NCBI GenBank assembly: GCA_000531095.1
Contig: HG799464.1
Coordinates: 139,719-203,718, forward strand
From: Gemmata massiliana
GTDB taxonomy: Bacteria; Planctomycetota; Planctomycetia; Gemmatales; Gemmataceae
Direction: 5' to 3'
DNA: 64,000 nucleotides
Shown here piece after piece: positions 1-64,000 of the stretch. The notes below the pieces were generated by a model. It worked only from the letters and a program-made list of their open reading frames with translations. It did not search any database and was not told the origin of the DNA. The position numbers were made by a program, and so were the translations under genes. Positions within the stretch are counted from its first letter, which is position 1. Each line of letters opens with the position of its first letter.

Positions 1-1268
1 CTCGTCGTCCATGACCGCGAGGTCACCCGTGTGCATCCACCCGGTGGAATCGATGGCGCGGGCGGTCGCGCCCGGGTCTTCCCAGTAACCGAGCATCACC
101 ATGTACCCGCGCGTACATTGCTCGCCCGGAACGCCCCGCGGAACGATGGCGCCTGTTGCGGGATCGATGATTTTGATCTCGGCGTGGGGAACGGGCGCCC
201 GACGGTCGCGACGCGCTTTTCGAGCGGGTCGTCTCGCCCGGTTTGCGTGGACGCGGGGGACGTTTCTGTCATGCCACACACGTTGGTGATTTCGCGCATG
301 TGCATTCGCGTCTGTATCAGCTTCATCACCTCGATCGGGCACGGCGCGCCGGCGGTGATGCCCGTTCGGAGCGAGGACAGGTCGAATTCACCGAACCGCG
401 GGTGATTGAGTTCCGCGATGAACATGGTCGGCACGCCGTAGAGCGACGTGCAGCGCTCTTGTTGCACCGTCTCCAGTGCGGCGAGCGGGTCGAACGACTC
501 CGCGGGAACGACGATGCACGCGCCGTGAGTGGTACACGCGAGGTTCCCGAGCACCATCCCGAAGCAGTGGTAGAACGGCACCGGGATACAGACTCGGTCG
601 CGCTCGGTGTACCCGAGGCCCTCCGCGGTGAAGAAGGCGTTGTTCAGGATGTTGTGGTGCGACAGCGTCGCGCCTTTGGGGAACCCCGTCGTCCCGGACG
701 TGTACTGGATGTTGACCGGGTCATCGAACTGGAGTTTGCTTTCGATCTCCGCGAATTGCTCCTCACTGACACTATCGGCATCTGCAAGGAGAGCGTTCCA
801 GTCGTCATCGATGACGAGTGCGGCGCGGAGCGCAGGGCAGCGGTCCTGGACCTCACTCAGAATGGCAAGGTAATCCGTTTGTCGGAACCCGCGGGCCAAA
901 CAGAGTAGTGCGACGCCACTCTTGTTCAGCGCGTACTCCAGTTCGATGGCCTTGTACGCGGGATTGATGTTCACGAGGATCGCGCCGATGCGCGCGGTCG
1001 CGTATTGCAGCACGACCCACTCGAAGCGGTTCGGTGCCCAGATCCCCACGCGGTCACCAGCTTCCACCCCGCGAGCGATCAATCCGCGGGCGGCGCGCGC
1101 GACCAGTTCCCACAATTCGGTGTAGGTCGCGCGGAAGTCCTGGTGCCGCACGACGAGCGCATCGCGCCCGCCGAACTGCTCGACGGTACGGCGCAAGTTC
1201 GCGCCGATCGTTTCGCCGAGTAGCGGAACCGGGGACGCGCCGTGCGCGTAAGAGGGGAGCGGCATCAC
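1..1268 (-). CDS. AMP-binding acyl-CoA synthetase, frameshifted and cut by the window edge
   Basis: Fatty-acid/acyl-CoA ligase of the ANL superfamily, activating a carboxylate as acyl-AMP and then acyl-CoA. The AMP-binding P-loop [12 protein letters not shown] lies at residues 189-200, followed by [16 protein letters not shown] and the adenylate motif [10 protein letters not shown]. The start is GTG at 1268 or the ATG one codon later; neither has a strong ribosome site. After residue ~355 (VGRP) the frame runs into unrelated residues and stops at 96. Inserting one base near 190-202 restores [15 protein letters not shown] and then the hinge-region motif [16 protein letters not shown], which stays open to base 1. 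So one base is missing here, or the gene is genuinely broken. It is third in a minus-strand run after a glycosyltransferase and a membrane protein. Family certain, substrate unknown. Confidence 0.85.
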
Positions 1269-1362
1269 GGGCTCGCTTTCGCGGCAGGAGAATAGCCCGA
1301 TTGTGCCGGTCGGGGGCGCGAAAGTCTACGGGTGTCCCGGTGTTCGAGCCGCGCCTCGAAAA

Positions 1363-3006
1363 CTATCGGACAGGCGCGGACGCAACCGACGCGGGTAGAG
1401 TTTGGACTTTCCCGTCTCGGAGCACGACCCGATACCGCGGTTGGGGCGCGGACATCCATTCGTTAAACACGATCTGCGTGGTGCGGCGGTTGTGGATCTT
1501 CACCACGGGATCGGACGCCGTATAGTCGATCTCGAAGCTGAAGCCCGGTTCGCGCCGGTGCGCGTCCACGAACGTTTGGACGGCTCGTAACGCGCGCGTC
1601 AGTTCTTGTTCTTGCTGCGTTACCGTGAGGTTTGCCTCGCGGATGTGTTCGGCCCCCAGGGTGCTGAGGGCGAGAAGTCCGATCACCAACCCGGTGCGGA
1701 TGCGACCGCCCCACGAACCGACCGCGAACCACGCGGCCGATACCGCCAGCAGCCCGAACAGCAGTGCGGTGTAGGCGTAGTACGAGTTCGAGCTGAGGAT
1801 GTACGGCGTGGGGCGCATGTTCATTCGGCCGAGCACGGTCATCGCACCGTAAGCGGCGTACAGTGCTGTCGGCAGCAGTAACGTAAGCAGCGGTAACCGT
1901 GCCCGTGTGCCAACGAGTTGCCACAGCCCCACACATCCCAAGAGTACGGCTGCTCCGAGCACGGCGATCGATGCGGCCACTGCCGGTGACAGGAACCGCA
2001 GCCGGATCTTCCAATCCAGGCTTTCTGCGATCTGGAGGCGCTGTCCGCTGTACGTCGTCTGAACCAGTGAGGGGAAGAACGGCTGGACCGCGGTGTAACT
2101 TCCGTAGCGCACGGAGTGTTCGAGCGTCGCGCGCGTGAGCGCTTGGTCCACGATGGCTGGCCCCAGATTGTCGGCGACGTAGTTCCCGCGGTGGGCACGT
2201 AAGTCGATTCGATTAGTCGTCTGGTAGACGACCATGATTGAAGCGAACGCCGCGACCACGAGTGCCGCGCGCTTCATTCCGATTTGCGGGAGGAGTACAG
2301 CCGCCGTAAACGCGCCGGCAAGGACGGCGTAGAGCTGGCCCAACTCGTAAGTGAACGCCGAGAGGAGCGTCAGTACCCATGCTCCCCAGAGGTACCCGCG
2401 CGCAGGGGGGCCATTCTGCATGCTGCTCGCGTACCGGAGTAAGCAACTCACGGAGCCGAGGAGAAACAGCAGGAACAGCAGATAACCGTGCAGGTGGCTC
2501 CAGATGACGAGTTCCTGACCGCACGGGTTGAGCGCGAAGAACGCGAGCGTGGCGTAGATGAGGTAGTCGCGTCCACTATCCGATGTGGACGGTCCTTCGC
2601 TCGGCGGGCGAACGATATTCGCGATCTGGCGCAGGAGCACGAGAAACAGTACGCAGGTGGCGCAGTGGAGAGCAATGCCGAACCCTTGCGTGAGTGCGAG
2701 ATTACCCTCGAACGCGGTCTTTTCTGCCGCGAGCAGCGCGAACAGGACGGGCCGGAACAGATCCGTGTCGCCCGGCATCATTTGCCGCGTGCGGTTGTAA
2801 GAGTACGAGTGACGCAGGGCGTCGAAGAACGAGTAATCGTTCATCGTATCGACGAGGTAGCACCACTGGTCCGCCCGAGGGGGGTGCTTCAACGAGGGTG
2901 CGTGCGCCGTCATCACGAACCCGAACACGCCAGCGAGGACGAGAAGATCCGTGACGGTCCGCCGACCGATCGGGGTACGGCTCCATTCCGCGAGTCGGCG
3001 AATCAT
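1363..3006 (-). CDS. Polytopic membrane protein, possible GT-C type glycosyltransferase
   Basis: A 547-residue integral membrane protein with about ten hydrophobic segments. The first is near residues 18-34, followed by a polar loop (~residues 40-90) rich in aromatic and acidic residues, then evenly spaced helices to ~residue 450. The C-terminal ~90 residues are soluble. The architecture (first helix, large external loop with acidic residues, many helices, soluble tail) resembles GT-C lipid-linked-sugar transferases and O-mannosyltransferases, but I do not see a decisive motif. It starts 33 bp after the stop of a family 2 glycosyltransferase that looks like a polyprenyl-phosphate sugar synthase, which fits a donor-maker/user pair. 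That link is inference. Confidence 0.75.
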   Translation of the reverse strand: MIRRLAEWSRTPIGRRTVTDLLVLAGVFGFVMTAHAPSLKHPPRADQWCYLVDTMNDYSFFDALRHSYSYNRTRQMMPGDTDLFRPVLFALLAAEKTAFEGNLALTQGFGIALHCATCVLFLVLLRQIANIVRPPSEGPSTSDSGRDYLIYATLAFFALNPCGQELVIWSHLHGYLLFLLFLLGSVSCLLRYASSMQNGPPARGYLWGAWVLTLLSAFTYELGQLYAVLAGAFTAAVLLPQIGMKRAALVVAAFASIMVVYQTTNRIDLRAHRGNYVADNLGPAIVDQALTRATLEHSVRYGSYTAVQPFFPSLVQTTYSGQRLQIAESLDWKIRLRFLSPAVAASIAVLGAAVLLGCVGLWQLVGTRARLPLLTLLLPTALYAAYGAMTVLGRMNMRPTPYILSSNSYYAYTALLFGLLAVSAAWFAVGSWGGRIRTGLVIGLLALSTLGAEHIREANLTVTQQEQELTRALRAVQTFVDAHRREPGFSFEIDYTASDPVVKIHNRRTTQIVFNEWMSAPQPRYRVVLRDGKVQTLPASVASAPVR

Positions 3007-3039
3007 CCGTGGCGCGCCTCAAGGTGGTGATTTCGGCGC

Positions 3040-3825
3040 TCAGCGCCAGAGGAAGAAATCCCGGAGGAACTGGAAGTAGTACGACGCGCCCCACCGCAGC
3101 ACGCGGAGCTTGCGCTCGCCGCCGATCCGAGGGGGCTCATCCCCGGCGATCTCAGCGATCTTGAGGCGCCGACGGGCCGCGCGCACGGAGAGCAGCGGTT
3201 CCCAACTGATCCGGCACCCGAACAGGCGCTCGGGCGTTTGGTACCACCGGTCCTGATCGAGTTCCAGTTCGCGGACGAGACGAGTTCGGTACGCTCGGTA
3301 GATCACCATCGCATCGGTGTACCGGCCCCCGTGGAGCAGGTTCACCGTGCGCGTGAACAGCCAGTTCCCGAACGCGGTCACCCAGTCGTCGTCCGTGCTC
3401 TTCGCCGGGGGCTTGTACCGCGACACGATCACCATGTCGTACCCCTCGTCGATCTTGGCGACGAGGTCGACGAGCAGGTCGGGGATGCTGTTCCCGTCCG
3501 GGCTGAAGGTGACCACCACGTCCCCGCGCACCTTCGGGAGCACTTCCATGTACGCCTGGCGGATGCCGGGTTCACTCTGGACGTGAACCTCGTACCCGCT
3601 CCCCCGCGCCCACTCGACCGTACCGTCGGTGGACCCGCCGTCCAGAATGATGATCTGGTCCACCCATTCGGGGCGGATTTGCGGCATGATCGCCTTCATG
3701 CCGTCGATCTCGTTGAGCGTCGGCACGACGAGCGTCACCGTGCAGGTGCGCGCGGGAGACATCGGGTGGTCCCACGCCTCGATCGGCTGGTGGGTGGGAT
3801 CGGGATTTTGGAGGAGCGGGGCCAT
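3040..3825 (-). CDS. Glycosyltransferase family 2, polyprenyl-phosphate sugar synthase-like
   Basis: GT-A fold glycosyltransferase of about 261 residues. It shows the family 2 nucleotide-binding opening TLVVPTLNEIDG (residues 31-42), LDGGSTDGT (61-69) and the metal-site region TFSPDGNS (~106-113). There is no C-terminal membrane anchor. The nearest described families are DPM1-type dolichol/polyprenyl-phosphate mannosyl- or glucosyltransferases, which act at the inner face of the cytoplasmic membrane. The second Met (position 3762, MSPARTCTV) lies closer to the conserved core and may be the true start. First gene of a minus-strand cluster with the membrane protein 33 bp downstream. Family sure; sugar and acceptor unknown. 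Confidence 0.85.
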   Translation of the reverse strand: MAPLLQNPDPTHQPIEAWDHPMSPARTCTVTLVVPTLNEIDGMKAIMPQIRPEWVDQIIILDGGSTDGTVEWARGSGYEVHVQSEPGIRQAYMEVLPKVRGDVVVTFSPDGNSIPDLLVDLVAKIDEGYDMVIVSRYKPPAKSTDDDWVTAFGNWLFTRTVNLLHGGRYTDAMVIYRAYRTRLVRELELDQDRWYQTPERLFGCRISWEPLLSVRAARRRLKIAEIAGDEPPRIGGERKLRVLRWGASYYFQFLRDFFLWR

Positions 3826-4119
3826 ATGAACGATAACCCGCCGATTCGGGGGTAGGGGCGACGCGGGGTTATAGGAGAAGTGCGTGATCGGGTCAATCGC
3901 GACCGTGCGTTCCGAGTGATATGCAGGAAATGCCGTTATAGACGGTATTTACGGCGAATTGTGTGGAGTAAACGACTTTCGCGGCTCAATACCGACCGCA
4001 TTCGTGCGAATTAGGCAACAGGCTGGTTGTTCGCGACAAACTACGATTCGCAGAATCACAGGAGGTGCGCAAATTGGCGCGTCTGATCGCACCCGGCTGC
4101 GGGATTCCTTTTACTGATT

Positions 4120-4707
4120 GTGGAACGCGACTCGGAACAGACCGGACCGGCGACTCCCGAAGCCGACCGGATTGTGGCGGAAGTGCTCGCCGGTGACACC
4201 TCGGCGTTCGCGGGGCTGGTGCGCCTGTATCAGGAGAGCGTGTGGCGCATCGCCGCGGCCGTGCTCCGGGACCGCGACGCGACCGAAAATCTCGTGCAAC
4301 AAGTGTTCGTGGACGCTTACTTTCACCTGGATCAATACGCGCCCGGTACGGACTTCGGCGCGTGGGTGCGCACGGTCGCGCGAAACCGCTTGCGGAAAGA
4401 GCTGCGGAGCGCGGGGCGCGAGGACCGGCGGTTGGCCGTGTACCGCGAACGGCTCGCGGAACGCCTCCGGGCCGAAGCCGGTTCGACGAGCGACGATTCC
4501 GAGAGCTTCGTCGAGGCACTCCGCGGGTGCCGGGAGCAACTCCCACCGCGCGACGCCGTACTCGTGAACTTGCGGTACGAAAAGGGACTGACTTTCGAGG
4601 CCATTGCCGAGAAGCAGGGGCAGACGCCCGAAGCTGTTCAGCGAATGATTTCGCGCATCCGGTTCCGGCTGCGTGACTGTATCCAGAACAAGCTCAACGA
4701 CGCATGA
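4120..4707 (+). CDS. ECF-type RNA polymerase sigma factor
   Basis: A 195-residue sigma-70 family protein with only regions 2 and 4. Region 2 (about residues 28-96) includes DATENLVQQVFVDAY, the DA-E--VQ-VF helix typical of ECF sigmas, and WVRTVARNR. Region 4 (about 138-192) includes LPPRDAVLVNLRYEKGLTFEAIA and a helix-turn-helix. The start is GTG at 4120; an in-frame TGA at 4084 rules out a start further upstream. Its stop overlaps the ATG of the next gene (ATGA at 4704-4707), so the FecR/WD40 membrane protein is translationally coupled and is probably its regulator. The family assignment is secure, the regulon unknown. Confidence 0.93.
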   Translation: MERDSEQTGPATPEADRIVAEVLAGDTSAFAGLVRLYQESVWRIAAAVLRDRDATENLVQQVFVDAYFHLDQYAPGTDFGAWVRTVARNRLRKELRSAGREDRRLAVYRERLAERLRAEAGSTSDDSESFVEALRGCREQLPPRDAVLVNLRYEKGLTFEAIAEKQGQTPEAVQRMISRIRFRLRDCIQNKLNDA

Positions 4708-6578
4708 CTCGCATCGCCGAACTCACCCTGCGCCTGATCGATCACGCCCTTACCGACGCCGAGGACGCTGAACTCGACGCGCTCATTACGGCCGATCCCG
4801 AAGCAGAAGCGGAACACCTCGCACTGCTCGAACTCGAAGCGGAACTCCGCGGGTTACGCACCGGCTTTGATCTGTCCGACGCGACGCTCGCGATGGTGCG
4901 CAACGCCCAAACGGAAAGCACGACGGACGCGGTGATGGCCGAGATCGCGGACTTGGCTCCGCCTACTTGGGCGGCACGAGTCGAACCGGTGGTCGTGGCA
5001 AGCGCAGAACCGCGTGTGCGCCGGCGATTATGGGCCGGCGTGGTGGCGCTGGCCACGTGTGCGGCGGTTGTTGCGTTTGCAGTGTGGGTGGTCAGTAAGC
5101 CCGCTGAAATTGTTCAGCCCAAACCGGATGAACCGGCTCTTGAAACACGAGCCTTTGCGAAACTGTCGCGGAAGGAGGGTATCGTTGAGGTGCTCGATCC
5201 CGCGGGCGACGCGATTCTTGCCGAGGAGGGGGCGGACCTTCCCGCAGGGTTCACTCTTCGTACCGTGGGAGACGATAGCCATGCGGTCGTGGATTTGATC
5301 TCCGATCAGTCACGATTCGAGATCGAACCGGATTCTGTCGTGCGGTTCCGGGACGGCACACCAGAAAACGCGACCAAGCCGCAACTGTTCCTCGCGGCCG
5401 GCCAGCTAACGGCTGCAATCACCCCCCAAGCCAATCGCCCGATGGTTGTTGGTACACCAGTGGCGGAAGTGTCCACGCGGAGCGGGCTGTTTGTTGTTTC
5501 TTCGGCCGGTCCCGATTCCGCTCGGGTGGACATTAAGAAGGGGAAGGTGGAGCTGGTTCGTGCAGCGGCTCCGAAGCCCGTGCCGGTCGGGGTCGGGTCG
5601 GCGCTCGTGAACGCGGGCTTCGACAAAGTTCACATCGAGAAATCGTGGAACGTGGACCGTTCGCCGAAGAAGACATTCGCGGTTCCCGGGCACCGCGATG
5701 TGATATTCTCGCCCGACGGCTCCGAGATCTGGGCCGCGAACGGGCGGATGTTCACGCGCTGGACCGAAACCGGACCTGTCGAACTCAGTTTCTACGCGAA
5801 GAAGCTTGAAGGCGCGGCCGCGTTCACGCGGAACAAGCGCCTGCTAGTGGCGTTCCGCGGCGAAAAAGACGACCGGGTACTGGTCCGCACGCTTCCCGAC
5901 GGCGGGGAACATGCCGCAATCAACGTGCGCCCGAACGAGGCTCGGTTGTGGACCGTAGCGCCCGATGCGTCCTGGCTCGCGCTGGTGGAACCACGGCCGA
6001 GCAAGCGGGTTCGCGTGTTCGACGGCGCGACGGGGGACGAGCGATTCGTGCGCGATTTCGACGAGAACGTGGGGGGGATCGCCGCCAGCCCCGACGCGCG
6101 TGTGCTCGCAGTCGGGTTGATCGAGCCGGGCCGCAGCGCGAACAACAAGGTCGCACTGCTCGATGCCGTGACCGGTGAGCGTTTTGCCGCACTCGCGACC
6201 CCGAAGAAGCCGATGACGGCCCTGGCCTACTCGGACGACGGTCGGTTGCTCGCGGTCGGTTTCAACGGCATCATTCAACTTTGGGACGTGCGCAACCGCG
6301 AACTGCTCCGCTCGATCACCGGTTTCGAGCGGGCGCTAACGTGCTTGGCGTTCTCGCCCAACGGCAAGCGCCTCGCGGCCGGTACTCCGGACGGTCACGT
6401 GTGGTTGTGGAACACCGAAACGGCTCAGCAAACGCAGCTCATCGAAACCGGCGGGCGTGGGGTAAGGTCGATCGCGTTCCACCCCACGGGCAAGGAACTC
6501 ATCACTGTGGCGCCGGGCACTCCGGTCGCGGTTTGGGACGTGAATGAAACATTTTCTGGATCTCACGCTATTCAGTGA
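4704..6578 (+). CDS. FecR-like/WD40 membrane protein, probable anti-sigma or sensor partner
   Basis: A 624-residue protein. An acidic, helical N-terminal domain (1-100) is placed like an anti-sigma domain but has no zinc-finger cysteines. One transmembrane helix follows at ~110-130. A FecR-type beta domain (~175-310) reads as in surface sensors ('FEIEPDSVVRF', 'LAAGQLTAAI', 'VSTRSGLFVVSS'). The rest (~325-620) is a beta-propeller of WD40-type repeats with blades such as IQLWDVRNRELLRSI and VWLWNTETAQQ. It begins inside the sigma gene's stop codon (ATGA). Inference: the cytoplasmic N terminus holds the sigma factor while the outer part senses an envelope or ligand signal. A gene of the same logic, but fused to its sigma, lies at 58550. 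Confidence 0.85.
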   Translation: MTRIAELTLRLIDHALTDAEDAELDALITADPEAEAEHLALLELEAELRGLRTGFDLSDATLAMVRNAQTESTTDAVMAEIADLAPPTWAARVEPVVVASAEPRVRRRLWAGVVALATCAAVVAFAVWVVSKPAEIVQPKPDEPALETRAFAKLSRKEGIVEVLDPAGDAILAEEGADLPAGFTLRTVGDDSHAVVDLISDQSRFEIEPDSVVRFRDGTPENATKPQLFLAAGQLTAAITPQANRPMVVGTPVAEVSTRSGLFVVSSAGPDSARVDIKKGKVELVRAAAPKPVPVGVGSALVNAGFDKVHIEKSWNVDRSPKKTFAVPGHRDVIFSPDGSEIWAANGRMFTRWTETGPVELSFYAKKLEGAAAFTRNKRLLVAFRGEKDDRVLVRTLPDGGEHAAINVRPNEARLWTVAPDASWLALVEPRPSKRVRVFDGATGDERFVRDFDENVGGIAASPDARVLAVGLIEPGRSANNKVALLDAVTGERFAALATPKKPMTALAYSDDGRLLAVGFNGIIQLWDVRNRELLRSITGFERALTCLAFSPNGKRLAAGTPDGHVWLWNTETAQQTQLIETGGRGVRSIAFHPTGKELITVAPGTPVAVWDVNETFSGSHAIQ

Positions 6579-6648
6579 TTGAATTTGCGTACCGGTTGTG
6601 ATTTTAATTAACCAACCTGTTTATTGTGTAATGTCGCGAAGATTGACA

Positions 6649-7137
6649 TCAAAATAACACAAGGAAGCCGTCTGGATATTTGCCGCCGTCCCATCCACAT
6701 GGCCAGTGGCCGGTACTGTAGACAGAAAAAACTGACCGGTAAAAACGATGCAGATTGCATCCTGATTTAGCGAAGGTGAATTCCATCCCAGCCATGTACA
6801 CGTCGAACTTTATGGTGTCGATAAACAAATGATTTAGCCCAGCGCCAAGGATTCGGGCCGATACCGGTTCGGATAGGTGTTCATCAACGAGTTGTTTCAT
6901 TTTGCGAAGCCGGTCGCTCCAGTGTCTGATTTTTCTTTGATTTATTGATGATAATTTAAATATCGTTTCGTTGAATTGGTTGTGCTTTAAAGCCTCCCAA
7001 TCATCTGTGTATGCTCCGGCTACTTCCGCCCATGAAGACAACTGGGCAGAATCATATTCGATGTCCAAAGTAATCGGCTCACCGCAGTGCCGTAACCACG
7101 GAGTGTTGATTAGCTCTTGGATAAAGTACGGATCGGG
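6649..7137 (-). pseudogene. Remnant of an unidentified protein in an AT-rich patch
   Basis: The minus strand is open from just after a TAA (7138-7140) to the stop at 6649, about 163 codons. The translation looks protein-like (residues such as FIQELINTPWLRHCGEPITLD and a C terminus GHWPCGWDGGKYPDG). The only start-like codon, TTG at 7068, lies downstream of clearly protein-like residues, so the N terminus appears lost. The C-terminal Gly-His-Trp-Pro-Cys-Gly-Trp pattern resembles small cytosolic or immunity-like proteins I cannot name with certainty. Base composition is distinctly AT-richer than the flanking genes, which suggests acquisition. Either a decayed C-terminal fragment or a gene using an unusual start. 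Confidence 0.45.
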
Positions 7138-7163
7138 TTACATATTTACTGGTAAGTTGCACG

Positions 7164-8576
7164 TCACTCGAACAGTTCTTTCACCACGGTTCCCTTCACA
7201 TCCGTGAGGCGGAAGTCGCGTCCGGCGTGCCGGAACGTAAGCTTTTCGTGGTCGAGCCCGAGTAGGTGCAGGATGGTCGCGTGCAGATCGTGCATGTGTA
7301 CTTTCTTGTCCACTGCGTAGTAGCCGAAATCGTCGGTCGCGCCGTGAACCATCCCGCCGTTTATTCCACCGCCGGCGAGCCACATGCTGAAGGCGTGCGG
7401 GTTGTGGTCACGGCCGTCACCGCCCTGTGCGGCGGGCGTGCGCCCGAACTCGCCGCCCCACCACACGAGCGTGTCTTTCAGGAGGTCGCGCTGCTTCAGA
7501 TCGGCCAGGAGCGCCGCGATGGGCTTGTCTACTTCCAGTGCGTTCTTCGTGTGGTCTTTCTTTAGGTTTTCGTGTTGGTCCCACTTGTAGCTGTGGGTGC
7601 ATTGAATGAACCGCACGCCGGCTTCGGCCAGGCGCCGAGCGGTGAGGCACTGGCGCCCGAAGTTGTCCGTCGGTTTACCGTCACCGATGCCATAGCTCTC
7701 CAGCGTTTTCACGGTTTCTTTCGAGAGGTCCGTGACCGTGGGTGCTTCCGCCTGCATCCGGAACGCCAGCTCGAACGACCCGATGCGGGCTTCGAGCGCG
7801 GCGTCCGGCCCGCTCTTCGTGAGGTGGGTGGCGTTTATCTCTTTTAAGAGATCGAGCTGCATCCGCTGGAGTTCGGGCGAAGCCGCCGGTGCGATGTCCT
7901 TCACGGTCGCTTGTTTGGCCGGAATCCCCGAGTGCCCGATTGGTGTGCCCTGATACGCGGCCGGCAGGAACGCGCTCGACCAGTTCTGCAACCCACCGTG
8001 TCCCAGAGTGGGGCAAAGCGTGATGAACCCGGGCAGATTCTGGTTTTCGCTTCCCAGGCCGTAAGTGACCCAGCTCCCGACGCTCGGCCGGACGAACGTG
8101 TCGCTCCCGGTGTGCAGTTGAAGGAGCGCCCCGCCGTGCGCGGAGTTGTCTGCGTGGATCGAACGGATCACGCAGAGGTCGTCTGCGCGCTTGCGGACTT
8201 CGGGGAACAGGTCGCTCACCTGAATGCCGCTATCGCCTCCGGGCCGGAACTCCCACGGCGACTGAAGCAGGTTCCCGGTCGCGGCGAACTGCACGCGCGG
8301 CTTCTGACCCGGGTAGGGCTTGCCGTTGTGCTTTTTCAGCATCGGCTTGGGGTCGAACGTATCGACCTGGGACGGCCCGCCGTGCATGAACAGGAAGATT
8401 ATGCGCTTGGCCTTCGGCGCGAAGTGCGTGGGCCGTGGTGCGAGCGCGGAGGCGGACTTCGTTTCGCGCGCGTGGAGCATGTCGGCCAGCGCGAGCAGCC
8501 CGAAACTATTCGCCGACAGTTTCAGCATGTCGCGCCGGGAAACGGCGGGTGCGAGTGCGTTACAGAACGTCGGCAT
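7164..8576 (-). CDS. DUF1501 family protein with Tat-type signal
   Basis: A sulfatase-like/alkaline-phosphatase-fold protein of the DUF1501 family, very abundant in planctomycetes. It opens with a twin-arginine-like leader (SRRDMLKLSANSFGLLALADMLHA), indicating export in folded form. Family hallmarks follow: RIIFLFMHGGPSQVDTFDPKP, PGFITLCPTLGHGG, FIQCTHSYKWDQHENLKKDH, WWGGEFGRTP and the metal-site run GRDHNPHAFSMWLAGGG. ATG at 8576 is chosen; a TTG five codons upstream is possible. DUF1501 genes normally sit beside a DUF1549/DUF1553 gene, as here, and the two are thought to act together outside the cytoplasmic membrane. The biochemical role is not established. Confidence 0.92.
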   Translation of the reverse strand: MPTFCNALAPAVSRRDMLKLSANSFGLLALADMLHARETKSASALAPRPTHFAPKAKRIIFLFMHGGPSQVDTFDPKPMLKKHNGKPYPGQKPRVQFAATGNLLQSPWEFRPGGDSGIQVSDLFPEVRKRADDLCVIRSIHADNSAHGGALLQLHTGSDTFVRPSVGSWVTYGLGSENQNLPGFITLCPTLGHGGLQNWSSAFLPAAYQGTPIGHSGIPAKQATVKDIAPAASPELQRMQLDLLKEINATHLTKSGPDAALEARIGSFELAFRMQAEAPTVTDLSKETVKTLESYGIGDGKPTDNFGRQCLTARRLAEAGVRFIQCTHSYKWDQHENLKKDHTKNALEVDKPIAALLADLKQRDLLKDTLVWWGGEFGRTPAAQGGDGRDHNPHAFSMWLAGGGINGGMVHGATDDFGYYAVDKKVHMHDLHATILHLLGLDHEKLTFRHAGRDFRLTDVKGTVVKELFE

Positions 8577-8601
8577 GTTTGTGTCACTCAAAACTCAAAA
8601 C

Positions 8602-8729
8602 CCAGGGGTTGAAACCCCCCGGCTATTCCCGGTGACCCCTTCGGGGTCAGCAAGAAAGAGAGTTCGGCACCTATTGCCTCGCGGCCCCAACGGGGCCACC
8701 GGGAATAGCCAGGGGGTTTCAACCCCTGG
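8602..8729. repeat. 128-bp palindromic intergenic element
   Basis: Inverted repeat with 38-bp arms (8602-8639 and 8692-8729) that match except for about two bases, outer end CCAGGGGTTGAAACCCCC. Each arm ends inside in its own small hairpin (GACCCCTTCGGGGTC at 8634-8648 and GGCCCCAACGGGGCC at 8683-8697). It fills the gap between the DUF1553 and DUF1501 genes, so the transcript between them would fold into a long cruciform. The form suggests a REP/MITE-like dispersed element; no transposase is present. Confidence 0.85.
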
Positions 8730-8745
8730 ATCTTTAACGGGCGGA

Positions 8746-10242
8746 TCAGTTCACGTAGACGAATTCACTACTCGCGAACAGCACCTGGCACCACGCGGCC
8801 CAAGCCTTCGTGCGGCGGGTAGCGGCGTCCGCTTCTTTCGTGCTCAGTGCGGCATCGTACCGCTGAATGAAGCTCACGGCGCGACTCACATCCTCGTCGG
8901 TCGCGGGGCGCGCGAGTGCTCGCAGGTACGCGGATTTCACACGGTCCTCGTCGTTGCCCTCGGGCTTCAGGAGCGAGTCAGCGAATGCTTTCGCTTGCTC
9001 CGTGACGAACGGGTTATTCATCAGGTACAGCGCTTGCGACGCGATCACCGTCGACGCACGTTTGCCGGTCCCGACGTGCGGTTCCACGAAGTCGAAGGCC
9101 TGGAAGAAATCGAACACGTTGTTGCGGATGACCGGCAGGTAGATGCTACGGCGGAGACTGTCGTACCGTGTCCTTGTTTTGGACTGGTCGTTAGTTACGT
9201 ACTCGAAGTTGCCGTTGGTAAGTAGCGTACCGCCGGTTGTGTGATCGAGTGTGCCGGCCACTACGAGCATCGAGTCGCGGACGGCTTCGGCTTCGAGGCG
9301 CTGGCGGTTGAACCGCCACAGGAGGCGGTTCTCCGGGTCCGCGAGAGCGGCTTTCGCGTCGTGGGTGCTGCTCATTTGGTAGGTCGCCGAGAGCAGAATG
9401 AGCTTGTGCAGCTTCTTCATCGACCAGCCGTTCTTCACGAACTGGACCGCGAGCCAGTCGAGCAACTCGGGGTGCGTCGGTCGGTCCCCGAGTCGGCCGA
9501 AGTTGTCCGGCGAGCGCACCAGCCCCTCGCCGAAATGGTGCTGCCAGATGCGGTTGACCATCACGCGCGCCGTGAGCGGGTGCGCGGGATCGGCGAGCCA
9601 GTTCGCGAGTTCCTTTCGCCCACTCGACGTGCGGAGCGCACCGTACCGGATTTTGTTCGCTTCGAGCTTGTCCGCCGCGTTCGATTTACTCTCAATGAAA
9701 GCCTTTTGGTCTTCGCCCGCGATGATGCGCGGGAAGACTGCGGGGGCTTCAGCGCCCGGGGTCGAGTACGTCCCGCGGATCTGCACGTAGAGGTTTCGCC
9801 CCTGCGTGCCGTAAGCGCCCGAACTGCCTTCTTCGACGGCGAGTACCATCGGGCTCGCGGGCGGGAGCGCCGCTTCGAGTTTCTTGATTTCCGCGCGCTT
9901 CTCGTCGGCTTTCGCCGCGATCTCCGCGCGCTTTTCTTTCTCTGTAGCGGGTAGCTTGCTGAACTCCGATTCCAACTTGCGAACGTCCTTACGGAGTTGT
10001 TCGAGCTTCTGGCGGTCTGCTTTGATTTCGGGCTTCTCGGGTCCGTCCGGGGATCGCTCGAACGTCCGGGCGACGGTGTTCAGGTTCTGCATCGTTCGCG
10101 TGCTGGTGAACACGGCCAGGAGGCTGTAGTAGTCGCGCGTCGGGATCGGATCGAACTTGTGGTCGTGGCACCGGGCACAGCCGAGCGTCAGGCCCATGAA
10201 ACGCTTTACCAAGGGATCGGATCGAACTTGTGGTCGTGGCAC
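8746..10242 (-). CDS. DUF1553 protein, C-terminal part of a split DUF1549/DUF1553 gene
   Basis: The downstream fragment, 498 codons if read from 10242. Its first ~15 residues come from the wrong frame of a duplicated DNA segment. True homology starts at FMGLTLGCARCHDHKFDPIP, continuing with TRDYYSLLAVF, a lysine/glutamate-rich coiled segment (~75-125), and the DUF1553 domain with NWLADPAHPLTARVMVNRIW, HHFGEGLV, LLDWLAVQF and LLWRFNRQRLEAEAVRDSML. The upstream fragment ends with the same CARCHDHKFDPIP, so a single gene of about 850 residues was split by the 71-bp duplication at 10142-10280. Whether this fragment is translated is doubtful: no ribosome site is evident. Confidence 0.8.
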   Translation of the reverse strand: MPRPQVRSDPLVKRFMGLTLGCARCHDHKFDPIPTRDYYSLLAVFTSTRTMQNLNTVARTFERSPDGPEKPEIKADRQKLEQLRKDVRKLESEFSKLPATEKEKRAEIAAKADEKRAEIKKLEAALPPASPMVLAVEEGSSGAYGTQGRNLYVQIRGTYSTPGAEAPAVFPRIIAGEDQKAFIESKSNAADKLEANKIRYGALRTSSGRKELANWLADPAHPLTARVMVNRIWQHHFGEGLVRSPDNFGRLGDRPTHPELLDWLAVQFVKNGWSMKKLHKLILLSATYQMSSTHDAKAALADPENRLLWRFNRQRLEAEAVRDSMLVVAGTLDHTTGGTLLTNGNFEYVTNDQSKTRTRYDSLRRSIYLPVIRNNVFDFFQAFDFVEPHVGTGKRASTVIASQALYLMNNPFVTEQAKAFADSLLKPEGNDEDRVKSAYLRALARPATDEDVSRAVSFIQRYDAALSTKEADAATRRTKAWAAWCQVLFASSEFVYVN

Positions 10243-10280
10243 CGGGCACAGCCGAGCGTCAGGCCCATGAACGCCTTACC
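10142..10280. repeat. 71-bp tandem duplication inside the DUF1549/DUF1553 gene
   Basis: Copy 1 (10142-10212) and copy 2 (from 10213) are identical over their first 58 bases, then differ by a small indel and one substitution (GAAACGCTTTACC versus GAACGCCTTACCC). Since 71 is not a multiple of three, the reading frame is lost. The duplicated segment encodes the conserved Cys-Ala-Arg-Cys-His motif. The divergence right at the copy junction could mark either a real duplication or a faulty contig join. Confidence 0.9.
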
Positions 10281-11354
10281 CACTGTGTCGAGTTGCTCGT
10301 CGGCGATGTCGAGCAGCATCTTTTGCTTGTCCGGCTCCGCGAGCACCTTCGGCCCGAGCGAGAGGAACCCGGTCGCGGTTAGTTGCTCCATCCGCGCGGC
10401 ACTCGAATCGGCCGGGAGCAGATCCCCAGCGAGTTGTTCCTTCAAGAACCGGTCGTAAGGCTTGTCCGCGTTGAAGCTTTTGATGACGTAATCGCGGTAG
10501 CGCCAGGCGTTGCCGAAAGCGGTGTTTTCGTCCAGCCCGTTGGAGTCCGCGTAGCGGGCCACGTCGAGCCAGTGCCGTGCCCAGCGCTCGCCGTAATTCG
10601 GCGACGCGAGCAACCGGTCTACGACCTTCTCGAACGCCTTCGGCGAATCGTCTTTCAGGAACGCATCGACTTCTTCCGGCGAAGGCGGCAGCCCGGTGAG
10701 ATCGAACGTCACGCGCCGGATCAGCGTTCGCTTGTCTGCGGGGGCGGTCGGCGACAACTGAGCGTCACGGAGCTTCGCGAGGACGAAGCGGTCGATTTCG
10801 TTTCGGATTTCGGACTTCGGGTTCTGGATCTCTGGCACCGTCGGCAAGCGCACCGGTTGAAACGCCCAGAATGCTTTCTGTTCGGGGGTAAAGAGCGGCC
10901 CGGTTGGTGTCGCAGGATTCACGCTCGCGGTATCGTTCGGCCACGCGGCGCCGGACTTCACCCACTTCGTGAGGTCGGCGATCTGTTGATCCGAGAGCTT
11001 GCCCTTCGGGGGCATTTTCATGCCCTCTTCGGTGTACTCGACGGCCTTGATAAGCAAGCTCTTGTCCGGTTTGCCCGGAACGATCGAGGGACCGGTTTCG
11101 CCGCCCTTCAGGAGATCCGCACGCGACGTGACCTTCAGCCCACCGCCGAGCGACTTGCTCCCGCCGTTCGCGGGCGGAGTGCCGTGGCACCGTATGCAGT
11201 GGTCCGCGAACAGCGGGCGGATCTTCTTCTCAAAGAACTCGTCGTCCGCGGGCGTACTAGTCGGCGCGGCGGGGGGCGCAGCATTGGCGACGCACGGAGC
11301 GGCGAGTAGCAGAGTTGAGACAACGCACGCAGCACGGCGGAGCGGGGCCGTCAT
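10206..11354 (-). CDS. PSCyt1/DUF1549 protein, N-terminal part of a split gene
   Basis: 382 codons. It begins with a cleavable signal peptide (to about residue 25), then a planctomycete cytochrome-C-type domain with heme-binding CIRCH at residues 53-57 and the segment KMPPKGKLSDQQIADLTKWV. The DUF1549 domain follows from about residue 187 (IDRFVLAKLRDAQLSP, RRVTFDLTGLPPSPEEVDAF, RWARHWLDVARYADSNG). It ends prematurely after CARCHDHKFDPIPW because the 71-bp duplication shifts the frame; the rest of the protein is encoded at 8746-10242. The family is exported and probably works with the adjacent DUF1501 protein, possibly in breakdown of complex polymers (inference from family distribution). Confidence 0.88.
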   Translation of the reverse strand: MTAPLRRAACVVSTLLLAAPCVANAAPPAAPTSTPADDEFFEKKIRPLFADHCIRCHGTPPANGGSKSLGGGLKVTSRADLLKGGETGPSIVPGKPDKSLLIKAVEYTEEGMKMPPKGKLSDQQIADLTKWVKSGAAWPNDTASVNPATPTGPLFTPEQKAFWAFQPVRLPTVPEIQNPKSEIRNEIDRFVLAKLRDAQLSPTAPADKRTLIRRVTFDLTGLPPSPEEVDAFLKDDSPKAFEKVVDRLLASPNYGERWARHWLDVARYADSNGLDENTAFGNAWRYRDYVIKSFNADKPYDRFLKEQLAGDLLPADSSAARMEQLTATGFLSLGPKVLAEPDKQKMLLDIADEQLDTVGKAFMGLTLGCARCHDHKFDPIPW

Positions 11355-11451
11355 GCCTGTTGACCTCGGAGGCGTGATGATTCAGACGGAAGAGGCTGTG
11401 TGGAGGGCTACACAAGTATTCTATCGCCGAACGCACGCGGTGCAAAACGAA

Positions 11452-11485
11452 AGCGGGCCGCGCAGAACTTTCTGCGCGGCCCGCT
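11452..11485 (-). terminator. Rho-independent terminator of the PDZ gene
   Basis: A perfect 15-bp stem (AGCGGGCCGCGCAGA with its complement) and four-base loop lie 22 bp past the stop of the minus-strand PDZ gene. On that strand the stem is followed by TTCGTTTTG. Confidence 0.8.
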
Positions 11486-11507
11486 CGGAGTTCCAAACTT
11501 CGTTGCG

Positions 11508-11906
11508 TCAATCTTCGATCACCGGCACACCCGGGCGCCGGTCGGTGTAGTCGAGTTCCGCGGGTCGCAGCCCGAGTTTCACTTTGAAGATCTTGCGCTC
11601 GCTCCCGCGTTGCACTTCGATCTCGACGATCGCACCCGGCCGGAACGAGCAGATGTGCGTGACGGCTTCGCTGTAATCGCGCGGGTGCAGGGTGCCGACG
11701 CGCAAAATCACATCGGCCTGCCGGAGCCCGAACTTGGCCGCGGGCGCGTTTGGCTCGATGCGATCGATCACGACGCCCTCACCGAGCGTCACGCCGAGGT
11801 ATCCGCGGCCCGTCGGGTCGGGACGCAGTTCGGGTGGAACCGGGGCGAGGGTGTATGTCGTACCGCCGAGCAGTAGGGCGGTGATCGCGGCCGTTACGGT
11901 AATCAC
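11508..11906 (-). CDS. Small exported PDZ-domain protein
   Basis: A 132-residue protein with a hydrophobic N-terminal segment (about 1-20) that could be a signal peptide or anchor. The remainder is a single PDZ domain: GRGYLGVTLGEGVVIDRI (carboxylate-binding loop GYLGV at ~35-39), PNAPAAKFGLRQADVILRVG and an ending beta strand IVEIEVQRGSERKIFKVKLG. There is no protease domain, so it probably acts as a peptide-binding adaptor or is a reduced HtrA/Ctp relative. Start codon ATG at 11906. It lies upstream of the DUF1549/DUF1553 gene on the same strand but is separated from it by a strong terminator, so it is a single-gene unit. Confidence 0.85.
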   Translation of the reverse strand: MITVTAAITALLLGGTTYTLAPVPPELRPDPTGRGYLGVTLGEGVVIDRIEPNAPAAKFGLRQADVILRVGTLHPRDYSEAVTHICSFRPGAIVEIEVQRGSERKIFKVKLGLRPAELDYTDRRPGVPVIED

Positions 11907-12060
11907 GGTGGACTCTCCGTGGCGCGAGCGCCAGGGCCGCCGAGAAACGCGGCCTTATTCCACTCATGCCCGAAAACGACCCCCGACGCAAGGGAGAAGT
12001 GCGGTGGAGAGCCTGGAATAGCCACGGATTAACGCCGAGAACATAGATTCAGACAAAAGA

Positions 12061-12295
12061 CAGATTGGCCACAAAAAGGCACAAACGGCACGAAAAGATA
12101 GAGGGCAGAGATCAGAGGTCAGAGATCAGTAATAAGACGCAGAAGACAGTAAGGCCGGGAGCATTGATTGAGCCCCGATCGGGGCTAGAAATTGTTCCCG
12201 ATCTGATCCGCGGTTCTGCCTTCTTGAATGCTGCTCTCTGTCCTCTGCTTTCTGATCTCTTTTTTGTACCTTTGTGCCTTTTTGTAGCCAATCTG
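12061..12295. repeat. Inverted repeat element in the 11907-12316 gap
   Basis: Arms at 12061-12085 and 12271-12295 (outer end CAGATTGGCCACAAAAAGG) match at 24 of 25 bases, and the inner flanks carry further complementary blocks rich in GAGATCAGA. The 410-bp gap between the PDZ and amidohydrolase genes holds this element and no convincing gene. It is AT-richer than the coding sequence and looks like a dispersed palindromic element with a 185-base interior. Confidence 0.75.
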
Positions 12296-12316
12296 CCTTT
12301 GCTGCTTCGTGGCCGA

Positions 12317-13273
12317 TTACAGCCCGTAGAACTTGACCGCGTTGTCGTGGAACAGCTTCTTTTGCTGGTCTTCGGGGCGGTCCTTTACCACGGTCCTGAG
12401 CGCGTTCAGCCAGTCACCGTACTTCTCGACGCCGAGCAGACACACCGGCCAGTCGCCGCCGAACATCACGCGGTCCGGGCCGAACACGTCCATCGTGTGG
12501 TTGATGACCGGGGCGAGGTCTTCGAGCTTCGCCTTCCCGCGCTCGGGGGCCGTGGCAATAAAGCCGCTCACCTTGCCGACCACGTTCTTCTTCGCGGCGA
12601 TCGCGGCCATGTCCTTCTTCCACTGGTCGCGCTCGGTCGGCGAATGCTTCAGGTTCGCGTTACCGCAGTGGTCGAGGATGAACCGCGTGCCCGGGCACTT
12701 GTCCACGAGCTTGACGTAGTCCGGAAGCTCGGCCGGGCGCACGCAGAGGTCGAAGCTCAGCCCGAGGTCGCCGAGCAACTGAATGCCCTTCACGAACTTC
12801 TCGTCGAGGCAGTAGCCCGCCGGGGTGTCTTTGACGTGCAGCACCTGGCGGATGCCCTTCACGTACTTACTGTCCTTGAACTGCTTCGCGTACTGGGCGA
12901 ACCCGTCCGAGTTCGGGCGCCCGGACAGCACCGCGTCGCACGTCACGGTTTTGCCGCTCTTACACAGTTCGATGAGGTAATCGGCTTCCTTCTGCTGCTG
13001 CTCGGGCACCACATCCACTTCCATGTAGACGGCCTTCACCACGTTCAGCCCCTCGGTCGCCTTGGTGTACTCGGTGGGGGTGAAGTTGTGGCCGAGAATC
13101 TTCCCTTCGGGCGTATTCGCGTTGAACCACGCGAGCTTGAACTGGTCGAGGTTCCACAGGTGCTGGTGCGTATCGACGACTGGGAGCATGGCTTTGTCTT
13201 TCGCTTGTACTTGGGCGAACGAACCGGTTGTGATGGTCGCCGCGGAAGCGGCGAGGAAGGCGCGACGGTTCAT
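12317..13273 (-). CDS. Exported amidohydrolase (COG3618-like metal-dependent hydrolase)
   Basis: A 318-residue TIM-barrel hydrolase of the amidohydrolase-2 superfamily, closest in pattern to L-fuconolactonase and related lactonases. A twin-arginine-like leader (MNRRAFLAASAATITTG) suggests Tat export. Metal- and substrate-site motifs are visible: VVDTHQHLW (~residues 32-40) at the first strand, RFILDHCGN and VMFGGDWPV near the C terminus, the aspartate of the last being the usual catalytic one. A likely role is hydrolysis of a sugar lactone in carbohydrate breakdown, but the substrate is not shown. Divergently oriented from the epimerase at 13341, so the 67-bp gap between them must hold both promoters. 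Confidence 0.88.
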   Translation of the reverse strand: MNRRAFLAASAATITTGSFAQVQAKDKAMLPVVDTHQHLWNLDQFKLAWFNANTPEGKILGHNFTPTEYTKATEGLNVVKAVYMEVDVVPEQQQKEADYLIELCKSGKTVTCDAVLSGRPNSDGFAQYAKQFKDSKYVKGIRQVLHVKDTPAGYCLDEKFVKGIQLLGDLGLSFDLCVRPAELPDYVKLVDKCPGTRFILDHCGNANLKHSPTERDQWKKDMAAIAAKKNVVGKVSGFIATAPERGKAKLEDLAPVINHTMDVFGPDRVMFGGDWPVCLLGVEKYGDWLNALRTVVKDRPEDQQKKLFHDNAVKFYGL

Positions 13274-13340
13274 GGTTCACTCAGGAGTAGGGAGAAGGTG
13301 CCCCGATGGTAACATGCCGGCGCGCGAGTACAACATCTCC

Positions 13341-14123
13341 ATGAACACATCCAAACGAATCCTCGTGACCGGTTCCGCCGGGCGGCTCGGTCGCGCGGCC
13401 GTGGCCGAACTCGTCGCTCGTGGGCACCACGTTGTCGGGTTCGACGTGCTCCCGACTCCCGGGCTTCCATCCGAACAGTCGCTCGTTGCCGGGTTGTTAG
13501 ATGTGGACGCGCTGCACCGGGCCGCGACCGGGGCGGACGCGATCATTCACCTCGCCGCGACGCCGGACGATGCCCGATTCCCTCGCGGCGCCGCTCCGGA
13601 CGACCGCGACAACTTCATTTCCGACCTGGTGCCAAACAACGTTGTCGGGCCGTATCAGGTGATGGAAGCTGCCCGAAAGCTAAAGATCCCGCGGGTGATT
13701 CTCGCGAGCACGGGGCAGGTGATCGACGGTCATCTCGTTGCCAAAAACGTCCCGGTCACGCCGGACTCCCCGCCGCGGCCGCGGTACCTTTACGCCTGCA
13801 CCAAGGTGTTTCTCGAAGCGCTGGGGCAGGTGTACTCGAAGGAGCACGGGATCGAGGTGCTCGCGGTGCGGCTCGGCTGGTGCCCGCGCCCGGGGCAGGA
13901 AGAAGAGTTCCGCCAGAGCGAGTTGGGGCCGGACGTGTACCTCAGCCCCGGCGACGCGGGCCGGTTCTTCACGGCAACGGTCGAGGTCGCGAAACTCCCG
14001 CCGTTCGCGGTGGTCTACGCGACCAGCTTGCACGTGCGAGTTCGTCAGTACGACCTGACTTCGACGAGCACGCTTTTGGGGTGGGAGCCACGCGACCAAT
14101 GGCCGACCGGTAGCGCCCAGTAA
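13341..14123 (+). CDS. NAD-dependent epimerase/dehydratase (extended SDR)
   Basis: A 260-residue extended short-chain dehydrogenase. The cofactor motif GSAGRLGRAAV (TGxxGxxG type) occupies residues ~10-20. D34 follows beta-2 (VVGFDVL), favouring NAD(H). HLAATPDDARF follows, then the catalytic YLYACTKVFLE (Tyr-x-x-x-Lys). The ATG at 13341 is chosen because it lies eight residues before the first strand; the frame is open upstream but that sequence overlaps the divergent amidohydrolase. The C-terminal part resembles the NAD(P)-dependent sugar dehydratases/uronate dehydrogenases of the same size. It ends 4 bp before the convergent oxidoreductase stop at 14128. Confidence 0.9.
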   Translation: MNTSKRILVTGSAGRLGRAAVAELVARGHHVVGFDVLPTPGLPSEQSLVAGLLDVDALHRAATGADAIIHLAATPDDARFPRGAAPDDRDNFISDLVPNNVVGPYQVMEAARKLKIPRVILASTGQVIDGHLVAKNVPVTPDSPPRPRYLYACTKVFLEALGQVYSKEHGIEVLAVRLGWCPRPGQEEEFRQSELGPDVYLSPGDAGRFFTATVEVAKLPPFAVVYATSLHVRVRQYDLTSTSTLLGWEPRDQWPTGSAQ

Positions 14124-14127
14124 CGGT

Positions 14128-15423
14128 TCACGAGGCTTGTCGCGCCAACTCGACGGCTTTCGTAGTGATGTAGTAGCGTGCGAGCGCGTTCGGGCGCTCC
14201 CACGGCGGAATAGCCCGCGGAGCGTGGAAGTACCGCACGAATTCGTCCATCACTGCGGCGAAGTGGTCTTCGTGGCTCGCGCGCCAGGCGTCCGGAATGA
14301 TGACGTGCGCTTCGGTGCCGAGGTCGGAAACCGACATCCCCGCGAAGTCGCGCTGGAGCACGCTACACCGTCCGCGGAGCCGGTCTAGCATCTCTGCGTG
14401 GCGGGCCGGGTCGGTGGCTGTCACGAATATTTCCGGCCGCCCGCCTGGTTGTTGGCGGATCGTGATCGTCGCTTTTGTTCCGCGTGCCACACAAGCGTGC
14501 GTGTCGCCGCCCGCGGGCGATTCAAACTCCCACGCGGTGTCCAGTTTCACGTGAACACCGCGCAGAGTGTACGTTGCGGTGTTGTTACCCGCGTAGTGCA
14601 GGTTCCCGCCCCGAACGTAGGGTCGCAACTCTTCTGGGAACGCTCCCAGATTCGTGACCGCGCCGAACTGGTCCCGCGTGAGTGGCAGCGGCGCGCGGTC
14701 GGCCGCGAGCATTTGAATTTGGGTCGCGTAGTCGATCGCTTGGTCCGGCGCGGTGATCCACATGGAGAGGTCCGCGAGGTGCGTCCCCACGTCCGCCATC
14801 GCTTCGCCCGATACGGTCGGGTCGAACCACCACCAGGGCCGCACGAGCGGGCGACCGTTGACCAGTTTCTTTAAGAAGTGAACGCTCCGCAGCCACAGGG
14901 CCGGTTCGTCCGGGGTGCCGATCTGCCACGACCCGAACAGGTCCGCGTCGCGTGCGAACTCGCGCACGAGCCAGTTCGTGATCTCGAACCGCTCCGTGAG
15001 CATGTCCCACATGAACACTTCGCGCAATTCGGCTTCCTTGAACAGTGCGTCCAGTTTCGGGAAGTCGGAGTGTTCAATAATCCACGGTTTGTCCGCGATA
15101 ACGGGCAGGCAGTTCGATACAGCAAGTCGCATCAGGTCGATCTTCGGCCGGTTGCGCCCGCTGAGAACGACCGCGTTACCGGGTTGTTCTCGGGCGAACC
15201 GTTCGAGGTAATCGGCCCCGGCCCGGAGGTCCACCTCCCAGGAGGTCGGGTGGTCGCGCCGGTTGTTGAACGCGGTGATCCGCGCGAGGTGCGCGAGGGT
15301 ATCGTCGTCGAGCGGGGCGTATACGTGCGTGCGTGGGTCGATCCCGTACAGGGCGCGCTTTTGCACGAGGGCGGCGTGGAAGTGACCGGGGGCAACGGTC
15401 ATCAGACGAAGTAGGCGAACCAA
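14128..15423 (-). CDS. Gfo/Idh/MocA-like oxidoreductase with planctomycete C-terminal domain
   Basis: About 431 residues. The N terminus is a Rossmann-like unit without a standard glycine-rich fingerprint (LMTVAPGHFHAALVQK), then VVLSGRNRPKID and VIADKPWII. The Lys-Pro pair is typical of Gfo/Idh/MocA cofactor/active-site regions. The larger C-terminal part (GEAMADVGTHLADLSMW, YVRGGNLHYAGNN) matches what is called the putative oxidoreductase C-terminal family, mostly found in Planctomycetes and Bacteroidetes. TTG at 15423 is preferred because it preserves the complete first strand (LVRLLRLMTV); ATG at 15402 would truncate it. Probable role in sugar or inositol-type oxidation next to the epimerase; substrate unknown. 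Confidence 0.82.
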   Translation of the reverse strand: MVRLLRLMTVAPGHFHAALVQKRALYGIDPRTHVYAPLDDDTLAHLARITAFNNRRDHPTSWEVDLRAGADYLERFAREQPGNAVVLSGRNRPKIDLMRLAVSNCLPVIADKPWIIEHSDFPKLDALFKEAELREVFMWDMLTERFEITNWLVREFARDADLFGSWQIGTPDEPALWLRSVHFLKKLVNGRPLVRPWWWFDPTVSGEAMADVGTHLADLSMWITAPDQAIDYATQIQMLAADRAPLPLTRDQFGAVTNLGAFPEELRPYVRGGNLHYAGNNTATYTLRGVHVKLDTAWEFESPAGGDTHACVARGTKATITIRQQPGGRPEIFVTATDPARHAEMLDRLRGRCSVLQRDFAGMSVSDLGTEAHVIIPDAWRASHEDHFAAVMDEFVRYFHAPRAIPPWERPNALARYYITTKAVELARQAS

Positions 15424-15547
15424 CGAAAACTCCGCGGTGGGCCGAACGAGCGGGTGGGTCGATCGGGTAATAGCAAGTTGCGGGCCGCGACGCGGGGACG
15501 TAAAAATAACCCGGAACTTCGACGAATCTCCGAACCCGGCGGTATTC

Positions 15548-16654
15548 ATGACTGCACGTTTTGTAATGGTTGGCGGATTTCTTGGCGCCGGAAAAACCAC
15601 CGCCCTCGGCCGGCTCGCGCGCCTGTACCAAGCTCAAGGGAAGCGGGTCGGGGTCGTCACCAACGACCAGGCCCACGACCTCGTGGATACGAACACGTTC
15701 CGCGGACAGGGGATCGCTGTAGAGGAGGTTCCCGGTGCGTGCTTCTGCTGCCGGTTCGATGATCTCGTAAGTCGCGTCGGTTCTCTCGAAGCGTCCGAAC
15801 GGCCCGATGTGATACTCGCCGAACCCGTGGGGAGTTGCACCGATCTCGTGGCGACGGTCGTTCAACCGCTCAAGGATCTGTACGCGGGCCGGTTCGAGGT
15901 CGCGCCTTATGCGGTCCTGTTCAAGCCGAGCCACGGGATTCGCATCCTGCGAAACCAGTCGTCCGGCGGGTTCAGCCCGAAGGCCGCGTACATCTTCAAG
16001 AAGCAGCTCGAAGAAGCCGATGCGATCGTGATAAATCGGATCGACGAACTCAACCCGCCAGCGGTCGAGGAACTTTCCCGGTTGGTGAGCGAACAGTTCC
16101 CCGGTACGCCGGTCCTCCGCGTGAGCGCGACTACGGGTGCGGGTTTCGACGCCCTCGCGGAACTGCTCGCTCAAACGGGCGCGTTCGGGCGGAAGATCCT
16201 GGACATCGATTACGATACCTACGCCGAGGGCGAGGCCGAACTCGGCTGGCTGAACGCGACCGCTCGATTCACTTCGGACAAATCCTTCGACCTCGACGCG
16301 CTGCTCACAGCGATCCTGGGCGATTTGGCGACCGTGTGCCGCGCCCTGGGCGGCGAGGTCGCGCACCTGAAACTCATCGGCATGGACGACGCGAGCGCGT
16401 TCGCGGTCGGCAACGTGATTAGCAGCGATACCGCACCGAAGCTCTCGCTGCCGAGCGGTCTGCACCCGCGCGAAGCGGACCTGATCGTGAACGCCCGCGT
16501 CGCGATCGACCCGGCCGTGCTGGAAAACGAAGTCAAGCGCGTCGTCGCCGTGCAGTGCGCGCTGGCGGGCGTGATCGCGGACTTCCGCACGAGCCAGAGC
16601 TTGCGCCCCGGGCGACCCGTCCCGACGCACCGGTACACGGAAGCGAAGAACTGA
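15548..16654 (+). CDS. CobW/COG0523 family metallochaperone GTPase
   Basis: A 368-residue G3E-family P-loop GTPase. Walker A is GGFLGAGKTT (~residues 10-19). The family metal-binding motif appears as CFCC within GACFCCRFDDLV (CxCC, Zn-type), followed by ILAEPVGSCTD in the Walker B region and INRIDEL (NKxD-equivalent). A C-terminal CobW_C-like domain covers ~240-340. Such proteins deliver zinc, cobalt or iron to metalloenzymes under limitation; the client cannot be told from context. ATG at 15548 is chosen because it lies just before the first strand; the frame is open further upstream without coding character. Divergent from the oxidoreductase at 14128. Confidence 0.9.
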   Translation: MTARFVMVGGFLGAGKTTALGRLARLYQAQGKRVGVVTNDQAHDLVDTNTFRGQGIAVEEVPGACFCCRFDDLVSRVGSLEASERPDVILAEPVGSCTDLVATVVQPLKDLYAGRFEVAPYAVLFKPSHGIRILRNQSSGGFSPKAAYIFKKQLEEADAIVINRIDELNPPAVEELSRLVSEQFPGTPVLRVSATTGAGFDALAELLAQTGAFGRKILDIDYDTYAEGEAELGWLNATARFTSDKSFDLDALLTAILGDLATVCRALGGEVAHLKLIGMDDASAFAVGNVISSDTAPKLSLPSGLHPREADLIVNARVAIDPAVLENEVKRVVAVQCALAGVIADFRTSQSLRPGRPVPTHRYTEAKN

Positions 16655-16682
16655 CTGACGGGTGGGCGGAGGAGGAGAAATC

Positions 16683-16837
16683 AAATGCGCCGCGGATAAA
16701 CGCGGATAACACAGATCAAGACAGAGCAGAAAATTACTGGACAGGATTAACAGGATTTTAGTCCTGTTAATTGTGTTGATCCTGTCAAAATGTTCTTGTC
16801 TTGATCCGTGTTATCTGCGTTTATCCGCGGCGCATTT
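16683..16837. repeat. Long nested inverted repeat between cobW-like and ferredoxin genes
   Basis: Arms 16683-16723 and 16797-16837 are complementary at 39 of 41 bases (core GCGCCGCGGATAAACGC). Between them lies a second element with GACAGGATTAACAGGAT (16740-16756) and its partly complementary partner. The same 17-mer occurs in the palindrome at 56951-57034. The right arm overlaps the last codons and stop of the ferredoxin gene. Confidence 0.88.
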
Positions 16838-17233
16838 CTCTTCGCCATTACTCGTATTCGGCAGCGGGTTGCGGGCGAAGATCCATTCCTCGATGGGCCG
16901 ACCTTCCACCAAGTGCTCCTGCACGAAGCGCGGAATGCGGTCGGCGGTCATGCCCGAGTACCACGTTCCTTCGGGGTAGACGACCATAATCGGTCCGCCA
17001 GCACAGACGCGCAAGCACCCGACCTTCGTTCGGTAGCACGCCGCGGGACCGGTCGCGAGCGAGAGCTGGCGGTCCTTGAGTTCGCTCTTCAGTTTGTCCC
17101 ACGCGGCCTCCGCGCCGTCGGCGCCGATCTCCGCGCAGCACGCTTCGCCGAGGCACAGGAACACGTGCCGGTGGAAGAGGCCGATCAGGAGCTTGTCGGC
17201 GACCGCGGTCAGTTTCTCGTTCGACACAGCCAT
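16811..17233 (-). CDS. Thioredoxin-like [2Fe-2S] ferredoxin
   Basis: A 140-residue protein of the thioredoxin-fold 2Fe-2S ferredoxin family (the NuoE/Shethna-type lineage). Cluster cysteines are visible in HVFLCLGEACCAEIG (~residues 24-38) and in CYRTKVGCLRVCAGGP (~66-81); the latter, with VCAGGPIMVVYPEGTWYSG, is the characteristic signature. The C-terminal ~10 residues (GEEKCAADKRR) and the stop codon are encoded by the arm of the inverted repeat at 16797-16837, so the original C terminus was probably replaced. Likely a soluble electron carrier; no redox partner is adjacent. Confidence 0.88.
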   Translation of the reverse strand: MAVSNEKLTAVADKLLIGLFHRHVFLCLGEACCAEIGADGAEAAWDKLKSELKDRQLSLATGPAACYRTKVGCLRVCAGGPIMVVYPEGTWYSGMTADRIPRFVQEHLVEGRPIEEWIFARNPLPNTSNGEEKCAADKRR

Positions 17234-17265
17234 CGTGACGACCTCAGTGACCTACAAACAGCGGG

Positions 17266-20200
17266 TCACGCTTTTTTCATGGCGGCCCACAAGCGGACGC
17301 GCCGGGCGACTTCCGCGAACAGGAGCACGCTCGATGTCGCGGCGGCAACCACTAACCAATCTACCGCCTTCAGCGGCTCGACATTAAACACCGCACCACC
17401 GAACGAGACGATGAGCACCTGTCCGATCACCGTGAGTGACGCGATCGCCAGGAACTGCCGGTTCTCGAACAGTCGGTGCCACCCGGATTCTTCCGGCGCG
17501 AGCGAGCGACAGTTGATCTGGTTCCACACCTGGAAGAACACATACACGGTGAAGAACAGCGTGACCTGTCGGAGCGTCAGTTCGGGGAATTCGTCTGATT
17601 TCGGCCCGCTTCCTGCGAACCAGTCGGCGTGCTGCATGCCGAGCAATAACGCGATCATGACCACGACGAAGAACATGGCCGTGCTCGCGATGGTGCCGAG
17701 CATCGCGGGCGTGAGAATGCTCTCGTTGCGGGTCTTGGGCGGTCGGTGCATCAGGTTCGCGCGGGGCGGTTCGCTGCACAGCGCGATCGCCGCGAACGTG
17801 TCCATGATGACGTTGATCCAGAGCAGTTGCAGAACAGTGAACGGCGGTTTCAGACCCAAAAATGGCCCGAGGAACGCGATCAGCAGGGCGGACACGTTGA
17901 TTGTGAGCTGGAACTGAATGAACCGCTGAATGTTCTCGTAGAGCGCGCGCCCCCAATGAACCCCGCGAACGATTGTGCTGAACGCATCGTCGAGCAGCAC
18001 GATCTTGCTCGCTTCCTTCGCGACTTCGGTGCCCGAAATGCCCATCGCGAGTCCGACGTCCGCCTTCTTGAGCGCGGGGGCGTCGTTCGTACCGTCGCCC
18101 GTCATCGCGACGACTTGGTTCTGGGCCTGGAGCAACTCCACGATGCGGAACTTGTCGCCGGGCAGCGCGCGTGCGAGGACTCGTAACCGCGGCAGGATCG
18201 CGGAAAGCTCCGCATCGGTCAGTTTGGCGAAATCCGCGTGCGTCAGGGCTAGGGCGCCCGGTTCGTCGAGCAAGCCGATTTCGCGGCCGATCGCGGTGGC
18301 CGTTTCGATCGTGTCGCCCGTAATCATCTTCACTTCGATACCCGCCGTGCGACACTGCCGGACGGCTTCTTTCACGTCGTCGCGGAGCGGGTCTCGGATG
18401 CCGACCCAGCCGTCGAAAATCAGCCCGTTTTCGATCTCCGCGCGGCGATCGTGGATCGCGCTTTCCTCTCGTGGGAAGTCCGCGGGCAATTCCGCGTGTG
18501 CGAACGCGAGCGTGCGCATCGCGTCACCCGCTGCCGCGGAGATGCGCGACTGAATTTCGGCACGAACTTCCGGTGTAAGGTCGTGCGTGGAGCCATCGAG
18601 GGAGCGGTACCGTGTGGCCTGCGCGAGCAGCACTTCCGGTGCGCCCTTCACGAGCGTAACGGCGCGGCCCGCGTCGCGCACCACGGTCGTCATCCGTTTG
18701 CGGTCGGACGAGAAGTGGATCTGGTACAGGACGGGGTACTGCGCTCGGAGTTCGATGTAATTCAAACTGTTCGGGTGGGTCCACGCGCCCGCAGTGAGCC
18801 AGTTCAGCAGTGCGCCTTCGGTGCTGTTGCCGATGACGCCGGTTTTGCCGTTCTTCTGTTCGAGGCTCGCGGTCGAGTTCGCGGCCGAGTTCACGATCAC
18901 CCAGAAGAGCGGCGAGTGCGCCCAGGGTTCATCGCTTTTCATCCCCGGCGACACGATCGCGCTGTCCTTCTCGTAGACGGCCGCGCCCAGCCCGACGCGC
19001 GATACCGTCATTTTGTTTTGGGTGAGCGTGCCGGTTTTATCGGAGCAAATGACGGTCGCCGAGCCGATCGTCTCGCACGCGACCAGTTGCCGCACGAGCG
19101 AGTTCGACTGGCTCATCTTCCGCCACGCGATCGCGAGCGACACGGTCACGCTCATCGGCAGCCCTTCAGGAACCGCGACGACGATGACGATCACCATGTA
19201 CACGAAGTACGAGAGCAGCGCCCGCACGCTCCCGAGAAGCACCTTGCTCGCGTCTTCTCCCTCTTGGGGGAGCCGCACTTCACCGAGTATCAGCCCCCGG
19301 ACGAACAATGCAATGAAGATCGCGATCGCCGCGGCGTAGCCGATTTTGCTGATGAGGCCCGCGAGCGCTTCGAGTTTCTCTTGCAGCGGCGTGGACGCCT
19401 TCGAGATGGTGAGCTTCTGCTGCACGCGCTCGGCGCGGTCTTCGGGAGTTGTGCTCGCATCGGGCGAGGGGGACGCACCCGACAGGCGCTGGGCGATCTG
19501 ACCCAGCATGGTGTCGTCGCCGATGTTGGTTACGACCATCTGGCCGACGCCGTCGCGTACCTGCGTGCCGCGGAACACGCAGTCGGGCTGGTCCGGTCCT
19601 TCGGAGTCGTTGCCACCGGTTCGGGCCGTTTTCTTCGCCGGTTCGCTCTCACCGGTCATGAGCGCCTGATCGACGTGCAGTTCGTTCGATCGCACGATGC
19701 GCCCGTCGGCCGGGATCTCGTCGCCCATTTCGAGCTGCACGAGGTCGCCGACCACCGCGTCTTCGAGCGGGATCGCGTGAACGCCCCCGTCGCGCTGCAC
19801 TTTGACGCGGATCGCGTCGCGGGTCGCGTTGAGTTTCTCGAACTCCCGGTCACTGCGGAACTCGCTGAAGAACGCCACGCCGGTCGCCAGGAACACGGCG
19901 ACCATGACCGCGAGTCCCTCGTAGGACGGGTCACCGAGCGCCGCACTCACCCCGACGAGTGCCCCCGCGAGTGTGAACAGTATGGCCGGGAGCCACTCCC
20001 CGAGCTTCGCGGCAAGCACGCCTAGGACGACCACGAGCACCGCACCGAGCGCCAGCCCGCCGGCGAGCGGGGACGTCTCGAACAGGTCCACAACGATCTT
20101 GAGAAGCGACGCGGCGAGCAGGATTTTGATGATCGGGTCCGCGAACTTCTCGAGGAACTTCTTCCAGACGGGTTCGCGAGGCAGGGGGGTGAGCCGGTTC

Positions 20201-20298
20201 GCGCCGAACTTCGCGCGGCTCTCGGCGACCTGCTCGGTGGTCAGACCGGACTCGGTCGCGTGCGGGAATGTGTCGGAAATGGCACGGAGGGATCGCAT
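17266..20298 (-). CDS. P-type calcium-translocating ATPase (P2 class)
   Basis: A 1010-residue cation pump that couples ATP hydrolysis to export of Ca2+ (or a related cation) across the cytoplasmic membrane. Seen in order: N-terminal cation-ATPase domain; actuator motif TGESEP (215-220); ion-binding VAVPEGLPMS (374-383), the P2-type transmembrane-4 signature; phosphorylation motif CSDKTGTLTQNK with acceptor D420; KGAPEVL in the nucleotide domain; MTGDGTNDAPALKKADVG hinge motif; then C-terminal helices. The PMCA/SERCA-like pattern fits calcium. Between residues ~78 and 142 it has additional hydrophobic sequence compared with a standard first hairpin, a possible lineage insert. Start ATG at 20298; 32 bp separate its stop from the ferredoxin start. 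Confidence 0.93.
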   Translation of the reverse strand: MRSLRAISDTFPHATESGLTTEQVAESRAKFGANRLTPLPREPVWKKFLEKFADPIIKILLAASLLKIVVDLFETSPLAGGLALGAVLVVVLGVLAAKLGEWLPAILFTLAGALVGVSAALGDPSYEGLAVMVAVFLATGVAFFSEFRSDREFEKLNATRDAIRVKVQRDGGVHAIPLEDAVVGDLVQLEMGDEIPADGRIVRSNELHVDQALMTGESEPAKKTARTGGNDSEGPDQPDCVFRGTQVRDGVGQMVVTNIGDDTMLGQIAQRLSGASPSPDASTTPEDRAERVQQKLTISKASTPLQEKLEALAGLISKIGYAAAIAIFIALFVRGLILGEVRLPQEGEDASKVLLGSVRALLSYFVYMVIVIVVAVPEGLPMSVTVSLAIAWRKMSQSNSLVRQLVACETIGSATVICSDKTGTLTQNKMTVSRVGLGAAVYEKDSAIVSPGMKSDEPWAHSPLFWVIVNSAANSTASLEQKNGKTGVIGNSTEGALLNWLTAGAWTHPNSLNYIELRAQYPVLYQIHFSSDRKRMTTVVRDAGRAVTLVKGAPEVLLAQATRYRSLDGSTHDLTPEVRAEIQSRISAAAGDAMRTLAFAHAELPADFPREESAIHDRRAEIENGLIFDGWVGIRDPLRDDVKEAVRQCRTAGIEVKMITGDTIETATAIGREIGLLDEPGALALTHADFAKLTDAELSAILPRLRVLARALPGDKFRIVELLQAQNQVVAMTGDGTNDAPALKKADVGLAMGISGTEVAKEASKIVLLDDAFSTIVRGVHWGRALYENIQRFIQFQLTINVSALLIAFLGPFLGLKPPFTVLQLLWINVIMDTFAAIALCSEPPRANLMHRPPKTRNESILTPAMLGTIASTAMFFVVVMIALLLGMQHADWFAGSGPKSDEFPELTLRQVTLFFTVYVFFQVWNQINCRSLAPEESGWHRLFENRQFLAIASLTVIGQVLIVSFGGAVFNVEPLKAVDWLVVAAATSSVLLFAEVARRVRLWAAMKKA

Positions 20299-20372
20299 GT
20301 GGCAGCTCGGCGGGGGTGTGCGGCGGGGCGTGTTGGGTGTTTCGTTTTAGCGGCCCGGCGATTTCGGAAGGG

Positions 20373-20419
20373 GCGAGCCGCAGGCGAGCGCATCGGGGAC
20401 GCGCTGACCTGCGGCTCGC
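20373..20419. repeat. Hairpin between frr and the calcium ATPase
   Basis: Inverted repeat with 12-bp perfect outer arms (GCGAGCCGCAGG and its complement) and a shorter inner stem. On the minus strand it lies 32-78 bp past the frr stop and could end frr transcription or form a stable mRNA 3' end. No T-tract follows, so the sequence is equally compatible with a REP-like element. Confidence 0.6.
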
Positions 20420-20450
20420 GGGTGGACCGGCGGCGAAACACCGAACGCGA

Positions 20451-21011
20451 TCACTGCTCCATCACTTCCTTTTCCTTCTTGTTGGCGAGTTCGTCGATCT
20501 TGCCCTCGTAGGCCTTGAGCAGATCCTGCATCTTCGCCTTGCCCTTGTCGCGATCGTCCTCGGTCATGGTCTTGGCTTTTTCCGCGTCTTCAAAGTGCTT
20601 GTTGCCGTCGCGCCGGATGTTGCGGCACGATACTTTTGCGGCTTCGGCCGATTTCTTGAGTTGCGCGACGATCTTCTTGCGCTGGTCGCCGCTCATTGCG
20701 GGCATCGTCAGCCGGATGACCTTGCCGTCGTTGTTCGGGGCCAAGCCGAGGTCGCTGGCGCGGATCGCCTTCTCAATTTCCTTCAGACTGTCGGCCGTGT
20801 ACGGCTTGATGACGATGGTCGCGGCGTCCGGGCACGTTACCGAGGCCACGTCGCGGATCGGCGACATGGTGCCGTAGTTGTCCACGCGGAGCGCGTCCAA
20901 CATTTGGGGGGACGCGCGCCCGGTCCGCAACCCCTTGAGGTCGTTGCGGAACACGTCCGTCGCCTTCTCCATCCGGTCCTCAGAATCCTTCAAAATCTGT
21001 GGTGCGTTCAT
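20451..21011 (-). CDS. frr: Ribosome recycling factor
   Basis: A 186-residue protein, the expected length. RRF works with EF-G to split the post-termination 70S ribosome in the cytoplasm. Recognisable segments are the N-terminal helix MEKATDVFRNDLKGLRTGRA (the KxxxGRA RNA-binding region), the beta domain around YGTMSPIRDVASV, AIRASDLGLAPNNDGKVIRL and the C-terminal helix RRDGNKHFEDAEKAK with KGKAKMQDLL. It follows pyrH on the same strand after 130 bp, the usual bacterial pyrH-frr order. rpsB and tsf are not in the expected place upstream. Confidence 0.97.
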   Translation of the reverse strand: MNAPQILKDSEDRMEKATDVFRNDLKGLRTGRASPQMLDALRVDNYGTMSPIRDVASVTCPDAATIVIKPYTADSLKEIEKAIRASDLGLAPNNDGKVIRLTMPAMSGDQRKKIVAQLKKSAEAAKVSCRNIRRDGNKHFEDAEKAKTMTEDDRDKGKAKMQDLLKAYEGKIDELANKKEKEVMEQ

Positions 21012-21141
21012 GGCACGTCCTCTGTCGTTGGTCCGTGAACTTGCTGCTAGTTAATTCCTATTGTCGCAGGTCGACGGGGGGTAGGAAAGATAGTCCGGAG
21101 CGGTGATTCCGCCCCGGAGGTGCCGGTGAACATTACGCGCA

Positions 21142-21882
21142 TCAGCCCGTGACGATGGTGCCGATCGGGTGGCCGGCCACGGCCCGCTCGATCGCGCCTT
21201 CCTGCTTGTAGTTGAACACGAGAATGGGGAGCTTCGCGAGCCGGCACATCTCGAACGCGCCGATGTCCATGACTCCGAGCTGTTTCTGGATCACCTGATC
21301 GAACGTGAGGCGCTCGAACTTCTCCGCGTAGGGGTTCTTCGCCGGGTCGGAGTTGAAGACGCCGTCCACCTTTGTCGCTTTAAGTAGAACATTGACCTGG
21401 AGTTCGGTCCCTCGTAGGGCCGCGGCGGTGTCCGTGGTGACAAAGGGATTCCCGGTGCCGCCCGCGAGGATCACAATGCGGTTCTTCTCCAAGTGACGCA
21501 GCGCCCGGCGCCGAATGTACGGTTCAGCAACCGTTTCCATGCGGACCGCGCTCTGGAGGCGCGTTTCCACGCCCATTGCTTCCAGAGTGTCCTGAAGTGC
21601 GAGGCCGTTCATCACGGTCGCGAGCATCCCCATGTAGTCGGCGGTCGCGGGCTTGATGCGCTCGTCGCCCGCGGAGAACTGGGCGCCGCGGAGCAGGTTT
21701 CCGCCGCCGATCACGACGGCGAGTTGTACCCCGCTCGCAGCGACGCGGGCCAGTTGCTCGGCAATGTGTTTCGTTTCGTCGAGGTTGATGCCGAGTTTGC
21801 CTCCACCGAAGCCGAGCGCCTCACCGCTGAGCTTGAGCAGAACGCGCTTGAACTTCGGAGCGGCAGTGTCGGTGTCGGGCAT
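21142..21882 (-). CDS. pyrH: UMP kinase
   Basis: A 246-residue bacterial uridylate kinase of the amino-acid-kinase fold. It phosphorylates UMP to UDP for pyrimidine nucleotide synthesis, forms hexamers and is normally activated by GTP. Motifs: LLKLSGEALGFGGGKLG (P-loop-like lysine site), VVIGGGNLLRG, DYMGMLATVMNGLALQ, ILAGGTGNPFVTTDTAAALR (UMP site), LLKATKVDGVFNSDPAKNP and MDIGAFEMCR. Start ATG at 21882. Upstream of frr on the same strand; the zinc-ribbon membrane protein gene lies 99 bp upstream. Confidence 0.97.
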   Translation of the reverse strand: MPDTDTAAPKFKRVLLKLSGEALGFGGGKLGINLDETKHIAEQLARVAASGVQLAVVIGGGNLLRGAQFSAGDERIKPATADYMGMLATVMNGLALQDTLEAMGVETRLQSAVRMETVAEPYIRRRALRHLEKNRIVILAGGTGNPFVTTDTAAALRGTELQVNVLLKATKVDGVFNSDPAKNPYAEKFERLTFDQVIQKQLGVMDIGAFEMCRLAKLPILVFNYKQEGAIERAVAGHPIGTIVTG

Positions 21883-21981
21883 AGTTGTTCGGATCGGACG
21901 TGTACGGAGACGCGGCGCGACGTGCGCACGCGGGGGCGGTTGCCCTTCGACAGAGTACGAACCGCCTCCGCCGACGGCACG

Positions 21982-22722
21982 CTAGCCGATGTTTACACCG
22001 GCCCCGATCCCGGCCCCGGTGCCCAGTGCGAGCCGGAACAACCCGAGCACCATGCCCGTCAGAATGATCCCCGCGACGATCCGGAGCAGCAGTGCTTCTT
22101 GGGTGCGCAGGAAGCCCAGGCACCCGAACGAGACCATCATGAAGCCGAACATCGTGCCGTAGCCCTCGAACAACCGCGAGCGCTTGTTACCGATTTCGGT
22201 GCTTCGCTTACTCTCGTCTGCTGATCTCTTTGAGACGAAATAATCGTCCTCGATTTTCTTTTTCTTCTCGTCGTAGGTTTTCTGTTCTTCTGCGTTCAGC
22301 TCGGACCGGTCCTTCTTGCCCTTCGGGAGCAACTCGCGGATGCGTACCTCTTCTTCCAGCGCGAGCTTCTTTTCGTACTCCACCGCGCGCTGGTTGGACG
22401 CCGACGCGAGCACCTGCATGAACGTGAAGAACAGTACGAAGAACACGCCGATACCGAACAGAAGACCTGGAACACCGCCAACAGGGGCCAGCGGGTTCTC
22501 CCCCGCGAAAAGCTTCTTGCGCCGCCGTGAGAGCGACGATTCTCGGGGCTCAGTATCGAAATCCTGGTCATCGGGGGGCACCGATTCGGTTCCCGCAGCC
22601 GGGACCAGACCGGCGTCCGTGACCATGAGGGCCGTGCGACACTTCTTGCACTTGAGCCGCCGGCCGATGTCCTTCTCGGCCACGTTGTAGAGTGCCCCAC
22701 ACGTTGGGCATGTGTTGTTCAT
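21982..22722 (-). CDS. Zinc-ribbon membrane protein of unknown function
   Basis: A 246-residue protein. The N terminus is a two-knuckle zinc ribbon (C5-x2-C8 and C25-x2-C28 in CPTCGALYNVAEKDIGRRLKCKKC split over ~25 residues), of the MJ0042-like type common in Gemmata. A low-complexity acidic linker follows, then a transmembrane helix around VPGLLFGIGVFFVLFFTF. A highly charged coiled-coil segment (KGKKDRSELNAEEQKTYDEK) and two closely spaced helices near the C terminus complete it. The frame is open 52 codons upstream, but ATG at 22722 starts exactly at the zinc ribbon and is taken. Topology suggests a coiled-coil domain flanked by membrane. Function unknown. Confidence 0.78.
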   Translation of the reverse strand: MNNTCPTCGALYNVAEKDIGRRLKCKKCRTALMVTDAGLVPAAGTESVPPDDQDFDTEPRESSLSRRRKKLFAGENPLAPVGGVPGLLFGIGVFFVLFFTFMQVLASASNQRAVEYEKKLALEEEVRIRELLPKGKKDRSELNAEEQKTYDEKKKKIEDDYFVSKRSADESKRSTEIGNKRSRLFEGYGTMFGFMMVSFGCLGFLRTQEALLLRIVAGIILTGMVLGLFRLALGTGAGIGAGVNIG

Positions 22723-22887
22723 AGTGCTTGCTGCTGTCAATTGAGAGTTAGAGCCGTGATCTTTTCGGACCCGGCCCGGGAACGATGGAACCGCACGAGC
22801 AACACTCTTCGTGTCGTGTGCGGAGTCGGATTCTAAGTTGTGAGAAAGAGCGTTGCAAGCGAACCGAACAGAAGTCATCAGGTTTCG

Positions 22888-24213
22888 CTAACTGTCGGAC
22901 AAATGACGCGGATGGGTCACTCGGCGCTTGAGTAGCGCGGCCTCTGCGACCCCGTCGAGCAGGCCATCGAGTAGTCCGGAAACCGCAACGGGCGCGTCTC
23001 CGGCCGTCGCGGACTGCACGTTCCCGCTCACATCGATTTGAACCGCTTGTGAACCGAGCCGGGCCGAAAGAACGCCCATCCCCACGCGGGTGAGCCGATT
23101 GCCGGAAAGATCTAGGAATTGAAGGTGTTTGAACAGTTTGTCGAAGAGGTCACAACAGGCGATTACGCCGTTATCTGTGAGCTGATTGCGCCCGAGCCGC
23201 AGAGCCCGGAGTCGACTAATATTCGGCGAACGCAGTAACGCCGCGACGCCGGAATCGCTGAGGTAATTGTGCGACAGGTCGAGCGCGGTACACGCTGCGA
23301 GTGCGGGCGCAGCCGCAAGTGCGGCTGCGCCCGCTGTGCCGATCATATTGGCGCGGAGCGACAGTTCCGGTTCGGCCTTGGTGACGCGGCCGAACAGAGC
23401 GGAGCGCGCGAGCCGAGCCACGCCCGCGTCTCCGATGCGGTTCCCGGTAACCCGGAGCGAGTGCAGTCGCGTGAAGGACTGGCTCGTGATGATTGCCCCG
23501 AGCCCCGTGTCACCGATGTCGTTTCCGGAGAGATCCAGACCGGTCAAGCCCGCAAAGAACGGCGATTCGGCGAGCTCGCTGGCACCAGCGTCGCCAATTG
23601 TGTCGTTGTCGTTGAGTGCGAGCGTTGTGAGGTTCGGGAAGCCGCTGCTCCGGGCGAGCAGGTGAACGCCAGAATCTTCGATTCGGTTGAACCCGAGGTC
23701 GAGCGATTCGAGGTTCTCCAGGAACGGTGACCGCGCGAGTACGTTCACACCGCTGTTACCGAGGTCGCAGTTGCACAGATCGAGTTCACGGACCCGGGCG
23801 AGTAACGGCGACGCGGCCAACTTCGCCATCACGGGGGCTGCGTCGCGTAGGCTCAGTCGGCGGATTCGGAGCCGTGTGAAGAGTTCTTCGCCGCGTTCGA
23901 GGAATGTGGCCGCGTTGACCGATGCGGAATCGGGTACGCCGCGCCGAAAATCGACCGTTTCGACCAGCCCCGCGAGGTGCGCGGTCCACTCGGCGCGATT
24001 TTGGGTCAGCAGTTCGGCTTGCCGGTCGCAGAGCGCGGGCCGGCGCGGATCATCTTCGGACAGCCGCGCGAGCGCGAGTTGCACGCGGATCAGTTCCGCA
24101 CGCTCCGGTGCGCCCGAATCGTCAAGGAAGTCGGCGTACACCAGGCGCGGTCGGTCGTCCGCGAACCGATCAAACACCGCGTCCAGGAACGGTTGCTCGT
24201 CCGTGAAGTGCAT
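22888..24213 (-). CDS. TIGR02996-domain leucine-rich-repeat protein
   Basis: 441 residues. The first ~50 (FTDEQPFLDAVFDRFADDRPRLVYADFLDD, split; then ELIRVQLALARL) are the TIGR02996 domain, a short repeat-companion domain greatly expanded in Gemmata. The rest is a ribonuclease-inhibitor-type leucine-rich repeat array, roughly ten repeats of ~28 residues such as LDLGFNRIEDSGVHLLARS, LDLSGNDIGDTGLGAI and LDLSHNYLSDSGVAALLRS. There is no signal peptide or membrane helix, so it is probably a cytoplasmic protein-binding scaffold. Partner unknown. The C-terminal ~50 residues are less repetitive and rich in alanine and glycine. Confidence 0.88.
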   Translation of the reverse strand: MHFTDEQPFLDAVFDRFADDRPRLVYADFLDDSGAPERAELIRVQLALARLSEDDPRRPALCDRQAELLTQNRAEWTAHLAGLVETVDFRRGVPDSASVNAATFLERGEELFTRLRIRRLSLRDAAPVMAKLAASPLLARVRELDLCNCDLGNSGVNVLARSPFLENLESLDLGFNRIEDSGVHLLARSSGFPNLTTLALNDNDTIGDAGASELAESPFFAGLTGLDLSGNDIGDTGLGAIITSQSFTRLHSLRVTGNRIGDAGVARLARSALFGRVTKAEPELSLRANMIGTAGAAALAAAPALAACTALDLSHNYLSDSGVAALLRSPNISRLRALRLGRNQLTDNGVIACCDLFDKLFKHLQFLDLSGNRLTRVGMGVLSARLGSQAVQIDVSGNVQSATAGDAPVAVSGLLDGLLDGVAEAALLKRRVTHPRHLSDS

Positions 24214-24437
24214 GACCGCATCGTAACTCGTGAGTTGGGGCGATGCAGCAAAGAAACGGTTCGATAGGCGAACTTCAAAAACCGTGCCCGCTATTTTAGC
24301 GCGCCGCGCTCAGTCGGTCGCTGGGTTCACAAGAATTCGGTGACAACGGTGCCCCGGTGCCGCCTGAGCTGCACTGCTAGAATGCCTGCTGGAACTGGCC
24401 CCGTTGTTGGGGTGCCGGTTCCAACGGGGGAGCGGCC

Positions 24438-25928
24438 GTGAAGCAGTTCCTGTTCGCGCAATACTCGTGGCCGCTCGTGGCCCTGGGCGGGTTGGTCGCG
24501 GCGGCGTGTTTGGCGAGTACGTGGTACATCAACCGGCTCCAGGGCGATCTCGCACGCGCGGTTCGGCACGATGCGTCCAAAATGGACGCGGCCGACGAAC
24601 TTCAGGTGCAACTGCGCCACCTCCGGTTCCATTCGGTGATATTCGCCGCGGACCCGAGCGAAGCCCGCGCCGCGGCGTTGCGCTCGGACACATTGCAGGT
24701 CGAAGCGGCGTTCGACAACATCCGGCGCGACCTCATCGCGGACGACGAAGAACTGCTCGCCCTTATCGAGAACGACTACGCCGAATACAAGCGCAGACTC
24801 GGACCCGGTGGGTTACCGCCGCCCCTGCGCAACGTGCCCGAACTCGTGCGCTGGTCCGATGCGCACCCGATGCGCGAACTCCTTCAACCGTGCCGTGAAC
24901 TGTCAGACCGCCAGCGCGCCCGGATGGAAGCGGGGTTGGCGCGGAGCGAGGCACAAACGACATGGGCCGGGCGCGTGCTGTTCGCTCTGGGGCTGACGGG
25001 CGCGTTCGGCGGGCTTCTGAGCGGGTACGCGACCGCACGCGGACTGACACGTCGCGCTGCGCACTTGTCGGTTCGGGTGCGGGCGGTTCAGGCCGAACTC
25101 GATCAAGAGGTGGGCGCGCTGACGGTCGAAGCTGCACGCCCGATCGGGAACCTCGACGCGCAACTGGATTACGTGGTCGGGCGCGTGAAGGAAGTGTGTC
25201 AGCGTCTTCAGGAGCAAGAACGCGGATTGCTTCGCGCCGAGCAACTCGCGGCGGTTGGGCAGCTCGCTGCCGGCATCGCGCACGAGGTTCGTAACCCGTT
25301 GACCGGGATCAAATTCTTGGTCGAAGGTGCTCTCCGTCCCGCACGCTCGACCCCACTTACTGACGAAGACCTCCGGCTCATTCGGCAGGAGGTTGTTCGC
25401 ATCGAGCGAACCGTACAGGGACTTTTGGACTTTGCTCGGACTCCTACTCTCGACCGCCACCGGTACGACCTCCGGGAACTGGTGGCCGAAGCCGCGGGTG
25501 TTGCACGCAGCCGGGCCGAGGCGAAGCCGGTAACATTGCGCGTCGCCCCGGCTCCGGTCGTGGCCCCCGCATCCGTGGACCGCGACCAGTTCCTATCGCT
25601 ACTCACGAACCTGCTCCTCAACGCGATCGACGCGACGCCGCCGGGCGGTGAGGTTCAGGTGCGCACGAGCGCGACACCGAACGGAACCGTGACGGTCGAA
25701 GTCGCCGATACCGGAACGGGGATCGACCCGCGCATCGCGGACAAACTGTTCACTCCGTTCGCCACCACGAAACCGACCGGCACGGGCCTGGGACTGACCA
25801 TTGCCCAGCGCGTCGCACGCGACCACGGTGGAACGCTGACCGCCGCCAACCAAGTTAGTGGCGGGGCGTGTTTCACGCTGACTCTACCCGCTGCGGGAGG
25901 ACTTAATGCCGAAGCTGTTGGTCGTTGA
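24438..25928 (+). CDS. Membrane sensor histidine kinase (NtrB/AtoS-like)
   Basis: A 496-residue kinase. Transmembrane helices at ~11-30 and ~178-198 bound a helical sensor region of about 150 residues outside the cell. A HAMP-like linker and coiled coil follow, then the HisKA box AAGIAHEVRNPLTGIK with phospho-acceptor H282. The ATPase lobe has the N box LLLNAIDATPPGG, G1 VADTGTGID, F LFTPFATTKPTGTGLGL and the G2 region. Start GTG at 24438, preceded by GGGGGAGCGG. It overlaps the next gene, a sigma-54-dependent regulator, by 23 bp, so the two form a tightly coupled two-component system. The signal is not evident from sequence. Confidence 0.93.
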   Translation: MKQFLFAQYSWPLVALGGLVAAACLASTWYINRLQGDLARAVRHDASKMDAADELQVQLRHLRFHSVIFAADPSEARAAALRSDTLQVEAAFDNIRRDLIADDEELLALIENDYAEYKRRLGPGGLPPPLRNVPELVRWSDAHPMRELLQPCRELSDRQRARMEAGLARSEAQTTWAGRVLFALGLTGAFGGLLSGYATARGLTRRAAHLSVRVRAVQAELDQEVGALTVEAARPIGNLDAQLDYVVGRVKEVCQRLQEQERGLLRAEQLAAVGQLAAGIAHEVRNPLTGIKFLVEGALRPARSTPLTDEDLRLIRQEVVRIERTVQGLLDFARTPTLDRHRYDLRELVAEAAGVARSRAEAKPVTLRVAPAPVVAPASVDRDQFLSLLTNLLLNAIDATPPGGEVQVRTSATPNGTVTVEVADTGTGIDPRIADKLFTPFATTKPTGTGLGLTIAQRVARDHGGTLTAANQVSGGACFTLTLPAAGGLNAEAVGR

Positions 25929-27339
25929 CGACGAGCCGATCATCTGTCACTCGTTCCGCCGGGTCTTCGCCGCGCCCGATGTGGAGATTCTCACGGCTGG
26001 AACGATCGCCGAGGGCTGGCGCCGCGTCGAACAGGACCGCCCCGACGTGATCGTCCTGGACCTTCAGCTTCCGGACGGGTCCGGGCTCGATCTGTTCGAG
26101 CGCATCCGGACCGCGGACCCGAAGCGCCCGGTCATCTTCATCACCGCGCACGGAACCACCGAAACGACCATTGAGGCGATGAAGCACGGCGCGTTCGACT
26201 ACCTGCTCAAACCGCTCGACCTGGAGCAGATGAGCGGCGTGCTCGGGCGCGCGTTCGAGGCCGCCCGGCTCATGCGCGAGTCGGCCGCGCTCCCGGACGA
26301 CCCCGGCGGGGACCGGATCATTGGTCGGTCGCCGCTCATGCAGGAGATGTGCAAGCAGATCGGTCGGATCGCCCCGCAAGACGTGAACGTGCTGATCCTG
26401 GGCGAGAGCGGGACTGGCAAGGAACTTGTGGCTCGAGCGATTTACTCGCACAGTCGGCGCGCGGCCCGGCCGTTCATGGCGCTCAACTGTGCGGCTATTC
26501 CGGACGCGCTCGTCGAGAGCGAGTTATTCGGGCACGAACAGGGCGCGTTTACGGGAGCGGATCGTAAGCGCATCGGGAAGTTCGAGCAGTGCGGGGACGG
26601 GACGCTTTTGCTGGACGAGATCGGCGACATGCCGCTCGCCGCCCAAGCGAAGATGCTGCGCGTGCTGCAAGACCAGACGTTCGAGCGCCTGGGCGGGAGC
26701 CAGCCCATCGCGACCCACGTCCGCGTGCTGGCCGCGACCAATCAGTACCTCGAACAACTCATCGCCAACGGGCGGTTCCGGAACGACCTCTATTACCGGC
26801 TGAAAGTGGTCACAATCCACGTACCGGCGCTGCGGGAGCGCAAGGCCGATATCCCGGAACTGGCGCACTACTTCCTTTTCCGGTACGCGCGCGAAGCCAA
26901 TCGCGACCTGCGCGGGTTCGCCCCTGAAACACTGGACCTGCTTCAGCGCTACGACTGGCCGGGGAACGTCCGCGAGTTGCAGAACTGCATTCAGGCCGCG
27001 GTCTACCAAACTTCGGGCCGGACACTGTTACCGTCTGATTTACCGGGACTTGCCGACGTTCCGCCTGCTCCGGCTTCCACTTCAACTCCCGACGCGCCGG
27101 CGGCCTTCGACCTGACGGCGACAATCGAATCGATGCTCCAGGACGGCGGAAGGGACGTTCACAAACGGGTGATTGCGCTCGTGGAGCGCGAACTGATCGC
27201 GCGGGCACTGCGACACACGCACGGGCACCAGATGCAAGCGAGCGAGTTGCTCGGCATCAACCGTACCACCCTGCGAACCAAACTCCGGGAACTCGGCATC
27301 ACGCTCGATAAGGTGGTGACGGATCAGGGGGGTGAATGA
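25906..27339 (+). CDS. Sigma-54-dependent response regulator (NtrC family)
   Basis: 477 residues. The receiver domain has the acidic pair VDDE (8-10), phospho-acceptor D52 in IVLDLQLPDG and switch Lys in LLKPLD. The AAA+ sigma-54 activator domain has Walker A GESGTGKE (166-173), sigma-54-contacting loop GAFTGA (213-218), Walker B LLLDEIGDMP and arginine finger region FRNDLYYRLKVVTI. A linker (~385-405) leads to a Fis-type helix-turn-helix at the C terminus (ASELLGINRTTLRTKLRELGI). It should remodel sigma-54 RNA polymerase at -24/-12 promoters after phosphorylation by the overlapping kinase. Targets are unknown; I saw no clear -24/-12 site in the window. Confidence 0.95.
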   Translation: MPKLLVVDDEPIICHSFRRVFAAPDVEILTAGTIAEGWRRVEQDRPDVIVLDLQLPDGSGLDLFERIRTADPKRPVIFITAHGTTETTIEAMKHGAFDYLLKPLDLEQMSGVLGRAFEAARLMRESAALPDDPGGDRIIGRSPLMQEMCKQIGRIAPQDVNVLILGESGTGKELVARAIYSHSRRAARPFMALNCAAIPDALVESELFGHEQGAFTGADRKRIGKFEQCGDGTLLLDEIGDMPLAAQAKMLRVLQDQTFERLGGSQPIATHVRVLAATNQYLEQLIANGRFRNDLYYRLKVVTIHVPALRERKADIPELAHYFLFRYAREANRDLRGFAPETLDLLQRYDWPGNVRELQNCIQAAVYQTSGRTLLPSDLPGLADVPPAPASTSTPDAPAAFDLTATIESMLQDGGRDVHKRVIALVERELIARALRHTHGHQMQASELLGINRTTLRTKLRELGITLDKVVTDQGGE

Positions 27340-27366
27340 ACTGGACCTACTGCGGGTGAAATAAAG

Positions 27367-27419
27367 CCGCCCAGGTTGAGGAGGCGAGGCTGTGGGCGAC
27401 CTCAACTCAACCTGGGCGG
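27367..27419 (+). terminator. Hairpin after the two-component operon
   Basis: Arms CCGCCCAGGTTGAG (27367-27380) and its exact complement (27406-27419) lie 28 bp past the regulator stop. There is no T-tract, so it may be a Rho-type or transcript-stabilising 3' hairpin. Confidence 0.5.
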
Positions 27420-27439
27420 TGTCCCGTGGGCGACGGGGA

Positions 27440-27766
27440 CGTATTTCAATTTGGAGGATCTGTGTTCTTGCGTTAATACTGCGGCGACGTCTGAAATCTA
27501 GCAGCCGAAAAACCGAAAAGGTGACGCGGCTCTTTAATGATGTTAACTGTTTATCCTGTAGAGCTTTAAGTTTGTAACAGACCCGTAACGCAACTTAAGA
27601 AACTCTCGCTGTCTGGAAAGTCGACAGTGATAATCGACAGTTGCCGGAAAATCCGTCGCTAAAAGTTGCTTCGGAAATACTCGTGGTGTATTGTGTAAGT
27701 AGACCGGCCACGAGCACTGAACTGAATGGGCGACAGTTCAGTACATCGTGGCCGGTCTTTTTTTTC
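27440..27766 (+). ncRNA. Gene-free stretch with possible small RNA ending in a strong terminator
   Basis: The 625-bp gap between the regulator (27339) and the MCP gene (27965) holds no convincing protein gene and is AT-richer than its surroundings. It contains a 58-nt hairpin, arms from AGACCGGCCACGA at 27701 to its complement ending 27758, followed by about nine T residues: a strong plus-strand terminator. It lies 360 bp beyond the operon and has its own candidate promoter (TTGCTT near 27666, TATTGT near 27689). This could be a short structured RNA starting near 27700 or the end of a longer one. Only the hairpin and T-tract are seen; the RNA is inference. Confidence 0.35.
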
Positions 27767-27898
27767 ATTTCTGCGGACTTTCACTACCCCACTTATTCAC
27801 CCATTCTTGCTCCCTGATTTGGGAGAATTCCTGCGTTTTTAGGTGCTTTTGCTCGGTTGCTGCACTCGGTCGAGGCGGAGCGAATTCGCAAATGAAGA

Positions 27899-27945
27899 AC
27901 CCCCATTCACTGGCACCGTCGGAAGTGACGCCAGTGAATGGGGGT
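27899..27945 (-). terminator. Terminator of the cheW-MCP operon
   Basis: A 16-bp perfect stem (ACCCCCATTCACTGGC at 27899-27914 with 27930-27945) sits 20 bp beyond the MCP stop. On the minus strand it is followed by TTCTTCATTT. Confidence 0.8.
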
Positions 27946-27964
27946 AGGTTCGTTTCGCTGGCAA

Positions 27965-29986
27965 TTAAAATTCGGTGAACCCGTCGTCGCCCGCGTTGGC
28001 GAACTGGTCGAGTTCGTGGACCGTGCTCTTGGTCCGAGCAACCGCGGGGCGGGACTTGGAGCCAGAGGACTTGCCCCGACCGGCCGGGCGCGGCACCGAG
28101 CGCCCGTTACCCCCGAGCTTGAACCGGGCGACGAGGTCGCGGAGTTGGGCGGCCTGGTCCGTCAGCGTTTGAGCCGTGGCCGACATCTCTTCGGTCTGCG
28201 AGGCGTTCTTTTGGGTCACGGCGTCCATCTGGGACACGGCCTTGTTGACCTGCTCGATCCCTACCGATTGCTCCTTACCGGCCGCCGCAATTTCCGTGAT
28301 GATGTCGGTGACGCGCTTCACGCTCGTCACGATCTCACCCAGCGTGGAACCGGACTGGTTCACGAGCTCGGTGCCCGCGTCGACCTTCTTGACCGAGTCC
28401 TCGATCAGTGACTTGATTTCTTTCGCGGACGTGGCCGAACGTTGAGCCAAGTTACGCACCTCGGACGCCACCACCGCGAACCCGCGCCCCTGTTCGCCGG
28501 CCCGGGCCGCTTCCACGGCGGCGTTGAGGGCGAGCAGGTTGGTCTGGAACGCGATCTCGTCGATCGTCGTGATAATGTCCGCGATCTTCTTCGACGCCCC
28601 GTTGATCTCGCTCATCGCCTCGACCGCGTTGCCCACGACTTGCCCGCCCTTCTCGGCGACGTCCCGGGAACTACTCGCGAGCTGCCGGGCCTGCTGCGCG
28701 CTGTCCGCGTTCTGGCGCACGGTCGCGGTGATTTCTTCGAGCGTGCTGGCCGTTTCTTCCAGGCTGCTCGCTTGTTCTTGAGCGCCCGTCGAGATTTCGT
28801 CGCTGGCCGCGGACAGTTGGCCCGAGGCGTCGGCGAGTTGTTCGGACACCTCACGCACCCCTTCCAGGGCAGTGCGCACGGCGAGGATCGCTTTGTTGAG
28901 CGCGGACGCCATCTGCCCGACCGAATCCGTGCCCAGATCGGGTACGTTTTGGGTGAAGTCGCCCGCGGCCATCGCGCTGACCGTGGCTACCACAGCGTTC
29001 ATCTTCTGCTGGAGTTCGATGGCCTGGACGCGCTCCTGCTCGGCCTGGGCACGGGTGGCCGCGGCCTCGCGCTCGGTGCGCTCGCGCGTTTCGGTGGCCT
29101 CGCGCTCGGCACGCTGGCGGTCCTTTTCGACTTGCTGGCGCTCGGCTTCTTTGGCGGCCACTAGTGCGCCGATCGCCGTGTTCAGTGCGACGGCCATTCG
29201 GCCGACTTCGTCCTGAGAGTCCACGTCGGCGCGCTTGGTGAGATCGCCCTTTGCCACACCTTCAAGGACCACTACGGTGCGCCCGAGGGGGCCGGTGATC
29301 GAACCGGCAATCGTCACCCCGATGAGCATACTCAGGACCACGGTTGCTCCGGTCCCGCCCATGAGGGTCATCTGGGCCGAGGCCGCGGTCGCGTTCCCGT
29401 CCTCGTTGATGTCCTTCGCCACCATTGTGACGGTCTTGATGAGTTCTTCAATCGCGACCGTGGCCGTATCGAATTTCCCGCCGGCCGCGGCCAGGGCTTG
29501 CGCGGTCTTCTGTTTCCACTCGTCCCGTTCGCTGGGGGCCGTTGCCGTCAGTTGTGCACGGATCGCCTGGGTCGTGACGAGTGTGGCGTCGATGTACTCT
29601 TTCACGGCGGCGCGGACCTTATCCAGATCCTTGCGCTCGTCGCGCCCGCTCCGGGATATACGCAACACCGTTGCCGCGTATGCGTCTAGACTGGCCGTGA
29701 TTTGCTCGCGGAGGACTTTTTGATCGTCGAGGATCCGGTCGACGGTCTGGGTGTCTTTCGCGTTCGTCGCGACGACCATGTTGCTCCGGTACCGGGCTAA
29801 ACTAATTGAAGTTTTGGCCAGATCGGTACCCGCGACCGTATAGTCCTCGTACAGAACCCGCATTGCCTCCCGCGAACTCGATAGCCCGCGGTAGCCGAAC
29901 ACCCCGCACACCGCAACGGTGGCGCACACGAGGGCGAAGCCGAGGAGCAGTTTGGTCGTTACGGTCTGATTGCGGAACCAGTTCAT
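27965..29986 (-). CDS. Methyl-accepting chemotaxis protein
   Basis: A 673-residue chemoreceptor. N-terminal transmembrane helix (~11-30), a four-helix-bundle periplasmic sensor of the 4HB_MCP type (~32-205), second helix (~211-230), HAMP domain (~228-282), then a very charged coiled coil rich in [17 protein letters not shown] (~280-325). A second HAMP-like segment follows (~330-372), then the cytoplasmic signalling domain. The hairpin tip is [20 protein letters not shown] (split) followed by [19 protein letters not shown]. Its cheW partner lies 43 bp upstream on the same strand. There is no cheA, cheY, cheR or cheB nearby, so the pair must plug into a kinase encoded elsewhere. Confidence 0.95.
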
Positions 29987-30029
29987 AGGTGCGTCTTTCA
30001 GAACAGATGTGGGAGAGGTTTGATTCGGA

Positions 30030-30515
30030 TCACGCCGTCAGGCCCGGCACGGTCGAGTTGCCGACGAGCCGGTCGATGTTGAGGAGGGAAACGAGGCGCT
30101 CGCCGGTGCGCGCGATCCCGGTGAGGAACGAGGTGTCCACGCCCGAACCCAGGTCCGGGGTCGGGACCACTTCCTTGGCTTCCACGTTGAGCACGTCGGA
30201 CACGGCGTCGACAACGAGCCCGACGATCTTGGTACCCACGGTGACCACGACGATGACCGTGAATACGGTGTATTCGGCCTCGCGCAGCCCGAACCGCGTG
30301 CGCAAGTCGATGATCGGGACCACGGCCCCGCGCAAGTTCATGACCCCTTTGACTTCCCGGGGGGTGTTGGGCAGCGGGGTGATTTTCGAGTACCCCTTGA
30401 TTTCCTGTACGCGCAGGATCTCCAACCCGTACTCCTCGTCCCCTAAACGGAACGTCAGGAACTGGCCGGTAGCGGCCACGGGTGTACTCGGGTCGTTGGT
30501 CTTGGGGGCGCTCAC
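30030..30515 (-). CDS. cheW: CheW-like scaffold protein
   Basis: A 161-residue single CheW domain that bridges receptors and the histidine kinase CheA in chemosensory arrays. Family features: [52 protein letters not shown] (split here at the conserved NLRG), the beta run [22 protein letters not shown] and a C-terminal [19 protein letters not shown]. Start GTG at 30515. It is the first gene of a two-gene unit with the MCP. The family is certain; whether the array serves motility, surface sensing or another output cannot be told here. Confidence 0.95.
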
Positions 30516-30830
30516 GTGCTCTCCGGGCCTTGCGAGGTCTAAGTGCGCCGGACGGTCCTGTTGTTGCTATCTATCGTGAACTGACAGAAAAATTTGCGTT
30601 ATATTATTAATGATACAATTAATGGCGCATATCCAGCTATTGCAGTGATTTGTGTCACGCCAAGACGGGCTGCGAGTGATCAGAAATTGATTCGCATTGT
30701 TGCACACCAATTGCTTGGGCGCCTGCTAGCTGAGCGGATTTGCGGAAGAATTGTGCTTTTTAAATTTTCCGACGCGCAAATTGTGCGATCGAAGTAGAAA
30801 TACGCATTCACTCTGTGCTGCGAAAAACGG
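30516..30830. other. AT-rich gap without a recognisable gene
   Basis: The stretch between cheW and the Rex terminator is markedly AT-rich in its middle part (30590-30800). A 67-codon open frame there (30594-30797, TTG start) lacks any family resemblance. The segment may hold the cheW promoter; I see no convincing structure. Confidence 0.4.
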
Positions 30831-30872
30831 CACTTCGGGGTGAAGACGGAATCCGTCTCTCCCCGAGAAGTG
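30831..30872 (-). terminator. Terminator of the Rex-like gene
   Basis: A two-part stem (CACTTCGGGG with its partner at 30861-30872, and inner AGACGGA/TCCGTCT) lies 15 bp past the minus-strand stop. It is followed on that strand by CCGTTTTTCG. Confidence 0.75.
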
Positions 30873-30886
30873 GTCAGTACCGTGAG

Positions 30887-31645
30887 CTATTCTTCGTCTG
30901 TGGCGCGAGGTGGGGCCTCGCCGTGTTGAACCTGAAACGCCAATTGTTCTAACTGAATTGCCAAATCGACCGTGACCAGGCGCACGCGGCGCGGGAGCTT
31001 GAGCACCACGGGCGCGAAATTGAGGATGCCCCGAACGCCCGCCGTGACCAGTGCCTCGGCGACCGAGTGTGCGGTTTCCCCGGGGACCGTGAGTACGCCC
31101 AACTCGGCCTGAAGTTCGTTGAGGCGCTCGGGAAGCGTCGACACGGCTTCCACGGTCAGTCCCTCGACCTCCTGACCGACTTTGGACGGATCGCTGTCGA
31201 ACAGGCCGACGATGCGGAACCCCTGTGCCCGGAAACCTTGATACCTTAAAAGGGCGCGGCCCAAGTTACCGACGCCGACCAGCACCGCGCGCCACTGGCG
31301 GTTGATTCCCAGCGCGGTTCGGATCGCGCTCGCCAGTTCGCGCGCGTCGTACCCGACTCCGCGCTGGCCCAAGTGTCCGAGCGCGGCGAGGTCGCGGCGC
31401 ACCTGGGCGTCGCTCACGCCGACCGCTTCAGCGATGCGACTGCTCGAGATCTTTTCGCTGTCGGTCGTCCAATCGTCCACGCAGCGCAAATAGAGGCTCA
31501 GCCGCTGGGCCGCTGCCCGCGAGAGCCGTTGACTCCGCTCGGCTGGCACGCCTTCCAAAGCTGACCTCCTGTCGGGGGGGACGGACTGCAAAAAAGCAGG
31601 CGGCGGGATTCGGGGGAGAGCCGGGGTTCCGCTGTCGCGACCCAT
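30887..31645 (-). CDS. rex: Redox-sensing transcriptional repressor Rex
   Basis: 252 residues. N-terminal winged helix typical of Rex (ISSSRIAEAVGVSDAQVRRDLAALGHLGQRGVGY split, residues ~66-100) and a C-terminal Rossmann domain (VLVGVGNLGRALLRYQGF, IVGLFDSDPSKVGQ). Rex senses the NADH/NAD+ ratio: high NADH releases it from operators and derepresses fermentative and respiratory genes. The Rossmann glycine pattern is GVGNLG. The N terminus is about 35-40 residues longer than the usual ~210-residue Rex. The ATG at 31645 has GAGGTAAA just upstream, so the extension seems genuine. No adjacent respiratory gene reveals a target. Confidence 0.92.
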   Translation of the reverse strand: MGRDSGTPALPRIPPPAFLQSVPPDRRSALEGVPAERSQRLSRAAAQRLSLYLRCVDDWTTDSEKISSSRIAEAVGVSDAQVRRDLAALGHLGQRGVGYDARELASAIRTALGINRQWRAVLVGVGNLGRALLRYQGFRAQGFRIVGLFDSDPSKVGQEVEGLTVEAVSTLPERLNELQAELGVLTVPGETAHSVAEALVTAGVRGILNFAPVVLKLPRRVRLVTVDLAIQLEQLAFQVQHGEAPPRATDEE

Positions 31646-31907
31646 TTTACCTCGAATCCTTTATCGATTCTTGTATTCCTCACCGCTTTTTTTGATCCGG
31701 TGCCTGCGAACTTAACTTGGTCGCGGATGTGAGTGATAATCCGGTTCGATGGATTAGGTGAGAGGGAAGGGGACTGCGAATCGAGACATGGGGTTATTTC
31801 GTCGCACGTTCGAGCACCGTGAACCACGTCATGCAGTTGAATTGTGAACGCGACGGTGGTCCGTTTGGTGTTGGACCGCCGCGCGGTTTCTTAATTACCG
31901 TTCCGAA

Positions 31908-32891
31908 TTATTTCTTACCCGCCCACGATACCGGGATCGACACCTCGCCCCCCTGGTCGTTCATACGCACCCGTACCGTACAGCGACCGGGTTGTGCGGC
32001 GACCGTTTCGGGGACCGTGATGCGCACGGTCGCGACCGGCCCGCTACCGGTGGAACACTTCACCTGCACGGCGGGCAAATCGCTCTCCGCGCCGGCGATG
32101 CTCACGGCCTTGCCGTCCGGCGAGCGGAGCTGCACGAGCGTAGAAACTTCGGTCTGACCGGCCGCTAGGCGGACGGAAACGGCTTCTGGAGTTGCCGTTA
32201 CAGCACCGGCGGCGCGCTTAAGAACCCGAACCGGGATGCGCAGTTCTGGGTAGTCCGCATCGTCGGTGTAGAGGATCACGGACTCGTCGCGGTGCCCTGT
32301 GGGTGCGTTCGCCGCGAGCTTGATTGTTACCGGCTGAGTGCGCCCCACAGCACCGTTCGCAACCTGCCCGATCTCGACCGTCAGGTGCGCGGCGGACGAC
32401 GCGGCTTTGAGTACGGTGAGCGGTTTCGCCCGTTTGTCGCCGACAACGAGTTCCTTACTGACTTCTCCGGCGGCTGAGAACGCGATCTGCGGGGGCGTGA
32501 CCGAGATTTCTCGGGAGAGTGTTGCCGTGAGTTGAAGCAATAACGTGCCCGTTTGGGCGGGCGCGCCGGGCAGTTCCACCTTGTACGATACCGTGGCCTG
32601 CCAGCGGTTCGGGCCGTCCGGTTGCGTCAGCGTGTTTACTTCGAGCGCGAGTTTGGTTTTCTCGCCCGCCGGGAGCACCTCGGTCGCCAGAGCCTGGCGC
32701 AGACACCCGCACCCGGCCTCCACTTTGGTGATCGTGACCGTGCCCGCGGTCGCGTTCGTCAGGTCGAACGTGTGGAGCAGCGGCGGGCCGGCTTTTACAT
32801 CACCTTTTGCCGCAACCGGCGCCGGGCTGTGAAACGTGGCCGGCGCCGGCTGGCCGGTGGCCAGCGCGGAGAGCAAAATGAGTGTGTTCAT
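31908..32891 (-). CDS. Exported DUF1573 protein
   Basis: About 327 residues with an N-terminal signal peptide (MNTLILLSALATGQPAPA). The next ~110 residues form a DUF1573-type immunoglobulin-like domain: HTFDLTNATAGTVTITKVEAGCGC (cut here) with the family's paired cysteines G-C-G-C and the following QALATEVLPAGEKTKLALEV. Two further beta-sandwich-like segments follow (~120-330) containing VILYTDDADYPELRIPVRV. Such proteins are exported and abundant in planctomycetes and Bacteroidetes; their function is not established. ATG at 32891 is chosen over a GTG two codons upstream. Divergent from the phosphopantetheinyl transferase gene, with a 65-bp shared promoter region. Confidence 0.85.
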   Translation of the reverse strand: MNTLILLSALATGQPAPATFHSPAPVAAKGDVKAGPPLLHTFDLTNATAGTVTITKVEAGCGCLRQALATEVLPAGEKTKLALEVNTLTQPDGPNRWQATVSYKVELPGAPAQTGTLLLQLTATLSREISVTPPQIAFSAAGEVSKELVVGDKRAKPLTVLKAASSAAHLTVEIGQVANGAVGRTQPVTIKLAANAPTGHRDESVILYTDDADYPELRIPVRVLKRAAGAVTATPEAVSVRLAAGQTEVSTLVQLRSPDGKAVSIAGAESDLPAVQVKCSTGSGPVATVRITVPETVAAQPGRCTVRVRMNDQGGEVSIPVSWAGKK

Positions 32892-32956
32892 GACCACGTC
32901 GGATAGCGTCCCGCCGCGCCCGCGCGAAGTGCAAAATTGTGACCCGCAGTGAGAGT

Positions 32957-33715
32957 ATGACGAACGCAGGAAAGATGGCTGAAGTTCGGGTTCTCGTCGG
33001 CACGTGCCCCGCCGAGTTCGATCGGGCGCCGGACCGGAACGAGGTGCGTGCGTGGACCGTGGACCTCGCGCGCCCGCCGATCCCCGCGGACGAACTGTTC
33101 CAGCGCCTGACAGCCGAAGAACAAATGCGGGCGCTGCGCTACAAGATCGCCAAAGCGCGCGAACAGTTCTCCATCGGACGCGGGCTGCTCCGCGAGCTAC
33201 TCGGTGCGTGTCTGAACGTCGCCCCGCGCACCGTGCCCCTCGCGTACCTGCCCTCGGGGAAGCCTGTTCTCACAGAAGAAACCGGGTTGCACTTCAACGT
33301 CACGCACACGGACGGGATCGCGGTGATCGCCGTGGGCTGGCACCGCGTCGGTGTGGACGTGGAGCGCGTGCGGACCGTCGAGAACGAAGACGGGCTGGTC
33401 CGGCGCTACTTTTCGCCCGCCGAGGGTGCCGAGTACCGCGCGCTCCCCGAGCGGCACCGCCGGGCCGGGTTCTTTCGCGGCTGGACCACCAAAGAGGCCG
33501 TCATTAAAGCGGCGGGGGCGACCGTCGCCTGCCTCGCGGATTTCGACGTCGAACTCGATCCGGAGCGCCCCCCGTGCGTCAACGCGGTCCGCGACCCACA
33601 ACTTACCGGTCCCGGTTGGGTGCTCGCCGAATGGACCGCTCAGACCGACGCCGCTATTGCCATTGCGGTCGAAGGAGTGGGCGCGCTGCGCGTCGAGAAA
33701 CTGCACCACGAGTGA
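32957..33715 (+). CDS. 4'-phosphopantetheinyl transferase (Sfp type)
   Basis: A 252-residue two-lobed Sfp/AcpT-type enzyme that transfers phosphopantetheine from CoA to a serine of carrier proteins. Visible motifs: REQFSIGRGLLRELLG, the substrate-contacting LPSGKPVL, LHFNVTHTDG, Mg-binding GVDVERV (~residue 132) and the signature WTTKEAVIKA (~176-185). ATG at 32957 follows GAGAG; alternative starts are GTG 32939 and ATG 32975. The long Sfp form often serves polyketide or nonribosomal peptide synthases, or fatty-acid synthesis when AcpS is absent; no synthase is present in this window. Confidence 0.93.
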   Translation: MTNAGKMAEVRVLVGTCPAEFDRAPDRNEVRAWTVDLARPPIPADELFQRLTAEEQMRALRYKIAKAREQFSIGRGLLRELLGACLNVAPRTVPLAYLPSGKPVLTEETGLHFNVTHTDGIAVIAVGWHRVGVDVERVRTVENEDGLVRRYFSPAEGAEYRALPERHRRAGFFRGWTTKEAVIKAAGATVACLADFDVELDPERPPCVNAVRDPQLTGPGWVLAEWTAQTDAAIAIAVEGVGALRVEKLHHE

Positions 33716-34069
33716 CCGGGCAAGTAAGGCCAAGGGGTACCATCAAGGAAGGGAGCAGAGATCAGAAGACCGAGTCGCGAATAGCACAACTTACGCGACT
33801 CGAGACAACGGGCCAGTTTGAGGTCGCGGCGGAGCGGCAGCGTAACCAAGGTGAACTGGCTTACGCAGTTCATCCTCGAGCGAGTAGAGGAGTGCTTCCT
33901 GGCGCAAAAAACACCCCCGGCCCCGTAGGAACGATCCTACGGGGCCGGGGATTTCTCGTTGGGCTTTTGGTAAAAGCTCGCGCTTCACCTGGCCCCGCTT
34001 CTCTGTCCTTTCGGAACCAGCAGTGTTTTGGTTTCTAACCCTGCTCTCTTGACCTTGTGGCCTCTGTTT
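33716..34069. other. 354-bp gap between convergent genes
   Basis: No gene is recognised. The gap contains a small hairpin around 33773-33800 (GAGTCGCG with CGCGACTC) and the strong terminator at 33915-33950. The remainder shows no structure I can name. Confidence 0.5.
33915..33950 (-). terminator. Strong intrinsic terminator
   Basis: A 16-bp perfect GC stem (CCCCGGCCCCGTAGGA) with four-base loop. On the minus strand it is followed by GTGTTTTTTG, placing it 120 bp past the stop of the coiled-coil membrane protein gene. Confidence 0.82.
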
Positions 34070-35743
34070 TCAGGGGGCCTGTGGGGTGAGTTCCATCCCG
34101 ACCCCGACATTGCGCAGGTACGGCATAGCGGCCTGATTGATGCTGTTTTCGGACACGTTGAGCCGGTACTTGAGACCGTTACGAGTGAAGAAATCTTTGA
34201 GATCGATGCTCTTGGCACCTTTTTGCTGAGCGTCCGCGATCGCCTTTGTCATGGCCCCGATCAATTTCGTTTTTTCATCGCGGTTCGCGTCCCCGACGGT
34301 GTTTTGCGGGAAATAACCTGTGACGACGGTGCGCGTGCGCTCGGTCAATTGACCAACCCAGGTGCGCTTTTGAAGGTCGAAGTACGCGTCCACGGAAACA
34401 CCCATTCGGTTCAGGTCGCGTATCAGGCTGCTGATGTCATCCGTCCCGTCACCGTTCACATCAAAAATGCCGACGAGTGCGACGTGCAGCGGCCCGCCGT
34501 TTTTGACGTCACTGTAGAGCAAGTCGCCCGCAATAATGCCGTCGCGAATCGGGTCGTCCCTGCCGTCCAGGTCCGGTTCGTAGCGCACTCGCGCAAGGCG
34601 CTCGTTGACCACTTCAATGACCTCGACCGCCCCCTTCGCTTTGAACTGGGGATCGTTTACGAACTCCCGCTTCCTCTCGTCGTACTTGCGGAAGTTCAGC
34701 ACGCGCGACTTGTACCCTTTCTCCGGGAAATCGTAAGGCAGAACCATGAACCTGAAACCCACGCGGACACCGGCCGAAGAGCCAATGTTGATCTCGAAGA
34801 CGTTCTCCGAGTTCGGAACCCGGCGCACGATTTTGCCCACGGGATCGTCGTAAGATTGTTCGTTTTCCCTCCGAGTCGTTGCGGCCGTGAGGCGCTTGAT
34901 TTCTTCGTTACTTACTTTGATGGTGTCCTTGTTCTTTGTCAACTCGCGCTCGGCGGCCGCGAGATTCTTGGTGAGCTCTGAGTTGGAGTTCCGCGCGTCG
35001 CTCTCGGCCGTTTCGTATTTCGTTTTTGCGTCCTCGGTCGCTTTCGTGGCGGCTTTAACCTTGTCGTCTATTTTGGTAGGCAGTTGATCGATTTCGGTTT
35101 TAAATTGCCCCTCCAGCGCTTTGTACGCCTTAATTTCTGCCGCCAGTAGCGCGTTCTGTGCCCGTAAATTGTCGCGCTCTTTTTCGGCCGCGGAATACGC
35201 ATCTCCCCGGTTCTTAAAGCCCGCGATCTGGTCCAACAGGCCCTGGCCCGAAGGTTTGTTAGCCTTCCCGTCCTTGTCGACCTGCCAGAACGTCACGAAT
35301 CGGGCGACGCTCTCGTAGGGGGGGCGCGCCGTGATGTACGCGCGCAGTTGATCGATAGTCTTCGAATCTAACTGTTTGACGAACGCTTCGGACTCTTTTT
35401 GCTCTTTGTCAACGGTGGTGACCATTTTGGCGGCCATCGCGTCGTTGATCTGTTTGAGTTCGCTCGCGATCTTGTCGCCGGCCTTTGACTCGGAATCGAT
35501 CACGGTCACGTCGTCGTCCTTAGGGATCCCGAGGTAGATCCGGTAGACGCGCGCGAGCCGCTCGGCCTCGTCCTTTGAGCTCCGGACCCCGGCCAGATCC
35601 TTCTCCGCGGTCTTCTTGGCGTTGACGTGGGTCTCCATTTCGGAGAACGAGAGGTACCACATCACCCCGAACGCGATCGTCGTGAGCACGAAGAACACTA
35701 GCGCGGAGATCAGTGGGACATTTGTCTCTTTCGATTTGGCCAT
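34070..35743 (-). CDS. Membrane-anchored coiled-coil protein, function unknown
   Basis: About 557 residues. A short cytoplasmic N terminus (MAKSKETN) leads to one transmembrane helix (~10-32) and a long alpha-helical coiled coil rich in Lys, Glu and Ala (~35-300, e.g. LTKNLAAAERELTKNKDTIK). A C-terminal beta-rich domain includes NSENVFEINIGSSAGVRVG, a VRVGFRF strand pattern like the SH3-like fold of secreted envelope proteins, and a calcium-loop-like DVNGDGTDD (~450). ATG at 35743 follows a GAGGA ribosome site; the open frame upstream is not coding-like. I do not recognise a named family. It may be an envelope-spanning scaffold, similar in layout to MreC-like proteins (inference). Confidence 0.75.
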   Translation of the reverse strand: MAKSKETNVPLISALVFFVLTTIAFGVMWYLSFSEMETHVNAKKTAEKDLAGVRSSKDEAERLARVYRIYLGIPKDDDVTVIDSESKAGDKIASELKQINDAMAAKMVTTVDKEQKESEAFVKQLDSKTIDQLRAYITARPPYESVARFVTFWQVDKDGKANKPSGQGLLDQIAGFKNRGDAYSAAEKERDNLRAQNALLAAEIKAYKALEGQFKTEIDQLPTKIDDKVKAATKATEDAKTKYETAESDARNSNSELTKNLAAAERELTKNKDTIKVSNEEIKRLTAATTRRENEQSYDDPVGKIVRRVPNSENVFEINIGSSAGVRVGFRFMVLPYDFPEKGYKSRVLNFRKYDERKREFVNDPQFKAKGAVEVIEVVNERLARVRYEPDLDGRDDPIRDGIIAGDLLYSDVKNGGPLHVALVGIFDVNGDGTDDISSLIRDLNRMGVSVDAYFDLQKRTWVGQLTERTRTVVTGYFPQNTVGDANRDEKTKLIGAMTKAIADAQQKGAKSIDLKDFFTRNGLKYRLNVSENSINQAAMPYLRNVGVGMELTPQAP

Positions 35744-36567
35744 GTGTTCCTCGGTGCGGTGTCGTCGGTGGTGCAGGCACAAGAGTTGATGGCGCGCGGC
35801 GGGCCGCACCTTTCACACATCTTTGAGCTTAAACGGCACGGGAGGGGTGTCAACTCGATAAGGGGCCGTAACCCCGCGCCGGGCGAAGGGATGTGCCGAC
35901 GGCGCCGGTCGCGCCGCGCACACTTGCCGGAATTATAACCGGGCGGCCCGGCCCCACGTTGGTTCGGGTAGTGTCCAATCGGGGCATACCGGAAGGTGAA
36001 AGACCGGAGCGTTACATAAATAGTGCGGATCTTCTGCCGGGGTATCGGTCGGCTCGTTTCACCCGAAACACGGCGGGAAAAGATTTTGATTTTTTGTATA
36101 GTAGTGTATAATTGATTTGTTGTGTCTGTTTTTTGGTGAGAGCGCCGGGGTGAGGGTATCGAATTCGTGTGGCGATCGAAACTCGAATTCGTTGCCGGTA
36201 ACGCGCTCCGCACCAGTCGATCTCTGCGAGCGGGGCTGCGAATGTAGTTTGGGGTCGGTGCGGGGATTGCGAAATGTTGGTGAATGTTAGCCCGGCCGGT
36301 ATCGGGTTCGGGAGGGTGTAGTGGGAGAAATGTTGCGGAGAAGCCTGAAATTCTGGCACTTGGTGCGATTGCCCCGGCGCGACCGGCTCGGGCGCGCTAG
36401 AGGTCGCCCCGAAATGTCAGCAAATGTTAGCTTGGGCCGCGAGTCGCGTGCCGTCGATTCGGTACGCGGGCGCCCAATTTCTTCATGGTCTTTTTGGGAT
36501 TGACGCGGACGATTATGATTGTCATTGTTCTGTTTTAGCATTTTCGGCTAAGTTGACCCGATCGCCC
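35744..36567. other. Long gene-poor stretch upstream of polA
   Basis: No convincing gene on either strand. An AT-rich core (36070-36120) carries a promoter-like pair (TTGATT and TATAAT, 15-bp spacing). A short direct repeat recurs with a 140-bp period: GAAATGTTGGTGAATGTTAG at 36271 and GAAATGTCAGCAAATGTTAG at 36411, plus a partial copy near 36326. Confidence 0.45.
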
Positions 36568-36597
36568 TTGACCGTTCGCCGCGGTTCTCGATACACT
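36568..36597 (+). promoter_or_regulatory. Candidate sigma-70 promoter of polA
   Basis: TTGACC (36568-36573), 18-bp spacer and TACACT (36592-36597) would start transcription near 36604, about 88 bases before the polA ATG. The match is good at -35 and moderate at -10. Confidence 0.4.
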
Positions 36598-36691
36598 ATC
36601 CCCACATTTGTTCCGTGAGTTCAGGTCTGCCGGTACTCGATGCGGCTCCCCGCCACGGCCGCGTGACTTTCTCCCCACAGGCTCCATTCCG

Positions 36692-39658
36692 ATGTCGGAC
36701 CCGGTTTCCGCGGGCAACCTGTATTTGTTGGACGCCCACGGACTCATCTTCCAAATGTTCTTCGGCGTGCCGCCGATGAACGCACCCGACGGGCGGCCCG
36801 CCAACGCCGTCTTCGGGGTCACGCGCTCGTTGATGAACCTCTACGACCGCGGTGCCGACTACCTCATTGCCGCACTCGACCACGCCGAGCCGACCTTCCG
36901 CGAGACCATCGACTCGAACTACAAAGCGCACCGCGACCCGCCGCCGGACGATCTGCTGCTCCAAGAGCCGCTCATTCAGCAGGTCATGGAAGCGATGCGG
37001 GTGCCGTTCCTGATCGCGAAGGGGTACGAGGCCGACGACGTGATGGCGACGGTCGCGTCTGCGGCCGCTGCGCGCGGGCTGAACGTGTTTCTCTGCACGT
37101 CCGACAAGGACTGTCGGCAACTCGTCACCGACAAGGTGAAGATGCTGAACCTCCGCAAAGATTACGAGGTTCTGGACGCGGCCGGTATTATCGCGGATTG
37201 GGGCGTTCGGCCGGATCAGGTGGTCGATTTCCAGTCGCTCGTCGGCGATTCGGTGGACAACATTCCGGGTGTGATGGGAGTGGGTCCGAAAACGGCGGCG
37301 AAATGGCTTCAACAGTACGGTACGCTCGACGAACTCATCGCACACGCGGACGAGGCGCCGGGCGGTCCGAAAACGCGCCAGGCGCTCAAGGACGCGATCG
37401 CCAACGGCAACCTCGCGAAGAGCAAGCAGCTCGTCACGCTCGACCGGAACGTACCGATCCCGCTCGACTGGGAGGGGTGGCGCCGACGGGACTGGGACGG
37501 GCAGAAGCTCCTCGAACTGTTCCACGAGTTCGGGTTCCGCGGGTTCGCCGAGCGCGTGCGCAAGACTCTGACCAACAGCGGCGCCAAGAAGAACGCCGAC
37601 GCACTCGAAACTGCGGGGCTTGCGCCCGCACCAGCACCGGTCGTCGAAGATACCAACGGAAGGGGCGTTCCCGGTGCGTCCGCACAGCCGGCCAAGCCCG
37701 CGAAACAGCCCAAAGGTAAGGCAAAGAAGCCGGCCACACCCGGGTTGTTCGATCTGTTAATGGAAGAGACCGGTGAGAACGCTCCGCCGGCCGAAACTCC
37801 CACGCTCGTTGAAGCCGCGATTCCCACTGATACGTGGAACTACGCGGGTTACGAGACTGTAGACACCGAAGCTCGGTTCGAGTGGTTCCTCGCGGAGTTA
37901 AAGAAGCAGAAGGCGTTCGTCTTCGATCTGGAAACGACGGGGTTGGACCCGATTCACGACCCGATTGTGGGGTTCGCGTTCTGCTGGGAGAAGGAGCGGG
38001 CCTATTACCTGCCCGTGCGTGCTCCGCAAGAGGACGCGGCCCTCGATCCGAGTGCGGCGCTCGCCGCCCTCAAGCCGGTCTTTGAAGACCCGAAGATCGA
38101 GAAACGGAACCACAATATCAAGTTCGACCAGATCGTTCTGGCCGCGAACGGCGTCGAACTCGCAGGGGTGGCGGGTGATTCCATGCTCGCGCACTACCTC
38201 CTCGACCCCGGCGCGCGGGTTCACGGGCTGGACGACCTCACACTCGACGTACTCAAACACAAGAACATCGCGATTGCCGACCTGATCGGGAAGGGGAAGA
38301 AGCAAACCACGATGAATACGGTGCGGGTCGCGCGCGTCCGAGATTATGCGTGCGAGGATGCTGACTCCGCATTCCAACTCGCGACCATATTTGAGCCGCA
38401 ACTGGCAGAAAAGGGCTTCCGCGAACTCTACGACACGCTCGAAGTGCCGCTAATCGGCGTCCTGGCCGATATGGAGCGGACCGGTATTCGCGTAGACGTG
38501 CCTTTCCTCAAACAACTCGGCGAGCAGATGGGCGCCGAACTTGCGGGATTAGAAACAGACATCCACGCACTCGCCGGGCGTGAGTTCAACATCGCCTCCC
38601 TGAAGGAACTACAGAAGATTCTCTTCGAGGAACTGAAACTACCGGTTCAAAAGCGCACGGGGATCAAGAACGAGCCGAGTACCGATCAGGAGTCACTCGA
38701 ACGACTGGCCGCGTTGGGGCACGAACTGCCCAAGAAGCTGATCGCGCACCGCAAGGTGGCGAAGCTCAAGGGCACTTACGTCGACGTGCTCCCGGTTATG
38801 GCGGACAAGACCGGGCGCGTTCACACGTCGTTTAATCAGGCGTCTGCCGAGACCGGGCGGTTGAGTTCGAGTGACCCGAACCTGCAAAACATCCCGATGC
38901 GGACGGAGCAGGGGGCACAGCTCCGTAAAGCGTTCATCCCGCGCGACGGCTGGACTCTCGTTACCGCTGACTATTCGCAGATCGAGTTACGGCTTTTAGC
39001 CCAGTTCTGCGGCGATGAAACGCTGAAGTCCGCGTTCGCGGAGGACCGGGACGTTCACACCGCGGTCGCGGCGCAAATCTTCAAGGTGCCGGAGGCGGAT
39101 GTAACAAAGGCCCAACGCGGGGTGGCGAAAACGGTCAATTTCGGCGTCATATATGGTATGAGCGCGACCGGGCTGGCCGTTCGGCTCGCGATCCCGCGAA
39201 AGGAGGCGGAAGAGTTCATCGACGCCTACTTCGCCCGCTATCCAAAGGTGCTGGAGTATCAGCAAAAGCTCCTGGCTCATGCGCACAAAACCGGTGAAGT
39301 GCGCACACTACTCGGGCGCAAACGCATTCTGAATGCGGCCGCAATTAACCCGAACTCGCGTTATCAGGGGCGCGGGCAGGCGGAACGTGAGGCGATCAAC
39401 TACGAGATCCAGGGTTCGGCCGCGGACCTGATTAAGAGGGCCATGCTTGCGGTGCAGCGGCGGCTCGCGGCGCAAAAAATGCAAGCGAAGATGCTTCTTA
39501 CCGTTCACGATGAACTCGTGTTTGAAGCGCCGTCGGGCGAAGTTGCGTTGCTGACGAAGCTCGTTCGCGAAGAAATGACTACCGCAATGAAGCTGGACGT
39601 GCCGCTCCGCGTAGATGTGGCCGCCGGCCCGAACTGGCTGGACGTCGAGGACGTGTAA
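36692..39658 (+). CDS. polA: DNA polymerase I
   Basis: A 988-residue three-domain polymerase for gap filling, primer removal and repair. The 5'-3' exonuclease (~9-265) shows YLLDAHGLIFQ, EADDVMATVA and GDSVDNIPGVMGVGPKTAAKWL. A proline/alanine/lysine-rich linker (~300-365) is longer than usual. The 3'-5' proofreading domain keeps its first acidic pair in FVFDLETTGLDP (~408-419). Polymerase motifs: A TADYSQIELRLLA (~756), B RGVAKTVNFGVIYG (~809, with the nucleotide-selecting Phe) and C TVHDELVFE (~937). ATG at 36692 is chosen because it abuts the exonuclease domain. polA-coaE-rho follow one another on the same strand. Confidence 0.97.
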   Translation: MSDPVSAGNLYLLDAHGLIFQMFFGVPPMNAPDGRPANAVFGVTRSLMNLYDRGADYLIAALDHAEPTFRETIDSNYKAHRDPPPDDLLLQEPLIQQVMEAMRVPFLIAKGYEADDVMATVASAAAARGLNVFLCTSDKDCRQLVTDKVKMLNLRKDYEVLDAAGIIADWGVRPDQVVDFQSLVGDSVDNIPGVMGVGPKTAAKWLQQYGTLDELIAHADEAPGGPKTRQALKDAIANGNLAKSKQLVTLDRNVPIPLDWEGWRRRDWDGQKLLELFHEFGFRGFAERVRKTLTNSGAKKNADALETAGLAPAPAPVVEDTNGRGVPGASAQPAKPAKQPKGKAKKPATPGLFDLLMEETGENAPPAETPTLVEAAIPTDTWNYAGYETVDTEARFEWFLAELKKQKAFVFDLETTGLDPIHDPIVGFAFCWEKERAYYLPVRAPQEDAALDPSAALAALKPVFEDPKIEKRNHNIKFDQIVLAANGVELAGVAGDSMLAHYLLDPGARVHGLDDLTLDVLKHKNIAIADLIGKGKKQTTMNTVRVARVRDYACEDADSAFQLATIFEPQLAEKGFRELYDTLEVPLIGVLADMERTGIRVDVPFLKQLGEQMGAELAGLETDIHALAGREFNIASLKELQKILFEELKLPVQKRTGIKNEPSTDQESLERLAALGHELPKKLIAHRKVAKLKGTYVDVLPVMADKTGRVHTSFNQASAETGRLSSSDPNLQNIPMRTEQGAQLRKAFIPRDGWTLVTADYSQIELRLLAQFCGDETLKSAFAEDRDVHTAVAAQIFKVPEADVTKAQRGVAKTVNFGVIYGMSATGLAVRLAIPRKEAEEFIDAYFARYPKVLEYQQKLLAHAHKTGEVRTLLGRKRILNAAAINPNSRYQGRGQAEREAINYEIQGSAADLIKRAMLAVQRRLAAQKMQAKMLLTVHDELVFEAPSGEVALLTKLVREEMTTAMKLDVPLRVDVAAGPNWLDVEDV

Positions 39659-39675
39659 ATCAGGGATTCGCAGTA

Positions 39676-40308
39676 ATGGGATCGGTCATGAGCGGCTTCA
39701 AACACGGCCCGAAGCCCCTCATCGGGTTGATCGGCGCGATTGGCGCGGGAAAGAGTACCGCCGCAAAGTGCTTCGCGGCCCGCGGTGGGCACGTGATCGA
39801 CGCGGACGCACTCGGGCACGAGGCTCTGCGTCAGCCCGAAATCATTGCGGCGCTCGTGAAGTTGTGGGGGGCGGAGATTCGCAACGCGGATGGCTTCCTG
39901 GACCGTCGGGCCATCGGGCGCATTGTTTTTGCCGACCGGGAGCAGCGGACCGCACTCGAAGCTGTGGTTTTTCCTTACATCGGCGAACGCACGCGACAGG
40001 AGATTTTCGCCGCGCAAGCGAACCCGAATGTGTCGTTCGTCGTCCTGGACGCGGCGGTGTTACTCGAAGCGGGGTGGGGCGATTTGGTCGATTCGCTCGT
40101 CTATATCGATGCCCCTCGAAGTACGCGACTCGCGCGACTCGCTATTCGGAGCGGCTGGAACGAAACCGAACTGAGCGCCCGCGAATCGGCGCAACTGCCC
40201 GCCGAAGAGAAAAAGGCTCGGGCGCACGCGGTGATCGTTAACGACGCCGGTACGGTCGAGTTACAGGAGCAAGTGGACCGCGTGCTCGGAAACATATTGA
40301 GAACATGA
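39676..40308 (+). CDS. coaE: Dephospho-CoA kinase
   Basis: A 210-residue P-loop kinase that phosphorylates the 3' hydroxyl of dephospho-CoA, the last step of CoA synthesis. Walker A GAIGAGKST (~residues 20-28), VIDADALGHEAL (the conserved D-A-D of the substrate site), FADREQRTALEAVVFPYI and LDAAVLLEAGW identify it. The C terminus EEKKARAHAVIVNDAGTVELQ (cut) is typical (A-D-x-V-I-x-N-x-G). It starts 17 bp after the polA stop, so it is co-transcribed; ATG at 39688 is an alternative start. rho follows after 200 bp. Confidence 0.95.
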   Translation: MGSVMSGFKHGPKPLIGLIGAIGAGKSTAAKCFAARGGHVIDADALGHEALRQPEIIAALVKLWGAEIRNADGFLDRRAIGRIVFADREQRTALEAVVFPYIGERTRQEIFAAQANPNVSFVVLDAAVLLEAGWGDLVDSLVYIDAPRSTRLARLAIRSGWNETELSARESAQLPAEEKKARAHAVIVNDAGTVELQEQVDRVLGNILRT

Positions 40309-40508
40309 TGAGAATGGTCGGCGGCTGTAAGCTCTTGAGATTCGTTTCGGTATGTTGGTAATTAAGACAATAAATGGTTCGCGGGTACGGGTCCGGTTCT
40401 TGCCTGAGCTGTCGTTGGCGTTCAAGGGGCGCGACCGCGCTTCCGTCTGCGACGGTCCCGTAACTCACAGTGACTGCCTTCTAGTGCCTGCCGGTAAGGG
40501 GTTTACCC

Positions 40509-42359
40509 ATGTCTGATACGAAGCCCGAAGTCACCAAACCCGCGCGCCCGACGCGCAGTCGCGCGCGGAAAGCTACAGAGCCGACCGTGCCACCGCCGCC
40601 CCCCGCTCCGGTCACGAGCGAGGTCGCCGAAGACGAGGGGTTCGCGGCGGGGATTGTCGACGAAGTGCCCGTAAAACCGGAACCCGCGCCGCCCGCGGTG
40701 ACCCCGCCACCCGCTGTCGTTCCGCCCCCGCCTCCCGCACCAGAAGTGCGCGAGCGCCGAGCGGAGGAAGTGCGCGAGCGCCGGACCGATGCCCGCGAGA
40801 GCACCCGCTCCGAACGCGGCAGTCGCAGCGAGCGTGCTCCGGAGCCGCGAGAAGCTCCGCGTGCTGAAGTGCCCCCGCCCGCACCGCGGGTAGAGGCCCC
40901 ACCACCAGTGCCGCGCGCGGAGCGCCCTCTGCCGCCGGCCCCTCGCACCGAACTTCCGCCGCCGGCCCCTCGCGCCGAGTTGCCCCCGGTTGCGCCGCCG
41001 GCCCTGACCCCGGTGCCCGTGCGCGTGGACCCCAACGAACAGGGCTTCGACGCCGAAACGAACTCTCGGTACGAGGAGATCAAGCGCGGCAACACGTACA
41101 TCACCGAACTGCAACACATGACGATCGCGCAGTTGCAGAAGGCCGCGAAGGACGAGGGGATTCCGCGCGAAGAGTACGTCGGGCTGAAGAAGCAAGACCT
41201 GGTGTACCGCATCCTGCGCGAACTCACCAAGGCCAACGGGCTGATGTTCGGCGAGGGCACGCTCGAAGTGCTCCCGGACGGCTTCGGGTTCCTCCGCAGC
41301 CCGGATTACAACTACCTCCCGTGTCCGGATGATATCTACATTTCGCCGTCGCAGATCCGCCGGTTCGGGTTGCGCACGGGGGCCGTCGTCGCGGGCCAAA
41401 CGCGCCCGCCGAAGGAGAACGAGCGGTACTTCGCGCTGCTCCGCGTGGAGGCGATCAACTACGCCGAACCGGACCTGCTCACGCAGAAGGTCGTGTTCGA
41501 CGATCTCACGCCGTTGCACCCCGAGCGCCGGTTGAAACTCGAAACGAGCGCGGACGAACTCAACACCCGCGTCATCGACCTCATCACGCCCATCGGTAAG
41601 GGGCAGCGCGGGCTGATCGTCGCCCCGCCGCGCACCGGGAAGACGGTTCTGCTCCAGAAGATGGCGAACTCCATCATCCAGAACCACCCGGAGTGCTACG
41701 TCATCGTGCTCCTGATCGACGAGCGCCCCGAAGAAGTGACCGACATGAGCCGGACCGTGAAGGGGCCGCGCGTGGAGGTCGTGTCGAGCACGTTCGACGA
41801 GCCGCCGGAGCGCCACGTCCAGGTCAGCGAGATGGTGATCGAGAAGGCGAAGCGCCTGGTCGAATACGGCACCGACGTGGTCATCCTGCTCGATTCGATC
41901 ACGCGCCTGGCGCGGGCCTACAACACCGTGTCGCCCGGGTCGGGCAAGTTGCTCTCCGGTGGGTTGGACGCGACCGCGCTCTACAAGCCGAAGCGGTTCT
42001 TCGGCGCGGCCCGTAACATCGACGAGGGCGGGTCGCTCACGATTCTGGCGACCGCGCTGGTGGACACCGGCTCGAAGATGGACGAAGTGATCTTCGAGGA
42101 GTTCAAGGGCACGGGCAACATGGAGGTCCACCTCGAGCGGCGGATGGTGGACCGGCGCGTGTACCCGGCCATCAACGTGAACGCCAGCGGCACGCGCAAG
42201 GAAGAACTGCTGCGAGGTGAGGACGAACTGCGCCTCGTTCACATCATGCACCGCATCCTGGCGGACATGAACCCGGTCGAGGCGATGGAGCTGCTCCTGA
42301 AGCAACTGAGCAAGTACAAGACCAACGCCGAGTTCCTCACTAGTGTGACGCTGACGTGA
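40509..42359 (+). CDS. rho: Transcription termination factor Rho with long N-terminal extension
   Basis: 616 residues, against about 420 in E. coli. Residues ~1-175 are a disordered extension, first rich in Pro and Ala, then Arg/Glu ([17 protein letters not shown]), then repeated blocks of the type PPPAPRxE. The classical Rho follows: N-terminal domain ([14 protein letters not shown]), RNA-binding cold-shock-like domain ([20 protein letters not shown]), Walker A APPRTGKT (~372), Walker [18 protein letters not shown]-loop region [20 protein letters not shown] and R-loop. It is a hexameric RNA helicase that ends untranslated transcripts. Basic/disordered extensions of Rho are known in other high-GC bacteria and may add RNA affinity (inference). 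Confidence 0.97.
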
Positions 42360-42363
42360 ACCA

Positions 42364-42404
42364 CTCCCGTGTGCGCGGGCGAAATGTTGCCCGCGCACCG
42401 GGAG
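42364..42404 (+). terminator. Hairpin after rho
   Basis: Arms CTCCCGTGTGCGCGGGC and GCCCGCGCACCGGGAG begin 5 bp beyond the rho stop. The T-tract is weak (GGACCGTTCTT). Confidence 0.6.
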
Positions 42405-42627
42405 GGACCGTTCTTATCCAACCACGCAGCTTCTCTGGCTCCGTGGGCCAATTCACCGACGCGGCCCGAACGCCGTCGGGTTTCACAACCTGTTGATTTC
42501 AAGTGCCCCGATCGGCCGGAGCCGTGCTCACGGCTGAAAACTTCCGCGTACAGCGAATCGTTGGTAACGCGCGCCGACGAAAAACGAATGTTAGAATAGA
42601 TCGGGTGTTTTTTCCGCCGGGCGTGCC

Positions 42628-44202
42628 ATGAGCGCTAATCAGTCTCAACCGCGGTCCGTTACCTCGTACCGGGTGACTGACCTTATTGACGTCGTCCAGC
42701 GGTTGTCGCAGGCGCGCGACATCGCCACCGTGCAGGACATCGTGCGCCGGGCCGCGCGCCGGCTCACCGGCGCCGACGGGGCCACGTTCGTGCTGTGCGA
42801 CGGCGACCGGTGCCATTACGTCGACGAGGACGCCGTCGGCCCGCTCTGGAAGGGGCAGCGGTTCCCCATGTCCGCGTCCGTCAGCGGGTGGACGATCGTG
42901 AACCGCAGCACGGCCGTGATCGAGGACGTGTTCTCCGACCCGCGCGTCCCGCACCAGACGTACCGCGCCACGTTCGTGAAAAGCATGGTGATGGTGCCCG
43001 TCCGGGTGGCCGATCCGCTCGGCGCGATCGGCACGTACTGGGCCACCCTTCGGCTCCCCACGGACGAAGAAGTGAAGGTACTCGAAGCGCTCGCCGGTAC
43101 CACGGCGGTCGCGCTCGAAAACGTGCGCGTGTTCACCGAACTCGAGGCCCGGGTCAAGGCGCGCACGGCCGAACTCGAAGAAGCGAACAAGCAACTCGTT
43201 GCCGCGAACGCGAACCTGATGGCCGCGCACCGACAGGCCGACCGCGTGTTCGCGGCCTACGCGAAGGTGCTGCCCGGTACGGTACTCGACGGCAAGTACC
43301 GGCTCGACGAGGAACTCGGGGCCGGCGGGTTCGGGGTCGTGTTCCGCGCGCGACACTTGGGGCTGAACTGCCCCATCGCCGTGAAAGTGTTTCGGCCCAC
43401 GACCGGCAACGACTCCGCAATGGAACTCCAGCGGTTCCTGCGCGAAGGCGCGACCGCGGCCCAGATCAACCACCCGAACGCGGTCCGGGTTCTCGATTCT
43501 GGGGTGTCGTCCGGCGGAATCGCGTTCCTGGCAATGGAACTGCTTTCCGGCCGGTCGCTGGCCCGCGAACTGGTGGTGGTCGGCGCGCTCTCGTTGCGCC
43601 GGGCTGCGACGGTTGCGGCGACCGTTGCGGACGTACTCAGTGCGGCCCATCGGCAGGGTATCGTTCACCGCGACATCAAGCCCGACAACGTGTTCCTGCA
43701 CCACGATGCCGCGGGTCAGGAGATCGTTAAGGTCGTGGACTTCGGCATCGCGAAGTTCTTTGCCGAGCCGCAGGACGAGTGCCTGACTCGAACCGGTGAG
43801 TATGTTGGTACGCCGCGGTTCATCGCCCCGGAACGGGTTCGCGGGGGCGCTGACGACGGGCGCTCGGACGTGTTCAGTTTGGGAGCGCTGCTTTACGAAC
43901 TCGTTTGTGGCGCGTCGCCGTGGGCGCCCGAGCAGGAGCGCGAGATCGCTGCGGGCTTGGCCCTTTCGCTGCGCCCGCGGCCGATGTCCCGGTTCCGGCG
44001 CGCGGTTCCCGCGGAACTGTCGGCGCTAGTCGAACGCGCACTCGCGTGGAACCCCATCGACCGCCCGACCGCGGAGGAACTGGCAAACGCACTTGCGGCT
44101 CTTGCGCCCACACTCGACGACACGCCGCCGCTACCGCCGCCGGAGCCAACTCGTGACCCGGACGCGACCGATCTCCTGCCAGCGAAGACGTGGCCGCGCT
44201 AA
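42628..44202 (+). CDS. GAF-domain serine/threonine protein kinase
   Basis: 524 residues without a membrane helix. A GAF domain (~20-170) contains GADGATFVLCDGDRCHYVDE (cut) and SGWTIVNRSTAVIEDVFSD, a pattern like the GAF sensors of light/nitrate/ligand kinases. A short coiled coil follows (~172-212, LEARVKARTAELEEANKQ). The Hanks-type kinase (~228-490) has glycine loop LGAGGFGVVF, Lys in IAVKVF, catalytic VHRDIKPDNVF and magnesium motif VDFGIAKF. The C-terminal ~25 residues are proline-rich. GAF fused to a Hanks kinase in place of a histidine kinase suggests a cytoplasmic small-ligand- or light-gated Ser/Thr kinase; ligand unknown. Confidence 0.92.
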   Translation: MSANQSQPRSVTSYRVTDLIDVVQRLSQARDIATVQDIVRRAARRLTGADGATFVLCDGDRCHYVDEDAVGPLWKGQRFPMSASVSGWTIVNRSTAVIEDVFSDPRVPHQTYRATFVKSMVMVPVRVADPLGAIGTYWATLRLPTDEEVKVLEALAGTTAVALENVRVFTELEARVKARTAELEEANKQLVAANANLMAAHRQADRVFAAYAKVLPGTVLDGKYRLDEELGAGGFGVVFRARHLGLNCPIAVKVFRPTTGNDSAMELQRFLREGATAAQINHPNAVRVLDSGVSSGGIAFLAMELLSGRSLARELVVVGALSLRRAATVAATVADVLSAAHRQGIVHRDIKPDNVFLHHDAAGQEIVKVVDFGIAKFFAEPQDECLTRTGEYVGTPRFIAPERVRGGADDGRSDVFSLGALLYELVCGASPWAPEQEREIAAGLALSLRPRPMSRFRRAVPAELSALVERALAWNPIDRPTAEELANALAALAPTLDDTPPLPPPEPTRDPDATDLLPAKTWPR

Positions 44203-44290
44203 TGGGCGTAACTAGTGTGAGTATTTCGGGGCGCGCTTTGTTCGGTGACCGTCGCGTACCCCGTTCCACTTAACACTAACGCGACGACTC

Positions 44291-44755
44291 ATGATTTACG
44301 AAGGCGACTTCTCTTCCCCTGCGGGCCGGTTCGTGTTGGTCGTGGCCCGGTTCAACGGCTTCGTGGTCGAGCAACTGGCCGCAGGTGCCATTGATGCTTT
44401 CAAGCGACACGGCGTGGCCGAAGACCGCATCGATATCGTTCGTGTGCCGGGTTCTTACGAGATCCCGCTCGTCGCACAGAAACTCGGTAAGAGCGGCCAA
44501 TACGCAGCCGTCATTTGCCTCGGCTGTGTGATTCGTGGCGACACCGATCACTACGACCACGTGGCCGGAGCAGCCACGAGCGGGATCGCACAAGCGTCGC
44601 TGAACAGCGGCGTGCCGGTCATTTTCGGCGTACTCACGTGCGATACGTTGGAGCAGGCCATTCACCGCGCCGGTGCGAAGGCCGGTAACAAGGGCTTCGA
44701 GGCCGCTGTGTGCGCCGTCGAAATGGTGAATCTGCTCAAGAAGCTGCCCGGATAA
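44291..44755 (+). CDS. ribH: 6,7-dimethyl-8-ribityllumazine synthase
   Basis: A 154-residue protein of the standard length that condenses 5-amino-6-ribitylamino-uracil with dihydroxybutanone phosphate, the penultimate riboflavin step. It forms pentamers or 60-mer capsids. Diagnostic segments: VVARFNGFVVEQL, VPGSYEIPLVAQKL, CLGCVIRGDTDHYDHVAG (with the catalytic His), SLNSGVPVIFGVLTCDTLEQA (cut) and KGFEAAVCAVEM. No other rib gene and no FMN riboswitch is visible nearby. It precedes the sulfate transporter genes by 76 bp but is functionally unrelated. Confidence 0.96.
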   Translation: MIYEGDFSSPAGRFVLVVARFNGFVVEQLAAGAIDAFKRHGVAEDRIDIVRVPGSYEIPLVAQKLGKSGQYAAVICLGCVIRGDTDHYDHVAGAATSGIAQASLNSGVPVIFGVLTCDTLEQAIHRAGAKAGNKGFEAAVCAVEMVNLLKKLPG

Positions 44756-44831
44756 GGGCGATTCGGTCTTAAGGTGACAAAGTTCATGGCCGAAGTTGTA
44801 AATCGGTCCGCGTCTTCGTAAATCAGAGGCG

Positions 44832-45665
44832 ATGGCACAGGCTAACCCGCGAATTTTGCCCGGTTACCGGTTGAGCATCAGCTTCACGCTCGTTTATTTG
44901 AGCGTGCTGGTGATTATACCGTTGGGGGCGTGCGTCGTGACCGCGACGCAACTCAGTTGGGACCAGTTCCGCGCCGCAGTGTGGACGGAGCGCGCACGAG
45001 CCGCTTACGCACTGACGTTCGGCGCTTCACTTGCCGCCGCCCTGATTAGCTCCGTGCTCGGGCTACTCATTGCCTGGGTGCTGGTGCGGTACGAATTCCC
45101 CGGTCGGCGCATTTTCGACGCGCTCGTCGATCTGCCGTTCGCGCTTCCCACGGCGGTCGCCGGGTTGGTGTTCTCGAACCTCTACGTCGCGAACGGGTGG
45201 CTCGGGCGGTTCCTCGTGCCGCTCGGCATCGAAGGCTCCTATTCGCGCTTTGCCGTCGTGCTGGTACTGACTTTCATCGGGTTCCCCTTCGTTGTGCGAA
45301 CGCTTCAGCCGGTGCTGGGCGCGCTCGATGCGGAAGCGGAAGAGGCCGCCGCTCTGCTCGGCGCCAGTCGGTGGCAAACGTTCCGCAGAATCACGTTCCC
45401 CGCACTGTTGCCCGGCTTACTCACGGGATTCGCCCTGGCGTTCGCACGCGGATTGGGGGAGTACGGGAGCGTGGTTTTTGTGTCGGGCAACATGCCGCTC
45501 AAAACCGAGATTGCTGCGTTCCTGATCGTCAGCCGGCTCGAAGAGGGGCGCCCGAATTCGTACCGCGAAGCGACCGCGATCGCGACCGTACTCTTGGCCG
45601 CGTCGTTCCTGATGCTCGTGTTCATTAACCGCCTCGAAGCCCGTTCGCGGAAATGGAGCGGGTGA
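44832..45665 (+). CDS. cysT: Sulfate/thiosulfate ABC transporter permease CysT
   Basis: A 277-residue inner-membrane permease with about six helices and the binding-protein-dependent transport signature EEAAALLGASRWQTFRRITFPALLPG (cut; the EAA loop that docks the ATPase). ISFTLVYLSVLVIIPLG, DLPFALPTAVAGL and FARGLGEYGSVVFVSGNMP are typical of CysT/CysU. It pairs with CysW, whose ATG lies 3 bp after its stop, and with the ATPase CysA. A periplasmic sulfate-binding protein gene is not present in the window. Confidence 0.95.
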   Translation: MAQANPRILPGYRLSISFTLVYLSVLVIIPLGACVVTATQLSWDQFRAAVWTERARAAYALTFGASLAAALISSVLGLLIAWVLVRYEFPGRRIFDALVDLPFALPTAVAGLVFSNLYVANGWLGRFLVPLGIEGSYSRFAVVLVLTFIGFPFVVRTLQPVLGALDAEAEEAAALLGASRWQTFRRITFPALLPGLLTGFALAFARGLGEYGSVVFVSGNMPLKTEIAAFLIVSRLEEGRPNSYREATAIATVLLAASFLMLVFINRLEARSRKWSG

Positions 45666-45668
45666 CCC

Positions 45669-46559
45669 ATGACGCCCACAGAAACTACCCGTCGTGCCGC
45701 CCGGCGCACCGACCCGCTCTGGGTTCGGATCACGCTCACGTCGCTCGCGCTACTCGCGCTCACGGTGCTGGTCGTGATTCCCGTTGTGGGCGTGTTCGCG
45801 GAAGCACTCGCCGACGGCGTGGGTGCGTACTGGACCAACCTCACTGCCGACGCGGACACGCGCCACTCGGTGCTACTCACGCTCACGGTCGCGCCGCTCG
45901 CGGTCTTGTTGAACCTCGTGTTCGGGGTCGCGGCTGCGTGGGCGATTACGCGGTTCAAATTCCCCGGGCGCACGCTGCTGGTCACAATGATCGACGTGCC
46001 CTTCAGTGTGTCGCCGGTGGTCGTCGGGCTGATGTTCGTGATCCTGTTCGCCGATTGGGGCGTGCTCGGTCCGTGGCTGAAATCGAACGGTTTTCGGGTG
46101 CTGGGCACCGTGCCCGCGCTGGTGCTCGTGACCACGTTCGTGACGCTCCCGTTCGTCGCTCGTGAACTGATTCCGGTTATGGAAGCGATCGGTCCCGATG
46201 AAGAATTCGCCGCGCTGAGTTTGGGCGCAAATGGTCGGCAAATCTTCTGGCGCATCACGTTGCCGAACATCAAGTGGGGGCTGCTCTACGGCGTCATCCT
46301 GTGCAATGCCCGCGCGATGGGCGAGTTCGGGGCGGTGTACGTTGTCTCGGGTCGGATCGCGGGCGAAACTTGCACGATGCCGCTTCAAGTTGAAGTGCTG
46401 TTTCAGGACTTCAACAGCCCGGCCGCGTTCGCGCTCGCGTCCGTGCTCACGATGCTCGCGGTCGTCACGCTGTTGCTGAAAGTCTGGGTCGAAGGGAAGA
46501 AGAGTTCCACCGTAGAAGGTACAGGGGGCGCAGAGAAAAAGAACGTGAGCGAGAGTTGA
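45669..46559 (+). CDS. cysW: Sulfate/thiosulfate ABC transporter permease CysW
   Basis: A 296-residue second permease subunit. Family signatures: [33 protein letters not shown], the EAA loop [28 protein letters not shown] (cut) and [17 protein letters not shown]. It begins 3 bp after the cysT stop, consistent with translational coupling. The last ~18 residues ([12 protein letters not shown]) are poorly conserved in character and lie on a sequence carrying CGCAGAGAA, half of a common intergenic palindrome. The C-terminal tail may therefore have been altered by a repeat. Confidence 0.95.
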
Positions 46560-46591
46560 TTCCCTCCGCGTTCTCTGCGGTGAAACAAACT

Positions 46592-47659
46592 ATGTCGATT
46601 ACTGCGCAGAACGTAACGAAACGGTTCGGAAATTTCGTTGCGCTCGATAACGTGACCGTCGATTGCCCGGCCGGGGAACTGGTCGCGCTGCTCGGGCCAT
46701 CCGGCTCCGGAAAGACTACTCTGCTTCGCGTAATCGCGGGGCTGGAGGTTCCCGACGCGGGCACCGTCTTGTTCCGCCACGACGACATCACGAAGCACTC
46801 CGCTCGTGACCGCAACGTTGGGTTCGTCTTCCAGCACTACGCACTGTTCCGGCACATGACCGTGTTCGAGAACGTGGCGTTCGGGCTGCGCGTGCGGAAA
46901 TGGCCGGAGCAGCGCGTCCGGGACCGCGTGCAAGAGTTGCTTCGCCTCGTTCGCCTCGAAGAAAAGGCTCCGTTGTACCCGGCCAACCTCTCGGGGGGGC
47001 AGAAGCAGCGCATCGCACTGATCCGTGCCCTGGCGCCGGAGCCGAAGGTGTTGCTTCTGGACGAACCGTTCGGCGCGCTCGATGCGAAAGTGCGGGCCGA
47101 ACTGCGCGACTGGCTGCGCCGGTTCCACGACGAACTGCACGTCACGAGCATCTTTGTCACGCACGACCAAGAAGAAGCGTTCGAGGTGGCCGATCGCGTG
47201 GTGGTGCTGAACAAGGGGCGCGTCGAGCAAGAAGGCCGACCGATTGAGGTGTTTGAGCACCCCAAAAATGAGTTTGTAATCGATTTCCTCGGCAATGTGA
47301 ACAAACTGCCGGTGCGCGTTGAAGACGGGCGGGCGCTGTTGGGTGAAACGGGTACGGTCGAATTGCCCGCGAAGTTGTTTGGTGCGAACGAGAACGGCCG
47401 GACCGATGCGTACATTCGACCGCACGAACTCGATATCTCGCGTAGTGCGGAGGGTGGAAACTGTCTCCTCGGTAAGATCGTTCACATCAATCCGGCTGGT
47501 TCGGTCGTGAAGGTCCGGCTCTTGGCCGAAGACTTTGGCCTCATGATTAACGTGGACGTCACCCCGGATCGTTATCGTTCGCTTGCCCTGAAGCAGAACG
47601 AAAACGTGTACGTAACGCCGAAGTCTGCTCGAATCTTCGAGGCGGAATACACGATTTGA
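46592..47659 (+). CDS. cysA: Sulfate/thiosulfate ABC transporter ATPase CysA
   Basis: A 355-residue ATPase subunit. Walker A GPSGSGKT (35-42), Q-loop [14 protein letters not shown], signature [15 protein letters not shown], Walker [14 protein letters not shown]-loop and switch His in [14 protein letters not shown]. The C-terminal part has a TOBE-type regulatory domain ([11 protein letters not shown]). ATG at 46592 gives the usual N terminus [13 protein letters not shown]; the open frame to 46556 has no ribosome site. It closes the cysT-cysW-cysA operon and is followed by a clear terminator. Confidence 0.95.
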
Positions 47660-47694
47660 GCAGTAGGCATTGTCGGAATACTATCTCTGACTCG

Positions 47695-47731
47695 ATGGCT
47701 TGTGGTCGTAACCACAAGCCATTTTGCTTTT
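47695..47731 (+). terminator. Terminator of the cys operon
   Basis: A 12-bp perfect stem (ATGGCTTGTGGT) with four-base loop begins 36 bp after the cysA stop, followed by TTTGCTTTTT. The rest of the gap to 48064 holds only the small frame at 47846. Confidence 0.85.
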
Positions 47732-47845
47732 TACGGCTTCGTGAAATCAATTATCATATTTCGCACTTGTTAAGTGATTAATTCGCCGATACACTTCCTT
47801 AGCCCGACTAAGATGCTTTGTGAAGTGATGATTCGGAGCGAACCC

Positions 47846-47989
47846 ATGACAGAGGGACTACTCGACCGCTATTTCCGCCTCCTGTCCGGTCGGTTGCCGG
47901 CTGCGGAATACGGTGTGATCGCGGACCCTGTGGACGACGCGGGCGAAACCGAAGTTATGGCTCCAATGGCTCCGGGTTGTCTTTGTTGA
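47846..47989 (+). CDS. Possible 47-residue protein
   Basis: ATG at 47846 preceded by CGGAGCGAACCC opens 48 codons (MTEGLLDRYFRLLSGRLPA as N-terminal part). The composition is coding-like: an amphipathic helix followed by an acidic segment and a Met/Pro/Cys-rich tail (MAPMAPGCLC). The same frame is open to ATG 47774. No family is recognised. It stands alone between the cys operon terminator and a lipoprotein gene. Confidence 0.35.
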   Translation: MTEGLLDRYFRLLSGRLPAAEYGVIADPVDDAGETEVMAPMAPGCLC

Positions 47990-48064
47990 TGCTCCGATGT
48001 TTGATCGTGTTCCGACCCACCGCCGCGCGATTCGCCCGATCGCGACTTCCTTCTCTGAAGTGCA

Positions 48065-48508
48065 ATGACACCTAGCTACACACACCGGCGCGCCCGCGTC
48101 GCCGTTTCGTTCGCCCTCTTCACGGTCTGCACCGCGCTCACCGGGTGCGGTCAGAAGGGGCCGGTTCTTTACCCCGTAACCGGGAAGGTCACGACGCCCG
48201 ACGGGAAATCGCTCGAACACGCGACCGTGGTGTTCCACCCGGTCGATTCGTCCGATCCGAGCGCGGTAAAGCCGCGCGGGAAGGTGGGGGCGGACGGGTC
48301 GTTCACCCTGACCAGCCACACAGCCGGTGACGGCGCGGTGGCCGGTGAGTACCGCGTGACGGTCGAACTGTGGTTGAGCAGCGGGAAGGGCGACGATCCG
48401 CCGGTGAACCGCTTGTCCGACAAGTACGCGAAACCCGATTCGTCGGGCCTGAAGGCGACCGTGAACGCCGGCCCGACCGAACTCACTCCGTTTACTGTGA
48501 AACGCTGA
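48065..48508 (+). CDS. Lipoprotein with carboxypeptidase-regulatory-like domain
   Basis: A 147-residue protein with a signal peptide ending in lipobox LTGC (Cys at ~28), hence lipid-anchored after export. The mature part is a single beta-sandwich of the transthyretin/carboxypeptidase-regulatory type: [31 protein letters not shown] and [10 protein letters not shown]. In planctomycetes such short lipoproteins very often directly precede or follow DUF1559 genes, as here (49 bp upstream of one). Start ATG at 48065. Role unknown; perhaps a surface accessory of the prepilin-like protein. Confidence 0.88.
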
Positions 48509-48557
48509 ACCTCCCAGCCACCCGACGAACTCTCTCCTACTCATTGAGGAACTGTCT

Positions 48558-49538
48558 GTGACGACCCGAATTCGCCCGCTGAACCACCGTGCGTTTACTC
48601 TGATCGAGCTCCTGGTGGTAATCGCCATCATTGCGATCTTGATCGGGTTACTCCTCCCCGCGGTCCAAAAGGTTCGCGAAGCGGCTGCCCGCATGACGTG
48701 CAGCAACAACCTGAAGCAATTCGGCTTGGCGTTTCATAACTACCACGACCCCAACAACGGGTTACCGAGCAACATCCGCCCGGACGCGGTTAGCACGGTC
48801 CGCGTGCGCTGGGCGACGTACCTGCTCCCGTACATCGAGCAGGACAACCTCTACAAGCAGGTGAGCCTGACGACGAACTGGCACCTTCAGCCGGCCGTGT
48901 TCGGCACCAAATTGAAGACGTTCGAGTGCCCCTCGTCCCCGAACGGCCAGATCATCGACGGCGCGCCGGACACCTCGCCCGCGTGGACGAACATTGTCGC
49001 CAATGGTGACTACAGCGGGTTCTACGGCGTGTCCCCGGAACTGGAGACGCTCGGACTCATCACCACCGGGACGGGCAAGGTCGATAACGGGGCGATCTCG
49101 AAGACGACCAAGTTGAACTTCAGCGCTTTCAGCGACGGGCTGAGCAACACGCTGCACCTGACCGAAAGCGCGGGGCGCCCGAACGTTTACCGGAACGGAA
49201 AGCTGGTGATTTCTGCGAACGGCCTCAACCGCGTGAACGGGGGCGGTTGGTGCCGGCCGGCCTCGGAACTGAACATCCTGCGTGGGTCCGACGCCACGGG
49301 TACGACCTTCCCCGGCGCCAGTGCGATCAACGCGACCAACGGTGAAGCGCTCGGCAGCTACCCGCACCCGTTCTACAACACCGACGGCACCGGTCACGTT
49401 TACAGCTTCCACACCGGGGGCACGAACGCCCTGTTCGCCGACGGCTCGGTTCGCTTCATTCGCCAGTCGATCAACATTCGCACCCTGGCCGCGATGGTGA
49501 CGCGGAACGGTGGCGAAACGCTCAGCGACAATAACTAA
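48558..49538 (+). CDS. DUF1559 prepilin-like protein
   Basis: A 326-residue member of the large planctomycete DUF1559 family. The N terminus has a type IV pilin-like methylation/cleavage motif and helix ([20 protein letters not shown]), then [20 protein letters not shown] and [13 protein letters not shown]. The C terminus carries [21 protein letters not shown], the H-x-G-G-x-N-x-x-F-x-D-G-S-V signature. It is exported through a pseudopilin pathway and presumably assembles on the surface; exact function unknown. The start is GTG at 48558. It is followed by a bidirectional hairpin at 49560. Confidence 0.95.
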
Positions 49539-49559
49539 TCTTTTGAGATCGCTGATTGC

Positions 49560-49613
49560 ATCGGGTCGACGAGTTCGTGTACCGTTCCGTAGGCACGAAC
49601 TCGTTGACCCGAT
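49560..49613. terminator. Bidirectional hairpin between convergent genes
   Basis: 20-bp arms 49560-49579 and 49594-49613 (ATCGGGTCGACGAGTTCGTG) pair with one mismatch between the DUF1559 stop and the convergent glycosyltransferase stop. Confidence 0.7.
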
Positions 49614-49617
49614 CGCT

Positions 49618-50960
49618 TTACTTGGTAACCACTTCGCGAATTGTTTCCCGCACGAGTTCCAGTTTGTCGCCCCACTGGAACTCGGTTCCGATCCTCGACT
49701 GCCCGTTCTCGCCGAGTGCTCGTCGCAAGTTCGCGTCTGCGGTCAATCGGCCGAGGTGTTCTGCCAGTTCTAGCACATTTCCGCACGCAGCCTGAAGCCC
49801 GTCGACGTTGTGTCGAATCAGTTCGGCCGGTCCGCCTGCGCGGTAGACCAAGTTTGGTTTCCCGTTGGCCCACGCTTCGAGCAGTACCAGCCCGAACGAA
49901 TCGCAGCGCGATGGCAGCGCGAAGCAATCAATCCCCGCGAAGAAGTCGCACTTCTGCTCATCGGTGAGCGTGCCGAGTCGCGTTACGCGATCCTTCGGCC
50001 CGAACGTGTTCCAGAATGCGCGGAAGTTCGGCATCTCCGGTCCCGCCAGCACGACCCGGAGTTGTTGACCTCGTGCCCATGCGATTTCCGCAGCGCGCAA
50101 CAGATCGACGGTTCCTTTCTCAGCGCTGTTATTGGTCAAGTGGCCGACGACCATTTCGTTGGCCACACCCCAATTCGTTCGTGCGGCTTCGCGTCGTCCG
50201 CCGGTGCATTCGCGGGCATCCACGCCCAAACCTTGCAGTACCACTTTTCTCTCTTTGATGCCGAGGGACGCCGCGGCGTCGCCCTCGGCGCGCGTCTGCA
50301 CGAACACGCGATCGGCTTGCTTCAGGAGCCAACGCAGGTGCGGTTTGGTGTACTGCTTGCGTGTGCGGTCGTGTGGGTCGGTCGGGTCGCCGAGGTGCAG
50401 GAACGGCGTGAGCAGGAACGGCACCCCGCGACGCCGGGCGAGCTTCAACCCGCACGCGATCGGAAACGAATACGGGAACGCGGTCGCGTGGACCGCGTCG
50501 AGCGGACCGTCGTAGCGTGCGGCGTCACGCCACATGGCGAGGGAAATCGGGTTGCACGGCGTCGTGAAACACTGCCAATGCCGAAATGGGAGCAGTGAGA
50601 GTGCTTTGAGGACGTACCGGCGTGCGGGGAAGTGCAGGGGAGGGGAGCGGTGAATACCTACCCCCCCATCCCCCCGGGAAGAACCTACCCCCCCGGCCCC
50701 CTCCCTAAAGGGAAGGGAGAGACCGAATCTTCACATTCGATGGGCCTGTGTTCTGTCCCAGAGGCATCGTGTGCCAACTCCCCCTTCCCTTTAGGGAGGG
50801 GGGCCGGTCGTCCCCACATCTCGCTCAGCTCGGTGGCGCTACTCGTCCACACGCTTATGGTGTCGCCGCACGCGGCCAGATACTCGCAGAGGCGGGCCGT
50901 GTACGCTTCCGAACCGCCCAGGGCCGGGGGGTACCGCTGGACGAATTGCGCGACGTGCAT
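49618..50960 (-). pseudogene. GT4-type glycosyltransferase interrupted by a palindromic element
   Basis: The two halves are in different frames. The N-terminal half starts at ATG 50960 (MHVAQFVQRYPPALGGSEAY), has the GT4 donor-loop pattern PPALGGSE and runs to SEMW near 50815. It then enters the repeat at 50693-50807 and stops at 50685. The C-terminal half resumes upstream of 50535 in another frame (residues such as RRYVLKALSLLPFRHWQ and TTPCNPISLAMWRDAA) and continues through VVGHLTNNSAEKGTVDLL, VVLAGPEMPNF and the GT-B signature LPSRCDSFGLVLLEAWANGKP to 49618. Together they make a normal-size (~390 residue) glycosyltransferase. The gene is very probably inactive; a truncated product from ATG 50535 would lack the acceptor domain. 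Confidence 0.82.
50693..50807. repeat. Palindromic element inserted in the glycosyltransferase gene
   Basis: Arms around CCGGCCCCCTCCCTAAAGGG (50693-50718) and its complement (50786-50807) enclose about 67 bases. C-rich tracts (CCCCCCCATCCCCCC) extend the left flank to ~50660. It introduces a stop and a frame change in the host gene. Confidence 0.8.
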
Positions 50961-51057
50961 TCCACGTTCCGAAGGGATGGGGGATTCCAGCGCCACGCGA
51001 ATCCGGTACGATGGAACTTCGAGGTCCACTCCCACTCGTTTCAGGACTGAACGCGAC

Positions 51058-52254
51058 ATGATCCGTATTTCGCAGTTGGCTAATTCCGTGAAGCCGTCCG
51101 CCACAATAGCCGCGGGCACGAAGGCCCGTCAACTGAAGGCGGCCGGCGTGAAGGTGTTCGACTTCAGCCTCGGCGAACCGGACTTTGACACCCCTAAACA
51201 CATCTGTGCCGCGGCCGAACAAGCTGCGGCCGGGGGCCAAACGCACTACACCCCCACTGCCGGCACCGCGGAAGTGAAGGCGGCCATCGCGAAGTGGTAC
51301 ACGACGTTCCACGGACTCGATTGCGGCCCGGAAAACGTGATCGTGTCCAACGGGGCGAAGCACTCGCTCCACAACGCGCTCGCCGCGACCGTCGGCCCCG
51401 GCGACGAGGTCATTATTCCGACCCCGTATTGGGTGAGCTATTCCGACCTCGTGAGCATGACCGGCGCCACGCCGGTGCTGGTGACGACAACGCCCGAGAG
51501 CGGGTTTAAGATGACCCCGGCGCAGCTCCGCGCCGCGATCACCCCGCGCACGCGCATGCTCATGCTGAACTCGCCGTGCAACCCGACTGGCACGGTCTAC
51601 ACGCGCGCCGAACTCGAAGCCATCGTGGACGCGCTTGATGGCACGGATGCTGCTATCCTCAGCGACGAGATCTACGAACAGCTTACCTACGGTGCTGCGA
51701 AGCCCACCTGTATCGCGACGCTCCGCCCGTGGTTGAAGGACCGCACCATCACCGTGAGCGGCGCGAGCAAGAGCTACGCGATGACGGGCTGGCGCATGGG
51801 CTGGGCTGTGGCGCCCGCGGCCGTCGTGAAAGCGATGGACACGATCCAGAGTCAGGAAACGAGTTGCCCGTCGAGTGTGAGTCAAGCCGCGCTTGTGGCC
51901 GCGCTCGCCGGGCCGCAGGAGTGCGTCGCGGAGATGCGGAAGGAGTTCGCCGGGCGTCGGGAACTGACGCTCGGGCTACTCGGCCAGATTCCGGGCGTGA
52001 AGTTGCCCGCACCGGAAGGTGCGTTCTACGCTTTCTTCGACGTGTCCGCGTACTTCGGCAAGACGTTCGGAACTACGCAGGTCACGGACTCGCTCACGTT
52101 CTGTAACGCGCTGCTGGAGCAAGCGCACGTGAACTTGGTGCCGGGCGTCGCGTTCGGAGCGGAGGGGTTCGTGCGGATGTCGTTCGCGACCAACCGCGCG
52201 ACGATCGAAGCCGGTCTCGCCAAACTGAAGGAATGGCTCTCAACCGCGAAGTAA
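51058..52254 (+). CDS. Class I PLP-dependent aminotransferase (aspartate aminotransferase family)
   Basis: A 398-residue fold-type I aminotransferase. Motifs: VFDFSLGEPDFDTP (substrate loop), HYTPTAGTAEVKAAIA, NSPCNPTGTVYTRAEL (the N-P-T-G motif), LSDEIYEQLTYG (Asp/Tyr contacting PLP) and SGASKSYAMTGWRMGW with the Schiff-base lysine K238. The C-terminal RMSFA contains the carboxylate-binding Arg region. It resembles the Thermus-type (class I-gamma) aspartate/prephenate aminotransferases. ATG at 51058 is chosen because it begins the family N terminus; the frame is open far upstream through the repeat region but is not coding there. Divergent from the broken glycosyltransferase. Confidence 0.93.
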   Translation: MIRISQLANSVKPSATIAAGTKARQLKAAGVKVFDFSLGEPDFDTPKHICAAAEQAAAGGQTHYTPTAGTAEVKAAIAKWYTTFHGLDCGPENVIVSNGAKHSLHNALAATVGPGDEVIIPTPYWVSYSDLVSMTGATPVLVTTTPESGFKMTPAQLRAAITPRTRMLMLNSPCNPTGTVYTRAELEAIVDALDGTDAAILSDEIYEQLTYGAAKPTCIATLRPWLKDRTITVSGASKSYAMTGWRMGWAVAPAAVVKAMDTIQSQETSCPSSVSQAALVAALAGPQECVAEMRKEFAGRRELTLGLLGQIPGVKLPAPEGAFYAFFDVSAYFGKTFGTTQVTDSLTFCNALLEQAHVNLVPGVAFGAEGFVRMSFATNRATIEAGLAKLKEWLSTAK

Positions 52255-52380
52255 ATGCGACGCGAAGCACGAAATCCGAAGTAAGACTTGTTGGTACGGA
52301 CACGTTGAGCGAACGGTGGGATCGAGTTTCTTTCGGGTTTCGTACTTTGTATTTCGACCTTCCCCCCAAAGGGGGCTGCC

Positions 52381-53331
52381 ATGCTGTACCTGACCGAAGC
52401 CGATGTCGCGCGCGTGCTCACAATGGACCTCGCGCTCGACGCGGTATCCGCCGCGTTCCGCAAACTCGCGCTCGAAGAAGCTGTTAATAACCCGCGTCAG
52501 CGGTGCCAGACCGACCACGTGATGCTCCACGTGTTGCCGGCTGCTGCGAAGACGCTCGGGGCACTCGGTTTTAAGGCTTACACCACATCGAAGGCCGGGG
52601 CGCAGTTCCACGTTACGCTGTTCGATCCGAAGCAGGGCGGCATTGCGGCGATTATCGAAGCCGACGTGCTCGGTCAGTACCGCACTGGTGCCGCGAGCGG
52701 GGTCGCGACGAAGAAACTCGCCCGCGCCGATGCCAGCACCGTTGGGTTGTTCGGTACGGGAAAACAAGCGCGCACACAATTGCTCGCGGTGTGCAAAGTG
52801 CGCCCCATCAAGAAGGCTTTCGTATACGGTCGTGATGCCGAACGCCGAAAGACGTTTAGCGCCCAACTCGAAAAGGAAACAGGGGTCGAAGTTATTCCTG
52901 TTGAGAAGCCGGAAGAGGCAGCGAAGGGGTTGGACGTCGTTATTACCGCGACCGCGTCGCGCGAGCCGGTGTTGTTCGGCGAGTGGGTGAGCGAGGGCCA
53001 GCACCTGAACGTGATCGGCTCGAACATGAACACCAAGACCGAAACTGACGTCGAGGTGTTCCGCCGCACGCGAGTGGTGACAGTCGACAGCAAAGACCAG
53101 GCGAAGATGGAGGCCGGCGATTTCGTTGAGCCGCTGAAGGTCGGTGCGCTCCAGTGGGGCAGCGTCTTGGAACTCGCTCCCATGCTCGTCGGGCGTTATC
53201 CGGGGCGCGAATCTTCTCAAGACGTAACGCTGTTCAAATCGTTAGGGCTAGGCATCGAGGATATCGCTCTGGCCGTGAAAGTCGTCGAATTGGCGAAGCA
53301 ACAAGGCTTAGGTAAACAACTGCTCGTGTAG
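52381..53331 (+). CDS. Ornithine cyclodeaminase/mu-crystallin family protein
   Basis: A 316-residue NAD(P)-dependent enzyme of the OCD/mu-crystallin family. It carries the segment LGFKAYTT with the conserved Lys, LFDPKQGGIAAIIEADVLGQYRTGAASGVA (cut; the family's R-T-G-A motif), Rossmann fingerprint LFGTGKQARTQL and ITATASREPVLFGEWV. Members deaminate ornithine to proline, reduce cyclic imines or oxidise alanine; the exact substrate cannot be read from sequence. It follows the aminotransferase by 126 bp on the same strand, suggesting linked amino-acid metabolism. Start ATG at 52381. Confidence 0.92.
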   Translation: MLYLTEADVARVLTMDLALDAVSAAFRKLALEEAVNNPRQRCQTDHVMLHVLPAAAKTLGALGFKAYTTSKAGAQFHVTLFDPKQGGIAAIIEADVLGQYRTGAASGVATKKLARADASTVGLFGTGKQARTQLLAVCKVRPIKKAFVYGRDAERRKTFSAQLEKETGVEVIPVEKPEEAAKGLDVVITATASREPVLFGEWVSEGQHLNVIGSNMNTKTETDVEVFRRTRVVTVDSKDQAKMEAGDFVEPLKVGALQWGSVLELAPMLVGRYPGRESSQDVTLFKSLGLGIEDIALAVKVVELAKQQGLGKQLLV

Positions 53332-53386
53332 GCCGGATGTGGTCAAATACCCGCCGGCCGCAGGCTCGGTTCAACCCATTGCGATT

Positions 53387-53411
53387 GCAGCCCTCGTGTC
53401 GCGAGGGCTGC
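53387..53411. terminator. Hairpin between convergent genes
   Basis: Stem GCAGCCCTCG/CGAGGGCTGC lies between the OCD-family stop and the convergent COG3014-like stop. Outer complementary blocks (GGCCGGATGTGG and CCGGCCACATCC) extend it to about 53331-53422. Confidence 0.65.
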
Positions 53412-53442
53412 CGGCCACATCCCGAAAGCCATTCGGCCGACG

Positions 53443-54786
53443 TTACTTCCTCGTACCGTTGGTGCTGAGGCGCCCGACCAGTTTGGCGTCCGGGAAGTTA
53501 CCCATCACGTAGGTATTGCGCCCGTCGCTGACCTGAACGCGGATCGTTTCGGCCGGCCCCATTGCGGTTCCGTTCTTGCCCTGTGGTTGAAGGGCAATGT
53601 TGTGTTCGCCCGCGGGCAGTTCGAGTCGCAGCACCTGAATCTTATCTGGCAGCAATCCCCAGCACCGCGTGTCCGCGGATTCCGTCGCCTCCCACGCCAC
53701 ACCGACCACGTTCAGGGCTAGGCTTGAGATCTGTGTTTGGTCGGAGCCGACCAATTCCTTTGCGCCGTAGGTCACGCCCTTCTTCACGACCCGACGTACC
53801 ACGGCCCGTGCGAGTGTTTCGGGCATCAGCGCTTCGCACTGCTCCGTGGCCATTTGGCCAATATCGGTGATCGTTTCGGTCCGCCCTGCGGCTTTGCCGT
53901 CGGCGCTCACGGTGACGCTCGCGATCTGGTTGATCGGCCGCACCACGCGCGGGATCTTGATTGGGGCGATCGTAGGCGGGAGCGATTGCTTCCCGGTCGC
54001 TGTGAGGATACGGTCCGCGATCAACAGAGCCACGGTACTGGCAATCTCGGACCGTTCTTCTTTGTACGGCCCGCGCCCGACCAGAGTGAAGACGTAAACC
54101 ACACCGTTTCCCCGCTGCGAGTGGTGGCCGCTTTTAGCGCGGTCGAGGTCTTGTTTGATCGGTGTGAAGTCGGGCTGCCACTTCGCGACCTGCTCCAGCG
54201 ACCGCGTCACGTCGTCGTAGTTCGTGTGCGTTTCCTCGCGTAGCGCGGCGTGCAGGTAGGCTCCGGACGGCACGAACTTGTAGTTCGCCTTGAGGTTCTT
54301 CCCCTCGTTATCGGTGCTCTTCGATTTCTCGATAATTTGCTGCTGTTTCTGGTTCACCTGGAGCGCGTAGGCGGTCGCGTCGGATCCGTCACCGAGAAGG
54401 TTACTGAGCGCCAGCATGACGCGGATCATGACCTTTTCGTAGTCCTCGCCCGCGTAGGCGAGTTGTTGGTCGTCGGTGAGCATGGAAAACACGCCTTCGG
54501 CGAGGTCTTTGCCTTCCTTCGCCTCGAAGCGGTCGCGAATCTCGCGCAGAGTAGTCTCGGCCTCGCGCGGGTTGCCCTCGGAGAGCAGCACCATCGCGCG
54601 GTCGAGCTTCAGTACGTCGGCCTCGCGGCTGTTCTTCGTGATCGCCGTATCGATCTTCGTTTTGGCCGCGGAAACGTTGCCGGTGTTGTAGGCGGAGCGG
54701 ATGTCCTGCAATCGGTCCGCGTGGGTCGTACACCCGCTCCCGAACAGGAGCGTCGTCGTGAGTGCGAGCGCAAACAGCCTGGGCAT
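53443..54786 (-). CDS. COG3014-like tetratricopeptide lipoprotein
   Basis: A 447-residue lipoprotein with signal peptide and lipobox GSGC (Cys ~19). A helical repeat region of TPR character follows (~22-120: IRSAYNTGNVSAAKTKIDTAI, LDRAMVLLSEGNPREAETTLREI), then a domain with YVFTLVGRGPYKEE and PIKIPRV and a C-terminal beta-rich part (LRLELPAGEHNIALQP). The order and the neighbouring LpoB-like gene match the COG3014-LpoB pairs found in Proteobacteria. Those are thought to belong to an outer-membrane assembly related to CsgG/LpoB. Family assignment rests on pattern and context. Confidence 0.8.
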   Translation of the reverse strand: MPRLFALALTTTLLFGSGCTTHADRLQDIRSAYNTGNVSAAKTKIDTAITKNSREADVLKLDRAMVLLSEGNPREAETTLREIRDRFEAKEGKDLAEGVFSMLTDDQQLAYAGEDYEKVMIRVMLALSNLLGDGSDATAYALQVNQKQQQIIEKSKSTDNEGKNLKANYKFVPSGAYLHAALREETHTNYDDVTRSLEQVAKWQPDFTPIKQDLDRAKSGHHSQRGNGVVYVFTLVGRGPYKEERSEIASTVALLIADRILTATGKQSLPPTIAPIKIPRVVRPINQIASVTVSADGKAAGRTETITDIGQMATEQCEALMPETLARAVVRRVVKKGVTYGAKELVGSDQTQISSLALNVVGVAWEATESADTRCWGLLPDKIQVLRLELPAGEHNIALQPQGKNGTAMGPAETIRVQVSDGRNTYVMGNFPDAKLVGRLSTNGTRK

Positions 54787-54833
54787 CGGACTCTCCGGTG
54801 AACCTACACATGCGAACGCCGCGAACTGGGCCG

Positions 54834-55484
54834 TTAGCGCAGTCCGTGGCTCTTGCGGTATCCCTTGCGGATCGATGCCGATTCCTTGTCCGGTGTTCCA
54901 GTTTGGATGTTCACGAGCTCGAGCGTGAGCATGTAGTCTTTTTGCGTGTTGTCGCTGGTGGAGCGGGTCGTCCCGGACGTGACGGTCGCAAACAGCAGGT
55001 AATCAAACGGAGCACCTGCCGATTCCATAACCGCGAGAAACTGGCGCTGTTTCGCAGGTAGGAACAGCTCATCCGGCCGGAGGCGAGCTTCACGCAGACC
55101 CGCTTCCGTAAACTTGCGGCTGACCTGCGAGAAGGTTTGCGATGTGCTGATGCGCGTGTCGATGGTTTCGATGATCTGTTCTTTGAAATCGCCGATTTCT
55201 TCGGACGACTTGTTTTCCAGGCCCACGAAGCAAATCCGCTTCGGTGTGGGTACTGGCGCAGAAACGGGCTGAAGCCCGGCGCCTTGGCGCGCGAGTAGTT
55301 TTCCGAGGGCTTCGTCGATGAGCGGTTTGTACGTTTCGGCCCCGGCCGCGGTGTTGCCGACGAGGTCTTTCTTGTTGTCCTTCATCACTTCGCCGACTTG
55401 CTGCCCGCGGCACCCCAACAGGGCGCTAGCAGAAAAGCCCGCAAGCGACGTTCCGGCCAATCCGAAAAAGCGACGACGGTCCAT
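54834..55484 (-). CDS. LpoB-like (PBP activator family) lipoprotein
   Basis: About 216 residues. The leader is MDRRRFFGLAGTSLAGFSAS ending in LLGC, a twin-arginine-like motif followed by a lipobox. The mature domain shows KRICFVGLENKSSEEIGDFK, a C-terminal FDYLLFATVTSG strand and YMLTLELVNIQTGTPDKES, the pattern of the LpoB/CsgG-like fold. In E. coli LpoB activates the penicillin-binding protein PBP1b. ATG at 55484 is taken because it begins the signal; the upstream frame is not coding. It is the first gene of a two-gene unit with the COG3014-like gene 47 bp downstream. Confidence 0.82.
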   Translation of the reverse strand: MDRRRFFGLAGTSLAGFSASALLGCRGQQVGEVMKDNKKDLVGNTAAGAETYKPLIDEALGKLLARQGAGLQPVSAPVPTPKRICFVGLENKSSEEIGDFKEQIIETIDTRISTSQTFSQVSRKFTEAGLREARLRPDELFLPAKQRQFLAVMESAGAPFDYLLFATVTSGTTRSTSDNTQKDYMLTLELVNIQTGTPDKESASIRKGYRKSHGLR

Positions 55485-55713
55485 GACCTCTCCCCGGTCG
55501 TGTGCGGGCGCGGACCCACGATTTGTCTCGCGGGTCCGTGTCTCAAACGGTGAATTGGCGCGGCAATAGCAGAAGGGTTTTAATCGAGCAAGCCTGAACA
55601 AAAATTGGACAGGCACGAGAATGCGAGCAAATGGAAGTGCTCACCACGAAATTGGGTTACCATGCCTCGGAGCCTCGAGAGGCACACCTCAAGAAGATCA
55701 CAATCAACTGCAA

Positions 55714-56934
55714 CTACACCCCCGAAACTAATCCCGCGATCCGTGCCACTTCTTCCGGAAGCGGGGTGCGCTTGTAGCGGTAGACACCATTACCGAGCGT
55801 CATTTCGGACTCTTCATCAGCGCGCATCTGTTCGGAGACGCACAGCACGAACTTGCCCGGCACGCCCTTCGCCAAATTCTTGTAGTGTGTTTCGATATCA
55901 CCCTTGCGCCAGAAACCGAATATCTCCACGAAGACTTCTTTCCCTGTTTTGACGTGCGTCAACTTGAAGTCCGGCACCCATGTGCTTGTTGGCAGCAGGA
56001 TCGGGTGCGGGTCGGTGTCCAGAATCCAGCCCTTCACTTTTGTTGCGAAGGTATCGGCGAACATCTGGAGTTCCGGCGGTGTGTACACGCCGAAGTCCGC
56101 GGTATGTGACTTCAGCCCGTCTAGGCCCGAGAGCTGGAACGTCTTCTCTTTGCGTTCCGCGCCCCAACGGATGTTCGCGCGCAGGTCGAATGCCTTGCAG
56201 TGCAAGAGCGTGGGCAGGAACATCGCGAGTTGCAGCCCGTACTTGTTCGTGGACGAGAACAGTGAGAGTGGGCCGTCGAGCGTGAGTTTGTAGCTGTTTC
56301 CCGGTGTTTCTTGAATGGTGCAAATGAGACGGTGGAACTTCACCGCGCGGAACAGTTGGCGAAAGCGCGCGGGTGTTTCGGCATAAACTCGCAATTCCAT
56401 CAGCGTACAGCGGAGCAGAATCGACTGCGCGAGAGCAACGTTGTAGCGGTTGAGGAGTTGTTCCGCCGTGATGTCTTCAAAGGAAATGACGCGCTGTTCG
56501 TCCTTGAGGTCCGCGAACAGGCTCCGGTCGATGTCTTCCGGGGCGATCGTGAGCGACAGTTGTTCCGCGACTTCCTTCATGACCCCCGTGCGGTCGAACG
56601 GGCGCATTGAGTTCGCGGCTTCCGCGCGAGCGGTGGCGGCGGCTTTGAAGACGGCTTCGCGCAACTGGTCCGGCGGGTGGTCGGCCGAAACCTCGAACTC
56701 GCACCGGTCTTCGAGCAACTTCGCGAGTCCGGCTGGTAGCAACCCGCGCGGCCCTTCCGGGATCAGATCGGCAAACTCTTCTTCGACTTCCCCTCGAGTT
56801 CGACCCGGCGATCCGCGGTACGCGAACAGTAGTTGCTCTGCGAGCGCGAGAAGGCTCTCATCGTGGGGTTCGATGTACAGCGGGACGAGTCGGTTCTTCG
56901 CGTGTCGCACGCGAACCATCTTGCCTGTTAACAT
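55714..56934 (-). CDS. DUF790 (Bax1-like) nuclease, partner of the XPB helicase
   Basis: About 406 residues of the DUF790 family, whose archaeal members are called Bax1 and are structure-specific endonucleases bound to XPB. The N terminus MVRVRHAKNRLVPLYI is characteristic. A helical middle region follows (LLNRYNVALAQSILLRCT). The C-terminal nuclease-like domain has VPDF (D near residue 322) and, 15 residues later, VEIFGFWRKGDIETHY, an acidic/lysine arrangement suggestive of a metal-dependent PD-(D/E)xK-type site. ATG at 56934 is preferred; a TTG four codons upstream exists. It directly follows the helicase gene on the same strand, as in archaea. Confidence 0.9.
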   Translation of the reverse strand: MLTGKMVRVRHAKNRLVPLYIEPHDESLLALAEQLLFAYRGSPGRTRGEVEEEFADLIPEGPRGLLPAGLAKLLEDRCEFEVSADHPPDQLREAVFKAAATARAEAANSMRPFDRTGVMKEVAEQLSLTIAPEDIDRSLFADLKDEQRVISFEDITAEQLLNRYNVALAQSILLRCTLMELRVYAETPARFRQLFRAVKFHRLICTIQETPGNSYKLTLDGPLSLFSSTNKYGLQLAMFLPTLLHCKAFDLRANIRWGAERKEKTFQLSGLDGLKSHTADFGVYTPPELQMFADTFATKVKGWILDTDPHPILLPTSTWVPDFKLTHVKTGKEVFVEIFGFWRKGDIETHYKNLAKGVPGKFVLCVSEQMRADEESEMTLGNGVYRYKRTPLPEEVARIAGLVSGV

Positions 56935-56950
56935 GAGTGGGAACAAAGCG

Positions 56951-57034
56951 AAGAGTTTTTGACAGGATTAACAGGATAGACAGGATTCAAGTCAGGTTCT
57001 TCTCTTGATCCTGTTAATCCTGTCAAAAACTCTT
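56951..57034. repeat. Perfect 27-bp inverted repeat between XPB and Bax1 genes
   Basis: Arms 56951-56977 and 57008-57034 are exact complements (outer AAGAGTTTTTGACAGG) and contain GACAGGATTAACAGGAT, also seen at 16740-16756. It fills the 93-bp gap between the two genes and would form a stable hairpin in their common transcript. Confidence 0.9.
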
Positions 57035-57039
57035 CTTGG

Positions 57040-58425
57040 TTATTGGAATGCGCGGTGTTGCCGGCGGCGGTCGCTCACGAACTCTTCCGCGGTGTTGCGC
57101 GCGATTACTTCGTACAGAATCGCCTGTTTGTCGCCGTATTTACGGAGGATGCGCCCGAGGCGCTGCACGTTTTCGGTCGCACTTCCAGTGCCCGAAAGCA
57201 CGATCCCCACGCCCGCGGCCGGTACGTCGACACCCTCGTTGAGCACTTGGCACGTCACGACCGCGTTGAACGCTCCCGCGTGGAAGTTGCTGAGAATCGC
57301 TTTGCGCTCTTTCGGCTTGGTCTGGTTCGTCATCGCGGGGATGAGGTACCGGCGTGCGATCTCGTACACAGTGGCGTTGTCCGCGGTGAAGATCAGGACG
57401 CGGTCGTTCGCGTGCCGGACGAGTAAGTCTTCAAGAAGCTTAAATTTCCCGCTCGCGGCCTGAACGATGCGCTTTTGCTCGCGGTAGGCGCGGATCGCCT
57501 TCCAGCCGTCGGGCGACTTACTAGCTTCAAAGAGGAACCGGCGGAACCCGTCCGGCCCGCTCATGCTGATGCCGCGCTCGGCCGTGAATTTCTTGTACTC
57601 TTCGCGACAGTTGCGGTACGTTTCCTCTTCTTCCTGCGTGAGGTTGACGAAAACCTGTCGCGTCTCGTAGGGCGCGAGGAACTCCCCCGCCACGTCCGTG
57701 ATGTCGAGCCGGTACGAGATGGGGCCGATCAGTTGCGGGAACATCTGCTCGCCGCCGTCCGCGCGCTCGGGCGTGGCCGTCAGTCCCAGGCGGAACGGGG
57801 CGAGGCTCGCGTTCGCGGCTTGGGAGTACGATTCGCCGGGCAAGTGGTGGCACTCATCGAAGATGATGAGGCCGTACTTGTTCGACCACTTCTCCAAATG
57901 GATGTAGGCCGAGTCGTAGGTGGTGACGGTGAGCGACTGAAAGTTGTGCTCGTTTCCGCCGACCATGCCGACCGTGACGCCGAAGGACTGCTCCAGTTCG
58001 CGCGCCCACTGTACCATCAGGTCGATCTTCGGTGTGACGACAATCGTGGGTCGACTCACTTTTTCGATGCACAGGAACGCCACGAACGTTTTCCCAGTCC
58101 CGGTCGGCATCACGACCACGCCGCGGCGTCCGCCCTTCATCCACCCGTTTAGGGCATTCAGTTGGTAGTCGCGCGGGGTACGTTCCGCGTTCAACTTCCA
58201 ACCGGACGGTTCGTTCGACCACCCGCGTGCGGTGTCTTCGTAGGGGATCTTCTCGCGGATCAACTGTTCGACGATGGCCCGGTAGTGCCGCCCCTGAGCG
58301 CGGTGGGCAGTAGTGCGCGGGTCGAACACCACGCCGGGAAGCGTGTTGAAGACGAACCCGGGTGGGCCACCCGTCACTATTACGGTGCCGCGATCGTAAC
58401 TCAGCGCAACCGGTGTATCGCTCAT
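57040..58425 (-). CDS. XPB-type SF2 DNA helicase
   Basis: A 461-residue helicase of the Rad25/XPB family, the size of archaeal and bacterial XPB. An N-terminal ~80-residue damage-recognition-like domain precedes RecA lobe 1: PRDYQLNAL, Walker A PTGTGKT (107-113), motif II DECHH (190-194), motif III LGLTATPE. The next residues are RAD (221-223) where XPB normally has its RED motif. A helical thumb-like insert (~265-325) and lobe 2 follow, with VLIFTADNATVYEIA, NEGVDVP and motif VI QRLGRILRK (421-429). It should translocate or melt DNA with 3'-5' polarity. Paired with the DUF790 nuclease gene downstream. Confidence 0.93.
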   Translation of the reverse strand: MSDTPVALSYDRGTVIVTGGPPGFVFNTLPGVVFDPRTTAHRAQGRHYRAIVEQLIREKIPYEDTARGWSNEPSGWKLNAERTPRDYQLNALNGWMKGGRRGVVVMPTGTGKTFVAFLCIEKVSRPTIVVTPKIDLMVQWARELEQSFGVTVGMVGGNEHNFQSLTVTTYDSAYIHLEKWSNKYGLIIFDECHHLPGESYSQAANASLAPFRLGLTATPERADGGEQMFPQLIGPISYRLDITDVAGEFLAPYETRQVFVNLTQEEEETYRNCREEYKKFTAERGISMSGPDGFRRFLFEASKSPDGWKAIRAYREQKRIVQAASGKFKLLEDLLVRHANDRVLIFTADNATVYEIARRYLIPAMTNQTKPKERKAILSNFHAGAFNAVVTCQVLNEGVDVPAAGVGIVLSGTGSATENVQRLGRILRKYGDKQAILYEVIARNTAEEFVSDRRRQHRAFQ

Positions 58426-58549
58426 ACCCCGGATTATGACGCGGTTCGCTGCGGTTGCCTAGCGCAGCCGGTTATCATCGAACGACTTCCCGAAAAAATT
58501 GCGCGACGCGCGCGGCCTGCGCGGGGAGTAAAGGGCGGAAGGTGACCCG

Positions 58550-60670
58550 ATGAACGCGACCCGACCGGCAGAAATCCTGCGGCAACTGGAGCAATCCGGT
58601 GCGACCGATGTCGAACTGCTTGCCCGCTTTGCTTCCACCAAGGACGCGGTCGCGTTCGAGACTCTGGTGCGGCGACACGGGGCACTAGTGCTGGGCGTAT
58701 GCCGGCGCGTGACTCGGAACCCGCACGACGCCGAAGACGCTTTTCAGGCGACGTTTCTGGTGCTCGCGCAGAAGGCCGGTGCGCTCCGGAACGCCGCACT
58801 TCTCGGAAACTGGTTGTACGGCGTCGCGTTCCGGATCGCGTATCGGGCGCGACGAGCGACGGGTCGGCGCCGAGCGCGGGAGGTCACGATGGCGAACCTA
58901 CCCGAGTACCCCGTATCCGACTCCGTCAGCGTGATGCCGGAGTTGGTCCCGATTCTGGACGAGGAACTCGCCGCGCTCGCGGAGTGCTATCGCGAGGCGA
59001 TCGTCTTGTGTGACCTGCGCGGCGCTTCCCGCGAAGAGGCAGCTGCGGCTTTGGGTGTTCCCGAAGGCACGCTTTCGAGTCGGCTGGCCAATGGGCGCAA
59101 GAAGCTCGCGGTGCGTCTTGCGAAACGCGGAATCGCTCTGCCGTTCGTGCTTTTACCCACGACTGTCTCCGAACTTCAGGCCGCAACGATGCTTCCGAAC
59201 GAGTTACTCACGAAAACCTGTGGGCTGATTGCGGATTATTCGGCTAGCGGTGCCGTTCCAAGTCCGCTTGTCAAGCTTACTCAAGGGGGATTCACCGTGC
59301 GCAAGACGCTTATGTTCGGGTTAGCGCTTACAGTTGCGGTGACGGGAGCCGTATTTGCGGCAGCCCCGCGTGAAAATACGCTACTACCTGATCCGCCGAA
59401 GGTGCCGGCAGTTGTGGAGATACCAACGGAGCAACCAAAACCCAAAGAAGAAGTGAAGACAGTTGAGAAGGCAACCGCATACGCTGCCGCACCGAAGCTT
59501 CGGCACTCTTTTGACTTGTCCGTGGGTTGGGGACCGACCGTGGTTTGGAACGCAACTGGCACGCACCTCGCGGTCGCTGGGTTGGAACACGGTGGAGCTT
59601 GGGGCGGTCCGGGGAACCGTCCGGTTGTTTGGTTGTTTGGCACCACAGGCGATTCTAAACCAATTGCCGGTCATCCTGATGCTGGGGCGCACCTCGTTGC
59701 TGTTGCACCGGATGGCAAAGGTATCATTACCGACCTTCGGGAGTACAAGCTGATTAGTGGCCACCACCACTTGGCCTACTGGTCCGAAAGCAACAACCAA
59801 CCGCCCGGCGGGGGCGGTGAGGGACCAGGCCCAGCCTCATTGGTGAAACCAACGCTGGTCATTTCCAAGGCGGTCAAACTCGATTCCACCGAAACACACG
59901 GTTACACGTTTGCAGCCGAAGGAAAGACATTTCGCACGGTGGCGTGGGAAGACACGGCGATCAGTGGCCCAGAGACACTCGAAGTTCTGGAGGTGGACGC
60001 AGCGAACGGAAAGACCATCAAACCATTGATGAAAGTCAAATATGGCGAATCAACCTTATCACCAGACGGGAAGCGACTTGCCGTTCTTGATAAAGAGATG
60101 ACGAAAGTGACTGTTTACGACGTGGACCGTGGAGAGAAGTTGTCGGAATCCACATTGCCGACCGATTCAACCGTTGAACTCCCTGATGGCAAAACGGTAG
60201 GCATCCCGAGCCATTCCGAGCCACAGCTTCTCAAATTCTCTCCAGACGGGCGCCGGCTCGTTGTTTCTCGTGGAATCGGGCACAGCCGAGTTCTAAACAC
60301 CGATACGGGGGCCGCGCTTCCGCGGTTGGAGGGAACCTCGCTTGCAGAAGTGCATTTTGATTCGCACGCTTTCAGCGGTGACGGTCGATTACTCGCAGCC
60401 GTGCGCCGAGTTTACAAGATTAGCGTGAAAAACCCTGGCCCGAAGGCCGGTCGCGGAGCTGTGGAACCGACGTCATTGTCGGGAAATGATTGGATTCTGA
60501 CGGTTTGGGACACGCAAACCGGGAAAGTGCTGAAGTCCTGGAAGAGCAGTAGCGGAGTGCGATGGGCGTTTTGCCCGACAAACCCGCTCCTTGCGGTTTT
60601 GGAAGAGAATGGGGTGGGCAACACCCGCGTCGGGTTCTGGGATTTTGCCGCGGAGGTGGAGAAGAAGTAG
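58550..60670 (+). CDS. ECF sigma factor fused to membrane helix and WD40-like propeller
   Basis: 706 residues. Residues 1-~205 are a planctomycete ECF sigma: FETLVRRHGALVLGVCRRV, HDAEDAFQATFLVLAQKA (region 2) and LDEELAALAECYREAIVLCDLRG (cut) with the region 4 helix-turn-helix EEAAAALGVPEGTLSSRLANG (cut). A linker with LPFVLLPTTVS leads to one transmembrane helix near residue ~245-265 (LMFGLALTVAVTGAVFAAA). A Pro/Glu/Lys-rich spacer follows, then a beta-propeller-like C-terminal region with repeats such as GKRLAVLDKEMTKVTVYDV and DWILTVWDTQTGKVLKSW. This puts the sigma factor, anchor and sensor in one chain. ATG at 58550 follows GGAAGG. Release would presumably need proteolysis (inference). 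Confidence 0.92.
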   Translation: MNATRPAEILRQLEQSGATDVELLARFASTKDAVAFETLVRRHGALVLGVCRRVTRNPHDAEDAFQATFLVLAQKAGALRNAALLGNWLYGVAFRIAYRARRATGRRRAREVTMANLPEYPVSDSVSVMPELVPILDEELAALAECYREAIVLCDLRGASREEAAAALGVPEGTLSSRLANGRKKLAVRLAKRGIALPFVLLPTTVSELQAATMLPNELLTKTCGLIADYSASGAVPSPLVKLTQGGFTVRKTLMFGLALTVAVTGAVFAAAPRENTLLPDPPKVPAVVEIPTEQPKPKEEVKTVEKATAYAAAPKLRHSFDLSVGWGPTVVWNATGTHLAVAGLEHGGAWGGPGNRPVVWLFGTTGDSKPIAGHPDAGAHLVAVAPDGKGIITDLREYKLISGHHHLAYWSESNNQPPGGGGEGPGPASLVKPTLVISKAVKLDSTETHGYTFAAEGKTFRTVAWEDTAISGPETLEVLEVDAANGKTIKPLMKVKYGESTLSPDGKRLAVLDKEMTKVTVYDVDRGEKLSESTLPTDSTVELPDGKTVGIPSHSEPQLLKFSPDGRRLVVSRGIGHSRVLNTDTGAALPRLEGTSLAEVHFDSHAFSGDGRLLAAVRRVYKISVKNPGPKAGRGAVEPTSLSGNDWILTVWDTQTGKVLKSWKSSSGVRWAFCPTNPLLAVLEENGVGNTRVGFWDFAAEVEKK

Positions 60671-60735
60671 CTCCGTGCTTGACACCTTCGGCTCCGGGTG
60701 CGACGGTAAGAGCACTTCGCACTTGGAGCTTCATC

Positions 60736-61140
60736 ATGTCGGCGCTGACTCTTCACGCAAACACTGCTGGCGATCTGATGAGCGCGGCGCCGGTTTCGCT
60801 GGTCGATACTGCGACCGTTGCGGAAGCGTCCGCGTTCCTCACCGAGCGCGGGTTCGGTGCTGCGGTGGTAATCAATCCCGGAGGGCACCCCGTCGGCGTC
60901 GTCACAAAGACGGACATCTTGCACCACGCCCGTCACGCGGGTGGTACTAGCCCGAACGACACCACTCCGGTAACGAGCGTCATGACACCGGCTGTGTACA
61001 CGATCCGCGTTGAATCACCGGCGCGGTCGGTGGTGGAGCAGTTGCTCGAACTCGGTATCCACCACCTGTTTGTGGTGGACCCGAGTGGCATCGTCGTGGG
61101 GGTGATTAGCCCCGTGGACGTGCTAAAGAAACTGCGGTGA
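60736..61140 (+). CDS. Two-CBS-domain protein
   Basis: A 134-residue stand-alone pair of CBS domains (residues ~8-70 and ~76-134). Motifs: LMSAAPVSLVDTATVAEASAFL, GVVTKTDILHHARHAGG, SVMTPAVYTIRVESPARSVV (cut) and HHLFVVDPSGIVVGVISPVDVL (cut). Tandem CBS modules bind adenosyl ligands such as AMP, ATP or SAM and report energy state; as a free protein it must regulate an unknown partner. ATG at 60736 begins the first domain. The frame is open upstream into the sigma gene but not coding there. 66 bp after the sigma-propeller stop. Confidence 0.9.
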   Translation: MSALTLHANTAGDLMSAAPVSLVDTATVAEASAFLTERGFGAAVVINPGGHPVGVVTKTDILHHARHAGGTSPNDTTPVTSVMTPAVYTIRVESPARSVVEQLLELGIHHLFVVDPSGIVVGVISPVDVLKKLR

Positions 61141-61175
61141 GATTGCGCAAGTTCTGAGTGTTTAACCTGTTCGGA

Positions 61176-61343
61176 TTACTTCGGGATGTAGGAGAGCAGG
61201 TAGGAAAGTAGCGCACAGCAAATCACACCCAAAAACATGATGAGCCACGCCTGAAACACCCACGCATACACGCGGCGGTACGGCGGAGCCGGTTCAGACG
61301 CGGTAATAGGGGTGGGCACTTGTGGTTTTGCGGTCTGGGACAT
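61176..61343 (-). CDS. 55-residue single-pass membrane protein
   Basis: A short gene with a perfect ribosome site (GAGGAGAG, 5 bases before the ATG at 61343). The product has a Pro/Thr-rich N terminus (MSQTAKPQVPTPITASEPAP), a YRRVYAW juncture and one transmembrane helix (about residues 29-51, AWLIMFLGVICCALLSYLLS), ending YIPK. The N terminus would be cytoplasmic by the positive-inside rule. No family is recognised. A protein-like frame without an obvious start codon ends with a TGA 15 bp upstream of this ATG, so the gene may have had an upstream partner. Confidence 0.65.
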   Translation of the reverse strand: MSQTAKPQVPTPITASEPAPPYRRVYAWVFQAWLIMFLGVICCALLSYLLSYIPK

Positions 61344-61548
61344 TGTTCTCTCCTCACTTCGGCTGACCGTTCATCATCGACTTTTTAACGCGGGGCTTCC
61401 AGTCGGTGTTGGTCCGTAACGTGAAGTTCGGACTCAGGGGTCCGATTTGTCGCTCCAGATCGATTGTCCGCGCGCTATAATTAGTTCAATTGGACACGTC
61501 GGCATTCGCGCCGGCCCTCGATTCGATCACGGCACCGCCCGAATCGGA

Positions 61549-63132
61549 ATGCACTTGGACTCGGCCGAAGACCTGATGCAAGCTCTGCGGGTCAGCGGGC
61601 TGTTCACTCCCGAACAGCTCCGGGCGGTGACGCGCGTCCTGAACTCGTTTGGGGCGGACCTACAGGGCGGGATGCGGTACATCGTTCACCGCGAACTCGT
61701 TACCCGGTATCAGCTCGGCAAAATCTTCCGCGGAAAGGTCGCGGACCTCATCGTCGGCCCCTACGTCGTGCTCGACAAAATCGGCGAGGGCGGCATGGGG
61801 AAGGTGTTCCGCGCCCGCCACGTTCAACTGGACCGCACGGTCGCGCTAAAGGTGATTCGCCCGGGGCTTGTGACGAACCCCACGGTGCGCGGGCGGTACG
61901 CGCGCGAGGTGCAGGCCACGGGGAAACTCAACCACCCCAACGTCGTGCGCGTGGACGACGCGGGCGAAATCGACGGCAAATTCTACCTCGCAATGGAGTT
62001 CGTGGACGGGATCGACCTGTCCCGGATGATACGCGACTACCGGTCACTCGAAGTCATAGAGGTGTGCGAGTACGCGCGTCAGGCCGCGCTGGGGCTACAG
62101 AACGCCCACGAACACGGCTTGGTTCACCGCGACGTGAAGCCGAGCAACATCGTGGTGGCCGGTGAGCGGCATTTGCCGCAAGCGACCGAGCCCGCGGTGG
62201 TGAAGGTGCTCGATCTCGGACTGGCCCGCGCGATCGATCCGGACGATATGGTTTCGCCCGACCTCACGCGCGATCACACGGTGGTCGGTACCCCCGACTA
62301 CATGGCCCCCGAACAGGCCCGCAACTCCAAACTCGTGGACGCGCGGGCGGATCTGTACTCGCTCGGATGTACGGTCTACTTCCTGCTCACCGGTAACCCG
62401 CCGTTTCCGAACGGTGGGCCGATCGAGAAACTGATCCAACACCAAACCAATCACCCACCGGCACTCCAGTCCGTTCGGCCCGACGTTCCGGCTGGGGTCG
62501 CCGAACTGATTGCCAAACTGATGGCGAAGAAGCCGGGGGACCGGTTCGCGACTGCGGGCGAGTTTGCCGCCGCGATCGAGCCGTTCACCATCTACCCGGT
62601 CGGTGCGCCCGCGGTACCGGTGATCGCCGTTTCGGACGGCTCCACGAACAGCGCCCTTTCTGAAGACACGCACCCCCCGCGGAGCACGCTCGCGCCGGCG
62701 AGTGGTTCGTCGATCGGTACGAAACCACTACTCGACATTCCGCCCGAGCCGGCGCCGGTCCCGCAACAGATTGCGCCGTCGGACAAGACACCGCGCCCGT
62801 CCGCTCTGGAGGAACCGCTGGCGGTAATCGAACCGTCTCCCGTGCGTGCCGTAACCAACCGCCCGTCGGCGATCCGGCGAAGCGCAGCGAAAGCCCCGCC
62901 CGCGCCCGTTGAAGCACCGATGTCGCGAGCACTCAAGTGGGTTCTGATCGGCGTTGCGGTTCTGGTTCTGGTTGTTCTGGCGATTTGGGCCGCGACACTC
63001 GGTCCGGCCCCGGAACCGAATAGTCAAAGTGACGTCGAGCCGGGCACTACGCAGAAACTGGCGAACCGCGACTCCCGTCTGTCTCACGGAAGCCGCGGTG
63101 TGGCGTTCATCGGTCACTTTCCGGTGCTGTGA
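61549..63132 (+). CDS. Membrane-anchored Hanks-type serine/threonine kinase
   Basis: About 527 residues. An N-terminal helical segment (~1-70, LMQALRVSGLFTPEQLRAVTRVL (cut)) is of the kind that precedes many planctomycete kinases. The kinase domain (~72-340) has glycine loop IGEGGMGKVFRAR, catalytic Lys in VALKVIRP (~101), LVHRDVKPSNIVV, LDLGLAR (Asp-Leu-Gly in place of Asp-Phe-Gly), GTPDYMAPEQ and RADLYSLGCTVYFLLTG. A Pro/Ser-rich linker leads to one transmembrane helix (~465-487) and a ~40-residue outer tail. ATG at 61549 is preferred over the TTG at 61447. A TATAAT hexamer lies at 61476-61481. Its 3' end overlaps the convergent gene by 19 bp. Confidence 0.93.
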   Translation: MHLDSAEDLMQALRVSGLFTPEQLRAVTRVLNSFGADLQGGMRYIVHRELVTRYQLGKIFRGKVADLIVGPYVVLDKIGEGGMGKVFRARHVQLDRTVALKVIRPGLVTNPTVRGRYAREVQATGKLNHPNVVRVDDAGEIDGKFYLAMEFVDGIDLSRMIRDYRSLEVIEVCEYARQAALGLQNAHEHGLVHRDVKPSNIVVAGERHLPQATEPAVVKVLDLGLARAIDPDDMVSPDLTRDHTVVGTPDYMAPEQARNSKLVDARADLYSLGCTVYFLLTGNPPFPNGGPIEKLIQHQTNHPPALQSVRPDVPAGVAELIAKLMAKKPGDRFATAGEFAAAIEPFTIYPVGAPAVPVIAVSDGSTNSALSEDTHPPRSTLAPASGSSIGTKPLLDIPPEPAPVPQQIAPSDKTPRPSALEEPLAVIEPSPVRAVTNRPSAIRRSAAKAPPAPVEAPMSRALKWVLIGVAVLVLVVLAIWAATLGPAPEPNSQSDVEPGTTQKLANRDSRLSHGSRGVAFIGHFPVL

Positions 63133-64000
63133 ATCGTGAGGAACACCGACCCCGTTACCGGTTTGCCGTCGGCGGATTTGACGTTGTAGCCCACCTGCAT
63201 CTGCATTACCGGTTTGAGTGCGTCGAAGGTGAGTTCCAGGGTGCGGCCGTCGGCCAGCAACTTGGCGCTGCGAACCGGCACTTCATCTTGCCCTTCCGCA
63301 CTCGGATTGGACACTTTCCACCGCTTCGAGCCGTACTCGCCGCTCCACCGGTAGTTCCACCACGCACAGCGGTAGTTGTCACTGGCGGTAATGGCCTTCG
63401 TGTCGAGCGGGCGGCTGAACGTGAGACGGATCGTGTTCCCGCGCACTTCTATTGCGGTCGGGATGTCGAGCGCTTTGCCGGTGTACCGCACGCGCTGGAG
63501 GCACCCGTCCGCTTGGGCCGCGGTTTGCCAGCCGTTCAGCCCGCACGCATAGAGGTTCCCGTCCGGGCCGAAGCGCCCGCGACAAACACCCGAGAGGAAC
63601 TGCACGCCCAGCGCCGCGGCCCCGCCCTGAACGCCCCCGTCGGGCAAATCCTGACGGAGCAGGACAAAGGGCCGACAGCGCCCGTAGGAGAAGTGAATCG
63701 GCAGTCCCGCGAGCGGGCCGAAGGTATCTTTGGGCACCCACGTTTGACCGCCCGCGGAGTTATCGAATTCGCGCGGCAGCCAGCACAGTGGCGGGTCGTA
63801 GGTCGTTGGCGGAGTGGCCCGGTGGTGGGCACGCATGTCGCCGTAGAAACCGCCCTGTTTGTACTGGTCGATGCGAGTGGCCGGCATCCAGTTGCCTTCC
63901 TGGTCCGCACCGGTCAGCAGGCCGGTCGGTGACATGCCCATCCCGATCGGGTGCCGGAACCCGGTAGAGAACACTTCGGACTTCCGGCCGTCCTTGCTCA
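63114..64000 (-). CDS. Secreted PQQ/sorbosone-dehydrogenase-like protein, 5' end beyond the window
   Basis: The C-terminal ~295 residues of a large exported protein; the frame stays open through the right edge (SKDGRKSEVFSTGFRHPIGM). EVFSTGFRHPIGMGMSPTG, GRCRPFVLLRQDLPDGGVQGG (cut), SGVCRGRFGPDGNLYACGL and the end (KPVMQMQVGYNVKSADGKPV) match the beta-propeller plus Ig-like tail of the planctomycete/verrucomicrobial membrane-bound dehydrogenase-type proteins. These often carry cytochrome c domains and relate to glucose/sorbosone dehydrogenases. It lies convergent to the Ser/Thr kinase gene with overlapping 3' ends (63114-63132). Substrate unknown. Confidence 0.85.
   Translation of the reverse strand, partial: SKDGRKSEVFSTGFRHPIGMGMSPTGLLTGADQEGNWMPATRIDQYKQGGFYGDMRAHHRATPPTTYDPPLCWLPREFDNSAGGQTWVPKDTFGPLAGLPIHFSYGRCRPFVLLRQDLPDGGVQGGAAALGVQFLSGVCRGRFGPDGNLYACGLNGWQTAAQADGCLQRVRYTGKALDIPTAIEVRGNTIRLTFSRPLDTKAITASDNYRCAWWNYRWSGEYGSKRWKVSNPSAEGQDEVPVRSAKLLADGRTLELTFDALKPVMQMQVGYNVKSADGKPVTGSVFLTIHSTGK

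Follow-up and report, generated by a model that had tools for sequence, protein, structure and literature searches.

ECF sigma factors with fused or tethered parts

ECF57 is a Planctomycete group of ECF sigma factors, exemplified by WP_015250107.1 of Singulisphaera acidiphila. The available sections of the review describe WD40-like repeats as prevalent, not universal, in this group (PMC8999054), and the accessible literature gives no settled mechanism for the ECF57 expansions of Planctomycetes. In the available part of a study on Tuwongella immobilis, ECF sigma factors are mostly WD40-linked; two ECF sigmas were recovered from a single detergent-soluble fraction and no other, and a further three turned up in detergent-soluble fractions in single experiments (PMC8567305). 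Such recovery is as expected if these sigmas are membrane-bound. The same part of the source leaves the membrane helix of the recovered sigmas unstated and isoforms undiscussed. IutY of Pseudomonas putida (ECF243) is described as a sigma/anti-sigma hybrid with a periplasmic regulatory part (PMC8999054, PMC5411451), and the accessible account has its tethered sigma released by Prc and RseP (PMC5411451).

The window analysed here is a stretch of 64,000 nucleotides from Gemmata massiliana (contig HG799464.1), and it carries a gene whose sequence resembles ECF57 (Table 1). As in the accessible description of ECF57 (PMC8999054), an ECF sigma factor is combined with a WD40-like C-terminal extension, and one conserved cysteine lies in sigma2 and another in sigma4. 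The window gene also agrees with ECF57 in the trait of having no adjacent cognate anti-sigma gene: neither of its two immediate neighbours, both of which were examined, encodes an anti-sigma factor. Two loci in the genome of S. acidiphila (L136 and L146) follow the same sigma–helix plan.

Table 1. Observed and predicted features of the window gene, its neighbours and the separate sigma gene pair
Feature	Position in window	Strand	Basis
Whole ORF, ATG start, 706 aa: ECF sigma–linker–membrane helix–Pro-rich linker–WD40-type propeller	58550..60670	+	ORF list, Pfam, AlphaFold
Sigma70 region 2, residues 39-106, with Cys51	58664..58867	+	Pfam
Second candidate internal RBS GGGAGGT with ATG (Met114), sigma2-sigma4 linker	58878..58891	+	RBS-plus-start scan
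Sigma70 region 4, residues 136-186, with Cys154	58955..59107	+	Pfam
Linker helix 217-233, in the stretch from sigma4 to the membrane helix	59198..59248	+	AlphaFold, ten-residue block means 81, 97, 94
Predicted internal RBS AAGGGGGA, imperfect; 4 consecutive bases exact to SD consensus	59283..59290	+	SD scan
Predicted internal start codon GTG (Val250)	59297..59299	+	Codon conservation in subfamily
Predicted second product, 457 aa, without sigma: signal-peptide-like MRKTLMFGLALTVAVTGAVFAAA, Pro-rich linker, propeller	59297..60670	+	Sequence, relatives, model
Membrane helix, residues 254-272	59309..59365	+	Hydropathy; AlphaFold helix 248-270
Pro-rich disordered linker	59366..59470	+	Residues 1-58 of second (457-residue) model: pLDDT <50
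Beta-propeller, predicted outside the cytoplasmic membrane	59474..60661	+	AlphaFold, Foldseek
Neighbour gene: XPB-like helicase	57040-58425	-	Immediate neighbour
Neighbour gene: CBS-domain protein, start position uncertain	60562-61140	+	Immediate neighbour
Sigma of separate pair, TIGR02989 subfamily	4120..4707	+	NCBIfam
Overlapping partner: weak anti-sigma match, FecR, WD40	4704..6578	+	Pfam, NCBIfam

The fused protein, its family and a separate gene pair

The sigma regions of the window protein are recognized by Pfam with 37.0 bits for Sigma70_r2 (cut-off 24) and 37.5 bits for Sigma70_r4_2 (cut-off 25.7). Modelling of the sigma part returned ECF sigma factors in Foldseek, with low TM-scores (0.17-0.30 over the query, 24 matches at 0.001). 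Sequence evidence for the propeller is slight, with PD40 just passing at 21.1 bits (cut-off 20.9). The AlphaFold model of the 457-residue exodomain, built with 19 homologues, is an all-beta body with strands from 67 to 449 and pLDDT of at least 80 in 29 of the last 40 ten-residue blocks. In Foldseek, it matches WD40 propellers best (lowest E 8e-12; TM-score 0.47 over the query). A single frame encodes the ECF sigma, helix and WD40-like propeller that the earlier note had read in one chain. Neither a FecR nor an anti-sigma domain was found among 12 Pfam families at 0.1, and the NCBIfam matches listed (25 of 63) are all sigma models, none of them ECF57. The linker helix, as modelled, is a candidate intramolecular restraint on the sigma domains.

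A search of the same genome gave 72 different frames at E 1e-20, with weaker matches excluded, and 65 were kept; two cut ends, L044 (start unplaceable) and four pieces of the frame-broken L067-L069 were left out. Eighty relatives were also fetched, and 74 remained after removal of 6 whose match ended before the helix. At least 65 genes of this genome share the sigma–linker–helix module, and both sigma regions were matched by Pfam at 0.001 in all 65. Cys51 is kept in 60/65 paralogues and 74/74 relatives, and Cys154 in 63/65 and 74/74, respectively.

The outer domains behind this shared module differ widely. Sigma modules of paralogues are 64-71% identical, whereas their outer parts are 30-40% identical or have no significant match. 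The outer part of L018 is an RND adaptor (HlyD_D23, Pfam), TIGR01730 is matched at 3.7e-50 in one of 42 outer parts, and the RND-adaptor paralogue adjoins two TolC-type genes. Further outer-part families in Pfam are secretin, secretin-N, DUF1559, PSCyt2, BSP peptidase and a borderline LTXXQ, and the commonest propeller model is found in 17/65 paralogues at 0.001. RND adaptors, secretins and DUF1559 are typically extracytoplasmic domain types.

The membrane helix of the window protein has a mean Kyte-Doolittle value of 2.11, which 6% of shuffles of its own post-sigma part reach; this is unconvincing on its own. A chance hydrophobic run is therefore possible for the window protein alone, and it is ruled out by the 65 paralogues. 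In 63/65 of them a hydrophobic stretch follows sigma4, the median distance being 63 residues (sd 7), and a further one C-terminal to it was found in 2/65. Net charge is higher before than after the helix in 58/65, with 5 ties, as the positive-inside rule predicts. The helix is also present in 72/74 relatives whose match extends that far, the other 2 having none of at least 1.6. Membrane insertion is the best reading of the hydrophobic stretch, and it is favoured by the near-fixed helix position, the charge rule and several normally extracytoplasmic outer domains. The same position, charge and outer-domain types bear on the earlier note, which had staked its case on this segment being membrane-inserted, and they favour insertion. 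In 24/65 paralogues, a second and mostly weaker hydrophobic stretch lies between sigma4 and the membrane helix, reaching at least 1.9 in 5 of these. If both stretches were inserted, the outer part would lie inside in those 24; the window protein lacks the extra stretch (best 1.24).

The published ECF57 proposal implies another arrangement, in which the hydrophobic stretch is not inserted and a cytoplasmic ECF57 sigma carries WD40 repeats that bind cytoplasmic partners. The available part of the review assigns ECF57 to the protein-interaction category and comments on the reducing conditions of the cytoplasm (PMC8999054). WD40 domains are often protein-binding, and the moderate hydrophobicity of the window helix, a level that shuffles reach, would suit this arrangement. 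Helix position and charge bias across 65 paralogues argue against it, as do RND adaptor, secretin and DUF1559 exodomains, which function outside the cytoplasm, and we regard it as very unlikely.

The earlier note had also proposed that the window holds the split and the fused version of one system, with the gene pair at 4.1-6.6 kb as the split form. This proposal fails because the two sigmas belong to different subfamilies: TIGR02989 (cut-off 124.6) scores 161 bits with the sigma of the pair and 36 with the fused sigma. The propellers are weakly alike, with 26% identity over 120 residues (E 3e-4, a single comparison). In Pfam, the partner matches FecR with 32.2 bits (cut-off 24), and its NCBIfam anti-sigma match is weak, with 20.8 bits against a cut-off of 100. 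By these matches, the pair is a sigma/anti-sigma-like system of another sigma subfamily, with similar parts, and not the fused system split. An origin of the fused gene by joining of the window's own pair was considered since a sigma, a hydrophobic segment and a propeller are common to both. It is rejected as scarcely credible on the sigma subfamilies, the weak likeness of the propellers and the match lists: the pair's sigma is absent from the fused sigma's list of 90 matches and has only two other relatives in the genome at 1e-12, and the fused protein has no FecR or anti-sigma match in Pfam or among the 25 of 63 NCBIfam matches listed.

A predicted RBS and start codon before the membrane helix

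A subfamily of 24 sequences was assembled from the window gene, three paralogues of its own genome, three of the 80 relatives chosen by likeness and 17 new sequences. Codon 250, just before the helix, is GTG (19) or ATG (5) in all 24, while the surrounding residues vary. Among the 22 different rows, valine at this position is encoded by GTG in 18/18, making it the sole all-GTG column of 20 valine columns. The frame-broken L109, excluded from the subfamily and examined separately, likewise has GGAGGG and ATG.

An SD match of at least 4 bases together with a start codon was found at codon 250 in 20/22 different subfamily rows (6.3 expected; next column 14). At the aligned column, it was found in 33/63 own paralogues (20.1 expected; next column 13; the 64-row alignment A2 excludes L014) and in 54/74 relatives (38.0 expected; next column 17). 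None of 100 synonymous sets reached the observed count in any of the three sequence sets, under null models that ignore sequence kinship.

Codon choice at the site points in the same direction. The glycine before the helix is encoded by GGA in 31/40 own paralogues (16% background), the strongest bias of 294 tests, and in 32/50 relatives (8.0 expected), the strongest G of 350. The glutamate preceding this glycine is GAA in 27/29 relatives (12.7 expected), and a glutamate replacing the glycine is GAG in 13/13 relatives and 6/7 own paralogues. Both GAA before glycine and GAG in its place spell the SD core, and these counts, together with L109, support internal initiation. The mRNA at the site is less folded than its synonymous versions (mean z +1.04, +0.94 and +0.97 in the three sets), whereas five control codons, examined in the subfamily, gave z from -0.76 to +0.02. 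No SD-like excess was found at other internal Met codons (390 and 654 examined). An RBS with an in-frame start codon just before the helix is, at codon level, under selection. A second start inside the gene is thereby suggested, from which a shorter protein consisting of the exported propeller alone would be made.

Several results weigh on the other side. Met is missing at the aligned column in 28/63 own paralogues. The spacing from the internal SD to the start is most often 11 nt across the family, compared with 4-7 nt in 20/25 N-terminal starts with an SD of at least 5 bases, as we placed those starts. A scan of anti-SD pairing energy, for which the RBS-plus-start scan was substituted, was not specific for this site. 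The SD of the window gene itself agrees with the consensus over only 4 bases. Other columns also exceed the synonymous randomization at lower counts, such as codon 50 in own paralogues (13 against 5.4). At codon 114, the subfamily count is 14/22 (6.2 expected) at 4 bases and 13/22 (4.8 expected) at 5, so that this codon is ahead of codon 250 (8) at the 5-base threshold; in own paralogues it is 8/63 (3.3 and 2.1 expected). Co-occurrence of SD and start codon gave Fisher p 0.005 (4 bases) and 0.035 (5 bases) in own paralogues, and 0.09 and 0.77 in relatives. Tree correction left 4 pairs only, with no signal.

In another reading, the gene makes one product, a tethered sigma factor controlled by regulated proteolysis like IutY, and the SD-like element acts not as a start but by pausing translation, which aids targeting of the helix to the membrane. 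For Escherichia coli, the available part of PMC4359368 describes SD-like pausing immediately ahead of a membrane segment. When no start codon is required, an SD of at least 5 bases before the helix is found in 31/65 own paralogues (19.4 expected) and 42/72 relatives (27.1 expected), and in the relatives its presence shows no clear dependence on the start codon. No start codon would be required for a pause, but every subfamily member has GTG or ATG at codon 250, and valine there is always GTG. The weak mRNA folding at the site is also as found at starts. A general pre-helix pause in this genome is rejected by its kinases: among the 30 best-scoring of 131 matches, the 21 with a helix show no enrichment of SD-like elements ahead of it (1 found, 2.4 expected). 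We consider a pause without a second product rather unlikely.

A further reading makes the internal start the main or only source of the exodomain, with full-length protein a minor product; one frame would in effect hold two genes, for an ECF sigma and a downstream exported protein. Internal and N-terminal RBSs are of the same order: an SD of at least 5 bases was found in 25/65 for each, although the internal figure takes the best among several codons and the N-terminal figure comes from a single site, and at the single aligned internal column it was found in 18/63. Several exodomains are of exported-protein types, and the L014 frame departs from the family just before the helix. However, the frame is open across the junction into the helix in 64/65 (the frame-broken L067-L069 are excluded from this count), and the near-fixed helix distance in 63/65 would be needless for independent genes. 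This reading appears improbable.

Proposed mechanism and comparison with known systems

Taken together, we consider it probable from the sequences that the gene has two products, one being the tethered sigma factor and the other an exodomain exported by itself. Starting at the ATG at 58550, translation would place an ECF57-type sigma on the cytoplasmic membrane through one helix, with the N-terminus inside and the C-terminus outside. The WD40-type propeller would lie outside, and the whole chain would be a one-piece transmembrane sigma factor. When the propeller meets something, the sigma part would be released, most likely by cutting near and in the helix by a site-1 and then an M50 site-2 protease; until then, the linker of about 55 residues would restrain the sigma. 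The genome has 9 M50 (site-2-protease-type) matches, which we grouped into six genes, and sigma release by proteolysis is plausible. Starting at the GTG at 59297, translation would yield a sigma-less propeller that brings its own signal peptide or anchor and is exported separately. The ratio of tethered to free propeller would thereby be fixed, and the free form may be a working exoprotein, a partner or a decoy. The parts of the chain, the family-wide helix, the varied outer domains and the codon-level selection for the RBS are read from the sequences directly, while we infer the membrane orientation and the internal initiation; restraint, signal, cutting and target genes are our guesses from relatives.

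On balance, we favour the view that Gemmataceae and their kin have dozens of nested sigma genes, in which an anchored sigma module precedes freely exchanged exported domains, the helix doubles as the signal peptide of the second protein, and an internal RBS is present. The exodomain of each gene would then be made in two forms, as a sensor joined to a sigma factor and as a free copy, and its state, such as the assembly of a pump adaptor, could be read directly by transcription. With a conserved helix and varied exported domains, the ECF57 expansions would amount to a large repertoire of transmembrane sigma factors in one piece. The predicted internal start implies that many of these genes also yield a second protein, which frame-by-frame reading would miss. 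Exodomains of known role, such as the RND adaptor beside TolC genes, may offer first guesses at the sensed signal.

The RBS and in-frame start codon just before the helix appear to be new here. In the literature searched, which covered abstract openings and lay outside most subscription journals, an internal start in a sigma/exodomain fusion is not named. The ECF57 review, in its available part, files the group under protein interaction and describes neither a membrane helix nor an internal start (PMC8999054), whereas the helix is found here in 63/65. The ECF57 helix may have been reported already (e.g., Jogler 2012, Casas-Pastor 2021, Pinto and Mascher 2016).

As far as the accessible parts of the sources describe them, three systems share elements of this plan. 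Tt-RpoE1/Tt-TolB of Thermoanaerobacter tengcongensis consists of an ECF sigma beside a TolB-annotated anti-sigma with one membrane segment (PMC3397946); it is the separate-gene counterpart of the fused plan and is close to the pair at 4.1-6.6 kb. Unlike the window gene, it comprises two genes, and an N-terminal piece of the TolB-like protein binds the sigma (PMC3397946). SCO4117 of Streptomyces coelicolor (ECF52) resembles the window protein in that its sigma has a membrane portion at the C-terminal end and a carbohydrate-binding domain outside, and differs in its zinc-finger (anti-sigma-type) domain, its phylum and its group (PMC8999054). IutY, like the window protein, has a sigma, one membrane segment and a large outer part in one chain. 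In IutY, the outer part is an anti-sigma domain that takes its input from an outer-membrane receptor, whereas the exodomains of the window family vary, the window protein has no FecR or anti-sigma domain among its matches, and an internal start is predicted in its gene.

A family of probable tethered sigma factors

The window gene encodes a protein of 706 amino acids, in which Sigma70 regions 2 and 4 score above the Pfam cut-offs and the propeller is marginal in sequence (Pfam) but clear in fold. The AlphaFold model of the N-terminal 284 residues (64 paralogues) contains sigma2, sigma4, a confident linker helix (217-233) and a helix at 248-270. At E <=0.001 Foldseek matched it to 24 solved ECF sigma factor structures; their TM-scores are low, which we read as a probable effect of differing placement of the two sigma domains. 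The model of the predicted second product (19 homologues) has 58 disordered residues and then an all-beta body, with pLDDT >=80 in 29 of the final 40 blocks of ten residues. WD40 propellers were the top Foldseek matches of the outer part. One neighbour of the gene is a divergent helicase gene (table); the other encodes a CBS-domain protein.

Coordinates of the sigma gene, its neighbour and an efflux-associated fusion locus
Feature	Location	Strand	Remark
Sigma-helix-propeller gene	window 58550-60670	+	open frame
XPB-like helicase (ResIII, XPB_DRD, ERCC3 C-terminal domain)	window 57040-58425	-	divergent from sigma gene
Sigma-helix-RND efflux adaptor fusion (HlyD_D23)	L082:5280-7406, own genome contig C5		Pfam
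Two TolC-type outer-membrane efflux genes	L082:495-2156 and 2188-3837	opposite to fusion	adjoining the fusion

Searching the window's 9.27 Mb genome with the N-terminal 284 residues yielded 90 matches, weak ones and fragments included, and 65 paralogues of at least 300 amino acids were left once frames were re-read. A hydrophobic segment (19-residue mean >=1.6) follows the sigma4 end in 63 of the 65, at a median distance of 63 residues (sd 7), and its sigma side carries the higher net charge in 58, with five ties. A further segment beyond it occurs in 2/65. L014 (1.46) and L020 (1.53) fall below the threshold, and the L014 frame departs from the family at the helix position. At L014 and at C1:1692872-1693174, a second frame after or overlapping the sigma module reads the sigma4-linker-helix stretch. 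Counting against a simple topology, 24 of the 65 (L066, L078 and L065 among them) have an extra stretch >=1.6 between sigma4 and the helix, mostly weaker than the helix and reaching 1.9 in 5 of the 24; the window protein has none at >=1.6. In L067, L068 and L069 the frame is broken in the sigma2-sigma4 linker, whether truly or by assembly error, and both halves are otherwise open.

Eighty relatives were taken among the matches listed from other Planctomycetes; the match extends far enough in 74, of which 72 carry the helix. With a sigma-helix profile at 1e-25, four other genomes of the family gave at least 110, 27, 16 and 29 matches, at most 150 candidates being scored per genome. The first of these (10.1 Mb, same genus) was counted differently from the 65. 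The family also has a Cys pair, in sigma2 and sigma4. A membrane tether of the sigma factor is highly probable.

A predicted internal start before the helix

The predicted start is codon 250 (GTG 59297). Twenty-four sequences represent the subfamily, that of the window among them; 22 are different, and they fall into 16 clusters at 85% identity. This codon is GTG in 19 of the 24 and ATG in 5. Val at codon 250 is GTG in 18 of 18 different rows, whereas the remaining 19 Val columns are mixed or lack GTG. In most of these sequences a purine-rich Shine-Dalgarno (SD)-like stretch lies about 6 nt upstream, where the encoded residues vary (QGG, KRG, GRG, KGR, AGG, REG and others). Frame-broken L109, outside the 24, has GGAGGG and ATG at this site. 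MRKTLMFGLALTVAVTGAVFAAAP, the predicted N-terminus of the second product, resembles a Sec signal peptide. At this site subfamily mRNA folds more weakly than its synonymous variants do (z +1.04, against -0.76 to +0.02 at five control codons); the values for own paralogues and relatives with Met are +0.94 and +0.97, control codons being available for the subfamily only. A second SD with ATG/GTG lies in the sigma2-sigma4 interval at codon 114 (window 58878-58891; subfamily 14/22), with the strongest pairing energy among the codons scanned.

Codon choice in the wider family points the same way. Gly right before the helix is GGA in 31 of 40 own paralogues, against 16% in these genes, the top bias among 294 columns tested (G 86.8, the next being 36.4). 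In the 74 relatives it is GGA in 32/50 (8.0 expected), the highest G of 350 (78.1; next 59.1), although by a per-sequence measure one Arg column of 15 exceeds it. The preceding Glu is GAA in 27/29 relatives (12.7 expected). Where Glu substitutes the Gly, it is GAG in 13/13 relatives and 6/7 own paralogues, with Val nearly always next. By sequence, these choices constitute an SD core (AAGGAG or GAGGT), with the start codon most often about 11 nt past it; the Met column has ATG in 35/63 own paralogues and 63/74 relatives. When columns were scanned for a start codon together with an SD match of 4 bases or more, the pre-helix column ranked first in own paralogues (33/63; next 13), relatives (54/74; next 17) and the subfamily (20/22; next 14), and none of 100 synonymous randomisations attained these counts in any set. 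Counts above all or nearly all randomisations occur at certain other columns too, and these counts are lower. At 5 bases it stays first in own paralogues (18) and relatives (34), and is second in the subfamily (8, behind codon 114 with 13). The randomisations disregard kinship, and the sole control for it comes from the remaining columns in these sequences.

An SD of at least 5 bases occurs in 25/65 at the internal site, as the best of several codons (18/63 for a single column), and in 25/65 at the N-terminal starts as placed here. In size the internal signal is comparable to the one at the genes' N-terminal starts. No SD-like excess was found at other internal Met codons (390 own, 654 relatives), nor before the helix in the 21 helix-bearing kinases of 30 taken from 131 protein-kinase domain matches in this genome. 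One of the 131 is the gene at window 61447-63132. Against an internal start, the spacing seen most often across the whole family is 11 nt, versus 4-7 nt in 20/25 N-terminal starts; Met is absent from the column in 28/63 own paralogues; and anti-SD pairing energy on its own is not site-specific. The association of SD with start codon is significant in own paralogues only, and its tree-corrected test, with 4 pairs, is powerless. The main rival is a translational pause, since SD-like pauses ahead of membrane segments are described for E. coli in passages of PMC4359368; a pause leaves the start codon unexplained. Taken alone, the internal start is probable.

Exchange of outer parts

Between the window protein and its three closest paralogues, the sigma-helix modules share 64-71% identity. 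Identity is 30-40% among the outer parts of three of the four, and the outer part of L004 matches none of the others significantly. When all 65 outer parts were compared with one another, they fell into groups of 23 (containing the propellers), 5, 3 and 2, plus 32 singles. The 42 outside the largest group include RND periplasmic adaptor, secretin, secretin-N, DUF1559, PSCyt2, BSP peptidase, CarboxypepD_reg (6/42), TIGR03067 (6/42) and LTXXQ (barely over cut-off), besides LRR and HEAT, repeats without fixed location. The families named first in this list are normally extracytoplasmic, which supports an inside-to-outside orientation. The module is joined to a secretin in L054, to a secretin match slightly under cut-off with a weak Peptidase_MA match in L056, and to three secretin-N stretches in L077. 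On the sigma tree, membership of the group of 23 requires at least 15 changes, five forced by starred branches; shuffled labels gave a mean of 19, with 13-15 of 500 as low as observed. On this measure, outer parts are exchanged often, yet non-randomly.

Proposed products and known systems

The full-length protein would place sigma inside, the helix across the membrane and the propeller outside, and the second product would be the exodomain alone, free and exported. This whole reading, a tethered sigma factor and a separately exported exodomain from one gene, is reasonably likely. The literature searched, which did not take in papers that define the ECF57 group, makes no mention of internal starts in such sigma/exodomain genes; above all for the helix, novelty is therefore uncertain.

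Tethered sigma factors are described in other groups (IutY, SCO4117), and ECF57 is an already described group, according to portions of PMC8999054. The Cys pair fits the idea of a sigma2-sigma4 link published there for ECF57. Tuwongella immobilis ECF sigma factors were recovered from detergent-soluble fractions, as stated in a section of PMC8567305. Nine M50 matches, grouped here into six genes, are present in the window's genome. By analogy with IutY, whose sigma part is freed by Prc and RseP (excerpts of PMC5411451), proteolysis would be the likeliest route by which the sigma part is set free.
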